A DNA stretch of 64,000 bases from Bacteroidales bacterium. Its GTDB lineage: Bacteria > Bacteroidota > Bacteroidia > Bacteroidales > UBA932. The notes under the pieces were generated by a model that searched no databases, had not been told where the DNA came from, and saw nothing but the letters and a program-made list of their open reading frames with translations. The DNA is taken from NCBI GenBank assembly GCA_017620335.1, contig JAFZQO010000012.1:62001-126000 (forward strand), written 5' to 3'. Shown piece after piece: positions 1 through 64,000 of this stretch. The position numbers and the translations under genes were made by a program. Each line of letters opens with the position of its first letter. Position 1 is the stretch's first letter.

Positions 1-973
1 TAGGCATAGCCTCGACGGGGAGGGTGAAACCCGTCATCGAAAGGCCGAGCACGCTGTAAAGCGCGCCTATGCTCAGGGCGAAGCGGCACACCGGCACGAG
101 GCCTATGATGAACACCGCTACAGCTTCGGATGCCACGACCAGCAGGAAACAGGCGAGCAGCATCTGGCCGAGGCGTCCCGCCAGCGGGAAGTGCATCCAC
201 TTGTACAGAATTACCTCGAGGGTCCATCCTATCAGCGTGAACAGCACTGTGTAGAGGGCCATCTTGCCGCTGACCGCGGCGTAGATGTCACCGTCGACGG
301 CGTTGAGAAGGTGGCGGCTGGTGCCGTACTTGAGTTCGGTGCCGAGCGAATAGATCATCAGGATGACGACAACCATCTGGAGCATACCCGGGATCATCAT
401 ATTTGCCAGGTATGCGCCGTAGTTCATTGTCGGATTGCCGATCTGGTGGACATCGACGTCGACAGGCTGGAGCTGACCCATAATAAGGCTCTCCGGGACA
501 CCCTTCATACGCAGTACTTCGCGCTGGACGGCGCCGTTGGTAAGGTTCACCATCGTGAGGATGTCCTTCCAGGCGAGCGAGCCGCTCAGGAAATACAATC
601 CGTTGATATAGAAGGAGAACGTGGGCTGGCGCTGGGCCTGGATGTCGCGGTTGAACCCTTCGGGGATGACGCAGACGGAGGTCACGCGGCCACCCTGCAT
701 ATCGAAGCGCGCCTCGGCAAAGTCGTCGTACATCACGACTTTGCCGAGCTGCGTCGCATCGAGCTGGCGGCAGAATTCGCGTGACGTCGCGGTACGGTCA
801 AGGTCGACTACGGCGATGGGCACGTCGGAGGGTACCCCGTCCCTGAGGAAGGAGAGATAGAACAGCGTACAGAACGCCATCACGAACACGGACCCGACTA
901 TGTATACAGGCCTGCGAACCCATATCCGGATCTCGCGCCGGACGACACTCCGTATTTTCTCGAAGAATGTCAT
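1..973 (-). CDS. ABC-2 type transporter permease (3' end beyond window)
   Basis: The frame is open from an ATG at 973 down to the window edge, giving about 324 residues of a longer protein. It starts MTFFEKIRSVVRREIRIWVR, followed by a hydrophobic segment (about residues 21-40), a long soluble domain (about 45-190) and then at least three more hydrophobic segments. This is the layout of YhiI/YbhR-type ABC-2 permeases: one N-terminal helix, a large periplasmic domain and a C-terminal membrane bundle. The start codon is 1 nt after the stop of the upstream adaptor gene, so the two are probably translationally coupled. With the adaptor and the TolC protein it should form a drug or metabolite efflux system. 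The ATPase is not visible and may lie beyond the edge. Confidence 0.85.
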   Translation of the reverse strand, partial: MTFFEKIRSVVRREIRIWVRRPVYIVGSVFVMAFCTLFYLSFLRDGVPSDVPIAVVDLDRTATSREFCRQLDATQLGKVVMYDDFAEARFDMQGGRVTSVCVIPEGFNRDIQAQRQPTFSFYINGLYFLSGSLAWKDILTMVNLTNGAVQREVLRMKGVPESLIMGQLQPVDVDVHQIGNPTMNYGAYLANMMIPGMLQMVVVILMIYSLGTELKYGTSRHLLNAVDGDIYAAVSGKMALYTVLFTLIGWTLEVILYKWMHFPLAGRLGQMLLACFLLVVASEAVAVFIIGLVPVCRFALSIGALYSVLGLSMTGFTLPVEAMP

Positions 974-974
974 A

Positions 975-1961
975 TCACTTCTCTACCAGGACGGTCATAC
1001 CGGGACGCAGGCCTGTCACGGACTCGGAAGGTACTGCCCTGACCTCGAAGGTCTTGGCATCGTACTGGTCGGTCTCCTTGGTGGCCTTCCAGGTGGCATA
1101 GGACTCGCGGACCGACATATAGTTGACTGTAGCCTTGAGCTTCGCTCCGTCGAGGGCGGGGACGCTGAGGGTCAGCTCGTCACCGACGTTCATCCCGTGG
1201 AGCTGGTCCTCGCGGATGTTGAAGGTGAACCAGATGTCCGAGAGGTCGGTCACTGTCATAACCGGGGAGCCCTCACCGACAAGTTCGCCCTGCTTGGGAT
1301 AGATGTTGGAGATGACTCCGTCGGCCGGGGAGGTAAGGTATAGCTGCTCGAGATAGGAGTCCACTTCCCGGACGGCGCCTTCGGCCTGGCGGACCAGGGC
1401 CGCGGCAGCGGCCTTGTCCTCGTCGCGGGCGCCGTTCATGGTCATCTCGTACTGACTCCTGGCAGCGTTTGCCTGGGCGACCGCGGCGTCATACTTAGCC
1501 TTGGTCTCATCGTATTTCTGAGCGGCGATGACTTTCTGTTCGTAGAGGCTCTGGACGCGCTCGAAAGACTTCTTCATTACGTCCTCCTGGACAAGGGCCT
1601 GCTGCCAGAGTTCGTAGGCGCCGGCAATCTGCTCCTGGCGGGCGCCGTTGCGCGCCTTGGCGCTCTGGGCCTGGGCTGCGCTTCGCGCTGCCTGGGCCTG
1701 CGCCAGCTTTGCGCGCACCTGGGGAGAGTCGATGAAGGCGACGGTGTCGCCCTTGCTCACGGTCTGGCCCTCACGGCAGTAGATCTCGGTGACGTGGCCC
1801 GGGACCATACAGGATATGCGGTATTCGGAGGCTTCGGCCTCGCCCTGGATGGCGTGCGGTTTAGGTTTGCTGACCAGATAGCCTACGAAGGCTATGATCA
1901 ATACGATGGCCACGAGGGCGGCAAGCCCTATGACCAGATTGTAATTCTTCTTCTTTTCCAT
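975..1961 (-). CDS. HlyD/YbhG-family periplasmic adaptor (membrane fusion) protein
   Basis: 328 residues. An N-terminal anchor helix (about residues 9-31) is followed by the first half of a biotinyl-lipoyl domain, a long Ala/Gln/Lys-rich coiled-coil hairpin (about 80-200), the second lipoyl half (LTSPADGVISNIYPKQGELV, about 209-228) and beta-barrel domains. It should link the inner-membrane ABC permease downstream (1 nt away) to the TolC-like channel upstream (12 nt away). The length and split lipoyl domain match the YbhG/YhiI group. The substrate cannot be inferred. Confidence 0.9.
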   Translation of the reverse strand: MEKKKNYNLVIGLAALVAIVLIIAFVGYLVSKPKPHAIQGEAEASEYRISCMVPGHVTEIYCREGQTVSKGDTVAFIDSPQVRAKLAQAQAARSAAQAQSAKARNGARQEQIAGAYELWQQALVQEDVMKKSFERVQSLYEQKVIAAQKYDETKAKYDAAVAQANAARSQYEMTMNGARDEDKAAAAALVRQAEGAVREVDSYLEQLYLTSPADGVISNIYPKQGELVGEGSPVMTVTDLSDIWFTFNIREDQLHGMNVGDELTLSVPALDGAKLKATVNYMSVRESYATWKATKETDQYDAKTFEVRAVPSESVTGLRPGMTVLVEK

Positions 1962-1973
1962 ATCGTTGTCTCT

Positions 1974-3560
1974 TTACTTGTTATCACTGATCTCTCCCTG
2001 GGCCTTGCGCAGGTTTGCGGCCGCCATCTGAAGTTCCGTTCCGGCGTCGATACACTCGGAACGGGCCTGGAGCCAGGCGGTCTGGGCTGCCATCACGGTG
2101 TCGGCGTCGATAACGCCGGCTTCGAAGCCGACCGTGGCGCTGCGGAGGTTCTCCTCGGCGCTGTCAAGGTTCGAGGTAGCCATCCGGAGTTTCTCGAGGG
2201 CCTCGTCAAAGAGCTTCTCCTGCTGGGTGACCTGCAGGAGGATCAGCTCGCGGGCGTCTTGGTACTGGTCTTGGTAGAGGGTCGCCTCGGCCTTGGCCTT
2301 TCGGTACTTGTTGGTTGCTTCCATTCCGTGGAAGATAGGGATGTTGACCATCACTCCGGCGTTGAGCATTCCGCCGTTCCAGCTGTGGCTCAATCCGTGG
2401 AAGGAGTTGGGGTTGGTCATAACATAGTTGGCGGTCAGGGCAACCTGCGGAAGCATATCCGCACGGGCGATCCTTGCTTTCTTCTCGTAGATACCTGAAG
2501 CCAGGGAGAGGCTGCGGGTCTCGGGGCGGGAGGCATAGACGCTCTCGATGTCCTTGCCGGTTTCGCGGGACGGGACGGGAATGAGTTCGTCGCTCTCGTC
2601 TGCGAGGACAATCTGCGATTCAAGCGGCAAGCCGATGCGCTTGCAGAGCAGCATCTTGGCCAGCGTCAGGCCGTTGCGCGACTTGGTGAGGAGCATATCG
2701 GCTTCGTTCGACTTGACCTTGACCTGCAGGGCGTCTGCCTCGGTCATCACGCCTTCGTCGACCGAGACGCGGACGTCATGTTCGAGCTGGTGGAGGAGAT
2801 CGGCATAGGATTCAGCGAGGCGCTCCTTGGCAGCGATGCTGACAATCTGCCAGTAGGCCTGATCTACATCGACGATGATGTCGGCGTACTCCTGGTCGTA
2901 CCGGCTGCGTGCCAATTCCTCGGCCAGTGCGGCCATCTGGTTGGAATATACTATCTTACCGCCCATAAACACAGGCTGCTGCAGGGAAACGACGCCTGCA
3001 TACACGTTATGGATGTCGATATGCAGGGCATCGTCGATCTGCTGTCCTATGGCATTGATCGGATCGGCGATTCCGGGTGCCTGGATTCCACTGAAGTCCA
3101 TCTGCTGGAGCATTCCGAGCACGGTCTGCCACATCGGGCTGCCCATATACTCGGCCGCAAGGGCGGGGTTGGTCATTATCGCGGTCTGGAGCTGCGTCAT
3201 TGCGCCCTGGGCCGCAGCGTTCATCTGGGCGCCGGCGGCGGCGAAGGCACCGTCCAGCGCAGCCTGCGCCGTCGTGCCCATACCCGTTATCGCAGCAGAC
3301 TGCGCGTCGCTCACGAGCACCAGGTCGCGGTTGTTATATTGATAGGTACCCGTCACCGACAGGTTCGGGAAATAGTTGGCAAGTGCAACCTTCCTGTCGT
3401 AGCCTGCCATCTCGACCTGGGTGCGGGCCTGTGTCAGGGTCTTGCTGTTCACGACTGCCATCCTGTGGCAGTCCTCCAGCGTCAGTGTCTGCTGCGCGGC
3501 CGCCCAAAGCGGCATCAGCAGGCAGGCAAGCGCCGGAATTGTCATCATTATCCTTTTCAT
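1974..3560 (-). CDS. TolC-family outer membrane efflux protein
   Basis: 528 residues with a signal peptide (MKRIMMTIPALACLLMPLWAAAQQ) and the TolC opening LTLEDCHRMAVVNSK. Long heptad-rich helical regions follow in two repeats (about 195-300 and 400-520), as in trimeric outer-membrane channel tunnels. A low-complexity Ala/Gln/Met stretch lies at about residues 90-130 and is longer than in typical family members. It is the first gene of the efflux operon TolC-adaptor-permease, and a divergently transcribed AraC regulator probably controls it. The ATG at 3560 was chosen because the signal peptide starts there directly. Confidence 0.92.
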   Translation of the reverse strand: MKRIMMTIPALACLLMPLWAAAQQTLTLEDCHRMAVVNSKTLTQARTQVEMAGYDRKVALANYFPNLSVTGTYQYNNRDLVLVSDAQSAAITGMGTTAQAALDGAFAAAGAQMNAAAQGAMTQLQTAIMTNPALAAEYMGSPMWQTVLGMLQQMDFSGIQAPGIADPINAIGQQIDDALHIDIHNVYAGVVSLQQPVFMGGKIVYSNQMAALAEELARSRYDQEYADIIVDVDQAYWQIVSIAAKERLAESYADLLHQLEHDVRVSVDEGVMTEADALQVKVKSNEADMLLTKSRNGLTLAKMLLCKRIGLPLESQIVLADESDELIPVPSRETGKDIESVYASRPETRSLSLASGIYEKKARIARADMLPQVALTANYVMTNPNSFHGLSHSWNGGMLNAGVMVNIPIFHGMEATNKYRKAKAEATLYQDQYQDARELILLQVTQQEKLFDEALEKLRMATSNLDSAEENLRSATVGFEAGVIDADTVMAAQTAWLQARSECIDAGTELQMAAANLRKAQGEISDNK

Positions 3561-3581
3561 TTCTATCTTGTTTTGTACTTA

Positions 3582-3600
3582 TTTTCCGGGGGTCGGAAAA
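3582..3600. promoter_or_regulatory. Perfect small palindrome in the tolC leader
   Basis: TTTTCCG (3582-3588) pairs with CGGAAAA (3594-3600) around a 5-nt loop, 22 nt upstream of the tolC start. It could be an operator half-site pair or an mRNA hairpin. Only the palindrome is seen; the function is inferred. Confidence 0.35.
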
Positions 3601-3665
3601 GAACAAAAACACAGCCAAAAAGGACGGATTATTGACATGTTTGTAGACCTTTTGGGACGGTTTTA

Positions 3666-3720
3666 TTGTCAAAATTTCGCTTTTGTTGAAATTAGTGAAA
3701 ATTTTTCGACCTTTTGACAA
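3666..3720. promoter_or_regulatory. Inverted repeat, candidate operator of the divergent AraC regulator
   Basis: TTGTCAAAA (3666-3674) and TTTTGACAA (3712-3720) form a perfect 9-bp inverted repeat with a 37-bp AT-rich spacer. It lies in the intergenic region between tolC (-) and the AraC gene (+). AraC proteins commonly bind spaced half-sites in such divergent regions. The right arm lies about 50 bp before the AraC start codon. Confidence 0.45.
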
Positions 3721-3771
3721 TGGACGACGGAGTATTTTTCGCATCTTTGCAGAGGCCACAACACTACTGTC

Positions 3772-4701
3772 ATGACAAACTCATTTCACGAACTGGACCT
3801 GGGTGATCTCAGGAAGATATTCTCTTCAGCACAAGGGGAAAACCTCTCCGACGCCATTTTTATGGCAGAGCAATACTACGAGGAGAGGATGGAGCCGTTT
3901 ATGAAGGAGCCCTGCCGCTTCAACTGCTATGTCGCACTGTTCTGCATCGACGGCGACTTCACCGTCGAGATAAACCTGAAGCCGGTCCGGGTCAGGAAGA
4001 ACTCCCTGGTTATCGTTATCCCGGGATCGATATGCCGAGTATCCGAAGTGGACATTGACAAACTCGGGAAGCTCCACGCCGTTGTGATTGCTGTGTCGAA
4101 AGAGCTGATGTCGACCATCCGCTTCGACTTCAACAGCCTTTTCAACGAGAGCGTGGCGGCAATCGACAACCCCTGCATCACCCTCGACGAGAAGAGCCAC
4201 GGAATCTGCAAGAAGTATTTCGATATCGCCAAAGACCTCTACATCTCGGATCTTCCAGGCTCGAGGGACGCCCTGCGGTATCTGGCTTCGTCGATATTCT
4301 ATATGCTGGGGTCGATGTGGACCTCCCAGATCAAGGAGGCCCAGGCCCATAACCCGCGCCGCACCCCCCGCTCCCAGACTGTGATGGACAGTTTCCTGAA
4401 ACTGGTGGCGGAATACCACAATTTAGAAAGGAAGGTGGGCTTCTACGCCGACAAGCTGTGCCTTACGCCGAAGTATCTCTCGAAACTGATAAAGGAAGCA
4501 AGCGGAAGGTCGGCTCCGGACTGGATAGACTCGTTCGTAATACTCGAGGCGAAGAATATGCTGAAGTACTCGGACATGCCGGTGAAGGAGATCGTTTACT
4601 TGCTCCATTTCCCCAATCAGTCGGTCTTTTACAAGTTTTTCAAGACCCATACTGGATTGACTCCCAATGAGTACCGCAACGGGGAGGATAAATCGTTTTA
4701 A
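3772..4701 (+). CDS. AraC-family transcriptional regulator
   Basis: 309 residues. The N-terminal part (about 45-110) is a cupin-like sensor region. The C-terminal 100 residues are a double helix-turn-helix: the first HTH is around KLCLTPKYLSKLIKEASG (about 225-242), and the second ends in the family signature FYKFFKTHTGLTPNEYRN. It is transcribed away from the TolC-adaptor-permease operon with 211 bp between the starts, which suggests it controls that efflux system and perhaps itself. The ligand is unknown. A CATCTTTG box at 3742-3749 is a weak match to the -7 element. Confidence 0.9.
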   Translation: MTNSFHELDLGDLRKIFSSAQGENLSDAIFMAEQYYEERMEPFMKEPCRFNCYVALFCIDGDFTVEINLKPVRVRKNSLVIVIPGSICRVSEVDIDKLGKLHAVVIAVSKELMSTIRFDFNSLFNESVAAIDNPCITLDEKSHGICKKYFDIAKDLYISDLPGSRDALRYLASSIFYMLGSMWTSQIKEAQAHNPRRTPRSQTVMDSFLKLVAEYHNLERKVGFYADKLCLTPKYLSKLIKEASGRSAPDWIDSFVILEAKNMLKYSDMPVKEIVYLLHFPNQSVFYKFFKTHTGLTPNEYRNGEDKSF

Positions 4702-4718
4702 GATTTTTCGATTTTTGC

Positions 4719-4749
4719 TTGGAAAATTAAAAATAGTAAGCTACTTTTG
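4719..4749 (+). promoter_or_regulatory. Bacteroidetes-type promoter with no gene behind it
   Basis: TTGG at 4719-4722 and TACTTTTG at 4742-4749 match the -33 and -7 (TAnnTTTG) elements with 19 nt between them. No coding sequence follows on this strand; a terminator follows 57 nt later. See the small RNA entry. Confidence 0.5.
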
Positions 4750-4754
4750 CATCG

Positions 4755-4848
4755 GACATTCGAAATTTCATTTCGTGTCTATTTGTTAAGTTCGTTTTAT
4801 ATACGGAGACCGCGCTTTTGGGGAATGGCGCGGTCTCTATCTTTTTAT
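4755..4848 (+). ncRNA. Candidate small RNA between the AraC gene and the deoxynucleoside kinases
   Basis: The predicted start is about 6 nt after the -7 box at 4742-4749 and the end is the terminator at 4806-4848, giving roughly 90-95 nt. A small hairpin CGAAAT-TTC-ATTTCG lies near the 5' end, and the terminator hairpin forms the 3' end. The only open frames are trivial. The alternative is that this is merely the terminator of the AraC gene with a chance promoter match. Confidence 0.4.
4806..4848 (+). terminator. Strong rho-independent terminator
   Basis: GAGACCGCGC (4806-4815) pairs perfectly with GCGCGGTCTC (4828-4837) around a 12-nt loop, followed by a T-rich tract. It ends plus-strand transcription just before the convergent kinase gene. 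Confidence 0.85.
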
Positions 4849-4855
4849 TTGACTG

Positions 4856-5473
4856 TTACCCCGGGAAAAGGCCGAAGAGTTTGGCGTCGATCATGTCGGT
4901 GACTTTCTCGAAGTCCTCGGGCTTGTTGGCGAACTTGACGTTGTCGGCGTCGACGATGAGTAGGTTGCCCTTGTAGCCGGCGATCCACTGCTCGTAACGG
5001 TCGTTGAGGCCGGTCAGGTAGTCGATGCGGATGCCTTTCTCGTACTCGCGGCCACGCTTCTGGATCTGGGCGACGAGGTTGGGGATGGAGGACTTGAGGT
5101 AGATCAGAAGGTCCGGCGGATTGACCATGGACATCATCAGGTCGAAGAGGTCGGTGTAGTTCTCGAAGTCGCGGGTGCTCATCAGGCCCATCGCGTGGAG
5201 GTTCGGCGCGAAGATGCGGGCGTCCTCGTAGATGGTGCGGTCCTGGATGATGACCTCGTCGGTCTTGGAGATGTCCACGACGTCCTTGAAGCGCTTGTTC
5301 AGGAAATATATCTGGAGGTTGAACGACCAGCGTTCCATATCCTCGTAATAATCGGCGAGATAGGGGTTGTAGTCCACCGACTCGAACTTGGGCGTCCAGC
5401 CGTAGTGGGCTGCGAGCATCTTGGTGAGGGTGGTCTTTCCGCTTCCTATGTTTCCGGCGACTGCGATATGCAT
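4856..5473 (-). CDS. Deoxynucleoside kinase (copy 1)
   Basis: 205 residues, full length for bacterial dAK/dGK-type kinases. P-loop GNIGSGKTT lies at about residues 8-16, the ERS-equivalent motif QDRTIYEDARIF at about 80-91, and a LID-like region with QIQKRGREYE at about 143-152. It phosphorylates deoxynucleosides from the salvage pool in the cytoplasm. A paralogue lies directly upstream with 35 nt between. Substrate preference (dA, dG or dC) cannot be assigned by eye. Start at 5473 because MHIAVAGNIGSGKTT begins the fold. Confidence 0.9.
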   Translation of the reverse strand: MHIAVAGNIGSGKTTLTKMLAAHYGWTPKFESVDYNPYLADYYEDMERWSFNLQIYFLNKRFKDVVDISKTDEVIIQDRTIYEDARIFAPNLHAMGLMSTRDFENYTDLFDLMMSMVNPPDLLIYLKSSIPNLVAQIQKRGREYEKGIRIDYLTGLNDRYEQWIAGYKGNLLIVDADNVKFANKPEDFEKVTDMIDAKLFGLFPG

Positions 5474-5508
5474 GGCTGTCAGGTTTTAAGTTATGTGCAA
5501 ATGTACGA

Positions 5509-6126
5509 TTATTCGGGGAAAAGCCCAAAGAGGGCGGCGTCGATACGGTCCGTGATGTACGCGAAATCCTCCGGCCTGTCCTTGAAGTCGAGGTTGTCGG
5601 CGTCGATGACCAGGACGTTGCCTTCGTAGGAGGCGATCCACTCGTCGTAGCGGGCGTTGAGGCCTGCCAGGTACTCCAGGCTGATGGTCTGTTCATAGTC
5701 CCTTCCGCGCTTCTGGATCTGCGAGACGAGGTGCGGGACAGAGGACTTTAGGTAGATGAGCAGGTCTGGCAGTTTTACCATGGACATCATCAGGTTGAAG
5801 AGCTCCATGAAGGTGTTGTAGTCCCTCTCGGAGAGGTTCCCGAGGGCCTTGTTGTTGGCCACGAAGATATATACGCCCTCGAAGATGGTGCGGTCCTGGA
5901 TGACCGTGTCCTTGCTTCCGGCGATCTCGAGCACGTCCTTGAAACGCTGGGCGAGGAAGTAGGTCTCGAGGTTGTAGGACCAGCGCGGGATGTCCTTGTA
6001 ATAGTCCTCCAGATAGGGGTTGTAGCTCACGGCCTCGAACTTCGGGGTCCAGCCGTAGTGCTCCGCCAGCATGGTGGTGAGCGTTGTCTTTCCGCTGCCG
6101 ATGTTCCCGGCTATTCCTATATGCAT
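5509..6126 (-). CDS. Deoxynucleoside kinase (copy 2)
   Basis: 205 residues, the same length as its downstream neighbour and alignable end to end without gaps, with most core residues identical. P-loop GNIGSGKTT, QDRTIFEGVYIF and QIQKRGRDYE are all present. The start was set at 6126 (MHIGIAGNIGSGKTT). The frame is open about 300 codons further upstream, but that part is antisense to the metallo-hydrolase gene and shows no family similarity. The two paralogues probably form an operon and divide purine and pyrimidine deoxynucleoside salvage, as in heterodimeric dAK/dGK systems. Confidence 0.9.
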   Translation of the reverse strand: MHIGIAGNIGSGKTTLTTMLAEHYGWTPKFEAVSYNPYLEDYYKDIPRWSYNLETYFLAQRFKDVLEIAGSKDTVIQDRTIFEGVYIFVANNKALGNLSERDYNTFMELFNLMMSMVKLPDLLIYLKSSVPHLVSQIQKRGRDYEQTISLEYLAGLNARYDEWIASYEGNVLVIDADNLDFKDRPEDFAYITDRIDAALFGLFPE

Positions 6127-6176
6127 ATATGAGGAGGGTTTTTCTGTTATCCACACAAATTTAACAAGGATTTTCT

Positions 6177-6184
6177 TAATTTTG
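6177..6184 (+). promoter_or_regulatory. -7 box for the metallo-hydrolase/uvrA operon
   Basis: TAATTTTG matches TAnnTTTG, 20 nt before the ATG at 6205. It would head the plus-strand run of four genes to 11631. Confidence 0.6.
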
Positions 6185-6204
6185 CAGACCATAAAACAAT
6201 TTCG

Positions 6205-6906
6205 ATGCTTAACCTTGAACATTTCCTCTGCAATTCCGTGTTCCGGGAGAACGTATGGCTGGTCCGTGATGGAGACGCCTGCGTGCTGGTCGACCCCGGC
6301 TTCACCAACGACCGGGAGTTCGCGCCTTTTGAAAACTTCATCCGCAGGGAAGGCCTCCGCGTTGAGGCGATACTCATCACCCACGGACATTATGACCATA
6401 TCCACGGAGTCAGCCGCTGCCTGGACCTGCTCGGGGACGTCCCCGTGTACATGCATCCGGACGACGTGGAACTGATCGGGATGGCGGAGGATATGGCGGC
6501 GCCTTACGGCGGTTGTCCGGCGCTGTCGTTCGACACCGTGGACGTCGTCGACGGCCAGGTCCTGGACCTCCTGGGCCGGCAGTGGACGGTGATCTCCACC
6601 CCGGGGCACAGCAAGGGCTCGGTATGCTATCACTGTCCTGCCGAGAAACTGCTGTTCAGCGGGGATACGCTCTTCGCCGGCACCATAGGCCGCACGGACC
6701 TGCACGGGGGAAGTTACGACAGCCTGATCGTGTCCATAATGGACAAACTGATGGGCCTGGACGGGGACACGACTGTCATTTGCGGTCACGGCCATACCAC
6801 AACTATCGCCGACGAGCGCACGCATAATCCTTTCCTCCAGCCCTGGGGCGAGAAGGAGCAGGACGGCATCGACTGGGATGCGGACGGAATAGAACTCAAT
6901 GGATAA
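6205..6906 (+). CDS. MBL-fold metallo-hydrolase (glyoxalase II-like)
   Basis: 233 residues. The metal-binding motif HGHYDHIHG lies at about 60-68, followed by STPGHSKGS (about 132-140), GDTLF (about 152) and GHGHTTTIADE (about 192-202): the full set of beta-lactamase-fold metal ligands. The small size and layout match cytoplasmic glyoxalase II-like hydrolases of unknown substrate common in Bacteroidetes. It overlaps the uvrA start by 8 nt, so the two are co-translated. Confidence 0.88.
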   Translation: MLNLEHFLCNSVFRENVWLVRDGDACVLVDPGFTNDREFAPFENFIRREGLRVEAILITHGHYDHIHGVSRCLDLLGDVPVYMHPDDVELIGMAEDMAAPYGGCPALSFDTVDVVDGQVLDLLGRQWTVISTPGHSKGSVCYHCPAEKLLFSGDTLFAGTIGRTDLHGGSYDSLIVSIMDKLMGLDGDTTVICGHGHTTTIADERTHNPFLQPWGEKEQDGIDWDADGIELNG

Positions 6907-9775
6907 AGGGGAATACATCCACATAGAAGGCGCGAAAGCGCACAACCTCAAGGGCGTGGACGTCAGCATCCCGCGCCGGAAGTTCGTGGTCATCACGGGC
7001 ATAAGCGGCAGCGGGAAGTCCTCCCTGGCCTTCGACACGCTTTACGCCGAAGGCCAGAGGCGCTACATGAACACCCTTTCCCCCTACGCCAAGCATTTCA
7101 TGGGCATACTCGAGAAGCCGGAGGTGGAGAACATCACCGGCCTGAGCCCCATCATCGCCATAGAGCAGAAGACCACCGTCGGCAATCCCCGCTCCACCGT
7201 GGGAACCATCACGGAGATCTACGATTTCCTGCGCTTGCTGTACGCCCGCGCGTCTCGGGCATATTCCCCCGTGACGGGGCAGGAGATGGTGCGCTACACC
7301 GACGCGCAGATCGTGGACCTGATCATGACGAACTACGCCGGGCGGAAGTGCATACTGCTCGCGCCGCTCGTGCGCGGCCGCAAGGGCCACTACCGCGAGC
7401 TCTTCGAGCAGCTGCGCAAGCGCGGTTACACGCAGGTCCGAATCGACGGGGAGATAGTCCCGCTGAACGAGGTGGACGCCCTGGACCGCTACAAGGGGCA
7501 TTTCATCGAGTTGGTGGTGGACAAGCTCAAGCCCGGCTCGGGCGACGCCCTGCGCATCCGCGACTCCGTGGTGAACGCCCTGGCCATGGGCAAGGGCGCG
7601 CTGGCCATCCTTGACATCGAGTCAGGGGAGCTGCACCATTACTCGAAGCATCTGGTGGACCCGGAGAGCGGCATCTCCCTTCAGGAGCCGGCGCCGCACT
7701 CCTTCTCCTTCAATTCCCCGGAGGGTTACTGTCCGCACTGCAAGGGCCTTGGCATGATCGTGGACGTGAACATGGACACCATCATCCCGGACCGGAGCGT
7801 GAGCATCGCGAACGGGGGGATAGTCCCGCTGGGGCGGCAGCGCGAGAACCGCAAGTTCGAGATCGTGCGGGCCATCGCCCGCAAGCATGATTTCTCGCTG
7901 TACGAGCCCATAGCCGCCATCCCTGACGACGCGGTGTCGCTGCTGGTCTTCGGGTCGGACGAGCTGTTCCGCATCGGCGACGGGCCGCAGAGCGAGATGG
8001 CGTCCTGGGAGGGCATAGTGGAGGACATTGACGAGAAGGTTGTCTGCCCGGTCTGCCACGGGACGCGGCTCAATGAGAACGCAAGTTACTTCAAGATAGA
8101 CGGCAAGACCATATCCGATGTGTCCGCAATGGAGATTTCGGAGCTGCAGGCCTGGCTTAAGACGCTTCCGGAGAAGTTCTCCGACAAGGAGAAGGCCATC
8201 GCCAGGGACATCCTCAAGGAACTTGACGACAGGGTGGACTTCCTGATGGACGTGGGTCTGGAGTACCTGTCGCTCGACAGGCCGACGGGTTCGCTGTCCG
8301 GCGGCGAGAGCCAGCGCATCAGGCTCGCGACGCAGATAGGCTCCAAGCTGGTTAACGTCATCTATATCCTTGACGAGCCGTCGATCGGCCTGCACCAGCG
8401 CGACAACCGCAAGCTCATCGCTTCGCTGAAGAGGCTTCGCGACGAGGGCAATACCGTCATCGTCGTCGAGCACGACCTCGAGACGATGCTCTCGGCCGAC
8501 TGGCTCGTCGACGTCGGGCCCGGCGCCGGTGAAGAAGGCGGCCGCATCTGCTACAGCGGCCCCGCGGTGACAGAATCGGCGAAGGAGGAGGGGTCCGGGC
8601 TGAAAAACCGTGCCACCCTCGGCATCGTAAGAGGGGGGGACCCAAGCTTGCTTGGGGGGGGTCCTGCGAAGCATGACGTTTTTCAGCCCGGAACCCCTCC
8701 GACTGAAGCCGGTTCGGTCACATTGAAGTTCCTGGAAGGGAAGGATTCGATACCGGTGCCGAAGAGGCGCAGGAGGGGCAACGGCCTGACGGTCGGGGTG
8801 CGCGGCGCCTGCGGCAACAACCTCAAGGACCTCGACGTGGACTTCCCGCTCGGGACATTCATCGGCGTGGCCGGCGTCAGCGGCAGCGGCAAATCCAGCC
8901 TCGTGAACGAGACCCTCATGCCGGTGCTCATGCACAAGCTCTACAACTCCAAGGCCCACCCCCTGCCGTACCGTGAAGTCGTCGGCATCAAGAACATAGA
9001 CAAGCTCATCGAGATAGACCAGAGCCCCATCGGGCGCACGCCCCGCTCCAACCCCGCCACCTTCACGGGCGTCTTCAACGACATCCGAGCCCTCTTCGAG
9101 GATACCCCGGACGCCAAGGTCCGCGGCTTCAAGGCGGGCCGGTTCTCCTTCAACGTCCCCGGGGGCCGCTGCGAGGAGTGCAAGGGAGCCGGCATCAAGG
9201 TCATCGAGATGAACTTCCTCCCTTCTGTCAACGTCGTTTGCGACCAGTGCCGCGGCAAGCGCTACAAGGAGGACACCCTCGCCGTCCACTACAAGGGCAA
9301 GGACATCAACGACGTCCTCGAGATGCCCATCTCCGAAGCTTACGAGTTCTTCAAGGGCATCCCCAAGATAGCCCAGAAACTCAAGGCCATGGTGGACGTC
9401 GGCCTTGGCTACGTCCACCTCGGCCAGTCCGCCGTGACGCTCTCCGGCGGAGAGAGCCAGCGCATGAAGCTCGCCGCCGAGCTCTCCCGCAAGGCCACCG
9501 GCAATACCCTCTACATCCTCGACGAGCCTACCACCGGCTTGCATTTCGAGGACATCAAGGTGCTGCTCGGCGTCCTCGACCAACTCGTGGAGCAGGGCAA
9601 CACCGTCATAATCATCGAACATAACCTCGACGTCCTCAAGAGCGTCGATTACCTGATAGACATGGGACCGGAAGGCGGCGCCCGGGGCGGGCGCATAGTC
9701 TCGTGCGGCACGCCCGAGGAAGTGGCGGCCGACCCGGCCTCTGTAACCGGACAATACTTAAAGGAAATCCTATGA
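6899..9775 (+). CDS. uvrA: Excinuclease ABC subunit A, carrying an in-frame palindromic repeat
   Basis: 958 residues. UvrA is the damage-sensing ATPase of nucleotide excision repair. Both ABC halves are intact: Walker A GISGSGKSS (about 36-44) and GVSGSGKSS (about 658-666), signatures LSGGESQRIRLA (about 465) and LSGGESQRMKLA (about 849), and zinc cysteines in YCPHC/CPVCHG and CEECKG/CDQCRGKRY. An extra segment of about 38 codons (8587-8700, residues about 563-601) sits in the linker between the first ABC half and the region leading into the second. It is encoded by a repeat also found in ispE. The reading frame is preserved. The gene overlaps the next one by ATGA. Confidence 0.96.
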   Translation: MDKGEYIHIEGAKAHNLKGVDVSIPRRKFVVITGISGSGKSSLAFDTLYAEGQRRYMNTLSPYAKHFMGILEKPEVENITGLSPIIAIEQKTTVGNPRSTVGTITEIYDFLRLLYARASRAYSPVTGQEMVRYTDAQIVDLIMTNYAGRKCILLAPLVRGRKGHYRELFEQLRKRGYTQVRIDGEIVPLNEVDALDRYKGHFIELVVDKLKPGSGDALRIRDSVVNALAMGKGALAILDIESGELHHYSKHLVDPESGISLQEPAPHSFSFNSPEGYCPHCKGLGMIVDVNMDTIIPDRSVSIANGGIVPLGRQRENRKFEIVRAIARKHDFSLYEPIAAIPDDAVSLLVFGSDELFRIGDGPQSEMASWEGIVEDIDEKVVCPVCHGTRLNENASYFKIDGKTISDVSAMEISELQAWLKTLPEKFSDKEKAIARDILKELDDRVDFLMDVGLEYLSLDRPTGSLSGGESQRIRLATQIGSKLVNVIYILDEPSIGLHQRDNRKLIASLKRLRDEGNTVIVVEHDLETMLSADWLVDVGPGAGEEGGRICYSGPAVTESAKEEGSGLKNRATLGIVRGGDPSLLGGGPAKHDVFQPGTPPTEAGSVTLKFLEGKDSIPVPKRRRRGNGLTVGVRGACGNNLKDLDVDFPLGTFIGVAGVSGSGKSSLVNETLMPVLMHKLYNSKAHPLPYREVVGIKNIDKLIEIDQSPIGRTPRSNPATFTGVFNDIRALFEDTPDAKVRGFKAGRFSFNVPGGRCEECKGAGIKVIEMNFLPSVNVVCDQCRGKRYKEDTLAVHYKGKDINDVLEMPISEAYEFFKGIPKIAQKLKAMVDVGLGYVHLGQSAVTLSGGESQRMKLAAELSRKATGNTLYILDEPTTGLHFEDIKVLLGVLDQLVEQGNTVIIIEHNLDVLKSVDYLIDMGPEGGARGGRIVSCGTPEEVAADPASVTGQYLKEIL
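8587..8700 (+). repeat. Intragenic palindromic element, copy 1 (in uvrA)
   Basis: Outer arms GGAGGGGTCCGGGCTGAAAA (from 8587) and their complement ending at 8700 pair over about 21 bp with one bulge. They enclose a 79-bp core (8604-8682) that is identical at 77 of 79 positions to the core in ispE. The core can fold into three hairpins: CCCTC/GAGGG, CCCAAGC-TT-GCTTGGG and GTCCTGC/GCATGAC (one mismatch). It contains G7 (8633-8639) and G8 (8654-8661) runs. It is translated without a stop as part of UvrA. Confidence 0.9.
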
Positions 9776-10767
9776 CCAAGATCGAAGCAGCAAGGCAGGA
9801 GTACCGCGACTGGTGCGAAGCCATCGGCATCGACACCCTCGACAAACTGAACCAGACCCTCGCCGAAGGCAAGGGCATCGAGCTCATCAACCTCTGCGAG
9901 GCCCGCCAGGAGCGCAAGTACGCAGGCATGGCCAACCAGATCTACTGGCGCCGCAGCCGCTCGCGCATCGTGATGATCTCCGGGCCGTCCTCCAGCGGCA
10001 AGACCTCTTCGTCGCTGCGCATCGCGCAGCAGTGCAGGGTGCTAGGCCTGACCCCGAAGGTCATCGAACTGGACAATTATTTCGTGCCCAGGGAGCAGAC
10101 CCCGAAGGACGAGAAGGGCGATTACGATTTCGAGTCGCTCGGCGCCATGAACGTCTCCCTGCTCGACTCCAACCTCAACGACCTGCTCGCGGGGAAGGAA
10201 GTCATCATCCCGAAATACGACTTCAAGGAAGGGAAGAGCGTCATGGACGAGAGCCGCAGGATGACGCTCGGCGAGAAGGACATCCTGTTCATGGAAGGTA
10301 TCCACGCCCTCAACCCCGCCCTGACCGCATCCGTGGACCAGAGTCGCATCTTCCGCATCTACATCTCCTCGCTATCGTCGCTGCCAGGCGGAGAGAAGGT
10401 GCACAACTCCACGACGGACAAGAGGCTGCTGCGCCGCATCGTGCGCGACAACCGCGTCCGCGGCATCTCGCCCGAAAGGACGCTGATGCTCTGGCCCTCG
10501 GTCCGCCGCGGCGAGACGCTCAACATCTTCCCCTACGAGGAGAACGCCGACACGGTCTTCAATTCCTCCACCCTCTACGACACGCCCGTGCTCAAGTATT
10601 TCGCGGAGCCCCTCCTGTACGGGGTCGCGGAGTCCTCGCCCGTATATGAGAAGGCCCAGAAACTCCTGGCCTTCCTTACCCATGTCAGGGCCTTCTCCCC
10701 TGCCGAAATAGCCGCCATCCCCCCGACCTCGATCATGCGGGAGTTCATAGGCGGTCAAACCCTCTAA
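9772..10767 (+). CDS. Uridine kinase-like nucleoside kinase, compact form
   Basis: 331 residues. The P-loop GPSSSGKTSSS lies at about 70-80, then DNYFVPREQTPKD (about 102-114), PKYDFKEGKS (about 144-153) and FMEGIHALNP (about 173-182), all typical of the phosphoribulokinase/uridine kinase fold. Common Bacteroidetes and Firmicutes nucleoside kinases of this group are about 550 residues with an N-terminal TGS/ThrRS-like part. Here only about 65 residues precede the kinase, so that domain is missing. The ATG at 9772 overlaps the uvrA stop (ATGA), which supports this start. Confidence 0.85.
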   Translation: MTKIEAARQEYRDWCEAIGIDTLDKLNQTLAEGKGIELINLCEARQERKYAGMANQIYWRRSRSRIVMISGPSSSGKTSSSLRIAQQCRVLGLTPKVIELDNYFVPREQTPKDEKGDYDFESLGAMNVSLLDSNLNDLLAGKEVIIPKYDFKEGKSVMDESRRMTLGEKDILFMEGIHALNPALTASVDQSRIFRIYISSLSSLPGGEKVHNSTTDKRLLRRIVRDNRVRGISPERTLMLWPSVRRGETLNIFPYEENADTVFNSSTLYDTPVLKYFAEPLLYGVAESSPVYEKAQKLLAFLTHVRAFSPAEIAAIPPTSIMREFIGGQTL

Positions 10768-10779
10768 ACCCTTACCGCC

Positions 10780-11631
10780 ATGTGGCTTTGGATGACCCTC
10801 GCCTCAGCCTTGATGCTGGGCATCTATGACGTTTTCAAGAAACAGGCCCTGAAGAACAACGGCGTCCTGTGGGTGCTGCTGGCCGCTACGGCCCTTTCGA
10901 CGCTCTTCCTGTGCCCCTTCCTTACCGCCGGGAGCACGGAGGACCACCTTAGGATCATCCTGAAGGCCGTGTTGGTGACCGTCTCGTGGGTGAGCGGCCT
11001 GATAGGCCTCAAGCTCCTGCCGATTACCACCGTGAGCACCCTCAAGGCCTCCCGGCCCTTCTTCGTGGTACTGTTCTCCATCGTCCTTTTCGGAGAAAGG
11101 CTCAATGTCTGGCAGTGGCTGGGCGTGGCGCTGGCGCTGCTCGCGCTGACGCTGCTCAGCGGCGCCAGCAAGAAGGAGGGCATCGACTTCTCGAAGAGCA
11201 AGGGCATACTCGCGATGGCCGTATCCATCCTCGCGGGCGTGGCCAGCGCGCTCTACGACAAGCACGTCATCCAGGGCATGGAGCCCCTGTTCCTGCAGAG
11301 CTGGTGCAACTTCTACATCACGGTCCTGCTGGTCATCTGCGTTCTGGTCAAGGCCCTGCACGACAAGGAGAAGCGCGAACGCTTCAAGTGGGACTGGATG
11401 TTGCTGGTGATTGCGGTGTTCATCACGGGGGCGGACATGCTGTACTTCTTCGCCCTCAAGCAGGAGGGCGCGCTGCTGTCCGTCATCTCGATAATGCGCC
11501 GGTGCTCCGTGGTGGTCACCTTCGTACTCGGAGCCATCGTGTTCAAGGAGAAGAAGATCAAGGAGAAATCCGTCGACCTGGCCATACTGCTTGCAGGCAT
11601 GGCCCTGCTGCTGTACGGGTCCAGCCTCTAG
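10780..11631 (+). CDS. EamA/DMT-family transporter
   Basis: 283 residues with about ten hydrophobic segments in two five-helix halves, the layout of drug/metabolite transporters. The first half ends in FGERLNVWQWLGVALAL and the second in FKEKKIKEKSVDLAILL, the paired EamA repeat signature. It lies 12 nt after the nucleoside kinase and is probably in the same operon. Its 3' end overlaps the convergent recO by 4 nt. Substrate unknown. Confidence 0.88.
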   Translation: MWLWMTLASALMLGIYDVFKKQALKNNGVLWVLLAATALSTLFLCPFLTAGSTEDHLRIILKAVLVTVSWVSGLIGLKLLPITTVSTLKASRPFFVVLFSIVLFGERLNVWQWLGVALALLALTLLSGASKKEGIDFSKSKGILAMAVSILAGVASALYDKHVIQGMEPLFLQSWCNFYITVLLVICVLVKALHDKEKRERFKWDWMLLVIAVFITGADMLYFFALKQEGALLSVISIMRRCSVVVTFVLGAIVFKEKKIKEKSVDLAILLAGMALLLYGSSL

Positions 11632-12272
11632 CCGTATAGTTCACGCAACACCTTCAGCGACTGGACGTTGAGGGACGATTCGGAGTGGTGCGCGATGTAC
11701 CTGAGCAGGATTTCAGCCAGGGCGTTGCGCACCTCTCCGTTCATGGGCATGATCATGGCCTCGGCGAAGGGGGCCCTGACGAAGTCTCCCAGCAGCTTGT
11801 AATACTGCCCGGCAAAGGGCGCAAGGTCCGTGGCCGAGGGGCTGAAGCCCAGGGCCACGGCAAGTTCCGTCAGGAAACGGAGGTGATAATTGGAGAAGTC
11901 CCGCTCCATTGCATCCAGCGTCAGTATGCTGCGTTCGCACCACTCGAAGAGACCCTCCTCGCGGGCGCCGTCCTTGACGGCCCGGTACAGGACCTCGCTC
12001 ATGAAGAGCGTCATGGTGTTCTTGTGCAGGTTGGAGCGGATGCCGTTAAGGGGGTACCGGGCCGTCACCGAGCCCGCGCGCCAGAGGGTGCTCTTCGGGC
12101 TTTCCGTGACGTCAGCTTCCAGGATGTTCAGGGGCAGGAAAAGGGACATCGGGGTACGGCGCGAGACCTTGACCACGAAGCTCCTCCGCCCGTGCTCCCT
12201 GCTCAGCGCGTGCAGGACCAGGGCGCTCTCTCCCAGTTTGGTGGTGTTCAGGACTATGAGGTCCGAGTCCAT
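11628..12272 (-). CDS. recO: DNA repair protein RecO
   Basis: 214 residues. The N-terminal OB fold begins DSDLIVLNTTKLGESALVLH (about 2-21), followed by a helical domain with FLTELAVALGFSP (about 132-144). RecO loads RecA with RecR in recombinational gap repair. The zinc-finger cysteines of many RecO proteins are absent, as is usual in this phylum. It lies 3 nt after rdgB in the same transcript and converges on the DMT transporter gene with a 4-nt overlap. Confidence 0.88.
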   Translation of the reverse strand: MDSDLIVLNTTKLGESALVLHALSREHGRRSFVVKVSRRTPMSLFLPLNILEADVTESPKSTLWRAGSVTARYPLNGIRSNLHKNTMTLFMSEVLYRAVKDGAREEGLFEWCERSILTLDAMERDFSNYHLRFLTELAVALGFSPSATDLAPFAGQYYKLLGDFVRAPFAEAMIMPMNGEVRNALAEILLRYIAHHSESSLNVQSLKVLRELYG

Positions 12273-12275
12273 GGT

Positions 12276-12863
12276 TCAGGCGTTTTCGCGGAGCCATTCC
12301 GCCATGGCCCGGAGGGCCTTGCCGCGGTGCGATATGGCGTTCTTGGTCTCGTCGTCCAGCTCCGCCACGGTATTCTCGGGGAACTCGTCCGGGATGAAGA
12401 CGGGGTCGTAGCCGAAGCCGTTCCCGCCCCTGCGGGCCGGGGCTATGACGCCCTCGAGCGTCCCCTCGAAGAAATGCCTCTCTCCCTTGAAAACCAGGGT
12501 GACGACGCTGCGGAAACGGGCCGTACGGGGCTCTCCGGGGCACTTTTCCAGCTCGGCGAGGAGTTTGTCGATATTGGCGTCGAAGTCATGCCCTTCGGTA
12601 GCGTAGCGCGCCGAATGCACGCCCGGCGCGCCTCCGAGGGCGTCCACTTCGAGCCCCGTGTCGTCGGCGAAGCAGTCCATCCCTGTCCGGTCGTGGATAT
12701 AATCCGCCTTTATGACGGAGTTCTCCTCAAGGGTTTCCCCCGTCTCTTCTATGTCCTCCGTAATGCCGATGTCGGCGGGACACATCAGCGTGAACCCCTC
12801 CCCGAGTATCTCCGCCGCCTCGCGGAGCTTCCCCTTGTTTCCCGTCGCAAAAATGATTTTCAT
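12276..12863 (-). CDS. rdgB: Non-canonical purine NTP pyrophosphatase (RdgB/HAM1)
   Basis: 195 residues. It opens IIFATGNKGKLREAAEILG and carries CFADDTGLEVDALGGAPG (about 66-83) and SHRGKALRAMAEWL near the end, the ITPase/XTPase signatures. It removes dITP and XTP from the nucleotide pool. The start at 12863 is fixed by the -7 box (12870-12877) only 6 nt upstream; an earlier in-frame ATG at 12896 lies upstream of that box. It is followed by recO, a DNA-maintenance pair. Confidence 0.93.
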   Translation of the reverse strand: MKIIFATGNKGKLREAAEILGEGFTLMCPADIGITEDIEETGETLEENSVIKADYIHDRTGMDCFADDTGLEVDALGGAPGVHSARYATEGHDFDANIDKLLAELEKCPGEPRTARFRSVVTLVFKGERHFFEGTLEGVIAPARRGGNGFGYDPVFIPDEFPENTVAELDDETKNAISHRGKALRAMAEWLRENA

Positions 12864-12869
12864 AATAGA

Positions 12870-12877
12870 CAAAGATA
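12870..12877 (-). promoter_or_regulatory. -7 box of rdgB, predicting a leaderless transcript
   Basis: On the minus strand TATCTTTG is followed by six bases and the rdgB ATG. With transcription starting about 4-7 nt after the box, the mRNA would begin at or within a few bases of the start codon. Confidence 0.7.
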
Positions 12878-12880
12878 GCG

Positions 12881-12888
12881 TAAATTTG
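12881..12888 (+). promoter_or_regulatory. -7 box of ctpA
   Basis: TAAATTTG matches TAnnTTTG and lies 31 nt before the ctpA ATG at 12920. It is separated by only 3 bp from the divergent rdgB box, so the two promoters must compete. Confidence 0.7.
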
Positions 12889-12919
12889 TGGAACATTGTT
12901 TGCTGGAAGCAGAACCGTT

Positions 12920-14545
12920 ATGAAAAAAACAATATGCATAGTGCTGGCGGCGATACTGGCCGCGGGCACGGTCTCAGGACAGTCGAAAAGCTTCAAGCTC
13001 GGCCAGTGGGTCGAGATACAGAACGGCATACTCAAGGAACTCAACCGCAATTACGTCGATTCGCTCCCGCTGGACCGCATCCAGAGGGTTGGGATCGACG
13101 CCATGCTCGAGGACCTCGATCCTTATACCGAGTATATCCCGGAGGAGGACGAGGAAGACCTCGAGATGCTCCTCAACAAGTCCTACGGCGGCTTCGGAGC
13201 CGTCATCTACAAGCCTGACAAGGAATCCAACGTCATAGTCAACGAGCCCTACAAGGGTTCGCCGGCCGACAAGCTCGGCTTCCGCTGCGGCGACGAGATC
13301 ACCGCCATCGACGGCGTGCCCGTACAGGGCCTGACCGCTTCGGAGTGCACCACGAAGATGAAGGGCAAACCCGGCACATCCGTCGTCTTCACCGTCAAGA
13401 AAGTCTATACCGGCGAGGTCAAGGACGTAACCGTGGTCCGCGAGCGCATCAAGCTTCCCGACGTCGAGTACGTCGGAATGCTTGACGACGGCAAGACCGG
13501 CTACATCCTGCAGTCCGGCTTCACCGAGGGCGTGGGCGCCGAGGTGAAGGCCGCCGTGCAGCGCCTCAAGGCCCAGGGCATGCAGAGGCTTGTCCTGGAC
13601 CTGCGCAGCAACGGCGGAGGCCTCCTCCAGGAAGCCGTAAACATCGTCTCCATCTTCGTCCCGAAGGGTTCGCTGGTCGTGACGGCCAAGGGAAAGGACG
13701 ACGCCTCCTCCATCGAGTACAAGACCGCTTCGGAACCGGTCGATACCGAACTTCCGGTCATTGTGATGGTCAATTCCAGCACGGCCTCATCTTCCGAGAT
13801 CGTCGCCGGAGCCCTCCAGGACTTCGACCGCGCCACCATCATGGGCACCCGCACCTACGGCAAGGGCCTCGTGCAGTCCATCCGCCCCCTCCCCTACAAC
13901 GGCAAGCTCAAGCTCACCACGGCCAAGTATTACACCCCTTCCGGCCGCTGCGTACAGGCCATAGACTACTCCCGCCGCAACGAGGACGGCTCTGTCGGGC
14001 ACATCCCCGACTCGCTCACCCGCGAGTTCAGGACCGCCCACGGCAGGATTGTCCGTGATGGCGGCGGCATTACCCCCGACGTCACCATCAAGACCCAGGA
14101 GTACAGCCGCCTGACCTACTCGCTGGTGGTCAGCGGAATCGTCGAGCAGTACGCCCTGAATTATGTCCGCAGGCACCAGAGCATCCCCGCGGTGGAGGAT
14201 TTCCACTTCACCGACGCTGACTATCCGGACTTCGTGAGATTTGCCAAGGACCAGGAATTCGACTACCGCTCCAGCGCCAAGACCTATTTCGACCAGGTCA
14301 AGCGCGAACTCGAGTCGGACGGCCTCGCGGAAAGCATGAAGGAGCAGATAGAGGCCTTGGACAAGGCCATCGACATGGACAAGGAGACCTTCCTCATGCT
14401 CAAGAAGGATGAGATAATCCCCTTTATCGAGGAGGAGATCGTCGTAAGATATTACTTCCAGGAGGCCGGCATCCAGGTGCGCCTCCGCACCGACGAGCAG
14501 CTCAAGGAAGCCCTTGGTAAGCCCCTCATTGAAATCCCGTTATGA
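12920..14545 (+). CDS. ctpA: S41-family C-terminal processing protease
   Basis: 541 residues. Signal peptide (KKTICIVLAAILAAGTVSGQ), an N-terminal helical region, a PDZ domain (about 80-165) and an S41 catalytic domain. The serine is in the NSSTASSSEIVAGAL segment (about 285-299) and the lysine in GTRTYGKGLVQS (about 310-321). It should act in the periplasm on C-terminal tails of proteins. A C-terminal extension of about 100 residues is rich in Glu/Lys. The start is the ATG at 12920 because the signal peptide begins there. It overlaps the next gene by ATGA. Confidence 0.92.
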   Translation: MKKTICIVLAAILAAGTVSGQSKSFKLGQWVEIQNGILKELNRNYVDSLPLDRIQRVGIDAMLEDLDPYTEYIPEEDEEDLEMLLNKSYGGFGAVIYKPDKESNVIVNEPYKGSPADKLGFRCGDEITAIDGVPVQGLTASECTTKMKGKPGTSVVFTVKKVYTGEVKDVTVVRERIKLPDVEYVGMLDDGKTGYILQSGFTEGVGAEVKAAVQRLKAQGMQRLVLDLRSNGGGLLQEAVNIVSIFVPKGSLVVTAKGKDDASSIEYKTASEPVDTELPVIVMVNSSTASSSEIVAGALQDFDRATIMGTRTYGKGLVQSIRPLPYNGKLKLTTAKYYTPSGRCVQAIDYSRRNEDGSVGHIPDSLTREFRTAHGRIVRDGGGITPDVTIKTQEYSRLTYSLVVSGIVEQYALNYVRRHQSIPAVEDFHFTDADYPDFVRFAKDQEFDYRSSAKTYFDQVKRELESDGLAESMKEQIEALDKAIDMDKETFLMLKKDEIIPFIEEEIVVRYYFQEAGIQVRLRTDEQLKEALGKPLIEIPL

Positions 14546-15312
14546 ACAGGTTCAGCTACAGATTCTGGTTACTTGTAGGCATCGCACTGGCGATACCGTT
14601 CCTGATCAATTACCTTCGCAATCCTGAGAAATCCCAGGCGGCAAGCCCGGAGATGGACAGCAGCGGATTCGTCAACCTGTCCGACGTCGTCCCCGACGCC
14701 ATCATCGAGGCAAGGTATTTCGCTACCTACAATTTCGTGGGTGCGCGCGTGGACGGCTATCTCGAGCCCGTCGTGCTTTACACTCGCGAGGCGGCCGAGG
14801 CCCTGAAGGCCGTCAGCGACGACGTCATGGCACAGGGATACAGGCTCAAGGTTTATGACGCATACCGTCCCCAGTGCGCCGTGGACCATTTCGTGCGCTG
14901 GGGAAAGGACTTGGCGGACTCCCTGATGAAGCCGTATTTCTACCCTGAAGTGGACAAGTCGGAGCTTTTCGACAGGGGATACATAGCCGAGAAATCGGGC
15001 CATACTCGCGGCTCAGCCATCGACCTCACACTCTTCGACATGGCTACGGGAAAGGAACTGGACATGGGCGGCGTGCACGACTGGTTCGGCATCGAGAGCC
15101 ACCCCGACTACGGCGGCAATCCCGACACGGGTGAATACACCGGAGGCGCGGACATCACCGAGGAGCAGTTTCACAACAGGATGATTCTCCGCGAGGCCAT
15201 GGTACGCCACGGCTTCGAAACTTATGACTGTGAATGGTGGCACTTCTGCCTGGCGGACGAGCCCTATCCGGACACCTACTTCAATTTCCCGGTAAGGACG
15301 CTCAAGCCTTAG
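14542..15312 (+). CDS. VanX-like D-Ala-D-Ala dipeptidase (M15D)
   Basis: 256 residues with an N-terminal membrane anchor or signal (about 6-25). Family motifs: YDAYRPQCAVDHF (about 109-121), zinc ligands in SGHTRGSAIDLTLFD (about 153-167) and EWWHF (about 232-236). It hydrolyses D-Ala-D-Ala in the periplasm, more likely for peptidoglycan dipeptide recycling than vancomycin resistance, since no vanH or vanA is nearby. It is translationally coupled to ctpA and converges on the U32 gene with an 11-nt overlap. Confidence 0.88.
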   Translation: MNRFSYRFWLLVGIALAIPFLINYLRNPEKSQAASPEMDSSGFVNLSDVVPDAIIEARYFATYNFVGARVDGYLEPVVLYTREAAEALKAVSDDVMAQGYRLKVYDAYRPQCAVDHFVRWGKDLADSLMKPYFYPEVDKSELFDRGYIAEKSGHTRGSAIDLTLFDMATGKELDMGGVHDWFGIESHPDYGGNPDTGEYTGGADITEEQFHNRMILREAMVRHGFETYDCEWWHFCLADEPYPDTYFNFPVRTLKP

Positions 15313-16558
15313 GGACCCTTTCCACCCAGAGATAAACCTTGTCGCCGCGGCGCAGACGCTCCCCGGCGGGCAGGGCTATGGAGCAGCTGAGACCCTTGTC
15401 AACCTTGTCCACCGGCTGGAAATCTATCCGAAGGTCGTCGGCGGTGAACTCGACGACGCCGGTGGTCGGGCCTATGGCCACGACGCTGTCGCCGGCGTGC
15501 AGGACCGCCGACTCCACCTTGACCTCCGCGACGTTGATGCGGCCGAACCAGTTGGTGACCTTGCCGCAATAGACCTTGTTGCGGGTGGCGGAGCTGCCGT
15601 AGACGTCGCTCCACTGGCCAAGGTACGCCCCTTGATAATACCCGTCCCAGAAACCGCGGTTGAACACCTCGGCGAGGCGCTCCTTGAGGGAGGCGGCTAG
15701 CTCCGGCGTGTAGGTGCCGTCGCAGACGGCGTCCGCCGCGCGCCGGTAGCACTCGACGCTGCGCCTCACGTATTCTGCGCTGCGCGCCCGGCCCTCGATC
15801 TTGAACACCTTCACGCCGGCATTCACGATCTTGTCCATGAACTCGATGGTGCAGAGGTCCTTGGGGGACATTATGTACTTGTTGTCAATGTTCAGCTTGA
15901 CGCCGGTCTCGAGGTCGGTGACCTCGTAGCCGCGGCGGCAGACCTGCAGGCAGGCGCCGCGGTTGGCCGGAGAGGCGTAGGTGTGCAGGCTGAGGTAGCA
16001 CTTGCCGCTGACGGCCATGCAGAGGGCCCCGTGGGCGAACATCTCGATACGGACCAATTCTCCCGAAGGGCCGGTGATATGCTCCCGGGCTATGGTGTCA
16101 TAGATCTCCCGCACCTGGTCGAGGCGCAGTTCACGCGCAAGAACAACCACGTCGGCGAACTGTGCGTAGAAGCGCAGCGACTCCGCGTTCGATATGTTCA
16201 GCTGGGTGGAGATGTGTACCTCCATACCTATCTTGCGGCAATAGAGGATTGCGGCCATGTCGGAGGCGATGACCGCATCGACGCCGGCCTTGAGGGCGGC
16301 GTCCAGCACGGCATATGTCTCGCTGAAGTCCTCGGGATAAAGGGTGATGTTGAGCGTGAGGTAGCAGCGCACCCCGTTCTCATGGCAGATGCGGGCGACG
16401 TCATAGAGGTCCTCGCGCTTGAAATTGCCCGCGGAATTGGAGCGCATGTTGAGATGCCCGACTCCGAAATAGACCGAGTCCGCACCGCCCTGGATGGCGG
16501 CGTGCAGGCAGTCGAAGCCGCCCGCAGGGGCCATTATTTCCAGCTCCTTCCTGTCCAT
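15302..16558 (-). CDS. Peptidase U32-family protein, probable RNA hydroxylation enzyme
   Basis: 418 residues. Signature regions are IMAPAGGFDCLHAAIQGGAD (about 6-25), NRGACLQVCRRGYEV (about 198-212) and GVKVFKIEGRARSAEYVRR (about 247-265), followed by a C-terminal beta-barrel domain. Members such as TrhP and RlhA use these conserved cysteines in prephenate-dependent hydroxylation of tRNA or rRNA; older annotations call them collagenase-like peptidases. Start at 16558 (MDRKELEIMAPAGG), 7 nt after the polyprenyl synthase stop. Which RNA is modified cannot be told. Confidence 0.85.
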   Translation of the reverse strand: MDRKELEIMAPAGGFDCLHAAIQGGADSVYFGVGHLNMRSNSAGNFKREDLYDVARICHENGVRCYLTLNITLYPEDFSETYAVLDAALKAGVDAVIASDMAAILYCRKIGMEVHISTQLNISNAESLRFYAQFADVVVLARELRLDQVREIYDTIAREHITGPSGELVRIEMFAHGALCMAVSGKCYLSLHTYASPANRGACLQVCRRGYEVTDLETGVKLNIDNKYIMSPKDLCTIEFMDKIVNAGVKVFKIEGRARSAEYVRRSVECYRRAADAVCDGTYTPELAASLKERLAEVFNRGFWDGYYQGAYLGQWSDVYGSSATRNKVYCGKVTNWFGRINVAEVKVESAVLHAGDSVVAIGPTTGVVEFTADDLRIDFQPVDKVDKGLSCSIALPAGERLRRGDKVYLWVERVPKA

Positions 16559-16565
16559 GGGCGGT

Positions 16566-17546
16566 TTATTTGGCGCGGGAGACGAGCGAGTCTGCGAAGC
16601 GGCGCAGCATCTCCATGCGCACGGAATTAACATTGACCTTCAGGGCGGCGTCCATGGCCAGGGTGGTGAGCCTGGCGACTTCCTCGCGGGCATCGTCATC
16701 CACCCCGAGCCTGTTGTATATATCCTTGACCGCCAGGATCTTGGCCGTACGCTGCTGTTCCGTTTCCACGGGCATGGCCATGGCTTCGAATACCTCCTCC
16801 CTGTCCTCGGCCTTCTCCAGCGCGCGGGTGATGAGCCAGCTCTTCTTGTCGTTGACGATGTCCCCGCCGATGGGCTTCCCGAAGACCTTCTCGTCGCCGT
16901 AAGCGTCGAGGTAGTCGTCCGCGACCTGGAACGCCAGGCCAAGGCGGTAGCCGTAATCGTAAAGGAAGTCGGCGTCAACATCCGAGGCCCCTCCGATGAG
17001 CGCCCCTATCTTGGCCGAGCAGGCCAGCAGAACGGCGGTCTTGAGGCCTATCATCTTCATGTAGTCCTCCATCGGGACCTGCGGCAGTTTCTCGAAGTCC
17101 ATGTCCATCTGCTGCCCCTCGCACACCTCCGTAGCCGTTTTAGTGAAGAGGCTCAGGACCTTGCCGTGCACCCGCTCCGGGGTCATCGCGATGCGGCGGT
17201 AGCTGTCGATGTTCATCACGTCCCCGGAGAGGATGGCGGTGTCCTCGCCCCACTTCTTCCACACCGTCGGCATCCCCCTGCGGAGGGGCGAACGGTCCAT
17301 GATGTCGTCGTGGATGAGCGTGAAGGAATGGAACACCTCCAGCGCCAGCGCCGGCTCGACAATCTCGTTGTATAGGTCGTCCTTGAAAATGGAATAGGTC
17401 AGGATGCAGAGCTTCGGGCGGATGCGCTTGCCCCCTATGGAAATCATGTAGCGCAGCGGGTCGTAAAGACCTTTCGGTGCGGCCGGGAACTCGATCTCCT
17501 CGAAGATCTCCTTCACCGTCCTGTCGATATATGCTTCGGAAATCAT
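16566..17546 (-). CDS. Polyprenyl (isoprenoid) diphosphate synthase
   Basis: 326 residues. First Asp-rich motif HDDIMDRSPLRRG at about 86-98, second motif QVADDYLDAYGDEK at about 205-218, plus GGKRIRPKLC near residue 37. These are the substrate-binding motifs of trans-prenyltransferases. Two residues between the first two Asp residues of the first motif are as in short-chain synthases (FPP/GGPP type). It makes prenyl diphosphates for quinone or cell-wall lipid carriers. It heads a two-gene transcript with the U32 protein. Confidence 0.9.
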   Translation of the reverse strand: MISEAYIDRTVKEIFEEIEFPAAPKGLYDPLRYMISIGGKRIRPKLCILTYSIFKDDLYNEIVEPALALEVFHSFTLIHDDIMDRSPLRRGMPTVWKKWGEDTAILSGDVMNIDSYRRIAMTPERVHGKVLSLFTKTATEVCEGQQMDMDFEKLPQVPMEDYMKMIGLKTAVLLACSAKIGALIGGASDVDADFLYDYGYRLGLAFQVADDYLDAYGDEKVFGKPIGGDIVNDKKSWLITRALEKAEDREEVFEAMAMPVETEQQRTAKILAVKDIYNRLGVDDDAREEVARLTTLAMDAALKVNVNSVRMEMLRRFADSLVSRAK

Positions 17547-17568
17547 GGATATCTGTCGTTATCGTCCA

Positions 17569-17576
17569 CAAAGGTA
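17569..17576 (-). promoter_or_regulatory. -7 box of the polyprenyl synthase gene
   Basis: TACCTTTG on the minus strand, 22 nt before the ATG at 17546. Confidence 0.6.
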
Positions 17577-17648
17577 ATCATTTCATCCAAACCTTTCATG
17601 CGCTCGAAGAAATTGATTATATTTATCACGACTTAAACCACGATCGTC

Positions 17649-20099
17649 ATGAAAAGATTGCTTGTTTCCCTCCTTGTGCTGATGTCCTGCATGGGCCTGT
17701 ACGCACAGAAGACCGCATCCGGCTTCAAGGCCACCGTCAACGACGTAGATATCTCGGTATCATTCTATTCCCCCAAGATAGCGCGGGTGCTGAAGAGCCC
17801 CGCGGGGAAGGAGTTCGAGAAGCAGAGCCTCTCTGTCATCAAGGAGCCGGAGAAGGTGGACTTCACATACAGTTCCGCCAACGGCATAGTCACGGCCCAG
17901 AGCTCCGACCTGAAGGTGACGCTCGACACGAGGACGGGGCGCATCGATTTCGACTCGCCCGCAGGGAAGCATTTCCTCTCGGAGAAGGACTACGGAGTGC
18001 AGTTCCTGCCGATGACGTACACGTCCAGGGAGTTCGTGCAGGACGCGCTGGCAGCCGGGGCGTACGGCTACAGCCCTGCCATGCAGGGCCAGGGCGCCCC
18101 GGGCATGGGCGCCCCCGGAATGGGCCCCGGCCGCGGCAGGCTCGTCCAGATCGTCGAGAACACCTACGAGATCAGCCAGGGTTTCATCCTCGATGACGAC
18201 GAAGCCATCTACGGCCTCGGCCAGCAGCAGGCCGGCTTCATGAACCAGCGCAACCAGAGGCTCAAGCTCGAGCAGAACAACATGCTCGTCGCCATCCCGT
18301 ATATCGCCTCCACGAAGGGCTACGGCCTGTTCTGGGACAATTATTCAATAACTCTCTTCACCGACACCAAGTCCGCGGGTACGACGTTCACGTCGGACGC
18401 TGGCGACTGTGCCGACTACTATTTCCTCGCCGGAGGCGACGGTGACGGCACTGTCGCGCTCATGCGCGACCTCACCGGAGACGCACCGATGATGGCCCTC
18501 TGGACCTTCGGCTTCTGGCAGAGCAAGGAGCGCTACGAGTCCCAGGAGGAACTGGTCGGAATCGTCAAGAAATACCGCGAGCTGGGCGTCCCCATCGACG
18601 CGGTCATCCAGGACTGGAAATACTGGAACGAGCCGCCGCAGGAGCCCAACGACGACATGCAGTGGAACTCCATCGATTTCAAGAACCCTGCCTACCCCGA
18701 CCCGAAGAAGATGATGGACGACATCCACAATCTGCACGCACACTCGATCATTTCCGTATGGTCGCAGTTCGGCAAGGAGTCGGATATCTACAACCAGTTG
18801 AAGGAGATCAACGCCATACTTCCGATCAACACCTGGCCGAGCTCGTCCTCGCCTTACGACGTCTTCAACCCCAAGGCCAACGAGCTGGTCTGGAACAGGA
18901 TGCGCGATAATCTCTTCTCCGTCGGTGTGGACGGATGGTGGCTGGACGGCACTGAGCCGGAGATCCATCAGCCGGTCACGGACGCGATGTTCAATTTCCA
19001 GACCTCGCTCGGAGCGTTCAGGAATTACCGCAACGCCTTCCCGCTTTACGCGAACAGGAACGTCTACAACGGCCAGCGCGCCACCACCTCCGACAAGCGC
19101 GTGTACCTGCTGACCCGCTCCGCGTTCGCCGGGCAGCAGAGATACGCCGCCAACACCTGGAGCGGCGACATCACCGCCAGCTACGACATCTTCCACAAGC
19201 AGATCATGGCGGGCCTCAACTTCTCCATCTGCGGCATCCCCTACTGGAACACCGACATCGGGGCGTTCTACCCGCCGCGCGAGATGCCGCGCGAGTACGC
19301 CGGCCGTCCCGCCGAGTGGGAGAACTACAGGAAGCTCTATGTCAGGTGGTTCCAGTTCTCGACCTTCCATCCGATGCTGCGTTCGCACGGCACCCGCGGC
19401 CCGAAGGAAATCTGGCAGTTCGGCGAGAGGGGGACCTGGGCCTTCGACACCATCGAGAAGTACATCAACCTCCGCTACAAGATCCTGCCTTACATCTACT
19501 CCACCGCCTGGCAGGTCACCAAGAACCGCTATTCGTTCCTGAGGCATCCTTATATGGATTCGCCTGACGACAGGAACACCTGGCTGCTCGACGACGAGTT
19601 CCTGTTCGGATACTCGTTCCTCGTGGCGCCGGTGATCGAGGAAGATGCGACTTCGCGGGAGGTGTATCTGCCCGCGAGTTCGGCTTGGTTCGATTTCTGG
19701 ACGGACGAGAAGTTCGACGGAGGCCAGACCGTGACCAAGCAGACCCCCATCGACATCGAGCCTGTCTATGTCAAGTCCGGCTCCATCGTCCCGTACCTGA
19801 CGCAGAAGGTCCAGTACACCGACCAGGTGCCGTGGAACAAGCTTGAGCTGAAGGTTTATCCCGGCGCCGACGCCTCATTCGTACTCTACGAGGACGAGAA
19901 GGACAACTACAACTACGAGAACGGTGCTTATACTGAAATTCCGATGACATGGGACGACGCGTCGAAGACACTGACCATCGGCGAACGTCAGGGCTCCTTC
20001 AACGGCATGCTGAAGAGCCGCAAGTTCGTCGTGACGGTCGCCGGCGGCAAGTCGAAAACCGTCTCCTACTCCGGCCGCCCGGTTACGGTGAAGTTCTAG
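17649..20099 (+). CDS. Secreted glycoside hydrolase family 31 enzyme
   Basis: 816 residues. Signal peptide (KRLLVSLLVLMSCMGLYAQ), an N-terminal beta-sandwich, a catalytic barrel and a C-terminal DUF5110-type region. The nucleophile is Asp433 in DGWWLDGTEPE and the likely acid/base is Asp507 in NTWSGDITASYD; WYRK/RSHGTRGPKEIW follow the family pattern. GH31 enzymes are alpha-glucosidases, alpha-xylosidases or transglycosylases. The WLDGTEPE variant fits Bacteroidetes periplasmic enzymes acting on alpha-glucans or xyloglucan fragments. A Gly/Pro/Met-rich insertion (AGAYGYSPAMQGQGAPGMGA region, about residues 135-160) interrupts the N-terminal domain. It stands alone, with no SusCD next to it. 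Confidence 0.92.
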   Translation: MKRLLVSLLVLMSCMGLYAQKTASGFKATVNDVDISVSFYSPKIARVLKSPAGKEFEKQSLSVIKEPEKVDFTYSSANGIVTAQSSDLKVTLDTRTGRIDFDSPAGKHFLSEKDYGVQFLPMTYTSREFVQDALAAGAYGYSPAMQGQGAPGMGAPGMGPGRGRLVQIVENTYEISQGFILDDDEAIYGLGQQQAGFMNQRNQRLKLEQNNMLVAIPYIASTKGYGLFWDNYSITLFTDTKSAGTTFTSDAGDCADYYFLAGGDGDGTVALMRDLTGDAPMMALWTFGFWQSKERYESQEELVGIVKKYRELGVPIDAVIQDWKYWNEPPQEPNDDMQWNSIDFKNPAYPDPKKMMDDIHNLHAHSIISVWSQFGKESDIYNQLKEINAILPINTWPSSSSPYDVFNPKANELVWNRMRDNLFSVGVDGWWLDGTEPEIHQPVTDAMFNFQTSLGAFRNYRNAFPLYANRNVYNGQRATTSDKRVYLLTRSAFAGQQRYAANTWSGDITASYDIFHKQIMAGLNFSICGIPYWNTDIGAFYPPREMPREYAGRPAEWENYRKLYVRWFQFSTFHPMLRSHGTRGPKEIWQFGERGTWAFDTIEKYINLRYKILPYIYSTAWQVTKNRYSFLRHPYMDSPDDRNTWLLDDEFLFGYSFLVAPVIEEDATSREVYLPASSAWFDFWTDEKFDGGQTVTKQTPIDIEPVYVKSGSIVPYLTQKVQYTDQVPWNKLELKVYPGADASFVLYEDEKDNYNYENGAYTEIPMTWDDASKTLTIGERQGSFNGMLKSRKFVVTVAGGKSKTVSYSGRPVTVKF

Positions 20100-20163
20100 C
20101 CTCCCTTCGCTGTATCCACTCAGCCGCCTGTCCGCTGCGATTGGACATTTCGGGGAAAGTGAG

Positions 20164-20171
20164 TAACTTTG
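20164..20171 (+). promoter_or_regulatory. -7 box of rsgA, predicting a leaderless transcript
   Basis: TAACTTTG followed by five bases and the ATG at 20177. It also shows that in-frame codons further upstream are not part of the gene. Confidence 0.65.
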
Positions 20172-20176
20172 TCGGG

Positions 20177-21148
20177 ATGAAAGGAGAAGCGACAGTCGTC
20201 AAGAACGCCGGAAGCCATTACCTGCTGAGCTGCCTGCCGGAGTGGGACCTGTTCCCCGCCGTGCTGAGGGGCCGTATCCGGCTCAAGGGGAGCACGGCCA
20301 CCAACCCGGTGGCGGTGGGCGACCGCGTGAGCTGGGAGTGGGGCGCGGAGGCGCAGGGCGCTGCCTTCGAAGAAGGCGCGCGCCCGACGCCGGAGCACCC
20401 CGCGACAATCACCAAGGTACACGAGCGGCGCAATTACGTCATCCGGCGCTCAACCAACCTTTCCCGTCAGGCGCATATCATCGCCGCCAACGTCGACGAG
20501 GCCTTCATCATAGTGTCGCTGTATTTCCCGGAGATCAAGTTGCCGTTCCTGGACCGCATCCTAGTCACCTGCGAGGTGTACAATGTCCCGGTGACCATCG
20601 TCCTGAACAAGGTGGACATGTACCGGGAACTGGCGTCAGAACAGATAGAGGACTTCAAGAGGATATACGAAGGGGCGGGCTACCGCGTCATTGAGACCTC
20701 GGCCCGTACGGGCGAGGGTCTCGAGACGCTGCGCGCCGCCATCGGACAGCGGGTCTGCCTCCTTTCCGGAGAGTCCGGAGTGGGCAAGTCCTCGATTATC
20801 AAGGCTTTGGACCCTTCTTTGGACCCTAAGGTAGGGATAATTTCCGAAGCTCATCTGCAGGGCAAGCACACCACTTCGCTATACGAGATGTACCGGACCA
20901 AGGACGGGGCCTGCATCATAGACTCCCCGGGCCTGCGCGGTTTCGGACTGGTGGACCTGAAGAAGGAGGAGATTGCGCTCTATTTCCCCGAGATGCTCGA
21001 AGCCTCCCGCAAATGCCGCTTCACCCCCTGCACGCACACCCACGAGCCGGGCTGCGCCGTCAAGGAGGCCGTGGACGAGGGTCGCATCAGCGCGGAGCGT
21101 TACAATTCCTACCTCGGCATGCTCGAGGAGGACACCAAATTCCGCTAG
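20177..21148 (+). CDS. rsgA: Ribosome small subunit-dependent GTPase A
   Basis: 323 residues. An N-terminal OB fold is followed by a circularly permuted GTPase with G4 VLNKVD (about 141-146), G1 GESGVGKSS (about 200-208), G3 DSPGLRGF (about 252-259), and then the zinc site CRFTPCTHTHEPGC (about 283-296). It assists late maturation of the 30S subunit. The start follows the -7 box directly. It is 9 nt upstream of the MATE gene. Confidence 0.95.
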   Translation: MKGEATVVKNAGSHYLLSCLPEWDLFPAVLRGRIRLKGSTATNPVAVGDRVSWEWGAEAQGAAFEEGARPTPEHPATITKVHERRNYVIRRSTNLSRQAHIIAANVDEAFIIVSLYFPEIKLPFLDRILVTCEVYNVPVTIVLNKVDMYRELASEQIEDFKRIYEGAGYRVIETSARTGEGLETLRAAIGQRVCLLSGESGVGKSSIIKALDPSLDPKVGIISEAHLQGKHTTSLYEMYRTKDGACIIDSPGLRGFGLVDLKKEEIALYFPEMLEASRKCRFTPCTHTHEPGCAVKEAVDEGRISAERYNSYLGMLEEDTKFR

Positions 21149-21157
21149 TCTCTCCCG

Positions 21158-22561
21158 ATGAACGCACTTAACAAGGAGATCCTCCGCCTCGCCATCCCCA
21201 GCATACTTGCCAATCTCACCGTCCCCATCGTGGGAATGGTGGACATAGCCGTGGCGGGACACCTTCACGGCAGCGGGCTGTTCACCGCGGCAGCTTTCAT
21301 CGGGGGCATATCTATTGGGTCGATGCTCTTCGACCTTCTGTACTGGAATTTCGCTTTCCTGCGCGTCGGTACGGGCGGCCTGACGGCCCAGGCCTTCGGC
21401 CGGGGCGACAGGCGCGAATGCGCCCGCATCCTGATGCGGGCCCTGCTGCTCGCGCTGGCCTGCGCCGCCCTCATCCTCCTGATACAGTGGCCTTTCACGA
21501 AGCTTGCCTTCCTTTTTGTGGACAGCTCCTCCGAGGTCAGGCAGCTGGCGCTCAAATACTTCTTCATCCGCATCTGGGCCGCTCCCGCGACTCTTTGTCT
21601 GATGGCCTTCAGGGGATGGTTCATCGGGATGCAGGACTCGTTCAGTTCGATGATGACAGACCTGGTGGTGAACGGAATGAACATCGCCGCCAGCATCGTG
21701 CTTACGCTCGGCATCGGGAACTGGGAAGGTTTAGGCTTCCCGGGCATCGCACTCGGTACCGTGGTGGCGCAGTATTCCGGATTGATGTACGCATCCCTGA
21801 AGGTATTATTCCGATACAGGAACGTCTTCGAAGGCTTCTCCTCAGCCGACATCAGGGAGGCTTTCGCCGGCTCCGGCCTGCGCAGCTTCATGTCGATGAA
21901 CGGCGACATCTTCGTCCGTTCCCTCGGCTTCATGGCCATCTACATCAGCATCCCCGCAATCGCCGCCCACTACGGCGACCTCATGCTGGCCTCGAACACC
22001 ATCCTGATGAAACTGCTGATGATCTTCTCCTTCTTCACGGACGGATTCGCCTACGCCGGGGAGGCCCTGACAGGCCGCTTCATCGGGGAGAAGAATCAGG
22101 CAATGACCAGGAAATCAGCTCGTTATGTCTTTTACTGGAGCATGAGCATAGTCGTGGGCTTCATGGCGGCATACTGGTTCGGAGGCTTGCCTATGCTGCG
22201 GCTGATGAGCTCGGACGAGGAGGTGGTCGAGGCCAGCCGGCAGTTCCTGCCCTGGCTGGTCCTCATGCCGCTGACAGGCTGCGCCGCCTTCACCTGGGAC
22301 GGCATCTACCTCGGCGCGACGGCCTCAAAGGGCATCCGTGATGCCATGCTCTGGGCCGCCGCCGTCTTTTTCGCCTGCTGGTTCGCCGGAGTCGGCATAC
22401 TCCGCTCGGTCTCCCCTCTGCCCCACGACGCCCCCCGTTACCAGGCCCTCGCCATCCACATCCTCATGGTCGCCTATTTCGCACACCTACTCGCCCGCAC
22501 CGTCGTCCTGACAGTGCGGTATAGAAAAGATGTATTACAGAGGCATTTCCCCGAGACCTAG
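21158..22561 (+). CDS. MATE-family efflux transporter
   Basis: 467 residues with twelve hydrophobic segments in two similar halves. The opening LNKEILRLAIPSILANLTVP and the RVGTGGLTAQAFGRGD segment are typical of the DinF-like branch of MATE proteins, which exchange Na+ or H+ for toxic compounds. It follows rsgA by 9 nt and overlaps the convergent M28 peptidase gene by 4 nt. Confidence 0.92.
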   Translation: MNALNKEILRLAIPSILANLTVPIVGMVDIAVAGHLHGSGLFTAAAFIGGISIGSMLFDLLYWNFAFLRVGTGGLTAQAFGRGDRRECARILMRALLLALACAALILLIQWPFTKLAFLFVDSSSEVRQLALKYFFIRIWAAPATLCLMAFRGWFIGMQDSFSSMMTDLVVNGMNIAASIVLTLGIGNWEGLGFPGIALGTVVAQYSGLMYASLKVLFRYRNVFEGFSSADIREAFAGSGLRSFMSMNGDIFVRSLGFMAIYISIPAIAAHYGDLMLASNTILMKLLMIFSFFTDGFAYAGEALTGRFIGEKNQAMTRKSARYVFYWSMSIVVGFMAAYWFGGLPMLRLMSSDEEVVEASRQFLPWLVLMPLTGCAAFTWDGIYLGATASKGIRDAMLWAAAVFFACWFAGVGILRSVSPLPHDAPRYQALAIHILMVAYFAHLLARTVVLTVRYRKDVLQRHFPET

Positions 22562-24024
22562 TCCTTGTAGAGGCCGTCGCGGGAGAGGAGGTGGTCGAGG
22601 TTGGCGATGCCGTAGGCCGTAACGGCCTGGACGACAGCCGAGTGCTCGAGGTACTCCGGAATCAGCTTGTCATAGAGGTCGTCCTCGGTGTGCCAGATGT
22701 CACGGTAGACGAAGTCATATCCGAAGACGTCGGACTCACGGAAGGAGATGGCCGGAACGCCGTTCATGGCGAAGTAGGCGTGGTCCGAGCCGCCGGCGCT
22801 CGTAGGGCGCGGCTGCGGCTCGCCCGGGCGCTTGACCACCTCGAACGGGATGTCGGGATTGTAATCCTTTAGCGGCTCGCAGGCCTTGACGAAGTCGTCG
22901 TACATCGCCGGAGGGACCGTGATGGAAGTGGCGGCGAGAGGGCCTCCGTCGCGGTTGAAGTAGTTGGAGATCTTGCCCCACGGGATGGTCTTGTTCTGGA
23001 CGAAGTACTTCGATCCCAGCAGGCCGTACTCCTCGCCTGTCCAGATGCAGAACATGATGGAGCGCTTGGGCTTGGCGCCGGCCGCCGCCAGCAGGCGCGC
23101 AGCCTCCATGGTCACGCTGACGCCCTGGCCGTCGTCGGTGGAGCCGGTGGCGATGTCGTAGGCGTCGAGGTGGCCTCCCATCAGGACGTACTCGTCAGGG
23201 TACTTGGTACCCTTGATGACAGCGAGGACGTTGTGATGCTTCATGGGTCCCGGGAAGAAATGGTTGCGGATGTCGAACTCCAGCTGGAAGTCCTGGCGGT
23301 CGACCACTTTCTGCTTGACGATCTCGAACTGATGCTCGTCCAGGAGGATGTCACAGGCCTTCGGAAGATTGTCCATGGTGAGGTCGAAGCAGGTGGCGCG
23401 GTTGTAGAGCACCTGCATCGGGAGCTTGGACGGACGGATGAATCCGAGTACGCCGGCATCGACCATCTGGCGGTAGAAAGGTACGGAGACGTCCTCCTTG
23501 CCGGCGGCGAGCTGCGCGGCGCGCGTGGAGTCCGCCTTGGCGCTGGAGTCGAGGGCCAGACCGCTGGTCGGGCCCGTCTCGACCAGCACCCAGGAGCCCT
23601 TGAGCGCGCCCTTCACGCGGTCGAAATCCCTCTGCGTCTTGGGCTCGAGCAGCACGCGGCCCTTCTGGGGTCCGCGCGTTCCGGCGGTATAGGCCGGCGT
23701 GCCGAAATGCAGCATCATGCCGTCCTCGGAGAGCATCCGGCCGGACCAAGGTCCGCGGTCGAAGCCGACTCCGATTACGACGGCCTCCTGGAGCGTCACT
23801 TCAAGACCCCAGGAACGGAACTGCTCCGCCACCCAGTCCTCGGCGTGGTTGAGCATATGGGTACCCACGAGGCGTCCGCCGATATTGCGGGAAATATAGT
23901 CCTCATGCTCCATGACGCGGTTGTCTGTGCGGCCGAGCTCGAGCACGGTCTTGACGACCTTGTCCTGAGCGGACAGGGTCAGGGTCAGGCATAATGCCGA
24001 CAGGATGATGGAAAACCTTTTCAT
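22558..24024 (-). CDS. Secreted M28-family zinc aminopeptidase
   Basis: 488 residues with a signal peptide (KRFSIILSALCLTLTLSAQ). A protease-associated domain region (about 90-220) precedes the catalytic domain. Zinc ligands are visible in GGHLDAYD (about 283-290), STDDGQG (about 295-301), WTGEEYGLLG (about 331-340), SDHAYF and IWHTEDD. It likely trims peptides in the periplasm. It is the last gene of the dus-lpxK-rnr-M28 run, 3 nt after rnr. Confidence 0.92.
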   Translation of the reverse strand: MKRFSIILSALCLTLTLSAQDKVVKTVLELGRTDNRVMEHEDYISRNIGGRLVGTHMLNHAEDWVAEQFRSWGLEVTLQEAVVIGVGFDRGPWSGRMLSEDGMMLHFGTPAYTAGTRGPQKGRVLLEPKTQRDFDRVKGALKGSWVLVETGPTSGLALDSSAKADSTRAAQLAAGKEDVSVPFYRQMVDAGVLGFIRPSKLPMQVLYNRATCFDLTMDNLPKACDILLDEHQFEIVKQKVVDRQDFQLEFDIRNHFFPGPMKHHNVLAVIKGTKYPDEYVLMGGHLDAYDIATGSTDDGQGVSVTMEAARLLAAAGAKPKRSIMFCIWTGEEYGLLGSKYFVQNKTIPWGKISNYFNRDGGPLAATSITVPPAMYDDFVKACEPLKDYNPDIPFEVVKRPGEPQPRPTSAGGSDHAYFAMNGVPAISFRESDVFGYDFVYRDIWHTEDDLYDKLIPEYLEHSAVVQAVTAYGIANLDHLLSRDGLYKD

Positions 24025-24027
24025 TGC

Positions 24028-26208
24028 CTATTTCTTTTTTGTCGTTCGTTTTGCAGACGGCTTGCGGGCGGCGGGCTTGCGGGGCGGGCGGGACGGCGCC
24101 TGGGGCGGAGGCCCGTAAGGCGCCCCTTCCGGCTCCGCCACCTCATGCTCCGGCTCGACCAGTTCATAGTCAAGCAGTACCTGGTCGAGGTTGGCGGACT
24201 TGACGCGGATGCGCACAGGGTCGCCCAAGGTATATACCTTCCGGGTCCTGCGGCCTATGAGCCGGTAATTCTTCTCGTCAAACTCGAAGAAATCCGAGCG
24301 TATGGTCCGCAGCGGGATCATGCCCTCCACCTTAGTGGGCTCGATCTCGGCGTACATGCCCCATTCGGTCACGCCGGACACGTGCGCGTCGAACTCCATG
24401 CCGACCTTGTCCTGCATGAACTCAACGAGCTTGTACTTCACGGAGGCGCGCTCGGCGTCCGTAGCGATGATCTCGCGTTCGGACGCATGCGCGCTCTGCG
24501 CCTCGTAGAAGCCCTGGTCCTGACTGTCTCCCCCTGCCAGGTAGATGGACAGCAGGCGGTGCACCATCAGGTCCGGATAACGGCGGATCGGCGAGGTGAA
24601 ATGCGTATAGAACTTGAAGGCCAGGCCGTAGTGGCCGATGTTCTCAGTGCTGTACTTGGCCTTGGCCATGGCGCGCAGCGCGATGATCTGCAGCGCGTCG
24701 TAGGAAGGAGTCCCCTTCGCCTGCGAAAGCAGGCTCCCTATGGACTCCGCCACCTCCGTGGCGCTGCCGATGGACCCCATCTTGAAGCCGAAATTGCCGG
24801 CGACGTCGCGCAGGCCGGCGACCTTCTCCATGTTCGGCTCGTCGTGGATGCGGTAGACGAAGGTCTTGGCCTTCTTCGCGGCCACCCCGTTCATCTTACC
24901 GCCCGTGGCGACGTACTCCGCGACGCTGCGGTTCGCCAGGAGCATGAACTCCTCTATGAGCCAGTTGGACTCCTTGGAAATCTTCTCGTAAACGTTGACC
25001 GGCTTGCCCTTCTCGTCGACCTCGACCTTCATTTCGGGCCTTTCAAAGTTCATCGCCCCAGCCTTGAAACGGCGCTCGCGCAGCGTCAGGGCCAGTTTGT
25101 TGAGTACGAGGACGGCCTCTTCGAGGGCGTCGGAGGCTTGGCCGGACTCGATGATTGCCTGTGCCTCCTCGTAGTCCATCCTGCGGTCGGAATTAATGAT
25201 GGTTCTGCCGAACCAGCGGCTTTCCACCTTCGCCTTCGGCGTAATCTCGAAGACGGCGGAGAAGGTCAGCTTGTCCTCGTTCGGACGAAGGGAGCAGAGC
25301 TTGTTGCAGAGCTTTTCCGGCAGCATGGGGACGGTGCGGTCAACGAGGTACACGGACGTGCCGCGCTCCTGGGCCTCCTTGTCGACGGGGGTGCCGGGCT
25401 TGACGTAATAGGAAACGTCGGCAATATGCACGCCGACCTCGTAATTGCCGTTCTCAAGCTTCCTGAACGAAAGCGCGTCGTCGAAATCCTTGGCGTCCGC
25501 CGGGTCTATCGTAAATGTCAAGGTGTCACGGAAGTCCTTGCGGCCCTTCAGGTCGTTTGAGGTAATCCTGTCGGAAATCTTGTCCGCCGCGTTCTCCACC
25601 TCCTTCGTGAAACGGTAAGGGAGGCCGAACTCGGCGAGGATGGCGTGCATCTCAGTTTCGTTCTCGCCGGGCATTCCGAGGACGTCGACGACGTGGCCCT
25701 TCGGGCCCAAGTCGAACTTCTCCCAGCGGTCCACGACGGCGGCGGCCTTCATGCCGGTCTTGCCGCCCGCCTCCAGGGCCTGCTGCTGGTCCAGTTCTAT
25801 GTCATACGGCATGGACTTGCTCTGCATGAGCAGCCAGGCCTGGTTGCCGACAAAGTGAAGTATGCCCACATGGGGGGTCTTGGAGCGCTCAAGGATCTCG
25901 ACGACCTCACCTTCACGGCGCTTGTCGCCTATCTTTTCCTTGGTGAGGGCGACGCGCACGGTGTCGCCGTTCAGCGCGTTGCGGGTCTTGGAGGCTTTGA
26001 CGAAGATGTCGTCCTGCTCGCCCTCCACGGTCACGAAGATGAATCCCTCGCGGCCCATGTGGACCTTCCCGACAAACTGGGGATAATGCTGGAGGGATTT
26101 GGTGCCGCGACCCCCGGCGCCCCGGCGCCCGGCCGAAGGCCGGCCGGCGCGGTGCGCCCCGCCGCGGCCGCTGCGGGAACCTTTCCCGCGGTTTCCTTTA
26201 TTCGACAT
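24028..26208 (-). CDS. rnr: Ribonuclease R
   Basis: 726 residues. A basic Gly/Arg-rich N-terminal tail (about 1-38) is followed by cold-shock domains, the RNB catalytic domain with DPADAKDFDDALS (about 232-244) and HIADVSYYV, and an S1 domain (about 605-690), ending in a second Lys/Arg/Pro-rich tail. It is a 3'-5' exoribonuclease that degrades structured RNA. Its start overlaps lpxK by 11 nt. Confidence 0.95.
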   Translation of the reverse strand: MSNKGNRGKGSRSGRGGAHRAGRPSAGRRGAGGRGTKSLQHYPQFVGKVHMGREGFIFVTVEGEQDDIFVKASKTRNALNGDTVRVALTKEKIGDKRREGEVVEILERSKTPHVGILHFVGNQAWLLMQSKSMPYDIELDQQQALEAGGKTGMKAAAVVDRWEKFDLGPKGHVVDVLGMPGENETEMHAILAEFGLPYRFTKEVENAADKISDRITSNDLKGRKDFRDTLTFTIDPADAKDFDDALSFRKLENGNYEVGVHIADVSYYVKPGTPVDKEAQERGTSVYLVDRTVPMLPEKLCNKLCSLRPNEDKLTFSAVFEITPKAKVESRWFGRTIINSDRRMDYEEAQAIIESGQASDALEEAVLVLNKLALTLRERRFKAGAMNFERPEMKVEVDEKGKPVNVYEKISKESNWLIEEFMLLANRSVAEYVATGGKMNGVAAKKAKTFVYRIHDEPNMEKVAGLRDVAGNFGFKMGSIGSATEVAESIGSLLSQAKGTPSYDALQIIALRAMAKAKYSTENIGHYGLAFKFYTHFTSPIRRYPDLMVHRLLSIYLAGGDSQDQGFYEAQSAHASEREIIATDAERASVKYKLVEFMQDKVGMEFDAHVSGVTEWGMYAEIEPTKVEGMIPLRTIRSDFFEFDEKNYRLIGRRTRKVYTLGDPVRIRVKSANLDQVLLDYELVEPEHEVAEPEGAPYGPPPQAPSRPPRKPAARKPSAKRTTKKK

Positions 26209-27358
26209 GTTTCTGCTGTTGATACTTTCTCAGGTATTCTATGAGCGTTGAGGTGAACACCGCCTCCTCAAGCTCGGAAAGGAAGGCGACCTCGATGGGC
26301 ACCTGGAACAGGCGCTCCTTGAGCCTCGGGGTGACCTTGGGGCAGTCCACGAGGCGCTGGGCGTCCTTCTCGGTGGTCGCGATGGCCGCCGTCGGGAAAG
26401 CACGCGACGCGGCCTCGAAGGACCTTACGTCGGCGCGGGTGTAATTGTGATGGTCGCTGAAAGACAGGTGCTTGACTATTTTGTACTTGTCGCTCAGGAA
26501 CATCCTCAGGGGCGTGTCCTTGGCTATTCCGGTGAACAGGATGAGTTTCTTGGCGTATATGTAGCGGGTGTCGCCCTCCTCGTATATCTGCTCCAGAGGC
26601 TGGTAGTTGATGCAGGTGAAATACACCTTCTGGCGGCCGCCCTTCCTGTTAGTCGCCTCGCAAGCCAATGGATCGTAATCATCATAGCCCAGGCCGGAAA
26701 GGAACTCCGCCTTCTCCTCGTCCTCCATGTAATGGGGGCACTTCGTGACGATAACCGCGTCGGCCGCCCGCAGGCGCGACGGAAGGTCGCGCAGGCGGCC
26801 GAGCGGCAGCAGCATGTCCTTGTTCAGCGGACGGTTGTAGTCCACCAGGACGATGTTGTACGCCGCCTTGAGTTTCCTGTACTGGAACGCGTCGTCAAGG
26901 ACTATGAGCTCCGCGGGCTCCATCTCCTTGTGGACGCATTTCCGGGCCTTCTTGGAAGTCTGGAGCTTCTCAGGATTGCAGAGGAAGTCGCAGCCCTCGA
27001 TGCGGTCCTTGTCCACCGCCACGGTCACGGCGGGGAATTTCTTCTTTATCTGGACGGGCTCGTCGCCGTAAACCGTGGCGCTGTCACCGGGCATCACCTG
27101 CTGGAAGCGCTTGCTCTTGCGCTTGTAGCCGCGCGAAAGGACGGCGACGTTGCGGAAGCCCCAGTCGTCGCTGCGGTGCAGCGTGCGGAGGAGCATCTCC
27201 GTATGCGGGGTCTTGCCGGTGCCGCCGGCGGTGATGTTGCCTATGCAGATGGTGGGGACAGCGGCCTCGCGGGTCTTGCAGAGGAAGCCTTTGTTGTACA
27301 GGGCATGACGGATGCCCAGGATGAGATAGTAAGGGAATAGAAGTACTTTGTCTATCAT
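26198..27358 (-). CDS. lpxK: Tetraacyldisaccharide 4'-kinase
   Basis: 386 residues. An N-terminal membrane-associating helix (IDKVLLFPYYLILGIRHALY) is followed by the P-loop GNITAGGTGKTPHTEMLL (about 38-55) and VLDDAFQYRKL (about 154-164), the LpxK signatures. It phosphorylates the lipid A precursor, so this organism makes lipopolysaccharide. It overlaps rnr and lies 39 nt after dus. Confidence 0.94.
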   Translation of the reverse strand: MIDKVLLFPYYLILGIRHALYNKGFLCKTREAAVPTICIGNITAGGTGKTPHTEMLLRTLHRSDDWGFRNVAVLSRGYKRKSKRFQQVMPGDSATVYGDEPVQIKKKFPAVTVAVDKDRIEGCDFLCNPEKLQTSKKARKCVHKEMEPAELIVLDDAFQYRKLKAAYNIVLVDYNRPLNKDMLLPLGRLRDLPSRLRAADAVIVTKCPHYMEDEEKAEFLSGLGYDDYDPLACEATNRKGGRQKVYFTCINYQPLEQIYEEGDTRYIYAKKLILFTGIAKDTPLRMFLSDKYKIVKHLSFSDHHNYTRADVRSFEAASRAFPTAAIATTEKDAQRLVDCPKVTPRLKERLFQVPIEVAFLSELEEAVFTSTLIEYLRKYQQQKHVE

Positions 27359-27397
27359 GTTCGCGCGCGGCGGAAGTTTTACAAAAATAGTAAAAAA

Positions 27398-28432
27398 TCA
27401 CAGACCATAAACGCTCTCGGCCCCCGGCATCTCCACATTTCCCCATTTTTCTGCGATATAGTCGAGGGTGGCGAAGATTTCGGGGATGTCAGTGCTCGTG
27501 ACGAGCTTTATGCGGGTCTCCTTGAAATCGGGCAGGCCCTTGAAATAGCAGGAGAGATGGCGGCGCATCTCGAAGACGCCGCGGACCTCCCCCTTGAGGT
27601 CCAGCGACAGCTGGAAATGACGCTTCGCCAGGGCCACGCGGTCCACCACCGACATCGGCGGAAGGAGCTCGCCAGTATCCAGGAAATGCCTGATTTCATG
27701 GAATATCCACGGATGTCCGAAGGAAGCGCGGCCGACCATGATGCCGTCCACTCCGTAGCGATCGAAGCATTCCTTCGCTTTCTCCGGGGAATTGATGTCG
27801 CCATTGCCGATGATGGGGATGTTCATCCGGGGATTGTTTTTGACTTCCCCGATAAGGGTCCAGTCCGCCTCGCCCTTGTACATCTGAGAGCGGGTGCGGC
27901 CGTGAATGGTCAGGGCGCTGATGCCGGCGTCCTGGAGGCGCTCGGCGAGTTCCACTATGATCTTGGAATTCTCGTCCCAGCCGAGGCGGGTCTTGACCGT
28001 GACCGGCTTGGAGACCGCATCGACTATCATTCTGGTGATCATCACCATCTTGTCGGGCTCTCGCATCATGCCGGAGCCGGCGCCGCGGCCCGCGATCTTG
28101 TTCACCGGGCAGCCGAAATTGATGTCCACGACGTCGCAGCCATAGCCTCCGCAGATCTCCTTCGCGCGGTCGGCCATGCGCGCCGCCTCCACCATAGATT
28201 CCGGGATGTTGCCATAGATCTGGATGGCGACAGGGGCCTCCTCCGGGATAGTGCGCATCTTGGCCTTGGCCTTCACGGCGTCGCGAATCAGGCCGTCCGA
28301 AGGCACGAACTCGGTGTAAACCATCGCCGCACCCTGCTCACGGCACAATATCCTGAAGGACGCGTCCGTCACGTCCTCCATCGGCGCCAGCAGCACCGGC
28401 CTCTCTCCAAGGTCTACATTCCCGATTATCAT
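27398..28432 (-). CDS. dus: tRNA-dihydrouridine synthase
   Basis: 344 residues. TIM-barrel flavoenzyme with APMEDVTDASFR (about 16-27), the active-site Cys in DINFGCPVNKIAGRGAGS (about 103-120), ALTIHGRTRSQMYKGEADW (about 170-188) and IGNGDINSPEKA. It reduces uridine in the tRNA D-loop. It is probably the first gene of the dus-lpxK-rnr-M28 run. Confidence 0.94.
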   Translation of the reverse strand: MIIGNVDLGERPVLLAPMEDVTDASFRILCREQGAAMVYTEFVPSDGLIRDAVKAKAKMRTIPEEAPVAIQIYGNIPESMVEAARMADRAKEICGGYGCDVVDINFGCPVNKIAGRGAGSGMMREPDKMVMITRMIVDAVSKPVTVKTRLGWDENSKIIVELAERLQDAGISALTIHGRTRSQMYKGEADWTLIGEVKNNPRMNIPIIGNGDINSPEKAKECFDRYGVDGIMVGRASFGHPWIFHEIRHFLDTGELLPPMSVVDRVALAKRHFQLSLDLKGEVRGVFEMRRHLSCYFKGLPDFKETRIKLVTSTDIPEIFATLDYIAEKWGNVEMPGAESVYGL

Positions 28433-28561
28433 TCCCTATTGTAACTTTTCACTGACTTCCTCCCTGTCAACCGTCCCTTCAACCCGGACATCCGCCCGCA
28501 AAGATACTGCTTTTTACTCAATTATCCCCCTCTTCCCCGCTTCCGTCCTTCCGTGGGCCTT

Positions 28562-28598
28562 CCCGCAGGGTAAGCCGTTTTTCTGGGTACCCTGCGGG
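28562..28598. repeat. Hairpin between dus and the HAD phosphatase gene
   Basis: CCCGCAGGGTA (28562-28572) pairs perfectly with TACCCTGCGGG (28588-28598) around a 15-nt loop. It lies 20 bp upstream of the -7 box of the phosphatase gene, between divergent genes, so it is not a simple terminator. It could be an operator or another small palindromic repeat. Confidence 0.6.
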
Positions 28599-28617
28599 CA
28601 TTATGCGGAAGAATGAG

Positions 28618-28625
28618 TAGATTTG
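28618..28625 (+). promoter_or_regulatory. -7 box of the HAD phosphatase gene, near-leaderless
   Basis: TAGATTTG followed by seven bases and the ATG at 28633. Confidence 0.6.
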
Positions 28626-28632
28626 CAGCACG

Positions 28633-29313
28633 ATGAAATGGGACCTGGTGATATTCGACCTGGACGGGACGCTGCTCGATACGATCGGCGACCTGGGGGC
28701 GGCAGTGGACCGTGCGCTGCAACTGCGCGGCCTGCCGAGGCATTCGACGGAGGAATATAAGACGATGGTGGGCCACGGCGTGAAGAACCTCGTGAAGCAG
28801 GCTCTGCCGGAGGAACGGCGCGACGAAGAGACCGTAATGGCTGCGCTGGCGGATTTCCGGCAATGGTACGAGGCCCATATCGCGGTGAAGACAAAGCCCT
28901 ATCCGGGCATTCCGGAACTGCTCCGGGACCTGGCCGCCGCCGGTGTCAAACTAGCGGTGGCGTCCAATAAGTTCCACGAAGGGACCGTCGCCCTGATTGA
29001 GAGGTATTTTCCTGATATAGAATTCGTTGCCATGCTAGGCAACAAGCCCGGGCTGCCGCTGAAGCCCGACGCGGAGGTGGTGCGGAGTATCCTCCGCGCG
29101 TCGGGCGTGGCGCCCGGGCGGGCGGTGCTGGTCGGAGACTCGGTCTCCGACATCCGCACCGCGCGCTCCGGCGGCGTCGCCTGCCTCGCCGTCGCCTGGG
29201 GCTACCGCCCCGCGACGGCCCTCGCCGCCGCCCTCGCCGAACAGCCAGCCGCTCCCGGCGACAGCCTCATCGTCCCGGACGTCCCCTCCCTCCGCCATCT
29301 CCTCCTCGACTAA
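28633..29313 (+). CDS. HAD-superfamily phosphatase (phosphoglycolate phosphatase-like)
   Basis: 226 residues. Motif I FDLDGTLLDTIGD (about 8-20), motif II VASNKFHEG (about 99-107), and motif III/IV with KPDAEVVRSIL and LVGDSVSDIRTA (about 158-169). The helical cap and length match Gph-type phosphatases, though the substrate is not certain. A tandem pair of hairpin repeats follows the stop codon. Confidence 0.88.
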   Translation: MKWDLVIFDLDGTLLDTIGDLGAAVDRALQLRGLPRHSTEEYKTMVGHGVKNLVKQALPEERRDEETVMAALADFRQWYEAHIAVKTKPYPGIPELLRDLAAAGVKLAVASNKFHEGTVALIERYFPDIEFVAMLGNKPGLPLKPDAEVVRSILRASGVAPGRAVLVGDSVSDIRTARSGGVACLAVAWGYRPATALAAALAEQPAAPGDSLIVPDVPSLRHLLLD

Positions 29314-29321
29314 AACCGCGA

Positions 29322-29400
29322 CATCCTTCGACCAAAGGTAGAAGGATACAGGCGTTTTCGGCAAAAACAAGGACATCCTTCGACCGGAGGTAGAAGGATG
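29322..29400 (+). repeat. Two copies of the 52-bp-period hairpin repeat
   Basis: Units at 29322-29348 and 29374-29400 share CATCCTTCGACC-nnn-GGTAGAAGGAT, each a near-perfect 27-nt hairpin. The linker GGCGTTTTCGGCAAAAACAAGG brings the period to exactly 52 bp. The same unit occurs inverted at 54009-54139 and singly at 52667. Confidence 0.9.
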
Positions 29401-29405
29401 CGGGC

Positions 29406-29430
29406 AAAAAAGGGGGCTGGAAAGCCCCCC
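29406..29430 (-). terminator. Terminator of the EF-hand/LEA-like gene
   Basis: On the minus strand GGGGGCT-TTCC-AGCCCCC is followed by six T residues, 20 nt after the stop codon of the gene at 29450. Confidence 0.85.
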
Positions 29431-29449
29431 TAAATCCTGAAGAACTACG

Positions 29450-29788
29450 TCAGGCCTTCTTGTTCTTGAACTCCTCGACCTTGGCCTTGGCCTTGCATGC
29501 GGCCTCGGAGATCTCTTCCTTGGCATCGGCATACACATCCTTGGCTTTCTCTGAAGCCTTGGCTGCCACGTCCTTCGCCTTGACAGCGGCCTTGGCCGCG
29601 ACTTCCTTTGCCTTCACGGAAGCCTTGGCGCCAAGATCCTTGGCGTCAGCCTTTACTTCTTCCTTAATCTTGTCGGCGGCCTGCTCGATCTTTTCTCCGG
29701 CCTTGCCGGCATAATACTGTGCCCTCTCGCCGAGAGTCACCTTGCCGTCACCGTTGAGGTCCATGGGGTTTTTAGTCTCTTCTGCCAT
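29450..29788 (-). CDS. Small Ala/Lys-rich protein with one EF-hand-like loop and LEA-like repeats
   Basis: 112 residues, not assigned to a named family. A single calcium-loop-like segment DLNGDGKVTLGE lies at about residues 10-21. The rest is an 11-residue-periodic amphipathic helix (AKEVAAKAAVKAKDVAAKAS and similar, about 40-105) resembling group 3 LEA proteins or apolipoprotein-like helices. No signal peptide is seen, so it is cytoplasmic. Start at 29788 because the -7 box (29813-29820) is 24 nt upstream. It has its own promoter and terminator, so it is an independent unit. A stress-protection role is only a guess. Confidence 0.75.
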   Translation of the reverse strand: MAEETKNPMDLNGDGKVTLGERAQYYAGKAGEKIEQAADKIKEEVKADAKDLGAKASVKAKEVAAKAAVKAKDVAAKASEKAKDVYADAKEEISEAACKAKAKVEEFKNKKA

Positions 29789-29812
29789 AGTGATTAGTGT
29801 TATAGATTTGTA

Positions 29813-29820
29813 CAAATTTA
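29813..29820 (-). promoter_or_regulatory. -7 box of the EF-hand/LEA-like gene
   Basis: TAAATTTG on the minus strand, 24 nt before the ATG at 29788. Confidence 0.65.
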
Positions 29821-29894
29821 CGTTATTTTACTGAATTCCGCGCCAAGTACTAAGACAAACTGCGAAAATGCAGAAATGTCCTCCTTCCAGACGC

Positions 29895-31397
29895 TTATCT
29901 TCTCGAATGCTTGTGGATAAGGTCCTGCATGTGGGAGTCGAACGCCTCGCGCTCCACGACCTTCTCGTCGAATATCATGCACGGCTCATTTGCCTCGCGG
30001 AATGAGTGCCACTTCGGGAGGTCTCCCGTGTTGGGATCGCCCGTGTACGCGAACGACACCCAGTAGTCGCTCATGATCTCCTGCAGTTTCTCTACCTCCG
30101 GGGTGATCTCGGGAACCTTGTTCCTTTCCTTCTCGATGGTGTTGAAGAAGAACGGAAGCTCGTCTCCGTGCGCCGAATAATGGTCGGTGGGCTTCTGCCA
30201 GGCGAACAGGTAGTTGTAAGCCGGGGCGGTTCCGAGCTCGTTGACAGCATTGCAGGTCACGAGGCTGTTGTGCCTGAACATGCGGTCGAGCGAGAGCATG
30301 TCCTGAAGGGAGCCGTCGGGCCAGGCCTCGAAATAAGCCTCGATGAACTCGTCGGTATCCTCGCCGAAAGTGGGCTCAAGTGCGGCCTTGGCCTCCTCGA
30401 GGGTGACTTCCTTGCCGTAATAGTTCGCGCCCATCTCGTTCAGGGTGGAGCCGATGATGATGGGGATGTCCATCGAGAAATCGGCGAAGGCGGGGGCGAA
30501 AGGCTGCGATACGATCACATCGCCGTCCATCGTCGGGGCAAAGCCGCCGGCGATGCCACGGACGTTGGCGGTCGCGCGCCTTCCGGCCTCGGTCAGTTCC
30601 GAATAGGGGACCGTCTGGATCTTGTCGATGTCCTCAGGGGCGATCCCGAGTTCGGCCACGACGGCCTCGCCCAGCTTGCTGGAGGTGGCCGTGGTGTTCG
30701 AACCGACGATCACGCCGCTGTAAACTATGGCCTTGTGGAACAGGCCCTTGGCCGCGGGCATGCACATGATCGAACCGATCTTGCCGCCGCCTCCGGAGTG
30801 GCCCATGATGGTCACGTTGTCAGGGTCGCCGCCGAAACGCTTGATGTTGTCCCTGATCCATTCCAAGGCCGCGAGGATGTCGAGCTCACCGACGTTCCCG
30901 GAATACTTATACTTATCTCCGAACGAGGAAAGGTCCAGGTAGCCGAGGATGTTCAGGCGATGGTTGATGCTCACGAAGACGACGTCCTTCTTCGCAAGGC
31001 CCATGCCGGGATTCCAGGATGAAGAACCTGTGGCATATCCGCCGCCGTGGACCCAGAGCATGACGGGCATCTTGGCCTTCGTGTCCTTCGTCCAGACATT
31101 GATGGTGCAGGTGTTCTTCTCGGACATGTCCTTCTCGGTCACGAAGTTGCCCATGGGCGCCTGCATGGCATAAGGGCCGAATTTGTCGCAGACCATCACG
31201 GTATCCCAGCGGTCAGCCTTCTGCGGAGGCATGAAGCGTTCGACCTTGGCGTAAGGGATGCCCTTGAACGCCATCGTGCCCTCCTCCTCGATGCCTTTCA
31301 CTTTACCGGTAGTGGTCTTGACGACCAGGGGGTCATTGCTGCATGAGCAAATCACCGCCATCAGGCCGACGATTAAAAAAAGTTTGCTGTGTCTCAT
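29895..31397 (-). CDS. Carboxylesterase type B family lipoprotein
   Basis: 500 residues. An N-terminal signal ends in a lipobox-like ICSCSN, so it is probably lipid-anchored. An alpha/beta-hydrolase fold of the carboxylesterase/cholinesterase type has the oxyanion region LWVHGGGYATGSS (about 113-125), the nucleophile in IMGHSGGGGKIGS (about 193-205) and the late His in HYSAHGDELPFFF (about 402-414). It hydrolyses an ester or lactone of unknown nature. It lies 34 nt after the TonB-dependent receptor gene on the same strand, so the receptor may import a product of this enzyme or its substrate. Confidence 0.88.
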   Translation of the reverse strand: MRHSKLFLIVGLMAVICSCSNDPLVVKTTTGKVKGIEEEGTMAFKGIPYAKVERFMPPQKADRWDTVMVCDKFGPYAMQAPMGNFVTEKDMSEKNTCTINVWTKDTKAKMPVMLWVHGGGYATGSSSWNPGMGLAKKDVVFVSINHRLNILGYLDLSSFGDKYKYSGNVGELDILAALEWIRDNIKRFGGDPDNVTIMGHSGGGGKIGSIMCMPAAKGLFHKAIVYSGVIVGSNTTATSSKLGEAVVAELGIAPEDIDKIQTVPYSELTEAGRRATANVRGIAGGFAPTMDGDVIVSQPFAPAFADFSMDIPIIIGSTLNEMGANYYGKEVTLEEAKAALEPTFGEDTDEFIEAYFEAWPDGSLQDMLSLDRMFRHNSLVTCNAVNELGTAPAYNYLFAWQKPTDHYSAHGDELPFFFNTIEKERNKVPEITPEVEKLQEIMSDYWVSFAYTGDPNTGDLPKWHSFREANEPCMIFDEKVVEREAFDSHMQDLIHKHSRR

Positions 31398-31431
31398 GGT
31401 TATCAGTGTGTTTATGTGAATTATAAATGTG

Positions 31432-33831
31432 TCAGAACTTGAAGAATGCTCCGAGCATCAGGTTCCTCGGACGGATGGCGTAAGAAGTGAGCGCCTTGGA
31501 CAGCGGGAACGTCGATTCAAGGATATAGCTGTAGTTCGTCTCGTTCAGCAGGTTGGTGACGGAGGCGGTCAGCTCCCAATGGCTGTTGATAATGTATTCG
31601 GCCTTGAAGTCGACGATGAAGAAGTTCTTGTAGGTGTCGGCCGCGATCTGGTTCATGAAATGGTCCCCGAGGAAGCTGAAATTGAATTTCTCTGCCGGGG
31701 AGAAAATCAGCTCCAGGCTCTGCGTCAGGCCGTTCGTCCTGGAAGCCTGTATTCCGGACATTGAAAGGTTCGAGTGGGTATAAGTAGCTTTGTAGATCGT
31801 GTTCAACCATGGGAACAGCCTGCCGTTGATGTTCGCCCCTATCGAATAGGAATTGGACGTGTACGGGACTTTCTGGTTGTTGATGAACATCTCCGCATCG
31901 ACGGTGCTCATCGAAGCGGTCATCCCGATCTTGCCCTTCAGCGCGGCTATGCCCTTGCTCATGTCAAGGGTATAGCGGTTCGTTATTGATTTCGGGAATC
32001 CGACCCCCTTCTCGACGGGCACATATCCGGAAATGTAATAATTTTCGGTATACTTGCTCTGGGATAGCAGCTCCTGGTTCATGTTTATCCGATAGAACGA
32101 GCCGCTGACGAAGAACGACTGCCTCGGCAGACGGTATGAAAGGCCGGCAGACGTAACTATCGACTTGTCGTTCTGGGAGTTGACGTTGCCCTGCGAGAAC
32201 GACTTGAAGTCCGTGAGGACGAGACCGTTGTACAGCCTCGCACCGAGGAGGCCGTTGTTCAGGCCGCTGACGGAGCCCTGGACCGAAAGGTTGTCCGTAA
32301 TCTGATACTTCGCGGACACCTTGGGCGCGAAGTGGACCCTGTCGTTGTACGTCTTGCCGTCCGGCCAGCGGGCGCCGGGATTGATGTTGTCCTTGAAAAA
32401 GTTCCTGTAATAGTTCAGGGGAGTCGTGGCCTCGAACTGGAACCTGTCGTTGATATAGGTCAGCGACACGTCCGAGCTCAGGTTGATATATGAGAACTGC
32501 GAGTCGTTGTTGATGTCCGCGAGGCCGGTGGCGTCCTTGACCTCCTGGACGTCAGGGGTTATCTTTGTCTCCAGGTTCCAGATCTTCGAGTTGGCGCCCA
32601 GCTTTACCGCGAACGAGAACCTGCCGGCCTTGAGCTTCCAGGCGGCCCAAAGTTCCTCGGTGAAGGCGTCCGTAAGGATGTCCTGCTTCAGGTTGACAGG
32701 GTCCCTGTCAACCGTCAGGTACTGGGGCTTGCTGTCATAAGCGGCAAGCATGTCGATGCTGAAGATGCCCTTCCCGACTGGCTTCTTGTAGGACAGGTTG
32801 TCCTCGACGGAGAACGGCTTGACATCGATGTTCTGGAGGCTGGGATACGTGCCAGTGATCTCAGAGGAGCCTTTCTGGTTCGTGATGTCAACCACCACCT
32901 CGTTCTTGAAGAAACTGTTCTCGGAGTTCGACAGGAGGACGATTTCCGCCTTGACGTCGCCCTGTTTCTTGACAGCCTTGTTGCCGGTGGACTGCATGAA
33001 ACTGGTGCCGTCGTTGTCGTAATACTCGGTATCGGCAAAGTTGGCGGCCTTGAGTTTGTCGCTGTGAAGGGCGAGCTTGAGACTCAGCTGAAGGTTCCTG
33101 TTCAACTGGAAAGTGCTCGTGACGTGGCCGTAAGCGCTGTTGTTCAGCCTGGTCCTCTGGGTGGTGAGCGGCGCCAGCGAAGGGTTGACCGACACGAAGG
33201 AGTTGACACGGCCAAGGGTCGTATATGACGACTGTCCTATATCGCTGCTGAAGCTGAGTCCCGTATTGTCGGCTTTCAGCAGGATGGTCGTCTGGACCTT
33301 CTGCCCGATATTCATGGCCTGCGCCTCGCCGTTGTACAGCAACGGGGAAATGCCTTCAATCTCCGGTTTCGAAGAAACGCCCGCTCCGCTTTTCACGGAA
33401 CCGCTCCACTTGCTCTTGGCCTCTTCCTTCAGGATGATGTTGATAGCGACGGAGTTGCTGTAGTCAATCCCGCGCATGATCTTCTCATAGACATAGTTCT
33501 CGGTGATGACGATGCTCTCGACATCCTCCGGCTTCATGCTCTTAATTGAAGAGATGTCGCCGTTCAGGATATCGAAACCGTTGACGAACACCTTGATGAC
33601 GGTCATTCCATTGTAGGTGAAAGAGGTTGAGATCGACATTCCCGGCATCTTGGCGATGACATCCTCCAGTTTCTTGTCCCTGATGTCCGTGAAAGAAGCC
33701 ACGTTGTAGCTTATCACCTTCTCAAGGCCCTCGTTGGAAACGGCCTTCACCATGTCCTGGGCTTCGGCCTGAAACGGGAAAGCCGCAAAGGCGGCCAAAA
33801 GCATCCCGAAAACCAGTGTTTTGATCTTCAT
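31432..33831 (-). CDS. TonB-dependent outer-membrane beta-barrel protein
   Basis: 799 residues. Signal peptide (KIKTLVFGMLLAAFAAFPFQ), a short plug-like domain (about 45-145, with DVIAKMPGMSI and VNGFDILNGDI) and a long beta-barrel rich in alternating aromatic segments, ending in a terminal Phe (LMLGAFFKF). The CarboxypepD-like domain that starts most Bacteroidetes receptors is missing, and there is no SusD partner. This matches the smaller outer-membrane beta-barrel family. Start at 33831 because the signal peptide begins there. Paired with the carboxylesterase downstream. Confidence 0.85.
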   Translation of the reverse strand: MKIKTLVFGMLLAAFAAFPFQAEAQDMVKAVSNEGLEKVISYNVASFTDIRDKKLEDVIAKMPGMSISTSFTYNGMTVIKVFVNGFDILNGDISSIKSMKPEDVESIVITENYVYEKIMRGIDYSNSVAINIILKEEAKSKWSGSVKSGAGVSSKPEIEGISPLLYNGEAQAMNIGQKVQTTILLKADNTGLSFSSDIGQSSYTTLGRVNSFVSVNPSLAPLTTQRTRLNNSAYGHVTSTFQLNRNLQLSLKLALHSDKLKAANFADTEYYDNDGTSFMQSTGNKAVKKQGDVKAEIVLLSNSENSFFKNEVVVDITNQKGSSEITGTYPSLQNIDVKPFSVEDNLSYKKPVGKGIFSIDMLAAYDSKPQYLTVDRDPVNLKQDILTDAFTEELWAAWKLKAGRFSFAVKLGANSKIWNLETKITPDVQEVKDATGLADINNDSQFSYINLSSDVSLTYINDRFQFEATTPLNYYRNFFKDNINPGARWPDGKTYNDRVHFAPKVSAKYQITDNLSVQGSVSGLNNGLLGARLYNGLVLTDFKSFSQGNVNSQNDKSIVTSAGLSYRLPRQSFFVSGSFYRINMNQELLSQSKYTENYYISGYVPVEKGVGFPKSITNRYTLDMSKGIAALKGKIGMTASMSTVDAEMFINNQKVPYTSNSYSIGANINGRLFPWLNTIYKATYTHSNLSMSGIQASRTNGLTQSLELIFSPAEKFNFSFLGDHFMNQIAADTYKNFFIVDFKAEYIINSHWELTASVTNLLNETNYSYILESTFPLSKALTSYAIRPRNLMLGAFFKF

Positions 33832-33857
33832 TCCAATCAACAGTTAATCACCGATAC

Positions 33858-33865
33858 CAAAGATA
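33858..33865 (-). promoter_or_regulatory. -7 box of the TonB-dependent receptor gene
   Basis: TATCTTTG on the minus strand, 26 nt before the ATG at 33831. The receptor and esterase therefore have their own promoter, separate from the regulator gene upstream. Confidence 0.65.
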
Positions 33866-33904
33866 GGAAAAAGAATCCGAACCTTCTATACAATTACGGC
33901 AGGT

Positions 33905-36847
33905 TTACTGCTCCTTGCTTTTCCTGTGCAGGTCGGAAGGGGTGGCGTTGAATTCCCTGGTGAAGCATCTGGTGAAGTACTTCGGGTCGTTGAAGCCGAC
34001 CTCGTAGGCTATCTCCGAGATGTTCATGTCCTCGTTGGTGCCGTTGCAGATCATTTCCTTCGCGACGTTCAGGCGGTATGTCCTGATGAACTGAGCGATG
34101 GACTGTCCGAGGGTGTTCTGAATCTTCTCGTTCAGCATGCTGCGGCTCATGCCCATCGCGTCGGCGAGGGCGTGGACATCGAGTTCCGGATCCTTGTACA
34201 TTTTCTGGATGGTATCCAGAAGTTTGGAGGAGAAGTCGGATTCCCGGCTTGAAGGGGCAAGTGAGGAGAGGGTGTTGTGGCTTGCGATCATCTCGTTCTG
34301 CTTCTGCAGCAGGGCATTCTGTTCAGCGAGCGCCGCAGCCTTCCTCTCAAGCTCCTCCTTCTGCTCCTTCAGGATCTTCGTCTGCCGCTCAACTTCCTGC
34401 TGCAGAAGGTCCTTGGTCCTCTTGATGGATTTGGTGTACCATAGGATGAACAGCTGCACGAGCATGGCCAAGAACAGCAGGGCAAGGAGACGGAACCACC
34501 ACCTCTTATATACGACTGGTTTGACATACAGGGCCTTCTCGTCCTGGGACAACACGTTCCCCTTCTTGTCAACCGCGCGGATCTGGATCTTGTAATTCCC
34601 TCCCGGAATGTGCCCGAACTTGACGTGCGTGTCGTTCTCAAAGACAGGGGACCATTCTTTTTCCATCGGCCATATCCTGCTTTCGTACACGATATCCTCC
34701 CTCCTGTCATAAGACAGGTCCGCGAATTTCAAGGTGAAATCCATGTCCCTTTCGTCCTTGCCTGCGGTATCGAAGAACGAAAGGCTGTGGAACTGGTCCT
34801 TGGAGTAATAGCCTGAAATGACCACGTCCGGCTCGTTTCCGTATTCATTCGAGACGATGCTGGAACGCAGGAGGCTGAGACCGCCTCCCTTCAATCCCAT
34901 ATAGATGGTCCCGTCGCTTCCCCTCGCGATGCTGTTCTCGCAGAAGGCCATCGACCTGAGGCCGTCGTCGATGCCGTAACTTGAAATCTCACCCGTCTGC
35001 GTGTCGAGACGGGAGAGGCCGTTCTCCGTCGTGATCCACAGATATATGCCTTCCAGCAGAAGGCCTGTGATCTGGTTGTCCGCCAGGCCGTCGTCTTCCG
35101 AAAAGACTTTCATGTCGGGTTTTTCAGCCGTCAGGTTGTCAATCCGGTACAACCCGTTCCCGTAAGTACCGGCCCATATGGTGTCTCCGTCAAGGATGAG
35201 AGTCATGCAGATGGGGAATCCATCTATCTGCTTCGACTCCAAGGTTCCCAGGTCGATGATGCTCATGCCCTCGATGCTGCTCACCCACAGCTTGTCCGAT
35301 ACGATACAGGCTCCCAGGCTGGTGGTTTTCTTTACGGGATACTCGATGAAAGAAGCATTCCCTATATCATAGATATACAGCCCGCTGCGGGCCGAGATCC
35401 AGATGTAGTCGTTGACGCTGTCGTAAACCATTCCGAGGACGACGTCGATGTTCCTGGCCACCTCCGACCTGGTCCCTTCAGGAATCCGGATGACATCGGG
35501 GCGGGACATGTCAATATAATTAATGTGTCCGTCCACGGTGCCGATCCACAGCCTGCCTTTCCCGTCCTCGCAGAACGACGTTATGGAATTGCCCGAAAGG
35601 GATGAGTTACCCGTATTGAAGTTCCTGAACACCAGGTCCTTTACCTGCCTGCACAGGCCGAACTCCGTCGCCGCGAGCCATAGGACGCCGCCGCTGTCGA
35701 TGAACAGCGTCCTGACTGGCGTGGATGGTATGGGGGTGGACGTGGTCTCTATCTGCGAGAGGTTGGTGATCTGGAGGGATTTCCTCTGGAGGATGACAAG
35801 CCCTTCGGCCTCAAGCCCGACCCATATCTGCCTGCCCCTTCTGGCGAGACCGCGCACGATTTCACCGGGAAGGATCTGATTCCCGTAATCGTTCGTGCGC
35901 GACCCGTAAGTGTCGAAAGACCGGTTGACCGTATTGTATATGCTGACACCCCCCAGGGACGAGGCTACGACCTCACCCTCAGGAGAGAAGCACAACCCGG
36001 TGATTTCATTGTTCGGGAGAGAGTGCCTGTCCTGGTCGGAATGAAGAAAGCAGACATATTTGCCGGAGAGGATGTCAACCCTGTACAGGCCTTTCATCGT
36101 TCCGATCCACACGTCATTCCCGGAGCGCAGGAAGGCGGTGGCCTTGTTGTCGTCCCCGATGTAGATGTCGGGCAATATCTCGGAAGTGCACAATCCCCTG
36201 TCCTCGATCTGTCTGACCTTGAAGAAGCGTCCGCCCAGGGTTATCCAAACGGAGCCGTCATTCTCCACGTCACAAGCTATGGGCATGAGGTTGTCGTTGA
36301 AGACGTTGCATTTAAGGGAATCCACGATGAACCTGTTCCCGTCGTCAGCGAAAGCGACCCTGAACAGGTAATCGTTCGACGTAAACCACATGCATCCCTT
36401 GGAGTCCGTGATCAAGGCGGCGGGAGAACGCGAGTGGCGCCATGCATAGGACATCCCCGGAAAGTCGCCCATGAATGAAAGGGATTTCATGTCGAGGATA
36501 TCCATGCCTCCCGCCCCGGGGACCCACAACCTTCCGAATGGGTCTTCACTACACAGGCTGGAAAAGTCTCCAGCGAATCCGGGATGGGTCTTGGAGGTAA
36601 ATTTGATGAAGGAGTCCCCGTCATATCTCACAAGTCCACCTCCGAAGGTGTTAATCCAGGCGTATCCCTTGCTGTCGAAGTAAATTCCGTTGATATCTTG
36701 GTCGGGAAGTCCGTTCTCCCTTGTCAGTCTATCAATTACGAGATAATCTTCCGCATCCGACTGCGCGCGCAGCCCTTCGGGCAGCGAAAACAGGCAGATA
36801 AAAATCGCCAGAAAAAAATCCACCTTTCTTAATATAACGTCCACCAT
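33905..36847 (-). CDS. Membrane-tethered sensor: two-component-type propeller, Y_Y_Y domain and AraC DNA-binding domain
   Basis: 980 residues. Signal sequence (RKVDFFLAIFICLFSLPEGL), about 14 propeller repeats of the Reg_prop type (about 45-660; motifs such as LWIGTVDGHINYI, IWAGTYGNGLYRI), a Y_Y_Y domain (about 700-775, HIPGGNYKIQIRAVDKKGN) and one transmembrane helix (about 784-804). A coiled coil (about 815-865) leads to an AraC double HTH (about 885-975, ending FTREFNATPSDLHRKSK). The histidine kinase and receiver domains of hybrid two-component regulators are absent, so signalling must pass directly across the membrane. It is divergent from susC with 86 bp between starts and presumably controls it. 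Start at 36847, where the signal peptide begins. Confidence 0.9.
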   Translation of the reverse strand: MVDVILRKVDFFLAIFICLFSLPEGLRAQSDAEDYLVIDRLTRENGLPDQDINGIYFDSKGYAWINTFGGGLVRYDGDSFIKFTSKTHPGFAGDFSSLCSEDPFGRLWVPGAGGMDILDMKSLSFMGDFPGMSYAWRHSRSPAALITDSKGCMWFTSNDYLFRVAFADDGNRFIVDSLKCNVFNDNLMPIACDVENDGSVWITLGGRFFKVRQIEDRGLCTSEILPDIYIGDDNKATAFLRSGNDVWIGTMKGLYRVDILSGKYVCFLHSDQDRHSLPNNEITGLCFSPEGEVVASSLGGVSIYNTVNRSFDTYGSRTNDYGNQILPGEIVRGLARRGRQIWVGLEAEGLVILQRKSLQITNLSQIETTSTPIPSTPVRTLFIDSGGVLWLAATEFGLCRQVKDLVFRNFNTGNSSLSGNSITSFCEDGKGRLWIGTVDGHINYIDMSRPDVIRIPEGTRSEVARNIDVVLGMVYDSVNDYIWISARSGLYIYDIGNASFIEYPVKKTTSLGACIVSDKLWVSSIEGMSIIDLGTLESKQIDGFPICMTLILDGDTIWAGTYGNGLYRIDNLTAEKPDMKVFSEDDGLADNQITGLLLEGIYLWITTENGLSRLDTQTGEISSYGIDDGLRSMAFCENSIARGSDGTIYMGLKGGGLSLLRSSIVSNEYGNEPDVVISGYYSKDQFHSLSFFDTAGKDERDMDFTLKFADLSYDRREDIVYESRIWPMEKEWSPVFENDTHVKFGHIPGGNYKIQIRAVDKKGNVLSQDEKALYVKPVVYKRWWFRLLALLFLAMLVQLFILWYTKSIKRTKDLLQQEVERQTKILKEQKEELERKAAALAEQNALLQKQNEMIASHNTLSSLAPSSRESDFSSKLLDTIQKMYKDPELDVHALADAMGMSRSMLNEKIQNTLGQSIAQFIRTYRLNVAKEMICNGTNEDMNISEIAYEVGFNDPKYFTRCFTREFNATPSDLHRKSKEQ

Positions 36848-36886
36848 ATATGAAAAATTATCCACATTCCTGAGTGTAAAGTTATG

Positions 36887-36894
36887 TAATTTTG
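36887..36894 (+). promoter_or_regulatory. -7 box of susC
   Basis: TAATTTTG, 39 nt before the susC ATG at 36934. Codons that would extend susC upstream overlap this box, which argues for the 36934 start. Confidence 0.65.
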
Positions 36895-36933
36895 TCAAAA
36901 CTAGCAAAATCAATCACTATTTCTAATATTTTT

Positions 36934-39900
36934 ATGAAACTATTCAACACCATTCGCTGCCTTTTCCTCACAGTGATGCTGGTTGCTTCTGCGACGAATG
37001 TTTTCGCCCAGAACGTAACGGTAAAGGGAAAAGTAACAGATTCGCGTGGCGAGCCGGTCATCGGAGCCACTGTCATGCTCAGCAGCAACCAGTCTGTCGG
37101 AGCCCTTACTGACATGGACGGACACTATTCCATCAGCGTCCCGGCCAACTCCTCCCTTATTTTCTCGTGCATAGGCTATGCGACCCAGACGGTCGCGCTC
37201 GCCGGACGCAATGAGATCGACATCGTTTTGGAAGAAGACACTGAATCCCTCGAGGAGACCGTCGTCATCGGTTACGGTACCCAGAAGAAGAAACTCCTCA
37301 CTGGTGCCACGATCAACATTTCCGGAGACGACATCCTTAAGCAGAGCACGACCAATGCGCTCGGAGCCATCTACAGCTCCGTCCCCGGCGTCAACCTCGT
37401 CCAATCAAGCGGCGGACCTGGTGCAGGATACAACATCACCGTCCGCGGTATAGGTACGACCGGTACTTCCACTCCGCTCGTCGTCATCGACGGTGTGGCC
37501 AGCAGCATGAACAGCCTCAATGCCCTCAGCCCCTCCGACATCGAGTCCATCGACATCCTCAAGGACGCCGCCTCCGCAGCCATCTACGGTGCCCGTGCCG
37601 CCAACGGAGTCGTCCTCGTGACCACCAGGCAGGGAAAGGCCGGTGAGAAGAAAGCGACCGTCACTTTCGATGCCTACAAGGGTTTCCAGCAGCCGAATAC
37701 CAATGGAGTACACGTCGTTTCCGCTTCGGAATACCTTGATCTGGTCAAGCGCGCGGGCCTGACGGAATTCGACAACATCGAGCAGACGATGCCGGTGCAG
37801 ATGGAGTGGATGCGCAAAGGCTTGTGGGACGGAACGGACTGGTTCACCGCGTCCATCAACAAGAACGCCCCGACCAACAACATGTCCCTGGGCGTGACCG
37901 GAGGCGGCGACTCGGTGAGATACTCGTTCAGCTTCTCCAAGTCCTATCAGGAAGGTACCCTGGGCGCGCCCAAGCCCACCTATTATGACAGGACCACCAT
38001 CCGCGCCAACACCGATTTCACCGTCCTGAAGAAGAACAACCGCGATGTCATCAAGCTGGGCGAGAACGTGACCTTCTCGATCACGGACTCACGCAGCATG
38101 GGCACCCAGGGCCGAGGCAGCGACGTCTCCAACCTGCTCACCAAGACCCCGCTCCTTCCCGCATACGACCTTGACGGCTCCCTTTACACCTATGAGAAGC
38201 AGGTCCGTGACGGATGGGATGCAAGGGACAATGAAGTAAACCTCCTGGAGCAGCAGACCCTGTCAGAGAGCCAGGGAAAGGGCGTACGCGTGCAGGGCAA
38301 TGTCTATCTGGAGGTCAACCCTATCCGCGAGCTCAAGCTCCGTACCGCCTTCGGATTCCGCGCCAACACCAGCTTCTCCCGTTCCTATACTCCGGAATAT
38401 CAGCTTACGGCTTCGACTTTCCAGGACTATGACACCGTGAGCCAGAGTTCCAGCGTTTCAACGAACTGGACATGGGAGCTCACGGCAAACTACAGGAAGA
38501 CCTTTGCCAGCGACCACACCATCGAGGCGCTCGCCGGTACTTCCATAGAAGCCACGGGCTGGGGCATGAGCGTCAACGGCACCCGTTCCCAGACCAAGTT
38601 CGGCACCTGGAATTCCGCCAACCTCAGTTCCGTCGACGGTGCGCTTACAAGTGACGAGCACGCAAGCATGGGTGGAGGAAACACGGTCCCCTACAACGAT
38701 CTCCTCTCCTTCTTCGGCCGTCTGAACTACAGCTACAAGGATAAATACCTGTTTACCGCCATCGTCCGCGCCGACGGTTCCTGCAACTTCGCAAAGGGGA
38801 ACAGATGGGGCGTATTCCCGTCAGTCTCCGCCGGTTGGGTCATCTCCGAGGAGCCCTGGATGTCAGGCACCAAGGACTGGCTCAGCTTCTTCAAGGTCCG
38901 CGGAAGCTGGGGACAGAACGGTAACTGCAGCATCAGCAATTTCCAGTACACCGGTACCATCTCGCTGAGCGGCCAGTACGACTTCTCCTACGACCAGACC
39001 AACCCGGTTACCGCTGCCTATCCCGACAAGATTCCCAACGCCAAACTTTCCTGGGAAACCTCCGAGCAGACGGCTATCGGTTTCGACTCGCGTTTCTTCC
39101 GCAGCCGCCTGGGCGTCGTGTTCGACTGGTACCGCAAGGACACCAAGGACTGGCTGGTAACCCCTCCGTCCATGGGTATCCTCGGAGCCAGCGCCGCTTC
39201 CATCAACGGCGGTGCCGTCCGTAATTCCGGCGTCGAGCTCAGCTTCACCTGGAACGACAACATCGGAGACTTCCGCTACAACTTCGGAATCAACGGTTCC
39301 TACAACAAGAACAACGTCCTCTACATCAACAACGCCGACGGTATCATCCACGGAGAAAAGAAGATCATCTCCGAGAACGTGGCAAAGGAGGATGGTTTCC
39401 GCGCCGAGCCCGGCAAGCCTATCGGTTACTTCCTGGGTATCGCCAGCGAGGGTATCTTCCAGAACCAGGCCCAGATCGATGCGTACCGTGACAAGGGATA
39501 TCTCTTCATGAACGGTTATGAGAACACCCAGCCGGGTGACGTCATCTGGATCAACCAGAACGGAGATGACAAGTATGACGAGAACGACTGCGTCGAGATA
39601 GGCAATCCCCATCCTGACTTCACCATGGGCTTCAACTTCAGCATGCAGTGGAAGGGCTTCGACTTCAGCGTCAACGGCTCCGGCGCCTTCGGGCAGCAGG
39701 TCATGCAGAGCTACCGCCAGTTCGCCCTCCAGGATCTCCAGGGCTTCACCAACAACCTTGTCGCCCGCTACTGGACCGGTGAGGGTTCCACCAACTCGTT
39801 CCCCCGCTACTCCTCCGGTTCGCACAACAACTTCAAGTGCAACAGCTACAACAGCGACATCTTCATCCAGGACGCCGACTACGTCAAGGTCCGCAATATC

Positions 39901-40119
39901 ACCTTCGGATATGACTTCAAGAAGGCCATCAAGAAGCTTCCTTTCCAGTCGCTCAGATTCTTTGTGACCGGACAGAACCTCTTCACCTTCACCAAGTATG
40001 ACGGCATGGATCCGGAAGTCGGTTCCGGCGCCTCCGGCTATAGCTGGTCTTCCGGTATCGATACCGGATTCTATCCTTCCCCCAAGGTTTACATGGCTGG
40101 TGTCAGCATCAAATTCTAA
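36934..40119 (+). CDS. SusC/RagA-family TonB-linked outer membrane protein
   Basis: 1061 residues. Signal peptide (KLFNTIRCLFLTVMLVASAT), a CarboxypepD-like beta-sandwich (about 28-100, VKGKVTDSRGEPVIGATVML), a TonB box region (LEETVVIGYGTQKKK), a plug (about 120-230, with DVVLVTTRQG-like NGVVLVTTRQGKAG) and a beta-barrel ending FYPSPKVYMAGVSIKF. It imports oligosaccharides or peptides captured by its SusD partner 12 nt downstream. The adjacent propeller regulator probably senses the same substrate. No glycosidase is encoded in this locus, so the substrate is unknown. Confidence 0.95.
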   Translation: MKLFNTIRCLFLTVMLVASATNVFAQNVTVKGKVTDSRGEPVIGATVMLSSNQSVGALTDMDGHYSISVPANSSLIFSCIGYATQTVALAGRNEIDIVLEEDTESLEETVVIGYGTQKKKLLTGATINISGDDILKQSTTNALGAIYSSVPGVNLVQSSGGPGAGYNITVRGIGTTGTSTPLVVIDGVASSMNSLNALSPSDIESIDILKDAASAAIYGARAANGVVLVTTRQGKAGEKKATVTFDAYKGFQQPNTNGVHVVSASEYLDLVKRAGLTEFDNIEQTMPVQMEWMRKGLWDGTDWFTASINKNAPTNNMSLGVTGGGDSVRYSFSFSKSYQEGTLGAPKPTYYDRTTIRANTDFTVLKKNNRDVIKLGENVTFSITDSRSMGTQGRGSDVSNLLTKTPLLPAYDLDGSLYTYEKQVRDGWDARDNEVNLLEQQTLSESQGKGVRVQGNVYLEVNPIRELKLRTAFGFRANTSFSRSYTPEYQLTASTFQDYDTVSQSSSVSTNWTWELTANYRKTFASDHTIEALAGTSIEATGWGMSVNGTRSQTKFGTWNSANLSSVDGALTSDEHASMGGGNTVPYNDLLSFFGRLNYSYKDKYLFTAIVRADGSCNFAKGNRWGVFPSVSAGWVISEEPWMSGTKDWLSFFKVRGSWGQNGNCSISNFQYTGTISLSGQYDFSYDQTNPVTAAYPDKIPNAKLSWETSEQTAIGFDSRFFRSRLGVVFDWYRKDTKDWLVTPPSMGILGASAASINGGAVRNSGVELSFTWNDNIGDFRYNFGINGSYNKNNVLYINNADGIIHGEKKIISENVAKEDGFRAEPGKPIGYFLGIASEGIFQNQAQIDAYRDKGYLFMNGYENTQPGDVIWINQNGDDKYDENDCVEIGNPHPDFTMGFNFSMQWKGFDFSVNGSGAFGQQVMQSYRQFALQDLQGFTNNLVARYWTGEGSTNSFPRYSSGSHNNFKCNSYNSDIFIQDADYVKVRNITFGYDFKKAIKKLPFQSLRFFVTGQNLFTFTKYDGMDPEVGSGASGYSWSSGIDTGFYPSPKVYMAGVSIKF

Positions 40120-40131
40120 ACCCGAAAGCAT

Positions 40132-41940
40132 ATGAAAAAGATATTACTTTATATTGCAGCATGCCTGTTCGTCTTTATCGGCTGTGAGAAAATCGACAGC
40201 CTGCTCGACACGACGAACTATCAGAAAGCGGACACCTCCTCTTTCCCCCGGACCGAGAAGGATGCGGAGCAGCTGGTGAACTCAGCATACTCCACGATGC
40301 ATTCGCTTTACACCGGAAGTATTTTCAGGATCAACCTCTTCCGGCGCATGATCGCCAGTGACGACCTTTACGGCGGCGGCTCCACGAGTTCCAAGGAGAC
40401 GACGGCCGCGGACCGTCTGCTTGCACCGTCCATGGATGAGGACAACTCCCCCTGGAAGTCGTATTACAATGGTATCTACCGTTGCAACTTTGCCCTTGAG
40501 GCCATCTCCGCCATGGACGACGACCTGTTCACGGGAGACAACAAGACCTGGTATCTGGGCCAGGCGCACTTCATGCGGGCTTTCTTCCTCTGGGAAATGG
40601 CCGAGCGGTATGAATGCTTCCCGCTGACGCTCTCAACCGAAGTTGAGAACATGCCCAAGGCGTCCGTGGACGAGATCTATGCGGCTATCGCTTCCGATCT
40701 CGTCGACGCCATCAACATGATTCCGGCCAAATACGGCTACTCCCAGGACAACAACCTGGCCGGCCGCGCCACCAAGTATGCCGCCGAGGCGCTCATGGGC
40801 CGCGTGTGGCTGTTCTACACGGGCTTCTACAAGAAATCCGACATGGCTGGTGTCACCAAATCCCAGGTCATCAGCTGGCTTGAGGACTGTGCAAACACCA
40901 GCGTCTCCAAGTTCGACTTGGAAAACGATCAGCGCGAACTCTGGATGTACTCCAACGAATGGTCAAGCGGTGTCAAATATGGGGTCGACTTCGACACCTA
41001 CGCCAACCACGAGAATCTCCACTGGGTAGGCAATCACAGCAAGGAGACCGTCTGGGGCGTGCATTTCTCGTACACCGGCTCCGGATACAACCGCCTCCCG
41101 GAATGGCTTGGATTCCGTAATTCCGCCCAGACGCCCAACAAGGACAGCTATCCTTATTCCGCCGGCGGCAACGGAAATGCATCCGTGAATCCCCTCTTCG
41201 TCAAGGAATGGTATGAGGACCCGGATTACGGTCCGACCGACAAGCGTTTCTACGGTACCATCCTGACTGCCAACGAGGCCAAAATCAGGAAGGCTTATCC
41301 CTGGTACGGAGACGGCTATGTGGAACTCCCCAATTTCCCTGGCCATGACAGCAAGGAAATTGAGCGTACTTGGTTCTATACCAAGAAATATCAGGCCATG
41401 GCCGCCTATTCCGATGGCGCAAAGTCGAGTTTGAAAAAGAACTTTTTCAACATTGTCAACGGTGCCATCAGCAACAGCGCCAAGAGCGGAAACAAGTGCG
41501 ACGCCATCTACATCCGCTTTGCCGACGTGCTGCTGATGCTGGATGAGCTGAAGGAAACCGTTACCGGTATGAACAGGCTCCGTGCCCGTGCAGGACTGCA
41601 GCCTTACGACAGCTATTCCATAGAGCGCCTGCGTAAGGAGCGCCGTTATGAATTTGCGACGGAAGGCATGCGCTTCAACGACCTTCGCCGCTGGTTCCCC
41701 GAAACGGCCGGCCAGATCATCGAGCAGAACCAGACCGGTGGCTATATCGAGTTCAAGGGAAAGCCCACTACCTATCAGGAGCTGCCGGGCCGCTCCTTCG
41801 CCCAGCGATATGCGCTCACCCGCGGTTTCTGGATGATTCCGCAGGAGCAGATCGGCCTCCAGGAGGGCATGCTGACGCAGAACAAGGGATTCGAAGATGG
41901 GGACAACTACCTCTTCGTCGACGGAGATTTACCCTATTAA
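40132..41940 (+). CDS. SusD/RagB-family nutrient-binding lipoprotein
   Basis: 602 residues. Lipoprotein signal (KKILLYIAACLFVFIGC, lipobox cysteine at about 18). The N-terminal SusD segment (TEKDAEQLVNSAYSTM) and the TPR-like helices are present, and the C-terminal signature region is RLRKERRYEFATEGMRFNDL-type (about 500-525). It sits on the cell surface as the lid of the SusC barrel. A strong terminator follows, so the operon ends here with just the pair. Confidence 0.95.
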   Translation: MKKILLYIAACLFVFIGCEKIDSLLDTTNYQKADTSSFPRTEKDAEQLVNSAYSTMHSLYTGSIFRINLFRRMIASDDLYGGGSTSSKETTAADRLLAPSMDEDNSPWKSYYNGIYRCNFALEAISAMDDDLFTGDNKTWYLGQAHFMRAFFLWEMAERYECFPLTLSTEVENMPKASVDEIYAAIASDLVDAINMIPAKYGYSQDNNLAGRATKYAAEALMGRVWLFYTGFYKKSDMAGVTKSQVISWLEDCANTSVSKFDLENDQRELWMYSNEWSSGVKYGVDFDTYANHENLHWVGNHSKETVWGVHFSYTGSGYNRLPEWLGFRNSAQTPNKDSYPYSAGGNGNASVNPLFVKEWYEDPDYGPTDKRFYGTILTANEAKIRKAYPWYGDGYVELPNFPGHDSKEIERTWFYTKKYQAMAAYSDGAKSSLKKNFFNIVNGAISNSAKSGNKCDAIYIRFADVLLMLDELKETVTGMNRLRARAGLQPYDSYSIERLRKERRYEFATEGMRFNDLRRWFPETAGQIIEQNQTGGYIEFKGKPTTYQELPGRSFAQRYALTRGFWMIPQEQIGLQEGMLTQNKGFEDGDNYLFVDGDLPY

Positions 41941-41974
41941 TTAATTACACATAAATCAGTACGCTTGTTTCGTT

Positions 41975-42010
41975 GGCGCCCGCAGTCCATTTTGCGGGCG
42001 CCTTCTTTTT
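41975..42010 (+). terminator. Terminator of the susC-susD operon
   Basis: GGCGCCCGCA (41975-41984) pairs with TGCGGGCGCC (41993-42002) around 8 nt, then TTCTTTTTG. It ends the operon 70 nt after susD. Confidence 0.9.
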
Positions 42011-42061
42011 GTATGGTTTTTCTACGGAAATGCGTATCTTCATCCCGATAAACCTGCGCAG

Positions 42062-42802
42062 ATGAAAGATAGAGCACAAAAGAATTCCTTTCTGAATAGA
42101 TTCCTGACGACACTGGTGGCCACCACGGTCTCCATCGTACTCACCTTCGGTACCACCGCCATCATCGACCGGAAGAAACAGAAGGACGATAAGCGGGAGA
42201 TGGTCATGATGATCCTGTACGACATGCACGAATCGCTGGAGGTCGTCGAGCAGTGCGACGTGGAATTGAAAACCTTCTTCGACACCCAGCTGGACGTGGT
42301 CGCACACCCGCAGAAGATGGACACCGTTTACGTCCATCTGGCAGTGAGCATCCCGGCACATGATTACACCACAACCATGGAAAACATCTTCAAGTCCAAT
42401 ATCGAGACCATCCAGACCATCGGTAACATCCTTTTCGTGGAGACCGTCTCCTCATTCTACGACATTCGCGAACGCTATAAGGACGAAGTGGTGGACCCCT
42501 TCCAGACGCATGCGTTTGAAGCCTCCCAGGATTACGGAAGCCTGCAGTATCTGGATACGCCCAACTTCATATTTATCAGCGAGTCCTATCTCCGCCGGTT
42601 GAAGAGGGATTATGAGCAATGCATGCAGATGATGAAGGTAACGGACGAAGACCTGGTCTCATTCAGGAAGCAGCAGCAGAAACTGCGGGGTGCGACAAAT
42701 GAGGACGATAATGAAATGGTCATAAAGTCCGCCCTGGAACAGAACCGTCGGAGAAACGAACTTCAAAAAGCCCGGGAAGCAGGCAGGAAGGAGCTGGAGT
42801 GA
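42062..42802 (+). CDS. Membrane-anchored protein of unknown function
   Basis: 246 residues. One transmembrane helix near the N-terminus (about 13-34, FLTTLVATTVSIVLTFGTTA), then a charged helical region (about 35-70), a middle region and a C-terminal highly charged tail (RKQQQKLRG to the end). This layout of a short anchor and a mostly helical soluble part recalls small Bacteroidetes envelope proteins such as DUF6090, but I cannot assign it. It follows the susD terminator, and a TATCTTCA box at 42036 may be its promoter. It converges on the next gene with 3 nt between. Confidence 0.7.
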   Translation: MKDRAQKNSFLNRFLTTLVATTVSIVLTFGTTAIIDRKKQKDDKREMVMMILYDMHESLEVVEQCDVELKTFFDTQLDVVAHPQKMDTVYVHLAVSIPAHDYTTTMENIFKSNIETIQTIGNILFVETVSSFYDIRERYKDEVVDPFQTHAFEASQDYGSLQYLDTPNFIFISESYLRRLKRDYEQCMQMMKVTDEDLVSFRKQQQKLRGATNEDDNEMVIKSALEQNRRRNELQKAREAGRKELE

Positions 42803-42805
42803 GCG

Positions 42806-43141
42806 TTAGAATCCTTTCTGTTTTTCCTGCCTGGCAGCGTGCTTGAGATATCGCCGGATCCGTCTCATCCTGGAACTTTTCTCATAGGCATCACCAAACC
42901 GGTTCCTGTCATCCGCTATATGGATCTTATCCTGCGACTGCTTTCTCAAGCCCTTGGCACGTGTACCGCCAGGATGCCTGGATGCCTTGGCTTTGGCTGC
43001 ACTGACACCCAGTTCTTCAACCAGTTTCTTGAACTCGTACTTCGAATGAAAGGTCTTGCCCATATTGCAATCCGTAATTACTGTCCGCCATTCTTCATCT
43101 TCTCCGTGAGGACAATTCTTAAGGTTGTCAAACAAAAGCAT
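42806..43141 (-). CDS. Small basic protein of unknown function
   Basis: 111 residues, rich in Lys/Arg, with KYEFKKLVEELGVSAAKAKA (about 34-53) and a C-terminal RRIRRYLKHAARQEKQKGF. Two cysteines and a His near the N-terminus (CPHGEDEEW, CNMGKTF) might bind a metal or be incidental. There is no signal peptide; the charge suggests nucleic-acid binding. A -7 box (43154-43161) lies 12 nt before the ATG, which supports a real gene with a very short leader. I do not recognise the family. Confidence 0.6.
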   Translation of the reverse strand: MLLFDNLKNCPHGEDEEWRTVITDCNMGKTFHSKYEFKKLVEELGVSAAKAKASRHPGGTRAKGLRKQSQDKIHIADDRNRFGDAYEKSSRMRRIRRYLKHAARQEKQKGF

Positions 43142-43153
43142 CCCCGACAGTTA

Positions 43154-43161
43154 CAAAGATA
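43154..43161 (-). promoter_or_regulatory. -7 box of the small basic protein gene
   Basis: TATCTTTG on the minus strand, 12 nt before the ATG at 43141. Confidence 0.6.
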
Positions 43162-43191
43162 GAAAAAGAACAGGTTATTACCAGACGGAAA

Positions 43192-43214
43192 CAGCCTGCC
43201 GGAGGGGCAGGCTG
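43192..43214 (-). terminator. Hairpin behind tRNA-Val
   Basis: CAGCCTGCC (43192-43200) pairs perfectly with GGCAGGCTG (43206-43214) around 5 nt. On the minus strand it lies 10 nt after the tRNA and is followed by TTTCC. Confidence 0.65.
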
Positions 43215-43224
43215 CGGTGTAGTG

Positions 43225-43299
43225 TGGGACTTAGCAGATTCGAACTGCTGACCTCTTGCGTGTGAAGCAAGCGCTCTAAACCGACTGAGCTAAAGTCCC
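43225..43299 (-). tRNA. tRNA-Val (CAC anticodon)
   Basis: The minus strand folds as a cloverleaf: acceptor GGGACTT/AAGTCCC, D arm with GCTCAGTCGG-type sequence, anticodon stem CTTGC/GCAAG with loop TTCACAC, and T arm GTTCGAATC. The discriminator is A and CCA is not encoded. The anticodon CAC reads GUG. Confidence 0.93.
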
Positions 43300-43305
43300 T
43301 TTGAA

Positions 43306-43339
43306 AGTCCGGAACGGTCACTCTGGACGGTTCCGGACT
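43306..43339. promoter_or_regulatory. Palindrome in the tRNA-Val precursor leader
   Basis: AGTCCGGAAC (43306-43315) pairs with GTTCCGGACT (43330-43339). It lies between the -7 box and the mature 5' end, so it would form a hairpin in the precursor 5' leader that RNase P removes. Confidence 0.6.
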
Positions 43340-43340
43340 G

Positions 43341-43348
43341 CAAAGATA
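43341..43348 (-). promoter_or_regulatory. -7 box of tRNA-Val
   Basis: TATCTTTG on the minus strand, about 40 nt before the mature tRNA end. Confidence 0.65.
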
Positions 43349-43385
43349 GGTTTTTTTCCTGAATTACCAGCAATCGGAGGTATTT

Positions 43386-44528
43386 TTATTTGAACAGCAG
43401 CGGGGCGAAGGTCTGGAGGTAAAGACGCCAGTTCTTCCACTCGTGGCCGCCTTCGGAAACGAAGAAGGTGTGGGGCAGGCCTTCCTCGGTCAGGATCTTG
43501 TCGAGGGTCTGGGCGCCTTCGAAGAGGAAGTCGGTCTTGCCGACGCCGAACCAGTAGAGCTTGTAGCCGTCCTTCTTGAGGGCGCGCAGCTGGGCGCGTA
43601 TCTCAGGGGTGTCCTGCGAACTGATGGACTGCGGGCAGATGTAGTCAAAGACGGAAGGATACAGCTGCGAGGCCGAGAGGGTGTGGCCTCCGCCCATTGA
43701 GAGGCCGGAGATGGCGCGCGAAGCGGGTTTGTTGATGGCGCGGAAATGGCTCTCGATGAACGGGATGATCTCGGTGACGAGGCTGTTGACATAGGCGTTG
43801 GAATAGGCCGGGTCGCGGAAGTTGACGTCGGAGGTCTCGATGCCGAGGGTAGGGGCGGCCTGCTGGTTGGGGTTGCCGTTGGGCATGACGACGATCATCG
43901 GGACGGCCTTGCCTTGCTCGATGAGGTTGTCGAGGATCTCGGCAGCGCGACCCATGGAGGTCCAGGCCTCCTCGTCGCCGCCACCGCCGTGGAGGAGGTA
44001 GAGGACGGGATACTTGACCTTCTTGTTCTTCGGATTGTCATAGCCGTAGGGGGTATAGACTACCATGCGGCGGTTGATGCCGAGAAGAGCGCTGTCATAC
44101 CACATGGTGGTGAGGGTGCCGCGGTGCTTGGCCTCGTTATAGACGGCCGAACGCTCGCCGGGCACGAAGACCATATTCAGGAAGCGGGTGCCGTCGCGCT
44201 GAACCTTAAAGTTGACGGGGTCGTTGACGGCCACTCCGTCCACGATGAAGTTGTAGGTGTAGATCTCGGGCTCGAGGAGGGGAATGGTGACCTCCCAGAC
44301 GCCGCCGGGGCCCTTGGTCATGGGAATGGGAGCGGCGGAGTAGTCCATCCAGTTGCCCGTCAGGGTGACGACGGTAGCGTAGTCGGCGGCGAGCCTGAAG
44401 GTGATGCCGTCGGCGGTCACCTCGGGCGAGACGACCTGCTGGCCACGGTTGAAGTTGGCGATCTCCTGGGCGGAGGCGGCGCCGGCGAAGAGCAGCGCGG
44501 CTGCCAAGACAGTAAGGATTTTCTTCAT
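43386..44528 (-). CDS. Secreted esterase of the CE1/enterochelin-esterase type with N-terminal E-set domain
   Basis: 380 residues. Signal peptide (KKILTVLAAALLFAGAASAQ), an immunoglobulin-like/CBM48-type domain (about 30-115, VTLTGNWMDYSAAPIPMTK) and an esterase D domain (about 140-380). The nucleophile is in SGLSMGGGHTLSA (about 265-277) and the His in SEGGHEWKNW (about 356-365). Relatives remove feruloyl or acetyl groups from xylan. It is the last gene of the long minus-strand run, 33 nt after pepP. Confidence 0.9.
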   Translation of the reverse strand: MKKILTVLAAALLFAGAASAQEIANFNRGQQVVSPEVTADGITFRLAADYATVVTLTGNWMDYSAAPIPMTKGPGGVWEVTIPLLEPEIYTYNFIVDGVAVNDPVNFKVQRDGTRFLNMVFVPGERSAVYNEAKHRGTLTTMWYDSALLGINRRMVVYTPYGYDNPKNKKVKYPVLYLLHGGGGDEEAWTSMGRAAEILDNLIEQGKAVPMIVVMPNGNPNQQAAPTLGIETSDVNFRDPAYSNAYVNSLVTEIIPFIESHFRAINKPASRAISGLSMGGGHTLSASQLYPSVFDYICPQSISSQDTPEIRAQLRALKKDGYKLYWFGVGKTDFLFEGAQTLDKILTEEGLPHTFFVSEGGHEWKNWRLYLQTFAPLLFK

Positions 44529-44561
44529 GGTAAAAAGTTATTAAGTGGTTAGTAATGAATT

Positions 44562-46418
44562 TTATATGGGGCGGCATTTACGCGCGAGCCACGCGGCCTC
44601 CTCAGGAGGCAGGAGTGGCCCGAGCGTGCTGCAGACGCGGGCATTGTAGGCGTTCAGCCACTCGATCTCGTCACGGTCCAGCAGGTCCACGATGATGACC
44701 GAGGTATCGAAATGGCAGAGAGTGAGCGTCTCGAAACGCAGCCAGTCTCCGAAGTCGCTGCTGCCGTCCTCGACGCAGAGGATGAGGTTCTCGTGGCGGA
44801 CGCCGTGCATCCCCTCGCGGTAGATGCCGGGCTCGTCGGAGGTTATCATTCCAGGAAGGATGGGGGTGCGGTTGAAGTTCTGGCGGATGTCCTGCGGGCC
44901 TTCGTGGACTCCCAGGAAGAATCCTACGCCGTGACCGGTGCCGTGGCCGTAATTGCGGTGAGCGCGCCAGAGCGGGCTGCGCGCCAGCACATCCAACTGG
45001 CAGCCCGCCGTCCCGCGCGGGAAAACCGCCATCGCCAGGTCGATATGGCCCTTCAGGACGAGAGTGTAGTCCTCCTTCTCGAGCATGGTACAGGGACCAA
45101 GGGGAACAGTGCGGGTGATGTCGGTGGTGCCGTTCATGTACTGGCCGCCGCTGTCCACGAGATACAGGCCGTGAGGATCCAGGACGGGAGCGTCCACCCG
45201 GGGGGTGATGTAGTGCGGCAGGGCCGCGCCTTCGCCGTAGGCGGAGATGGTCTCGAAGCTGTCGCCACGGTAGCCGGGGATCTCCGCGCGGAGCTCTCCG
45301 AGCCTGCGCGCGGCGTCCCGCTCGGTCACCGTGCCGCCGCTTGAGACCGCATTCTCCAGCCAATAGAGGAAGCGCTCAATGGCGACGCCGTCCTCCACGT
45401 GGATGTCGCGCATACCTTCGATCTCGACCTCGTTCTTGACGGCTTTGCGAAGTGCAACGGGCGAGTCCCATTCCACGACGGAGCCCTCCGGGGAATTGGT
45501 TTTCAAAATGTTGTACAGGTTGTAGTTCAAGGTGGAAGGATCGACCGCAAGGCGCTCGACCGAATCCCCTATCTCGTCGGTCAAGGTGAATGCGATATCG
45601 TCGTAAAGCAGGATGTCCACCCCGTCGTCCTGCAGTTCCCTGAAACTGTCGAGGGTGTCCTCGTCGGGACGGCCGCCTTTCCTGACGAACCACTCGACGC
45701 GGTCCTTGGTAACAAGGAGATAGGAAATGACCAGCGGATTATACTCTATGTCCGAGCCGCGGACGTTAAGCAGCCAGGCGATCTCGTCAAGAGCGGTCAG
45801 GAGGACGGCGTCGCAGCCGGCGGCCGCGGCCTCGCCGCACAACCAGGCGACGCGGCTGCGCCGGTCCTCGCCTGCCAGGTCGGCCCCCAGCGTGATTACG
45901 GGGGTCTGCGGCACGGGCGGGCGGTCCTCCCAGAGGGTCTCCAGCATGTCCGGGACGGACACGATGCGGAAGCCGTCCTCGTCGGGCGAGCCCTCCGTGC
46001 GGCCGGCGGCCTCGAAGGCGGCCTTGAGTCCGTCGACGGCGCTGACGCCCTGGCAGAGGCCGTCGACGGCGACCACGACGCTGCGCTCGCGGTCGGCCAG
46101 GGCGTCGCCGGCCAGCCATTCCGGAATCAGCACCTGCTCCGGCACGCGCGTCTTGTGCAGGACTATCCCGCTGCCTTCCAGCTGCCTTACAGCCTGGATG
46201 AAGTAGCGCGTGTCGGTCCAGAGCCCGGCGTGGTCGGCGGTGACGACTACGTCGCCCGCCTCGCCGGTAAATCCAGACAGCCACTCCACCTGCTTCCAGC
46301 GGGGAGCGGGGTATTCGCTGCTGTGCGGGTCGGATCCTGAGACGATAACGGCGTCCCAGCCCCGCTCGCGCATCAGCGCCCGCAGGGCTTCAACCCTCTC
46401 AAAGTAAATGTTTTCCAT
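44562..46418 (-). CDS. pepP: Xaa-Pro aminopeptidase family protein (M24B)
   Basis: 618 residues, the long three-domain form: two creatinase-like N-terminal domains (about 1-310) and a pita-bread catalytic domain. Metal ligands are in LVDSGGQYMNGTTDITRT (about 413-430), GHGTGHGVGFFLG (about 480-492), TSDEPGIYREG (about 518-528) and VRHENL (about 531-536). It cleaves N-terminal residues before proline, probably in the cytoplasm as no signal peptide is seen. 1 nt separates it from the DUF418 gene. Confidence 0.92.
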   Translation of the reverse strand: MENIYFERVEALRALMRERGWDAVIVSGSDPHSSEYPAPRWKQVEWLSGFTGEAGDVVVTADHAGLWTDTRYFIQAVRQLEGSGIVLHKTRVPEQVLIPEWLAGDALADRERSVVVAVDGLCQGVSAVDGLKAAFEAAGRTEGSPDEDGFRIVSVPDMLETLWEDRPPVPQTPVITLGADLAGEDRRSRVAWLCGEAAAAGCDAVLLTALDEIAWLLNVRGSDIEYNPLVISYLLVTKDRVEWFVRKGGRPDEDTLDSFRELQDDGVDILLYDDIAFTLTDEIGDSVERLAVDPSTLNYNLYNILKTNSPEGSVVEWDSPVALRKAVKNEVEIEGMRDIHVEDGVAIERFLYWLENAVSSGGTVTERDAARRLGELRAEIPGYRGDSFETISAYGEGAALPHYITPRVDAPVLDPHGLYLVDSGGQYMNGTTDITRTVPLGPCTMLEKEDYTLVLKGHIDLAMAVFPRGTAGCQLDVLARSPLWRAHRNYGHGTGHGVGFFLGVHEGPQDIRQNFNRTPILPGMITSDEPGIYREGMHGVRHENLILCVEDGSSDFGDWLRFETLTLCHFDTSVIIVDLLDRDEIEWLNAYNARVCSTLGPLLPPEEAAWLARKCRPI

Positions 46419-46419
46419 A

Positions 46420-47568
46420 TTATTCGGAACCTAACCAGGTGAGTTTGCGCCAGATGGTTTCCAGCGGTCCGCGTTTGTGGTGCTTGGACCACTGGTAGAG
46501 GAGGACAATCTGCAGTACGACGATGCCGATGCCCGTAAGCAGCGACAACGTCACGCCGAGATACTTGTACATCGCGAGGCCCCATCCGTAGAAGATGGTG
46601 CAGCCTATGATGGAAGACATGAGGTAGTTGGTCAGCGACATCCTTCCGAAGAAGCAGATGTGCGAGAGGCTCTTGCGGAAGCCCGCGAAGCGGTACCACA
46701 GGAGTGTGACGCCTGACACTATGAACAGGAGGATGGCGAGGTTGAAGAGCGGACGGAGCAGGCTGTTGATCTTTCCGAAAGTGACATCGCCGTGACTCCA
46801 TTGGCCGAAGGCGACGCCTGCGGCGATGATAAGGGTGACGACGCAGAAGATTATCCTCCAGATTTTCAGATGGTTACCCTCGTTGTAGAAAAGTCTGTGG
46901 CGGCCGAAGAGGATGCCGAGGAAGAAGAGGCCGAGAGTCTGGGTGACGCGGCCCTTCCAGATGAACCAGTACCACGACGCCAGGAATCCGTTTTTCAGGC
47001 TGGCGGAGGCGGACTCGAGGAAAGTGCCCTCGGCGTTGGCCGGGCCCAGGGCACCGTAGTATTTCATCATCGGGGAGATGTCCGGCTTCCAGCCTGTAAT
47101 GAGGCTGTATATCTCGACCGGCTGTATCAGCAGGAAGATGGTAAGGCCCCAAAGGACGGGCGTGCTGAGATACCCTGCGGGAATCATCAACAGGCCCAGG
47201 AGGGCGTAGAACGTCAGGATGTCGCCGTTGTAAAAAACCATGTTGATGACGCCGAAGCCGAACAGCAGGACCATTCGCCAGGCGAACCTCAGCGAGAAAT
47301 CCTTGCCCTTCTGCGCCTGGTTGTCCCTCTGGATGAAGAAGCTGAGGCCGAAGAGGAGGGCGAAAATGCCGTACATCTTGCCGGAAAGCAACACGGTCAG
47401 GATGTTGAACACCGTGCCGTCGAAGGGGAACGACAGGGATGCGCTGCCGGCGGTGCCGAGGTTGAAATGCTCGACGGAATGATAGAGGACGATACCCATG
47501 ACGGCGATGCCGCGAAGGGCGTCAGCCACCTCTATCCTGCTGTTTTTGAGTCCTTTGGTCTTATACAT
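46420..47568 (-). CDS. DUF418-family integral membrane protein
   Basis: 382 residues with about ten hydrophobic segments. The opening RIEVADALRGIAVMGIVLYH resembles acyltransferase-3 proteins, and the C-terminal SLTNYLMSSIIGCTIFYGWG with a final W-x-x-H/R-GPLETIWR is the DUF418 signature. The function of DUF418 proteins is unknown; a role in envelope modification has been proposed. It lies 14 nt after ispE. Confidence 0.85.
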   Translation of the reverse strand: MYKTKGLKNSRIEVADALRGIAVMGIVLYHSVEHFNLGTAGSASLSFPFDGTVFNILTVLLSGKMYGIFALLFGLSFFIQRDNQAQKGKDFSLRFAWRMVLLFGFGVINMVFYNGDILTFYALLGLLMIPAGYLSTPVLWGLTIFLLIQPVEIYSLITGWKPDISPMMKYYGALGPANAEGTFLESASASLKNGFLASWYWFIWKGRVTQTLGLFFLGILFGRHRLFYNEGNHLKIWRIIFCVVTLIIAAGVAFGQWSHGDVTFGKINSLLRPLFNLAILLFIVSGVTLLWYRFAGFRKSLSHICFFGRMSLTNYLMSSIIGCTIFYGWGLAMYKYLGVTLSLLTGIGIVVLQIVLLYQWSKHHKRGPLETIWRKLTWLGSE

Positions 47569-47582
47569 AGTCTATCGGTTTG

Positions 47583-48566
47583 TTATCGTGGGAAGAGTCC
47601 GTACACGGCGGAGCCGCTGCCGGACATGGAGGCGTATACTGCGCCTTCGTCGTACAACGCCTGCTTGGCGGCGGCGACAGCCGGGTATTTCGCGAAAACA
47701 GTTGTCTCAAAGTCGTTGACGAGGAGGCCGCGCCACTCCGCGACGGGGCGCGAAAGCGCCTCGCGGAGCGGCAGGGCGCGGCTCCCGGCCGCCTCCCGCG
47801 GCACGATGCCGCGGTAAGCGTCGGCCGTGCCGACGTGCACCCCTTCCGGCACGCTGACGCGCAGCTCATAATCCGAAAGGTCGATGTCATAGGGCTCCAG
47901 CACTTCTCCGCGGCCCGTTCCGAGCATCGGGCGGTTATGGACGAAGAAGGCGCAGTCGCTGCCCAGGCGGGCGGCGTACGCCGCGAGCGCGGCGTCGTCG
48001 AGGCCGAGCGCGAAGAGCTCGGAAAGCATCTTCAGCGCGAAGGCCGCGTCCGCCGAGCCGCCGCCCAGCCCCGCCCCCACCGGGGCGGTCTTCTCCAGGA
48101 ATATCTTCACCGGCTGCAGCCCGAACTCCCCGTCCAGCAGCCCGTATGCCTTGACCGTCAGGTCCCCTAACGGATCCCAGTCCACCCCCTCGGCCCTCGC
48201 AATCGTCACCATCACCTTCCCGTCTTCCCTTATCCCCTGAACTATCTGAGCCGCAGTTCCGGAGGTGCCAACCTCGGAAAACCGTGCCACCCTCGGCATC
48301 GTAAGAGGGGGGGACCCAAGCTTGCTTGGGGGGGGTCCTGCGCAGCAGGACGTTTTCCGAGGCTGGACACCTCCGGACGAAGGCTTTGAATATTTCTCGA
48401 AAAGAGCGGCGGAAGTGCGGCTGAAATCGTCGCCGGAAATGATTTCGAGGGTATCGTGAATGCCATGGTACGGCACGAACAGCGTCTCGATGTCGTGATA
48501 GCCGTCGGAACGCTTCCGCAGGACGCTCAGTCCCATGTTGACCTTGACATTCGGATACGTGATCAT
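47583..48566 (-). CDS. ispE: 4-diphosphocytidyl-2-C-methyl-D-erythritol kinase, carrying an in-frame palindromic repeat
   Basis: 327 residues, about 40-50 longer than usual. GHMP kinase opening NVKVNMGLSVLRKRSDGYHD (about 5-24), ATP-binding PVGAGLGGGSADAAF (about 152-166) and a C-terminal MSGSGSAVYGLF. It phosphorylates CDP-ME in the non-mevalonate isoprenoid pathway. The insertion (48258-48377, residues about 64-103, including SKLGSPPLTMPRVARFSEVG) is the reverse-strand reading of the element also found in uvrA. Its position between the N-terminal strands and the first domain suggests a surface loop. The start at 48566 overlaps sufD by ATGA. Confidence 0.93.
   Translation of the reverse strand: MITYPNVKVNMGLSVLRKRSDGYHDIETLFVPYHGIHDTLEIISGDDFSRTSAALFEKYSKPSSGGVQPRKTSCCAGPPPSKLGSPPLTMPRVARFSEVGTSGTAAQIVQGIREDGKVMVTIARAEGVDWDPLGDLTVKAYGLLDGEFGLQPVKIFLEKTAPVGAGLGGGSADAAFALKMLSELFALGLDDAALAAYAARLGSDCAFFVHNRPMLGTGRGEVLEPYDIDLSDYELRVSVPEGVHVGTADAYRGIVPREAAGSRALPLREALSRPVAEWRGLLVNDFETTVFAKYPAVAAAKQALYDEGAVYASMSGSGSAVYGLFPR
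48258..48377 (+). repeat. Intragenic palindromic element, copy 2 (in ispE)
   Basis: Arms TCCGGAGGTGCCAACCTCGG (from 48258) and a complementary arm ending at 48377 pair with small bulges. They share no sequence with the arms of the uvrA copy. The 79-bp core (48278-48356) differs from the uvrA core at two positions; in this copy GTCCTGC-GCA-GCAGGAC is a perfect stem. G7 (48307-48313) and G8 (48328-48335) runs are conserved. The plus-strand orientation is the same as in uvrA, but ispE reads it from the other strand. Confidence 0.92.
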
Positions 48567-49246
48567 AGGCTGCGGACGGTCTGCTCGATCCTCGCCGCGA
48601 CCTCTTCGCGACGCCCCTCCGGCACATGCTCCAGCACCGGCGAAAGGAACGAAATCATCTGAAGCACACGGGCTTCCCGCTCCGGGATGCCCCTCGACTG
48701 CATATAGAACTGCCCCGCCTCGTCGAGGCGGCCGACGGTTGCGCCGTGCGAGCACTCCACGTCGTCGGCGTAGATCTCCAGCTGCGGCCGCGTCTCGGCC
48801 CTCGCCTCAACGCCCAGAAGCAGATTGTGGTTGGTCTGATAAGCCTTCGTCTTCTGCGCATCGGGCGCCACGATGATTCGCCCGTCGAAGGCGGACCTGG
48901 CGGAACCGGCCACGATGCCGTTGAAAAGCTGATTGGAGGTGCAGCCCCCAACCCTGTGACGCACAGTTACTTTCAGGGAGAACTCTCCCTCGCTGCAGAC
49001 GTACAGGCCCGACAGCGAGGCCGAAGCCCCCTCCCCGAGCAGGTCGACGGTCAGCTCCGTCCCTGCGGACTCACCGGGGAAGGCCAGCAGGCACAGGTCC
49101 AGCGAAGCACCGGCCTCCAACGCGTAGGCGCGCGGACCGGGCAGGGCGTCGCAGACGGCCAGGCTCCGCCCGGCCGGCACGACGACCGCCCCGGCCGGCA
49201 CCGGCACCTCCACGTAATGTCCCCTGTCTATGATCTTCTCCTTCAT
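48563..49246 (-). CDS. sufD: SufD, short form
   Basis: 227 residues, about half the usual 400-450. The conserved SufB/SufD beta-helix core is there: QLFNGIVAGSARSAFDGRII (about 108-127), QTNHNLLL, PQLEIYADDVECSHGATVGR (about 154-173) and YMQSRGIPEREARVL (about 181-195). The N-terminal helical domain is missing. SufD pairs with SufB and SufC in the Fe-S scaffold complex. It overlaps sufC and ispE by ATGA at both ends, so the short form looks genuine rather than a truncated reading frame. Confidence 0.88.
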   Translation of the reverse strand: MKEKIIDRGHYVEVPVPAGAVVVPAGRSLAVCDALPGPRAYALEAGASLDLCLLAFPGESAGTELTVDLLGEGASASLSGLYVCSEGEFSLKVTVRHRVGGCTSNQLFNGIVAGSARSAFDGRIIVAPDAQKTKAYQTNHNLLLGVEARAETRPQLEIYADDVECSHGATVGRLDEAGQFYMQSRGIPEREARVLQMISFLSPVLEHVPEGRREEVAARIEQTVRSL

Positions 49247-50001
49247 GCCTGGAATCCGTCGTAGCCGTTCTTGTCAATGAAGTCCACCAGCTCGCGGCCG
49301 CCCGTCTCAACGATGCGGCCGTCTTTCAGGACGTGCACCACGTCCGGGACGATATACTCCAGCAGACGCTGGTAATGCGTGATTACGATCGCGCTCTTCT
49401 CCGGCGTCCTCAGGGCGTTGACGCCCTCCGCAACGATGCGGAGCGCATCCACGTCCAGGCCGCTGTCCGTCTCGTCGAGTATGGACAGCGTCGGGTCCAG
49501 CATGGCCATCTGGAAAATCTCGTTGCGCTTCTTCTCGCCTCCGGAGAATCCCACATTGACCTCCCTCTTGGCGAATTCGCCCTTCATCTGCACCAGTGCC
49601 ATCTTCTCTTTCATCAGCTTGATGAAAGCCGAAGGGCTCAACTCCTCGAGGCCCTGGGCCTTCCGGCGGGCGTTGATCGCCGCCTTCATGAAATTGGTGA
49701 TGCTGACGCCGGGAATCTCGATGGGGTACTGGAAGGAGAGGAAGATGCCGGCCCAGGAGCGTTCCTCGGGGCTCAGGGCCAGCAGGTCCTGTCCCAGGAA
49801 CGTCACCGCGCCGGCGGTGACGACGTAGTCCGGGCGCCCCACGAGCACCGCTGAAAGCGTGCTCTTGCCGGCGCCGTTCGGCCCCATCACGGCATGGACC
49901 TCGCCCTTGCGTATCACCATGTCGATACCCTTAAGGATTTCCCTGTCGCCTATCGATGCATGGAGTCCCCGGATCTCAAGAAGTATATCGTTGTCGTTCA
50001 T
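49243..50001 (-). CDS. sufC: SufC, Fe-S cluster assembly ATPase
   Basis: 252 residues. Walker A VMGPNGAGKSTLSAVL (about 38-53), signature FSGGEKKRNEIFQMA (about 150-164), Walker B and switch TLSILDETDSGLDVDALRI (about 170-188). This is the ABC ATPase that drives the SufBCD scaffold. The ATG at 50001 was preferred over an in-frame TTG at 50007. It lies 2 nt after pnuC. Confidence 0.95.
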   Translation of the reverse strand: MNDNDILLEIRGLHASIGDREILKGIDMVIRKGEVHAVMGPNGAGKSTLSAVLVGRPDYVVTAGAVTFLGQDLLALSPEERSWAGIFLSFQYPIEIPGVSITNFMKAAINARRKAQGLEELSPSAFIKLMKEKMALVQMKGEFAKREVNVGFSGGEKKRNEIFQMAMLDPTLSILDETDSGLDVDALRIVAEGVNALRTPEKSAIVITHYQRLLEYIVPDVVHVLKDGRIVETGGRELVDFIDKNGYDGFQA

Positions 50002-50003
50002 AA

Positions 50004-50588
50004 TCAAGCGTTTTTATTGTATAGCTTACCCCAGTTGCGCAGCGAAATGATACCGTTTATCAGGTACAGCCCGCAGACTATCGGCATGAAGATATTGCCG
50101 ACCGAAAGGTGAAGCGCCATCTGCGTCACGTTCACTATCAGCCAGGCCACCCAGCAGTCCCATTTCTTCTGCGCAGATAGGAACTGCGCCAGCAGGATCA
50201 GTACCGTCACGCAGGAGTCGAGGTACGGATGCGGATCGGCCGGGAATAGCCTGTTCAGCATCCAGCCCCAGACGAAGGCGATGACGAAGACCGCCAGCAC
50301 GCACAGCGCGCGCTCCGGCCAGGTCAGCATCGTCACCTTCAGGGCGCTGCTGTCCTGGGAGCTCTTCTCCTCTTCGCGCGGATGCGTCCAGCGGTAATGT
50401 CCCAGGATGTTGATGCCCAGCGAAACGGGCTGCAGCATCAGAGAGGCCAGCAGGTTCTTCTGCCAGAAAAGGAAGAAAAGGGCGGCGGTGTAGAGGTAGC
50501 CCACCCAGAAATTGTATTTGCTGTTCCGACCTGCGAGTATCACGCAGGTCAGGCCTAATATCGAGGAAACTAAATCAAGCCAGTTCAT
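50004..50588 (-). CDS. pnuC: Nicotinamide riboside transporter PnuC
   Basis: 194 residues with about seven hydrophobic segments. PnuC features are the opening WLDLVSSILGLTCVILAGR, the WVGYLYTAALFFLFWQKN segment (about 28-45) and the late QFLSAQKKWDCWVAWLIVNV (about 136-155). It imports nicotinamide riboside for NAD synthesis. It sits between sufB (6 nt) and sufC (2 nt), splitting the suf genes without breaking the transcript. Confidence 0.9.
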   Translation of the reverse strand: MNWLDLVSSILGLTCVILAGRNSKYNFWVGYLYTAALFFLFWQKNLLASLMLQPVSLGINILGHYRWTHPREEEKSSQDSSALKVTMLTWPERALCVLAVFVIAFVWGWMLNRLFPADPHPYLDSCVTVLILLAQFLSAQKKWDCWVAWLIVNVTQMALHLSVGNIFMPIVCGLYLINGIISLRNWGKLYNKNA

Positions 50589-50594
50589 AGTCTT

Positions 50595-52043
50595 CTATCC
50601 TATCGATCCTTCAAGTGAAACCTGCAGCAGCTTGCGGGCCTCGGTCGCGAACTCCATGGGGAGGCGCGACAGGACTTCGCGGGCATATCCGCCCACGATG
50701 AGGCCTACGGCATCCTCGGGCGGAATGCCGCGCTGGTTGCAGTAGAACAACTGGTCCTCGCTGATCTTCGAGGTCGTGGCCTCGTGCTCGACCACCGCCG
50801 AAGGGCAGCGGCTCTGGATCAGCGGGAAGGTGTGCGCCCCGCACTCGGAACCTATCAGCAGGCTGTCGCACTGCGAATAGTTCCTCGCGCCCACGGCGCC
50901 GGGATTGAAGCGCACCATGCCGCGGTAGCTGTTCTGGCTGCGGCCGGCGCTGATGCCCTTCGAGACGATGCGGCTGCGGGTGCCCCGGCCGATGTGGATC
51001 ATCTTCGTGCCTGTATCCGCCTGCTGGCGGTTGTTGGTCACCGCGACGGAATAGAATTCCGACGAGGAATAATCGCCCTGGAGGATGGTGGAGGGGTATT
51101 TCCAGGTGATGGCGGAACCGGTCTCGACCTGGGTCCAGGAAAGGTGGCTGCCGGAGCCCCGGCAGACACCTCGCTTGGTCACTAGGTTGAGGATGCCTCC
51201 ACGGCCCTGGGCGTCGCCAGGATACCAGTTCTGCACTGTGGAATACTTGACGTCGGCATCTTTCTCTACCACTATCTCCACCACGGCGGCATGGAGCTGG
51301 TTCTCGTCGCGCATGGGGGCGGTGCAGCCTTCCATGTAACTGAGCTGCGAGCCCTCGTCCGCGACGATGAGCGTACGCTCGAACTGCCCTGTGCCCGCCG
51401 CATTGATGCGGAAATAGCTGGACAGTTCCATGGGGCACTTCACCCCCTTCGGAACGTAGCAGAACGAGCCGTCCGAGAAGACGGCGGAGTTCAGCGCGGC
51501 GAAATAGTTGTCACCGGAAGGGACCACGCTGGCGAGGTATTTCCGGACCAGTTCCGGGTGCTCCCTGACGGCCTCCGAGAAGGAGCAGAAGATGATGCCC
51601 TTCTCGGAAAGGGCCTGGCGGAAGGTGGTCGCCACCGAGACGGAGTCGAAGACTGCGTCCACGGCGACCACGCCCGCCAGGGCCTCGCGCTCCTTCAGCG
51701 GGATGCCGAGCTTCTCGAAAGTCTCGGCCAGCGCGGGGTCTATCTCCTTGGGGCGGTCCTTGTCCTTTTTCGGGGCAGCGTAATATATAATGTCTTGATA
51801 ATCAATTTCAGGGAGGTCCAGATGGCCCCATCGGGGCTGCTCCATCGCCTGCCACTTCCGGAAGGCGTCGAGGCGGAACGCAAGCAGCCACTCCGGCTCC
51901 CCCTTGCGGGCGGAAATCGTGCGGATGATGTCCTCGTTCAGACCTTTCGGGACATACTCCTGCTCAACCTCCGTGACGAAGCCCTCCTTGTACTCCTGCT
52001 GCGTGAAATTCCTCAGCAGGTCTTTCTCTTCATTTGCGTCCAT
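50595..52043 (-). CDS. sufB: SufB, Fe-S cluster scaffold protein
   Basis: 482 residues, full length. [19 protein letters not shown] (about 217-235), [19 protein letters not shown] (about 265-283), [21 protein letters not shown]-like region (about 375-395), [18 protein letters not shown] and [20 protein letters not shown] (about 425-444) are the SufB core motifs. It is the first gene of an eight-gene run to 43386 and has a leaderless promoter. No sufS or sufE is present in the run. Confidence 0.96.
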
Positions 52044-52049
52044 AGATTA

Positions 52050-52057
52050 CAAATATA
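52050..52057 (-). promoter_or_regulatory. -7 box of sufB, predicting a leaderless transcript
   Basis: TATATTTG on the minus strand followed by six bases and the sufB ATG at 52043. Confidence 0.7.
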
Positions 52058-52168
52058 CTCTTTTTCTTTCACAAGAAAAAAGTAGTTTTCCGGCCAAACC
52101 CTCAGGCACGTTTTTTATAGTCTGACTTGAGCGGTATCCTATATTAACCTTCAAGTATTTAGCACCAA

Positions 52169-52648
52169 ATGAAACTGTTCAAGCACATCGCAGCCGCCTG
52201 CGCGACGGTCGTCCTCCTTTCCTCCTGCTCGATCCTGAACGGAACGTCCTCTTCCGATGCCACCTCCACCGGCTCCAACACCGGTTCCGCCCTTTCTTCC
52301 CTCTACAAGATCATCCTGGCCGGAGGCAACCTCGACCTTTCCGACCTTACCACACTCATCAATCTCGGGAAGGTACTGATGGGCGCCAATTCACTTACCA
52401 ATGCATCCAACGCCTTCGTCGACCAGTTCACCTCCGGATTAATCAGCGGTTCGTCCAACCTTGTCAACAGCTCCAATGCATCAGCCGTCGTCAACGGACT
52501 GAAGTCATTGGCATCCATAGACACATCGGCTCTCGCCTCCGCTGCGGCGGACGCCGCCGCCGGCAAGGCCTTCCAGGTAAACTCCTCCACCCAGAGCGTT
52601 TCCTCCACCCTCTCCGCACTCAACGGCATCTTCAACCTCCTTCAGTAG
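52169..52648 (+). CDS. Small Ser/Ala/Asn-rich lipoprotein of unknown function
   Basis: 159 residues. A clear lipoprotein signal KLFKHIAAACATVVLLSSC with lipobox LSSC (cysteine about 20). The mature part is dominated by Ser, Ala, Asn, Thr and Leu, predicted helical, with a degenerate repeat of the type LxxxxNxLxxASNA. No family is recognised. It is monocistronic: sufB runs the other way and a hairpin follows the stop. Confidence 0.75.
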   Translation: MKLFKHIAAACATVVLLSSCSILNGTSSSDATSTGSNTGSALSSLYKIILAGGNLDLSDLTTLINLGKVLMGANSLTNASNAFVDQFTSGLISGSSNLVNSSNASAVVNGLKSLASIDTSALASAAADAAAGKAFQVNSSTQSVSSTLSALNGIFNLLQ

Positions 52649-52995
52649 TCCCTCTCTCCCCACACTCCCGTATCCTTCGACCGCAGGTAGAAGGATACGG
52701 GCATTATTTCCTCTCGTTCTCCAACCGTTACTCTGGACAATCCGCCTCTCCCCTTATGGCCGGTGGCACCTAATATATTGATAATCAGACTCTTTATCAC
52801 ATACCCATATCTGTCTATGGATATGGGCACTTTACGATTTCACTCATTATCAGGTACTTAAACGTCACCTGTCATGTCCTTATTTCTCAACGCCACTCGG
52901 TCTTACTGCGGTGTGTTCCTTATAACGACCGGGCGCCGTTTTTTGTGTACTGCCGGAAAAAGCGTATCTTCGTACCGGACTAAGACATAATTGTC
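52649..52995. other. 347-bp intergenic stretch with two hairpins
   Basis: It holds the palindrome 52667-52701 and a second hairpin CCCATATC/GATATGGG (52806-52813 with 52822-52829). A TATCTTCG box near 52967 could be the promoter of aroC. I see no coding sequence in it on either strand. Confidence 0.6.
52667..52701 (+). repeat. Single copy of the CCTTCGACC hairpin repeat, possible terminator
   Basis: CCCGTATCCTTC (52667-52678) pairs perfectly with GAAGGATACGGG (52690-52701). The centre GACCGCAGGTA matches the units at 29322 and 54009. It lies 19 nt after the lipoprotein stop, but has only a weak T tract. Confidence 0.85.
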
Positions 52996-53991
52996 ATGGA
53001 TACTTTCGGAAGGATATTCAGGGTCAGCATCTTCGGGGAATCCCACGGAGAGGCCATAGGTGTAGTCATGGACGGCGTGCCAGAGGGCATGGAACTGAGC
53101 GCGGCCGATTTCGCCGCGGACATCGCCCGGCGCTCGCCGGGCAGGCGCGGCGCCGAGGCACGCGGCGAGAGCGGCACGGTCGGCACGACGCCCCGCGTCG
53201 AGGCCGACGAGCCGCACATCCTCAGCGGCGTCGTCGACGGACACACCACCGGTGCCCCGCTGACCATTGTGTTCAACAACGAGAATACCCGCTCCGGCGA
53301 CTATCAGGACTTTGACGCCATGCCACGTCCAGGCCATGCCGACTACGTGGCGGCCGTCAAGTGGGACTGGGCGAACGACCCGCGCGGCGGCGGCCACTTC
53401 TCCGGCCGCCTCACGCTGCCCGTCGTCGCCGCCGGCGTCGTTGCCAAGAAAGTCCTGGAAGACATTGAGATAAAGGCCGAACTGGTTGAGGTTGGCGGCT
53501 GCGCCGACAGCGTCCGGTGGCCGGAGCTCCTCGCCGCCACGGCCGCCGAAGGCGACTCGCTGGGCGGCGTGGTGCAATGCACCGCCACCGGCGTGCCCAT
53601 CGGCCTCGGCGAGCCGTTCTTCGACTCCGTCGAATCGCTCGTCTCGCACGCCATTTTCTCCATTCCCGGCGTCCGGGGCATCGAATTCGGCGACGGTTTC
53701 GCCGCCTCCCGCATGAAGGGCTCGGAGCACAACGACCCCTTCGGCCCCGACGGTCCCGTCAAGAACGGCGCCGGCGGTGTCAACGGCGGAATCACCAACG
53801 GTGCGCCGCTCGTCTTCCGCGTCGCCTTCAAGCCCACCTCCAGCATCGCCAAGGCACAGCGCACATGGAATTTCGCCGAGGACCGCGAGGACACCCTCCG
53901 GGTCAAAGGCCGCCACGACGTCTGCTTCGCCCTCCGCACCCCCGTCATCGTCGAGGCCATGACCGCCATCGTCCTCGCCGACCTCCTCTGA
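52996..53991 (+). CDS. aroC: Chorismate synthase
   Basis: 331 residues. GRIFRVSIFGESHGEAIGVV (about 5-24), PGRRGAEARGESGTV-like FMN site (about 49-63), RPGHADYVAAVKW (about 111-123), RGGGHFSGRLTLP (about 130-142) and GGVNGGITNGAPLVFRVAFK (about 258-277) are family signatures. It makes chorismate from EPSP, completing the shikimate pathway together with aroB and the aroDA fusion about 2-5 kb away on the other strand. Slightly shorter than the usual 350-360 residues, mainly at the C-terminus. Confidence 0.95.
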   Translation: MDTFGRIFRVSIFGESHGEAIGVVMDGVPEGMELSAADFAADIARRSPGRRGAEARGESGTVGTTPRVEADEPHILSGVVDGHTTGAPLTIVFNNENTRSGDYQDFDAMPRPGHADYVAAVKWDWANDPRGGGHFSGRLTLPVVAAGVVAKKVLEDIEIKAELVEVGGCADSVRWPELLAATAAEGDSLGGVVQCTATGVPIGLGEPFFDSVESLVSHAIFSIPGVRGIEFGDGFAASRMKGSEHNDPFGPDGPVKNGAGGVNGGITNGAPLVFRVAFKPTSSIAKAQRTWNFAEDREDTLRVKGRHDVCFALRTPVIVEAMTAIVLADLL

Positions 53992-54008
53992 CCCTCCACC
54001 ACTACACT

Positions 54009-54139
54009 CATCCTTCTACCTCAGGTCGAAGGATGTGCCTCTTTTTGTCGAAAACGCCCTCATCCTTATACCGCCGATCGAAGGATAAAGCTGTTTTTGC
54101 TGAAAATGCCCGCTACCTTCGACCGATGGTAGAAGGATA
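54009..54139. repeat. Three-unit array of the 52-bp-period hairpin repeat
   Basis: Units at 54009-54035, 54061-54087 and 54113-54139 start exactly 52 bp apart. Unit one is in the opposite orientation to those at 29322 (CATCCTTCTACC-nnn-GGTCGAAGGATG); its linker, read on the minus strand, matches the 29-kb linker (GGCGTTTTCGACAAAAAGAG). The array fills the gap between aroC (+) and the convergent membrane protein gene. Confidence 0.9.
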
Positions 54140-54164
54140 TGGAGGTGTGGGGTGAAAGGCAGGG

Positions 54165-54593
54165 TCAGAAGAGGCGGCGTTGGCGGCTCCAGAGAAGAAG
54201 GAAGCGGATGCCGGCGGAGAGGAGGCCGGGGCCGAGGCCGCAGTAAAACCAGGCGAAGAAATTGGAGGGGATGCCGGGAATGTGCTTCAATCCGATACCG
54301 AGGGAAATCATAAAAGCGATTATGAGATAGCCTTTGAGGCTGAAGGTACGGAAGATACTGGTTTTCTCCTCCGTCATGGATATTATGCGAGCGGAGTACT
54401 TGTGGACCACCCCTGTGAACATCATGTAAAAAGCTGCAAAGACCAGGACGGACAAAGGTATCATCCACAGGAGGTTCTGCGGCCTGTCCACCAGGAGATA
54501 ATGACTCACCCCGGTGATGGTGATCTTCGTCCCTATGGCCGTCCAGAGAAGGCCGTTTATTGCAAGAAGGTGTTCAGTCTTTATTTTACACAT
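54165..54593 (-). CDS. Small integral membrane protein of unknown function
   Basis: 142 residues with four hydrophobic segments (about 8-30, 40-62, 86-104, 112-134) and a basic C-terminus SRQRRLF. A recognisable feature is the opening KIKTEHLLAINGLLWTAIGT. No family is assigned. It lies 101 bp downstream of nhaC on the same strand, so it might share that transcript. Confidence 0.7.
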   Translation of the reverse strand: MCKIKTEHLLAINGLLWTAIGTKITITGVSHYLLVDRPQNLLWMIPLSVLVFAAFYMMFTGVVHKYSARIISMTEEKTSIFRTFSLKGYLIIAFMISLGIGLKHIPGIPSNFFAWFYCGLGPGLLSAGIRFLLLWSRQRRLF

Positions 54594-54694
54594 AATCGAG
54601 TGGTCATCAAATACTTGATTATGAGAGAACTACAATGGATTAGTGGTATTGGTTTCAGGGGGTTCTGATAATAAGTAAATACTTGTTAATGAGG

Positions 54695-56113
54695 TTATTG
54701 GCGGCCACTCGCTATAACTTTCCGGCCGGTGAGGAAGATGGCGGCGAGGGCGATGAGGCCGAGGGCGAAGGGGTAATAAAGGTAGCGGATGATGGCGGCG
54801 GCGCCGACTCCTGCAAGGCCGGAGGCCATCAGGAGCTGCGCGCCGTACGGGATAAGGCCCTGGACAAAGCAGGAGAAGGTGTCGAGGATGCTGGCGACGC
54901 GGCGGCGGTCCAGGCCGAAGCGGTCGGAGACGTCCTTGGCGATGCCGCCGACGGTGATGATGGCAATGGTGTTATTGGCGGTGCAGAGGTTGGCGAGGCT
55001 GACGAGCGCGGCGATGCTGAGCTCGGCGCCGCGCCGCTGACGGCGGGAAACGGCGGGAGCGGCGGCAGAAGCAGTTTCGGCGGTGGGGGTAGAGGAATGG
55101 ATTCCTTCGCTACGCTCGGAATGACAAAGGGTAGGCTCGGAACTACCGACCATGGAAACTGAAGCGGGGGAGGTAAGGTGGCGGGTGAGGGCTCCGACGA
55201 GCCAGTCGAGGCCGCCGCCGGCGCGGATCAGCGCCATCATGCCGCCGGCGAGCAGCGTCACGATGATGAGGCTGCCCATGCCGCCGATGCCTTCGCCTAT
55301 GGACGAGAGCCAGTCCGCCCAGCCTATACCCCCGGTCACCAGGCCGATGATAAGGTTGACGCCTATTCCCAGCGACAGGATCAGAAGAACATCCATTCCA
55401 GCAAGGGCTAGGACCAGAACCAGAAGATAGGGCAGCAGCTTCAGCGGCTCGGCGGCGCCTGGCTCCACGGCCACGTCGACGCCGATGCCCTTGACGATAT
55501 AGATGGCAAATACCAGCAGGACCGCCGGTGCGACTATGCGGATATTGGCCTTGAACTTGTCCTTCATGGCGCAGTCCATGGCCTTCGTGGCAGCGATCGT
55601 AGTGTCGCTGATGAAGGAAAGGTTGTCCCCGAAGAAGGCGCCGCCGACAATTATGGCGGACATGAAGGCTTCAGAGAATCCGGCCTCCTGGGCGATGCCG
55701 GTGGCAATTGGCACAAGTGCCACGATGGTCCCCACGCTGGTGCCGACGGACATGGAGATGAAACAGGCCGTAAAGAACAGCCCGGCGAAGAGCATCGAGC
55801 CGGGAATAACACTAAGTGTCAGATTGACAGTCGCCTCAATGGCTCCGATATCCTTCGCGGTCTGGGCGAAGGCGCCGGCCAGGATGAAGATCCAGACCAT
55901 CAGGAGGACCTTGGAATTGCCGGCGCCTTCGGAAAATAGTCCGATGCGCCGGGACAGCGGCCCCCGCGAAATGAGCACCGCATAGACCGAGGCCAGCATG
56001 AACGCCGAAGCTACAGGGACTTTGTAAAAGTCCTTGATCAATATGGATGTCACCAGGTAAACCCCCAGGAAAACCAGTATCGGCGTCAGCGCCAGCAGGC
56101 CTCTTTTCTTCAT
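54695..56113 (-). CDS. NhaC-family Na+/H+ antiporter, carrying an in-frame repeat
   Basis: 472 residues with about ten to twelve hydrophobic segments. NhaC features include SMSVGTSVGTIVALVPIATG (about 118-137), GGAFFGDNLSFISDTTIAAT (about 154-173) and ANLCTANNTIAIITVGGIAK (about 396-415). It exchanges sodium or an organic anion for protons. Between the helices ending at TRHL and starting at RGAELSIAAL there is a polar insert of about 45 residues containing LCHSERSEGIHSS (about 345-357), the translation of a DNA repeat. It overlaps aroDA by ATGA, so an antiporter is translationally coupled to shikimate enzymes. Confidence 0.88.
   Translation of the reverse strand: MKKRGLLALTPILVFLGVYLVTSILIKDFYKVPVASAFMLASVYAVLISRGPLSRRIGLFSEGAGNSKVLLMVWIFILAGAFAQTAKDIGAIEATVNLTLSVIPGSMLFAGLFFTACFISMSVGTSVGTIVALVPIATGIAQEAGFSEAFMSAIIVGGAFFGDNLSFISDTTIAATKAMDCAMKDKFKANIRIVAPAVLLVFAIYIVKGIGVDVAVEPGAAEPLKLLPYLLVLVLALAGMDVLLILSLGIGVNLIIGLVTGGIGWADWLSSIGEGIGGMGSLIIVTLLAGGMMALIRAGGGLDWLVGALTRHLTSPASVSMVGSSEPTLCHSERSEGIHSSTPTAETASAAAPAVSRRQRRGAELSIAALVSLANLCTANNTIAIITVGGIAKDVSDRFGLDRRRVASILDTFSCFVQGLIPYGAQLLMASGLAGVGAAAIIRYLYYPFALGLIALAAIFLTGRKVIASGRQ
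55045..55165. repeat. Repeat of the ATTCCTTCG...CGGAAT type inside nhaC
   Basis: ATTCC-TTCGCTACGCTC-GGAATGAC (from about 55104) is the core of a widespread bacterial repeat whose translation gives CHSERSE-like peptides. Flanks CAGTTTC (about 55071) and GAAACTG (about 55154) form an outer inverted repeat. The edges are approximate. Read in frame in the antiporter. Confidence 0.65.
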
Positions 56114-58161
56114 GATTCGCAGAATAAGGTAAGGAAGTCGGGGAATGACTTCGCGACGCAGGCCTCGTCGTCGATGACAATCGGTGACGAGGCGCCGAGC
56201 GAAGCCACCTTCAGCGCCATGACCATGCGGTGGTCATGGTTGGAAGTATATTCTCCTCCGTTCAAAAGGTTGCCGTTCAGCAGGCGGCTGGCCAGGGAAT
56301 GCCCCCGGACGACCATCTCGTCGCCTTCTATGCGGCATTCGACACCCATTTGCGTGAGCATGTCGGAGATGGCCCTGGCACGGTCGGACTCCTTGTTGGC
56401 AAGGCGGCCCGTGCCCGCGATGCGGCTTTCGCCGGGGCAGAAAGCCGCCAGCACGGCCGTAATCGGGAAGAGATCCGGAGCATTGTTCAAGTCCGTCTCG
56501 AAAGCGTTCAGCGGAGACTTGACCGCATTGACCGATCCGGTGTGGGGATTGACGCCGGCTGCAGTGGCAGCGTCCCTCACCTCGTCGACGCAGTCGTTTT
56601 CAAGCTGGGAGACCGACGCACCAGCTTCAACGAGGATGTCCATGATGGTCAAGTCGGCCTGAAGCGACTGGGTGTCAAGGCCTTCGACAGAGGCGCTGCC
56701 GAAAATGGCCCCCGCGACCAGGAAATTGGCGGCGCTGCTCCAGTCTCCCTCCAAGCTCAGGTCGGCGGCCTTGTAGCCCTGCCCGCCCCTGACCTTGAAG
56801 GTCAGTCCGGTGCAGAGGCTCCAGTCCTGCGTCTCCAGGAACTCCTCGTCCCCTTCCATCTCATTGATAATCCGGATGCCGAACTTCTGCAGGACATCCA
56901 GGGTGATGAACATGTAGGGGATGCTCTTGGGCTCGCTGACATAGACCGTGGACGGGCCGGAGGCCATGGGCAGGGCCATCAGGAGGCCGGAGATGATCTG
57001 CGATCCTCCGGCCCCCGAGATGTCCGCCCTGCCCGGCATCAGGCGCCCGTCCACGTGCAGCGGCACGTAAATCTCCTTCGAAGTCCTTGCGGCGTTGCGC
57101 AGAACCACCCCGAAGGAAGCCATTATGTCGGCCGCGCCTTTGAGAGGCCTGTTCACGAGGGTTTTCTCCCCGGTGAACAGCACCGAACTGGGGCCGGCTT
57201 CAGCCAATATGGGAATCATCATCCTGGTCAGAAGACCCGACTCCCCGCAGTGCATTGAATTGATTGTCAAAGGCTCGTCTATAGGCCCAATACCCTTTAT
57301 TACAAGGACTTCGCCCTCCTGTACCTCGGCTCCGAGGGCGCGGGCCACGGCGATGGCGGCCTCACTGTCCGCGCACGGCGAATAGCCGCGCAGATGCGAG
57401 GTGCCCTCTGCCAGGGCCGCGGCGATGATCGCCCTTTGGGCGAAACTCTTGGAGGAAGGCATGTTCAGATGCTCGGCGTAGAAACCCTGCGCTCCGCTGT
57501 ATACCGCCTCGTTCATCTCCGCGACGGTCCACTGTCCGGGCGCCGTCGCTTCCGTGGAGTCCAGCGCCGCGTACGTGAACGGTGAACCGCGGCGCAGGCA
57601 GTCTATCCTGGACCACCTCCCGGCCTCGCCCATGCAGAAGGCCACTAACGTGCCCTCCTCCAGGACCCGGCCGTCTGTACATGTCATCCCGTACAAGGCC
57701 ATGACGCGTTCCACGTCCTCGGCGGAAGCGGCCATGGTGGCCACCTTGATAATGTCCGAGCCGAAGATGCGGCACTTCGTTACCATTTCCGCAAGTATCT
57801 CAGCATCAGGGGTTCCGTTGTAGTCGTGGAACGAACGGATCAAGGTCGTACCGCATTCGCGGGCGGCGCGGCGGATGCGTTTGCCCATCGGGGCCGGGGC
57901 CTCAATCTCGAGGTCGACGTACTTCGCCCCTGCCACGATGGCGACCTTCAGCCGCCGCTCCGCCTCCCGCATGTCGGCGCTTCCTTCTATGCGGCAAGTG
58001 GCAATGAGAGGAATGTCCGTTCCGGAGAACAGGCTCTGGATATCGTCGTCGTCCAACGCGGGGCAGAGGTCCAGGCGGATCTCCGCCATCTCGATGTCCC
58101 CCCTCTCCAGGATGCTGAATATCTCCTCAAGGTTCTTGTTCTGTATGCTGGTACAAATCAT
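56110..58161 (-). CDS. Fused type I 3-dehydroquinate dehydratase and EPSP synthase
   Basis: 683 residues. Residues 1 to about 215 are an AroD-type dehydratase with the general base His112 in RSFHDYNGTP and Schiff-base Lys139 in SDIIKVATMA. Residues about 228-683 are an AroA-type synthase with MPSSKSFAQRAI (Lys238), GGSQIISGLLMALP, SLEGDWSSAANFLVAGAIFG, LFPITAVLAA and ESRIAGTGRLANKESDRA. It should catalyse two non-consecutive steps of the shikimate pathway (steps 3 and 6). The frame is continuous through the joint with no stop or internal start signal. It overlaps aroB and nhaC by ATGA. Confidence 0.92.
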   Translation of the reverse strand: MICTSIQNKNLEEIFSILERGDIEMAEIRLDLCPALDDDDIQSLFSGTDIPLIATCRIEGSADMREAERRLKVAIVAGAKYVDLEIEAPAPMGKRIRRAARECGTTLIRSFHDYNGTPDAEILAEMVTKCRIFGSDIIKVATMAASAEDVERVMALYGMTCTDGRVLEEGTLVAFCMGEAGRWSRIDCLRRGSPFTYAALDSTEATAPGQWTVAEMNEAVYSGAQGFYAEHLNMPSSKSFAQRAIIAAALAEGTSHLRGYSPCADSEAAIAVARALGAEVQEGEVLVIKGIGPIDEPLTINSMHCGESGLLTRMMIPILAEAGPSSVLFTGEKTLVNRPLKGAADIMASFGVVLRNAARTSKEIYVPLHVDGRLMPGRADISGAGGSQIISGLLMALPMASGPSTVYVSEPKSIPYMFITLDVLQKFGIRIINEMEGDEEFLETQDWSLCTGLTFKVRGGQGYKAADLSLEGDWSSAANFLVAGAIFGSASVEGLDTQSLQADLTIMDILVEAGASVSQLENDCVDEVRDAATAAGVNPHTGSVNAVKSPLNAFETDLNNAPDLFPITAVLAAFCPGESRIAGTGRLANKESDRARAISDMLTQMGVECRIEGDEMVVRGHSLASRLLNGNLLNGGEYTSNHDHRMVMALKVASLGASSPIVIDDEACVAKSFPDFLTLFCES

Positions 58162-59174
58162 AGGTTCGCGATTTCAAGCCGTTGGATGATGGTGTCGACA
58201 GGAAGGAGACGTACCTCCACCTTGCCGATGTCCTTAATCAGGACGAAATGCACGGAGCCGCCGTCGGCCTTTTTGTCCCTGGCGATGGCCTGGCGCATTT
58301 CGGAAGGGGAGACGGGGCAGATGGTAGGCAGGCCGACGGCGGCGAAATCGGCCTCCAGCCGCGTTGCAAGGCCCTTCCGGCATACGCCGAGGGACTCCGA
58401 CAGCCGCGCCGCCTGGACGATGCCGATGGCGACCGCCTCTCCGTGCGAGTACCCGCCACGGCCCGCCTGCCACCACTCGACGGCGTGGCCGACGGTGTGG
58501 CCGAGATTCAGCACCCGGCGCTCGCCGGTCTCGAATTCGTCGCGCTCCACGACGCCGCACTTGATGGCGGCGGCGGCGCGTATGAGCTCCGCGTCCGGCC
58601 TGGCGCCGCTGCGCAGCAGCTCCAGCGCCCGGCGGTAATGCGGCGCGTCCGAGATGATGAAGGTCTTCAGCATCTCGGCCACGCCGGAGCGGAACTCCCG
58701 CTCCGGGAGCGTCTCCAGGGTGCATCCCGCCGTATAGATGAACTCCGGCTGCCGTATGACGCCGAGGATGTTCTTGTAGCCGTCCAGGTTGACGCCGGTC
58801 TTGCCGCCTATCCCTGCATCCACCTGCGCCAGCAGGGTGGTCGGCAGGGTGGCGAAGCGGATGCCGCGCTTGAAGATCGACGCGGCGAACCCGGCCATGT
58901 CCGTGGTAATGCCGCCGCCGAGCGCCAGCACGAGCGCCTTACGGTCCGCCCCCGCGTCCAGCAGGAAACGGCAGATGCCGAGTACGGTGTCAATGTTCTT
59001 GGCAGCCTCGGACGCATCTATGGCATAGAAGCCCTTCAGAGCGCACAGGCCCCGGATTTGCTCCGCCGCCCACGACACGTTCCGGTCATAGACGAGGTAC
59101 ACCTCGCCCTCATCGCGCAGCAGTTCCGGCAAAACGGAAAAATCTTCCCTTACGTATAGTCTTATCTCTTCCAT
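58158..59174 (-). CDS. aroB: 3-dehydroquinate synthase
   Basis: 338 residues. NAD-binding LALGGGITTDMAGFAASIFKRG-type segment (about 83-104), TTLLAQVDAGIGGKTGVNL (about 111-129), RSGVAEMLKTFII (about 163-175), ERRVLNLGHTVGHAVE (about 222-237) and YSHGEAVAIGI (about 245-255) carry the zinc and substrate ligands. It makes 3-dehydroquinate from DAHP. The start at 59174 is 1 nt after the GH9 stop, and the frame upstream of it is GH9 coding sequence on the same strand in another frame. Confidence 0.94.
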   Translation of the reverse strand: MEEIRLYVREDFSVLPELLRDEGEVYLVYDRNVSWAAEQIRGLCALKGFYAIDASEAAKNIDTVLGICRFLLDAGADRKALVLALGGGITTDMAGFAASIFKRGIRFATLPTTLLAQVDAGIGGKTGVNLDGYKNILGVIRQPEFIYTAGCTLETLPEREFRSGVAEMLKTFIISDAPHYRRALELLRSGARPDAELIRAAAAIKCGVVERDEFETGERRVLNLGHTVGHAVEWWQAGRGGYSHGEAVAIGIVQAARLSESLGVCRKGLATRLEADFAAVGLPTICPVSPSEMRQAIARDKKADGGSVHFVLIKDIGKVEVRLLPVDTIIQRLEIANL

Positions 59175-59175
59175 T

Positions 59176-61494
59176 CTAAGGTCTGATGCCGTACAGATAG
59201 CCCAGCAGGGCCATCTTTCCGCGCATTGTCTCACGCGGGGTGAACTCGCCGTTCACCCACATGTAGCGTATGTTGAAGAACGACTCCTGGCGCGGCCAGC
59301 CACCGTCGTTCCACGAAGGATAGCAGCGCGCGAGGATGATCCTGGCGTCGCCGCCGTCGCCCTGCGACCAGGTCTCCGTGCCGTTGAACGGCGTCTGACC
59401 CGGATGCGATCCGGGCACGCCGTCGTTGCGGCCGGTGGTATAGCAGTCGGTGATGTGGCGCTCTCCCAGACCGGTCATTTCCACGGTGTTGGAAGGGTTG
59501 CGGCCGAGGCCCCAGCCCGCCTCGCTGTACATCGCGCGCTCCAGCGCGGCGCGACGCGCGGGCGACTTAGACACATAGTGGGCCATCATGACCAGCTGGA
59601 GGTTCTCGGAGGTCTGCCAGCGGGAGTCGTTGGCCGCTCGGCGCGACGGACGCTGGTCCATCAGCTTCACGTTGTTCGCATCGGCCTGCGCGTCCACGCT
59701 CGCGACCATATTCTTATAAAGCTCCGGATAATGGCGCTCCTGCGGGCAGGTCAGATACGCCGCAGTCGCCCAGATCTGGTAGAAGGCCTGACGGCCCTTG
59801 TTGAAAATCTCTGAATCTGGGCCCTTGACCATGCTTTCCTCAGCCATTACGTCCTCCCATTCCCGCTCGCCGGTGACATTGTAGAGGAACGCCGCCGCCA
59901 TCTGGCGGAAATCGCGCCCGCGCATCCTGGCGCTGCCGACATCCTGCGTGTCGTCGAGCTGTTGGTTCTCCTGCCTCGAGGCAAAGCGGTAAGCCTTCAC
60001 CGCCTCGTCGCGGTAATAGACCTTCAATGAGTCGTTCCCGGCGATGCGGAATGCTTCGGCGAGAATCGCGCAGTTGGCGGCGTTGGCCCATGCGGCCATG
60101 GTCGTGCAGCCCGCCTGGAACATGATGGTCCATTCCTTGGAAGGATTGGTAACTCCCTGGGAATAAGCCTCTCCGTCACGGATGCTCAGGAAGAAGTCGG
60201 CCTCGTTGCGGGCCTCGTCGATAATGTCGGGGATGCCGTTGCCGCTCTCGCGGATACCCAGGTCGTCCTCGCTGATGCGGCCTCCGGTAAGGATGTACGG
60301 CAGGAGCATGTCATAGATGTTGCTGACGTGGGCGAGATGGCGGTCCCAGTCGAATGCGTCGGAATGGCCTCCCTTCACCTCGGTGTTGACGGGGTTGCCG
60401 GGCAGGCGGTGCTGCCAGAACGCGGACTCGAGGGCCGGCTTGAAGTGCGGCTCGTCCCAGACGTCGCCGCGGAGCCGGCGCCAGTCCGGATGCCAGGGCT
60501 GCAGGTCAGTCTTATATACGGTGAATCCCACCGGGTCCACCTCAGGGATGAACTGCGGCTGGCGCGGGACGGGATTGACGTGCTCAGGGTCGATGGGCTC
60601 GCCGAGGCGCATGTAGTAGTATCCGCGGACTGAATAGCGGTAAGGCTGGAAATAGACGTCGTCCTTGATGTCGAAGTCCATGCTGCAGCCGACTCCCTCT
60701 ACCACAAGGCGGTAGCGGCCGGGGACGGACTCCTTGAAGTCGATGTTCCAGACGTCCGAGCCGGTCAGGTCCTTGGCGCCGGCCTCCTGCTGCGAGGCGG
60801 ACTGCGGCTTCCAGAACTTGACGGTACCTACTTTCTTGGACTTGCCCGTATTTACATTATAAAGATAGACGCCCTTGCCCTGGAACGACTTGTAGTCGCG
60901 CTGTCCCCCCTCGCCGAGCCAGAGATAAAGGTCGGCCTCCTTGACGGGCTCCGAAGGCAGGTAACCGAGGATATTGACATGGACGGCCTCAGACATGGTG
61001 TTCCAGATGTCGAACTTCACCTCGCCGGAGGAAGCGTCGCTGTTCACCCCGGCCGGAATGGTTACCGTGTAGGTGCAGCCCTGCTTCATGGACTTGGGGA
61101 GTTTCAGGAAGATCCAGTGGTCAAGCTCGCTGGTCAGGGTATGGTCGGTGTTCATCGGCTTGGACTTGCGCCAGGCCGCGGCCGCGTGACGGGAGCCGAA
61201 GGACTTGTCGTTCTTCGAGCTGACCGTCCAGGCGGCGGCATCAGCCGCCGCGGCCGCGTCCAGCCTCCGGCCGAACACCACGAGCGTATCGTCTCCCTCC
61301 ACGAAAGTGTGGCCGAGGAAGGCGCTCTCCCCTTCGCCCGTATCGCGGTAACGGACTTCTCCGTCGCGGAAATGCACGCAGAGATAGTCCTTGTCTATCA
61401 CTTTAAGTTCCAAATACTTGGTCGCCCCCGCCTGCAGGGGTGACAGCAACGCGGCGGCCGCAAGGGCCATGCCCAGGATTCTTTTCCTTATCAT
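59176..61494 (-). CDS. Secreted glycoside hydrolase family 9-like enzyme
   Basis: 772 residues. Signal peptide (RKRILGMALAAAALLSPLQA), N-terminal beta domains including a CelD-N-like immunoglobulin domain (about 170-295, VHVNILGYLPSEPVKEADLY) and an (alpha/alpha)6 barrel. The GGHSDAFDWDRH motif (about 375-386) corresponds to the GH9 catalytic Asp region; GWGLGRNPSN (about 656-665) and TGRNDGVPGSHPGQ are GH9-like. The classical late acid Glu motif is not evident, so activity (endoglucanase or other) is uncertain. It precedes aroB by 1 nt, an odd partner for a secreted glycanase. Confidence 0.8.
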   Translation of the reverse strand: MIRKRILGMALAAAALLSPLQAGATKYLELKVIDKDYLCVHFRDGEVRYRDTGEGESAFLGHTFVEGDDTLVVFGRRLDAAAAADAAAWTVSSKNDKSFGSRHAAAAWRKSKPMNTDHTLTSELDHWIFLKLPKSMKQGCTYTVTIPAGVNSDASSGEVKFDIWNTMSEAVHVNILGYLPSEPVKEADLYLWLGEGGQRDYKSFQGKGVYLYNVNTGKSKKVGTVKFWKPQSASQQEAGAKDLTGSDVWNIDFKESVPGRYRLVVEGVGCSMDFDIKDDVYFQPYRYSVRGYYYMRLGEPIDPEHVNPVPRQPQFIPEVDPVGFTVYKTDLQPWHPDWRRLRGDVWDEPHFKPALESAFWQHRLPGNPVNTEVKGGHSDAFDWDRHLAHVSNIYDMLLPYILTGGRISEDDLGIRESGNGIPDIIDEARNEADFFLSIRDGEAYSQGVTNPSKEWTIMFQAGCTTMAAWANAANCAILAEAFRIAGNDSLKVYYRDEAVKAYRFASRQENQQLDDTQDVGSARMRGRDFRQMAAAFLYNVTGEREWEDVMAEESMVKGPDSEIFNKGRQAFYQIWATAAYLTCPQERHYPELYKNMVASVDAQADANNVKLMDQRPSRRAANDSRWQTSENLQLVMMAHYVSKSPARRAALERAMYSEAGWGLGRNPSNTVEMTGLGERHITDCYTTGRNDGVPGSHPGQTPFNGTETWSQGDGGDARIILARCYPSWNDGGWPRQESFFNIRYMWVNGEFTPRETMRGKMALLGYLYGIRP

Positions 61495-61575
61495 ATCGTT
61501 AACATAGTTAAGTGTTCCGCTTTTGAATAGGATTTACAAGATACGGATTTTATTTGATAATCGTGGTTTTTTCCA

Positions 61576-61583
61576 TACCTTTG
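61576..61583 (+). promoter_or_regulatory. -7 box of tRNA-Leu
   Basis: TACCTTTG, 19 nt before the mature tRNA. Confidence 0.7.
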
Positions 61584-61602
61584 CAGAACTGCATTCAAGC
61601 AT

Positions 61603-61686
61603 GCCCGAGTGGCGGAATGGTAGACGCGATGGACTCAAAATCCATTGTCCTTTAAAGATGTGCGGGTTCGAGTCCCGCCTCGGGCA
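61603..61686 (+). tRNA. tRNA-Leu (CAA anticodon)
   Basis: 84 nt class II tRNA: acceptor GCCCGAG/CTCGGGC, anticodon stem ATGGA/TCCAT with loop CTCAAAA, a long variable arm (TTGTCCTTTAAAGATGTG region) and T arm GGGTTCGAGTCCC. The discriminator is A; CCA is not encoded. CAA reads UUG. Confidence 0.95.
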
Positions 61687-61692
61687 CCTTAG

Positions 61693-61733
61693 AAAGAGCT
61701 AACTGCCTGATTTTCAGCGGCGAGCTCTTTTTG
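61693..61733 (+). terminator. Terminator of tRNA-Leu
   Basis: AAAGAGCT (61693-61700) pairs with AGCTCTTT (61723-61730) followed by TTG. Confidence 0.7.
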
Positions 61734-61832
61734 TATCTCTATTTTTGGCGACATTTTGGCGACTTAAGGCCGTTTTTGCCGACTTTGGGATTGATATAAG
61801 TGCCGTATATTTTGCTATGACTCAGCGATAAT

Positions 61833-61983
61833 GTGGAAATTCCGCTGCAAAGTGACCCCCTGGTCTTAATTGAAGAATCCTAAATAGAATGCAGGCTAGT
61901 GCGGTTTTTCATCCCTACAGCCTGCATTTCAAATTCTGATGAAAGAAAAAGATAAAGGGGGTCAATTTAGTGCGGATTCTCCA
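61833..61983. mobile_element. 150-bp MITE with IS-like terminal inverted repeats
   Basis: Left end TGGAAATTCCGC...GACCCCC (61834-61860) and right end GGGGGTC...TCCA (61957-61983) are 27-bp inverted repeats matching at 21 positions. ATAAT at 61828-61832 and 61984-61988 is a possible 5-bp target duplication. The interior carries a hairpin ATGCAGGCT/AGCCTGCAT (61889-61897 with 61919-61927). The ends resemble those of IS21-type elements by memory, which is an inference. No transposase is encoded. Confidence 0.8.
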
Positions 61984-62048
61984 ATAATCGTTGCATCGAA
62001 AGATAATACTGTATCTATTCTAGGGAAGGTAATATGTGGTCATTCTCG

Positions 62049-64000
62049 TTAATTAGTTTTTGTCTTTTTTATAGTTAACTTTTTTAATGCGAATACAGGC
62101 AAGAATAGGATGAGGGCGAGGACGGAGAATGCCATGCCGGCGATGGTGCCGATGGCGAAGGCGAACCAGAAGACTTCCTTGGGGCCGTCGAAGAGGAAGG
62201 GGACGAGGCCGAGGATGGTCGAGAGGATGGTCAGGGAGATGGGGACTATCTTGCGGTCGAAGGCGCGAACATAGGCACTGATGCCTTTGGGACCATGGAG
62301 GTACTCCGAGACGAGGTAGATGCCGGCGTTGACTGTGATGCCGCTGAGCATGATGAAGGCGGCGAAACCGCCCTTGTCGAAGGTGAAGTCGCCGATGCCG
62401 AAGGCCAGGAACAGGCCGATGAAGGATATCGGGATCATGAAGATGATGGCCAGGGGGAAGCGCAGGGAGTTGAAGTGGACGGCGCAGATGACGAAGATCA
62501 GCGCAATGACCAGAAGGATAAGGCCGGCGTACTTCTCCTTGTTGGAATAGAACCATCCTCCGCTGCCGCTGTCGGCCTTGAAGCCGATGGGCAGGACCTG
62601 GTAGTTCATGTAGTCGACGGCCTCTTCTATGGCCCTGTTGGCCAGCTGGTAGGAACCGATGAAGTTGAAGCGGACCGTCACCGCGTAGGACTGGTTCTCC
62701 TTCTCGATGGGCAGGCCCGTGCGGTCCTTTGAGATGCCGCCCACCTCGGAGAGTTTCACGCGCGTGTCGCCGACCGCGACGGCCTGGTTGTCAATGTGCC
62801 AGGCGTCGAACTCGTCCTTGGCGGACGACTCCAGGCGCACGTTGACGTAATCCCCCTCATGCGGAAGGCGCATCATCACGGTTCCGTAAAGCGGCGACTG
62901 CAGCACGGAGTAGTACTCGTACGGGCTCACCCCGTAGCGCTCAAGCGCCTCGAAGTCATAGCGGAGGTTGAACTCCGTCTTTGGGCTTGAGCGCCAGCCG
63001 GTGCCGTAGATCTCCGGCTCGGAGACACGGCGGTTGCCCCGCAGATGCTCTATCAGGACTTCGCCGTAACGGACCAGGGCGTCATAGTTGTAGCCCGTCA
63101 GCAGTATCGACTGGGACTTGGTGTCGGTGACGATGTTGTTGTTGAAGTAGCTGTCGTCGATGCCCGATACGCTCCAGTTGGCCCCGCCGAAGTTCGCCGC
63201 CATGGAGATGACGTCGCCCTTGACCTTCGAGGGCAGCCAGGTGCCTTCATACTCGGGCTTGAAGAGTACGGAGATGGAGCCGTTGTTGTAGGATGTCACA
63301 CGCGTCTCGAACACCTCGATCTCCTCTATTCCAGCGAGGTAGTTCTCCATGCTGCGCATCACCTCGTTTAGCTGGTGGACGGTGCTTCCCTCGAGCATGC
63401 CGGCGCTGATGGAGAGCCGCTGCCGGGCCGGCTCGCGGTAGAAGTCCGAGTGCGACATGGCCTTGTTGAAAAGGCCGAATGTCGAACTGAGGATCTTGTC
63501 CACCGTGGGCTTGTTGTCCGCATACGGCCGCCATGCAAGTATCTTGTTCACGGCCTTCTGCCAGCCTTTCAGCGGAGCCCTGCTTTCGTCGCCGAACTTC
63601 GTCGGCAGCAGGCAGGTAGGGATGCCGAACATCACGATGAACGCTACGACGTACACCCACTTGTGCTGCACACCCCAGGCGATATAGCGCTCGTAGCGGC
63701 GGTTCCAGCGGGCGGTGCGGCGAAGGCGGCGCGAGCGGACTTTCCCTGACGCGAAGCGGACCGGGAAAAAGTCCAGCAGCGCCGGCACGAACAGGTACGA
63801 CACCAGCAGCGACACCGCGAGGTTGATGATGATGACGAAGGCGAAGTCCGTGAGGTTCGCCTTCTCGCTCTCCGGCAGCAGGAGGATCACCAGCAGCGCG
63901 GCGACGGTCGTGAGCACGGCGCTGAGCAGCGCCGGGAACACGCTCCGCGTCCCCGTCCGCGAGTAATGGTCTATCATCACGATGCTGTTGTCGATGATGA
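62049..64000 (-). CDS. RND-family efflux transporter permease (5' part beyond window)
   Basis: About 650 C-terminal residues of an AcrB/CzcA-type pump. The frame continues to the window edge with IIDNSIVMIDHYSRTGTRS, the conserved motif after transmembrane helix 4. It then has a periplasmic domain (QSILLTGYNYDALVRYGEVL region) and the final helix bundle (FSVLALILFLPVFALKKL). Another pump subunit set probably lies beyond the edge. The substrate class (drug or metal) is unclear; the divergent sequence does not show the metal-specific charged residues plainly. Confidence 0.88.
   Translation of the reverse strand, partial: IIDNSIVMIDHYSRTGTRSVFPALLSAVLTTVAALLVILLLPESEKANLTDFAFVIIINLAVSLLVSYLFVPALLDFFPVRFASGKVRSRRLRRTARWNRRYERYIAWGVQHKWVYVVAFIVMFGIPTCLLPTKFGDESRAPLKGWQKAVNKILAWRPYADNKPTVDKILSSTFGLFNKAMSHSDFYREPARQRLSISAGMLEGSTVHQLNEVMRSMENYLAGIEEIEVFETRVTSYNNGSISVLFKPEYEGTWLPSKVKGDVISMAANFGGANWSVSGIDDSYFNNNIVTDTKSQSILLTGYNYDALVRYGEVLIEHLRGNRRVSEPEIYGTGWRSSPKTEFNLRYDFEALERYGVSPYEYYSVLQSPLYGTVMMRLPHEGDYVNVRLESSAKDEFDAWHIDNQAVAVGDTRVKLSEVGGISKDRTGLPIEKENQSYAVTVRFNFIGSYQLANRAIEEAVDYMNYQVLPIGFKADSGSGGWFYSNKEKYAGLILLVIALIFVICAVHFNSLRFPLAIIFMIPISFIGLFLAFGIGDFTFDKGGFAAFIMLSGITVNAGIYLVSEYLHGPKGISAYVRAFDRKIVPISLTILSTILGLVPFLFDGPKEVFWFAFAIGTIAGMAFSVLALILFLPVFALKKLTIKKTKTN

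Follow-up and report, generated by a model that had tools for sequence, protein, structure and literature searches.

A dispersed family of palindromic elements with a proposed pseudoknotted core, found in frame in housekeeping-type genes of Bacteroidales

Introduction

In intragenic invertons, inverted repeats flank a segment of a gene, and inversion of this segment recodes the protein.

Several kinds of short dispersed palindrome have been described in bacterial genomes. Rickettsia palindromic elements (RPEs), which also occur in Wolbachia, are palindromes of ~100–150 bp that lie in frame in conserved protein genes and leave those genes intact (PMC2229807, PMC10969869, PMC3767692). Their sites can be common to orthologues, and at some of them the element type varies from one species to another (PMC3767692). 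Bacterial miniature elements (MITEs) such as Correia/NEMIS, ERIC and YPAL are short, non-autonomous and carry inverted repeats, with known in-frame fusions (PMC2229807). REP elements of the GTAG and CGTC types are palindromic, dispersed and 20–40 bp long with a tagged end; some are intragenic, and no transposase is known for the CGTC type (PMC3733652).

Here we analyse a 64,000-nucleotide stretch of a Bacteroidales genome (the window), in which two genes share a palindromic insert. The genome is labelled G000; other G numbers denote other genomes and L numbers denote loci. The original prediction, made from the window by analogy with RPEs, was of a Bacteroidales family of palindromes that code for protein, and the analogy holds for dispersal, for in-frame stop-free copies and for empty sites. 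We describe the elements as RPE-like in behaviour, a likeness of description rather than of sequence kinship, and do not class them as RPEs. Our best reading, which we regard as probable, is that they form one family of mobile palindromes, non-autonomous and ~115–150 bp long.

Results

Two copies in the window

The shared core had been put at 77 of 79 identical positions, a figure borne out by an identity of 97% over 79 bases (E 1e-32) between positions 8604–8682, in uvrA, and 48278–48356, in ispE. A 20-mer from this core occurs twice in the window at up to three mismatches (expected 0.00). Both cores are embedded in longer palindromes, 8587–8700 (114 bp, 38 codons) and 48258–48377 (120 bp, 40 codons), whose folding relative to dinucleotide shuffles gives z = −6.0 for the uvrA copy and −6.1 for the ispE copy. 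The uvrA open reading frame (6899–9775, + strand; 958 aa, with an NCBIfam UvrA equivalog match) runs open through the element, as expected from the claim that ~38 codons had been added without a stop or frameshift, and the insert sits in the linker that joins the two matched halves of UvrA. Here the + strand of the element is the gene strand. The ispE frame (47583–48566, − strand; NCBIfam ispE matches) is likewise open, with the + strand of the element, which is also that of the window, opposite to the gene. IspE has 327 aa with the insert and 283 aa in G133, which has no insert, a difference of 44 residues.

All parts of the uvrA copy are given on the + strand. Its outer stem, P1, is formed by a copy-specific left arm (8587–8608) and a complementary right arm (8678–8700). 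Between the arms lie hairpin P2 (8610–8624), with the conserved loop ACCCTC at 8615–8620; a GAGGG strand (8631–8635) that covariation suggests as the pseudoknot partner of CCCTC at 8616–8620; and hairpins P3 (8639–8656) and P4 (8661–8677), both variable yet paired. In the ispE copy, P2 is at 48284–48298 (loop 48289–48294) and the GAGGG strand at 48305–48309, again on the + strand. We propose that the general unit is a long copy-specific stem, with arms of ~20–30 bp, enclosing a conserved core made of P2 with a loop NCCCNN, a spacer containing T(A/G)A, the loop-pairing strand, P3 and P4.

Copies, host genes and distribution

BLAST within G000 (E ≤ 0.001) gave 14 matches, which represent 13 copies because L007 and L014 belong to a single interrupted copy, each being one half of it. 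With a covariance model based on 46 copies the count is 18: the 13 of the BLAST set, which we call type A, and 5 of type B. With these 18 copies and many more across the genus, the core is not confined to uvrA and ispE, in keeping with the mobile repeat originally suggested. One site in G000 (L261) holds a 3.7-kb insert, at which the genome search found no copy.

All 13 type-A copies lie in open reading frames of housekeeping-type genes: uvrA, ispE, atpG (an ATP synthase subunit), an M16 peptidase, aroK (shikimate kinase), dnaX, pcrA (a UvrD-type helicase), a PP-loop enzyme read as tilS, a radical-SAM UPF0004 enzyme, truB, fmt, ribF and trmB. The strict codon-usage test alone places 8 of the 13 in genes, the other 5 being called from open reading frames and domain matches; across the loci, this test left unclassified 34 that lack the type-A motif at the expected place. 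In uvrA, the radical-SAM enzyme, truB, fmt and ribF the element separates two matched stretches or domains. It follows the matched stretch in dnaX and trmB (where the copy has lost its right half), and interrupts a single match in atpG, the M16 peptidase and the PP-loop enzyme. A codon test of this type puts none of the 5 type-B copies of G000 inside a gene; type-B copies of G113 are in frame in RecG and RsmA, and occur also in open reading frames matched to DnaX and RlmB.

UvrA orthologues were compared within the genus, using 30 UvrA loci from 61 genomes searched. Four exact core strings matched only the G000 locus and L078 among these 30, and L078 carries a diverged copy elsewhere in UvrA, at a different site. 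Two closer species outside this sample, G133 and G097, have an element at the same UvrA site as G000.

Carriers make up 14 of 41 relatives (own genome included) and 0 of 16 genomes from other families, and 44 of 200 genomes of the genus (own included) have a match at E ≤ 1e-9. Model searches with stricter filters, which may miss weak copies, found only the own genome among 295 genomes across the class and 5 of 344 across the order, namely the own genome, one other genus of its family and three further families. A pattern scan of GTDB returned at least 119 stretches; all 80 of the matches listed are named Bacteroidales or Bacteroidia, and many are from ruminant stomachs by title. Plasmids and phages searched by BLAST, and IMG/VR searched with an exact pattern, yielded no element.

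Reading frame

We pooled 242 distinct elements that match the sequence pattern and whose arms reach a pairing score of 12 or more (the arm-mismatch set below was chosen in the same way) and classed them by the codon usage of 300 bases on each side. Of these, 65 are in-gene with the frame open and none is in-gene with a stop in that frame; 6 keep the strand but not the frame, 11 separate genes of opposite direction, 9 are at an edge and the other 151 fit none of these classes. In-frame copies are thus 65 of 71 against an expected one-third, with a nominal P of 1e-24 that is too small because orthologous copies were counted separately and are not independent. GTDB loci taken alone (n = 116) comprise 26 open, none with a stop, 4 in another frame, 6 between opposite genes and 80 others. 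The 65 in-gene open copies run along the gene strand in 29 cases and against it in 36, and together use five of the six frames, the unused one being that in which the type-A TAA falls.

The original prediction held that selection keeps the element, if mobile, open in several frames. This part is not supported: 4 of the 6 frames of the uvrA core are open, one of the others containing TAA, against a mean of 2.6 in shuffles (P = 0.22), and so the core shows no sign of selection for openness. Survival of only those copies that land in an open frame is enough to account for the open frames. Within genes, the survivors would be those that landed in frame and stop-free, and they would be translated as an insert of ~40 residues.

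These counts also bear on whether the element is an intron-like RNA excised from the mRNA, or is bypassed by the ribosome, so that the protein is made without the insert. A strong pseudoknotted fold and a conserved core in essential genes would suit such an RNA. Removal needs no bias of the kind seen, however, in which 65 copies are in frame and stop-free, 6 have a different frame and none contains a stop, and 36 of the 65 in-gene copies are antisense to their gene with the same strand asymmetry (see below). We set self-splicing and bypass aside on this evidence of frame and orientation, and consider them very improbable.

Filled and empty sites

Insertion is seen against empty orthologous sites in ispE, GcvPB, RecG, RsmA and elsewhere, as the original prediction of an inserted element implied. 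The ispE site is empty in G133 and filled in G000, G186 and G097. In GcvPB, the conserved peptide VRHYTN is reached at residue 49 in G338 and G081 and at residues 52–57 in G274, G323 and G297, all without an element, and at residues 84–97 in G113, G166, G193, G299 and G240, where the element lies in the same open frame; G215, with a degraded element, reaches it at residue 99. The spacing from DEQHRFGV to MTATPIPRT in RecG is 27–30 residues in G323, G193, G274 and G240 and 71–72 residues in G113, G215, G166 and G299, which have the element and are all open. A stretch of RsmA measures 29 residues in G166 and G299 versus 68 in G113. The frame is kept on both sides in every translated stretch of these last three proteins. 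Further empty sites were found for an RsmB/RsmF-like gene (G193 and G338), for the intergenic site L214 (five species), for L203 (G166, with a left flank 99% identical) and for a site between convergent genes (G186 and G133). Across the filled and empty sites compared there is no constant target-site duplication; short direct repeats are possible at two sites, with none clear at the others.

Inheritance and core inversion

When flanks are compared with those in G133, G097 and G186, one or more of the three genomes has an element at 11 of the 13 type-A sites of G000, which indicates that most of these copies are old and makes recent transposition an unlikely origin for the 11; the fmt and trmB sites have no filled orthologue in the three genomes. 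Arms are more alike at shared sites (similarity 0.69) than at different sites (0.55; P = 5e-6), and copies at shared sites are therefore inherited, as read from the arms.

At these same sites the core occurs in both orientations between its inverted repeats when species are compared: among 24 orthologous pairs, which share sites so that neither orientation nor motif counts are independent, 11 agree in core orientation and 13 have the core inverted. Old copies are thus inherited with the core facing opposite ways between inherited arms, to judge from these alignments. The core motif differs at 2 of 552 bases in orthologous pairs (1 of 299 within the 13 inverted pairs), against 1,721 of 9,260 bases in the flanks, figures that overstate motif conservation and understate decay because copies without the exact 12-base motif GCCACCCTCGGC, or absent from the site list, were excluded beforehand. 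Those dropped include interrupted or decayed copies, namely pcrA and trmB of G000, dnaX and ispE of G097 and an rsmE-type copy of G186.

Because inversion alters the encoded peptide, the conserved feature is something other than this peptide. An insert that had a function in the protein would fit the in-frame position and the inheritance at the same sites. Set against it are the opposite core orientations at one site in the 13 of 24 pairs and in RecG (where the core of G113 is opposite to that of G166 and of the other filled genes), the use of five frames and the existence of empty orthologues; the reading is already contradicted, and we find it barely credible. The peptide would more plausibly be tolerated than useful, at loop and linker positions of essential proteins. 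It is the folded DNA or RNA that appears to be preserved.

A folded nucleic acid could instead serve the host, as a terminator, regulator or protein-binding site that incidentally also lies in genes. The intergenic copies, one of which is exactly between two convergent stop codons, are in favour of this reading. Sites and copy number vary by species, however, many relatives have no match, and core orientation at shared sites is near random, and we judge a host signal of this type improbable.

Selection need not be the only source of uniformity in the core. Core similarity is 0.81 within a genome and 0.78 between genomes, and seven G000 copies have one common P3 sequence that differs in other species, a hint that gene conversion, beside or instead of selection, has kept cores uniform.

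Fold and strand asymmetry

RNAalifold recovers the long stem P1 with two-sided changes at all 17 of its 17 pairs. It also places the loop CCCUC and GAGGG in a nested helix and omits hairpin P2; P2 and this helix taken together make a pseudoknot. The combinations of loop and partner in 241 elements are ACCCTC:GAGGG (207), GCCCGT:ACGGG (12), ACCCAT:ATGGG (9), GCCCGC:GCGGG (7), ACCCGT:ACGGG (3), GCCCTC:GAGGG (2) and ACCCTC:GGGGG (1).

We examined covariation in 30 sequences picked to represent the loop types. In the pseudoknot helix 99.3% of cells are paired and 43 are doubly changed, and the paired percentage, the number of doubly changed cells and the covariation score are each reached by 0 of 500 shuffles. 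The score is also above all controls in which the alignment was slid, and sliding by 1–3 columns lowers pairing to at most 63%. The other two of the five measures, pairs with a double change (3) and pair types (7), are not in excess over shuffles. Three of the five pairs are invariant, with CCC and GGG fixed by the search pattern, and the support for the pseudoknot therefore consists of two co-varying pairs. The UvrA copy of G043 has its P2 stem altered to TCC:GGA.

Rfam gave no match to the element at gathering score in the window, where it reported two tRNAs only. At E ≤ 1 in 15 loci it gave four weak matches, all far under threshold; the one that overlaps an element (L139) is to MIR839, at 25.4 bits against a threshold of 200.

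Arm mismatches are asymmetric between strands. Read on the ACCCTC-loop strand of 241 elements, G-T mismatches number 140 versus 58 for A-C, and G-A mismatches 167 versus 13 for C-T; about half of the G-A mismatches are located at the outer arm ends, so part of the G-A bias may be an alignment edge effect. Where the gene runs along the element the counts are 16 versus 9 and 37 versus 2, respectively, and where it runs against the element 26 versus 13 and 40 versus 2, the G-T bias inside genes being modest (P = 0.017). Because the direction is the same in both gene orientations, the tolerated pairs are those of the element's own strand, which is what is constrained, rather than those of the mRNA of the host gene. 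New points beyond the original prediction are the proposed pseudoknot in the core, this asymmetry between strands, the inversion of the core at shared sites, the use of five frames and the age of most G000 copies.

Arms and movement

In G864, which belongs to another family, seven copies at different places have arms and core in common, indicating that arms can travel with the core. Arm origin is not uniform, however: two copies in G894 share eight inner arm bases and are otherwise unlike in the arms, a third differs, and at GcvPB one arm, read as its reverse complement, matches the empty G081 site across 15 nt. The GcvPB match suggested that arms are inverted copies of the target. We rejected this as a general account on the absence of the arms from the empty convergent-gene, L203, RecG and L214 sites and on the G864 copies with shared arms; outer arms such as those in G894 may still derive from target sequence. 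Within 2.5 kb of the element, the largest cluster of neighbouring proteins spans 5 loci out of up to 119, which disfavours an autonomous partner gene next to the element.

A conventional account would make the element a classical MITE or REP-like repeat, moved by a distant transposase (for example one of the Y1/RAYT type acting on a folded strand) and new only in its host group. Size, inverted repeats, non-autonomy and the mixture of intergenic and intragenic copies fit this account, and the strand asymmetry would fit a single-stranded DNA substrate. However, the ends are not conserved, the conserved part being the interior, no constant target-site duplication is seen and no protein within 2.5 kb recurs at more than 5 loci. 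We hold it to be a possible but lesser explanation.

Discussion

Dispersion, filled and empty sites, retention of frame, covariation and strand asymmetry are all visible in the comparison of sequences. Returning to the reading as a family of mobile palindromes, we suggest that selection or renewal acts on each element as a folded single strand, either RNA or single-stranded DNA of the + strand, that an enzyme acting in trans would recognise this strand, and that the core may invert by exchange between the two arms. More tentatively still, and with doubts that outweigh our confidence, the elements could form a new mobile class, in which the selected unit is a pseudoknotted single strand held in a drifting complementary stem, the core flips in old sites, and proteins across the genus carry switchable inserts of ~40 residues.

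We know of no mechanism established for the protein-coding palindromes of Rickettsia and Wolbachia. The elements described here would add a second case of large size, from gut Bacteroidales, comprising hundreds of copies, related species with the site filled or empty, a definite fold and cores of either orientation. They make it possible to test what moves such elements, how essential enzymes tolerate them and whether inversion recodes proteins. A short, tightly folding DNA has spread through uncultured gut bacteria and is predicted to lengthen housekeeping proteins by ~40 aa. Parts of UvrA, DnaX, RecG, IspE, GcvPB and other proteins of these genomes should not be read as if they were ordinary protein sequence.

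Like MITEs, the elements have terminal inverted repeats, although these vary between copies; unlike MITEs, they combine variable ends with a conserved core and show no constant target duplication at the sites compared, nor a recurrent neighbour within 2.5 kb that would stand for a parent insertion sequence. Their four-stem unit of at least ~115 bp differs from the 20–40 bp of REP elements. With intragenic invertons they have in common a segment found in both orientations between inverted repeats, whereas inversion here is seen between species only and the unit is a dispersed repeat. The pseudoknotted core and its inversion receive no mention in the available portions of the RPE accounts (PMC2229807, PMC10969869, PMC3767692). 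The hosts also differ, being Bacteroidales or Bacteroidia in the 80 GTDB matches listed and not Rickettsiales, and there is no conserved peptide here, five of six frames and both orientations being used and the core being inverted at shared sites. What the two have in common is a dispersed palindrome of 100–150 bp, inserted in frame and without stops in conserved protein genes.

Covariation within the element core

In an alignment of 30 element sequences (A3), the first base of the P2 hairpin loop co-varied with the spacer that follows the hairpin (columns 7 and 21–23). With rows chosen to represent loop types, a first loop base of A was accompanied by a TAA spacer in 16/16 sequences and G by TGA in 13 of 14. 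This covariation points to a possible tertiary contact between the two positions.

Insertion sites and nested insertions

Two element cores are themselves interrupted by nested in-frame insertions: ~80 bases of other sequence split the core in ispE of a compared genome, G097 (locus L103), and that in pcrA of the source genome, G000 (L007 1400–1554), with the reading frame open in both. At the same IspE linker, other species (L107, L116, L128) carry a different in-frame insert, alike among the three (peptide PALG.TQPQR...GRGRTAPP) and apparently from a separate repeat family; the linker looks like an insertion hot spot.

Between convergent genes at L261, G097 holds an element where G000 (contig C30, L261 about 1537–5277) has 3.7 kb of inserted sequence containing several ORFs; both are absent from this site in G186 and G133. 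A similar TTAATCTAC sequence precedes each of two type-B copies in G813, from another genus (L430 and L431), and is possibly a target or part of a larger unit.

UvrA of G043, a different species, contains a diverged copy (L078 2617–2737) at a protein position different from that in G000. A second UvrA-like fragment in G000 (C54:35325–36065; 83% identity to residues 712–958) is perhaps contaminating sequence in the metagenome-assembled genome (MAG; contamination listed as 4.12). Copies in DnaX and RlmB-like genes are present in the group of G000 and also in G113.
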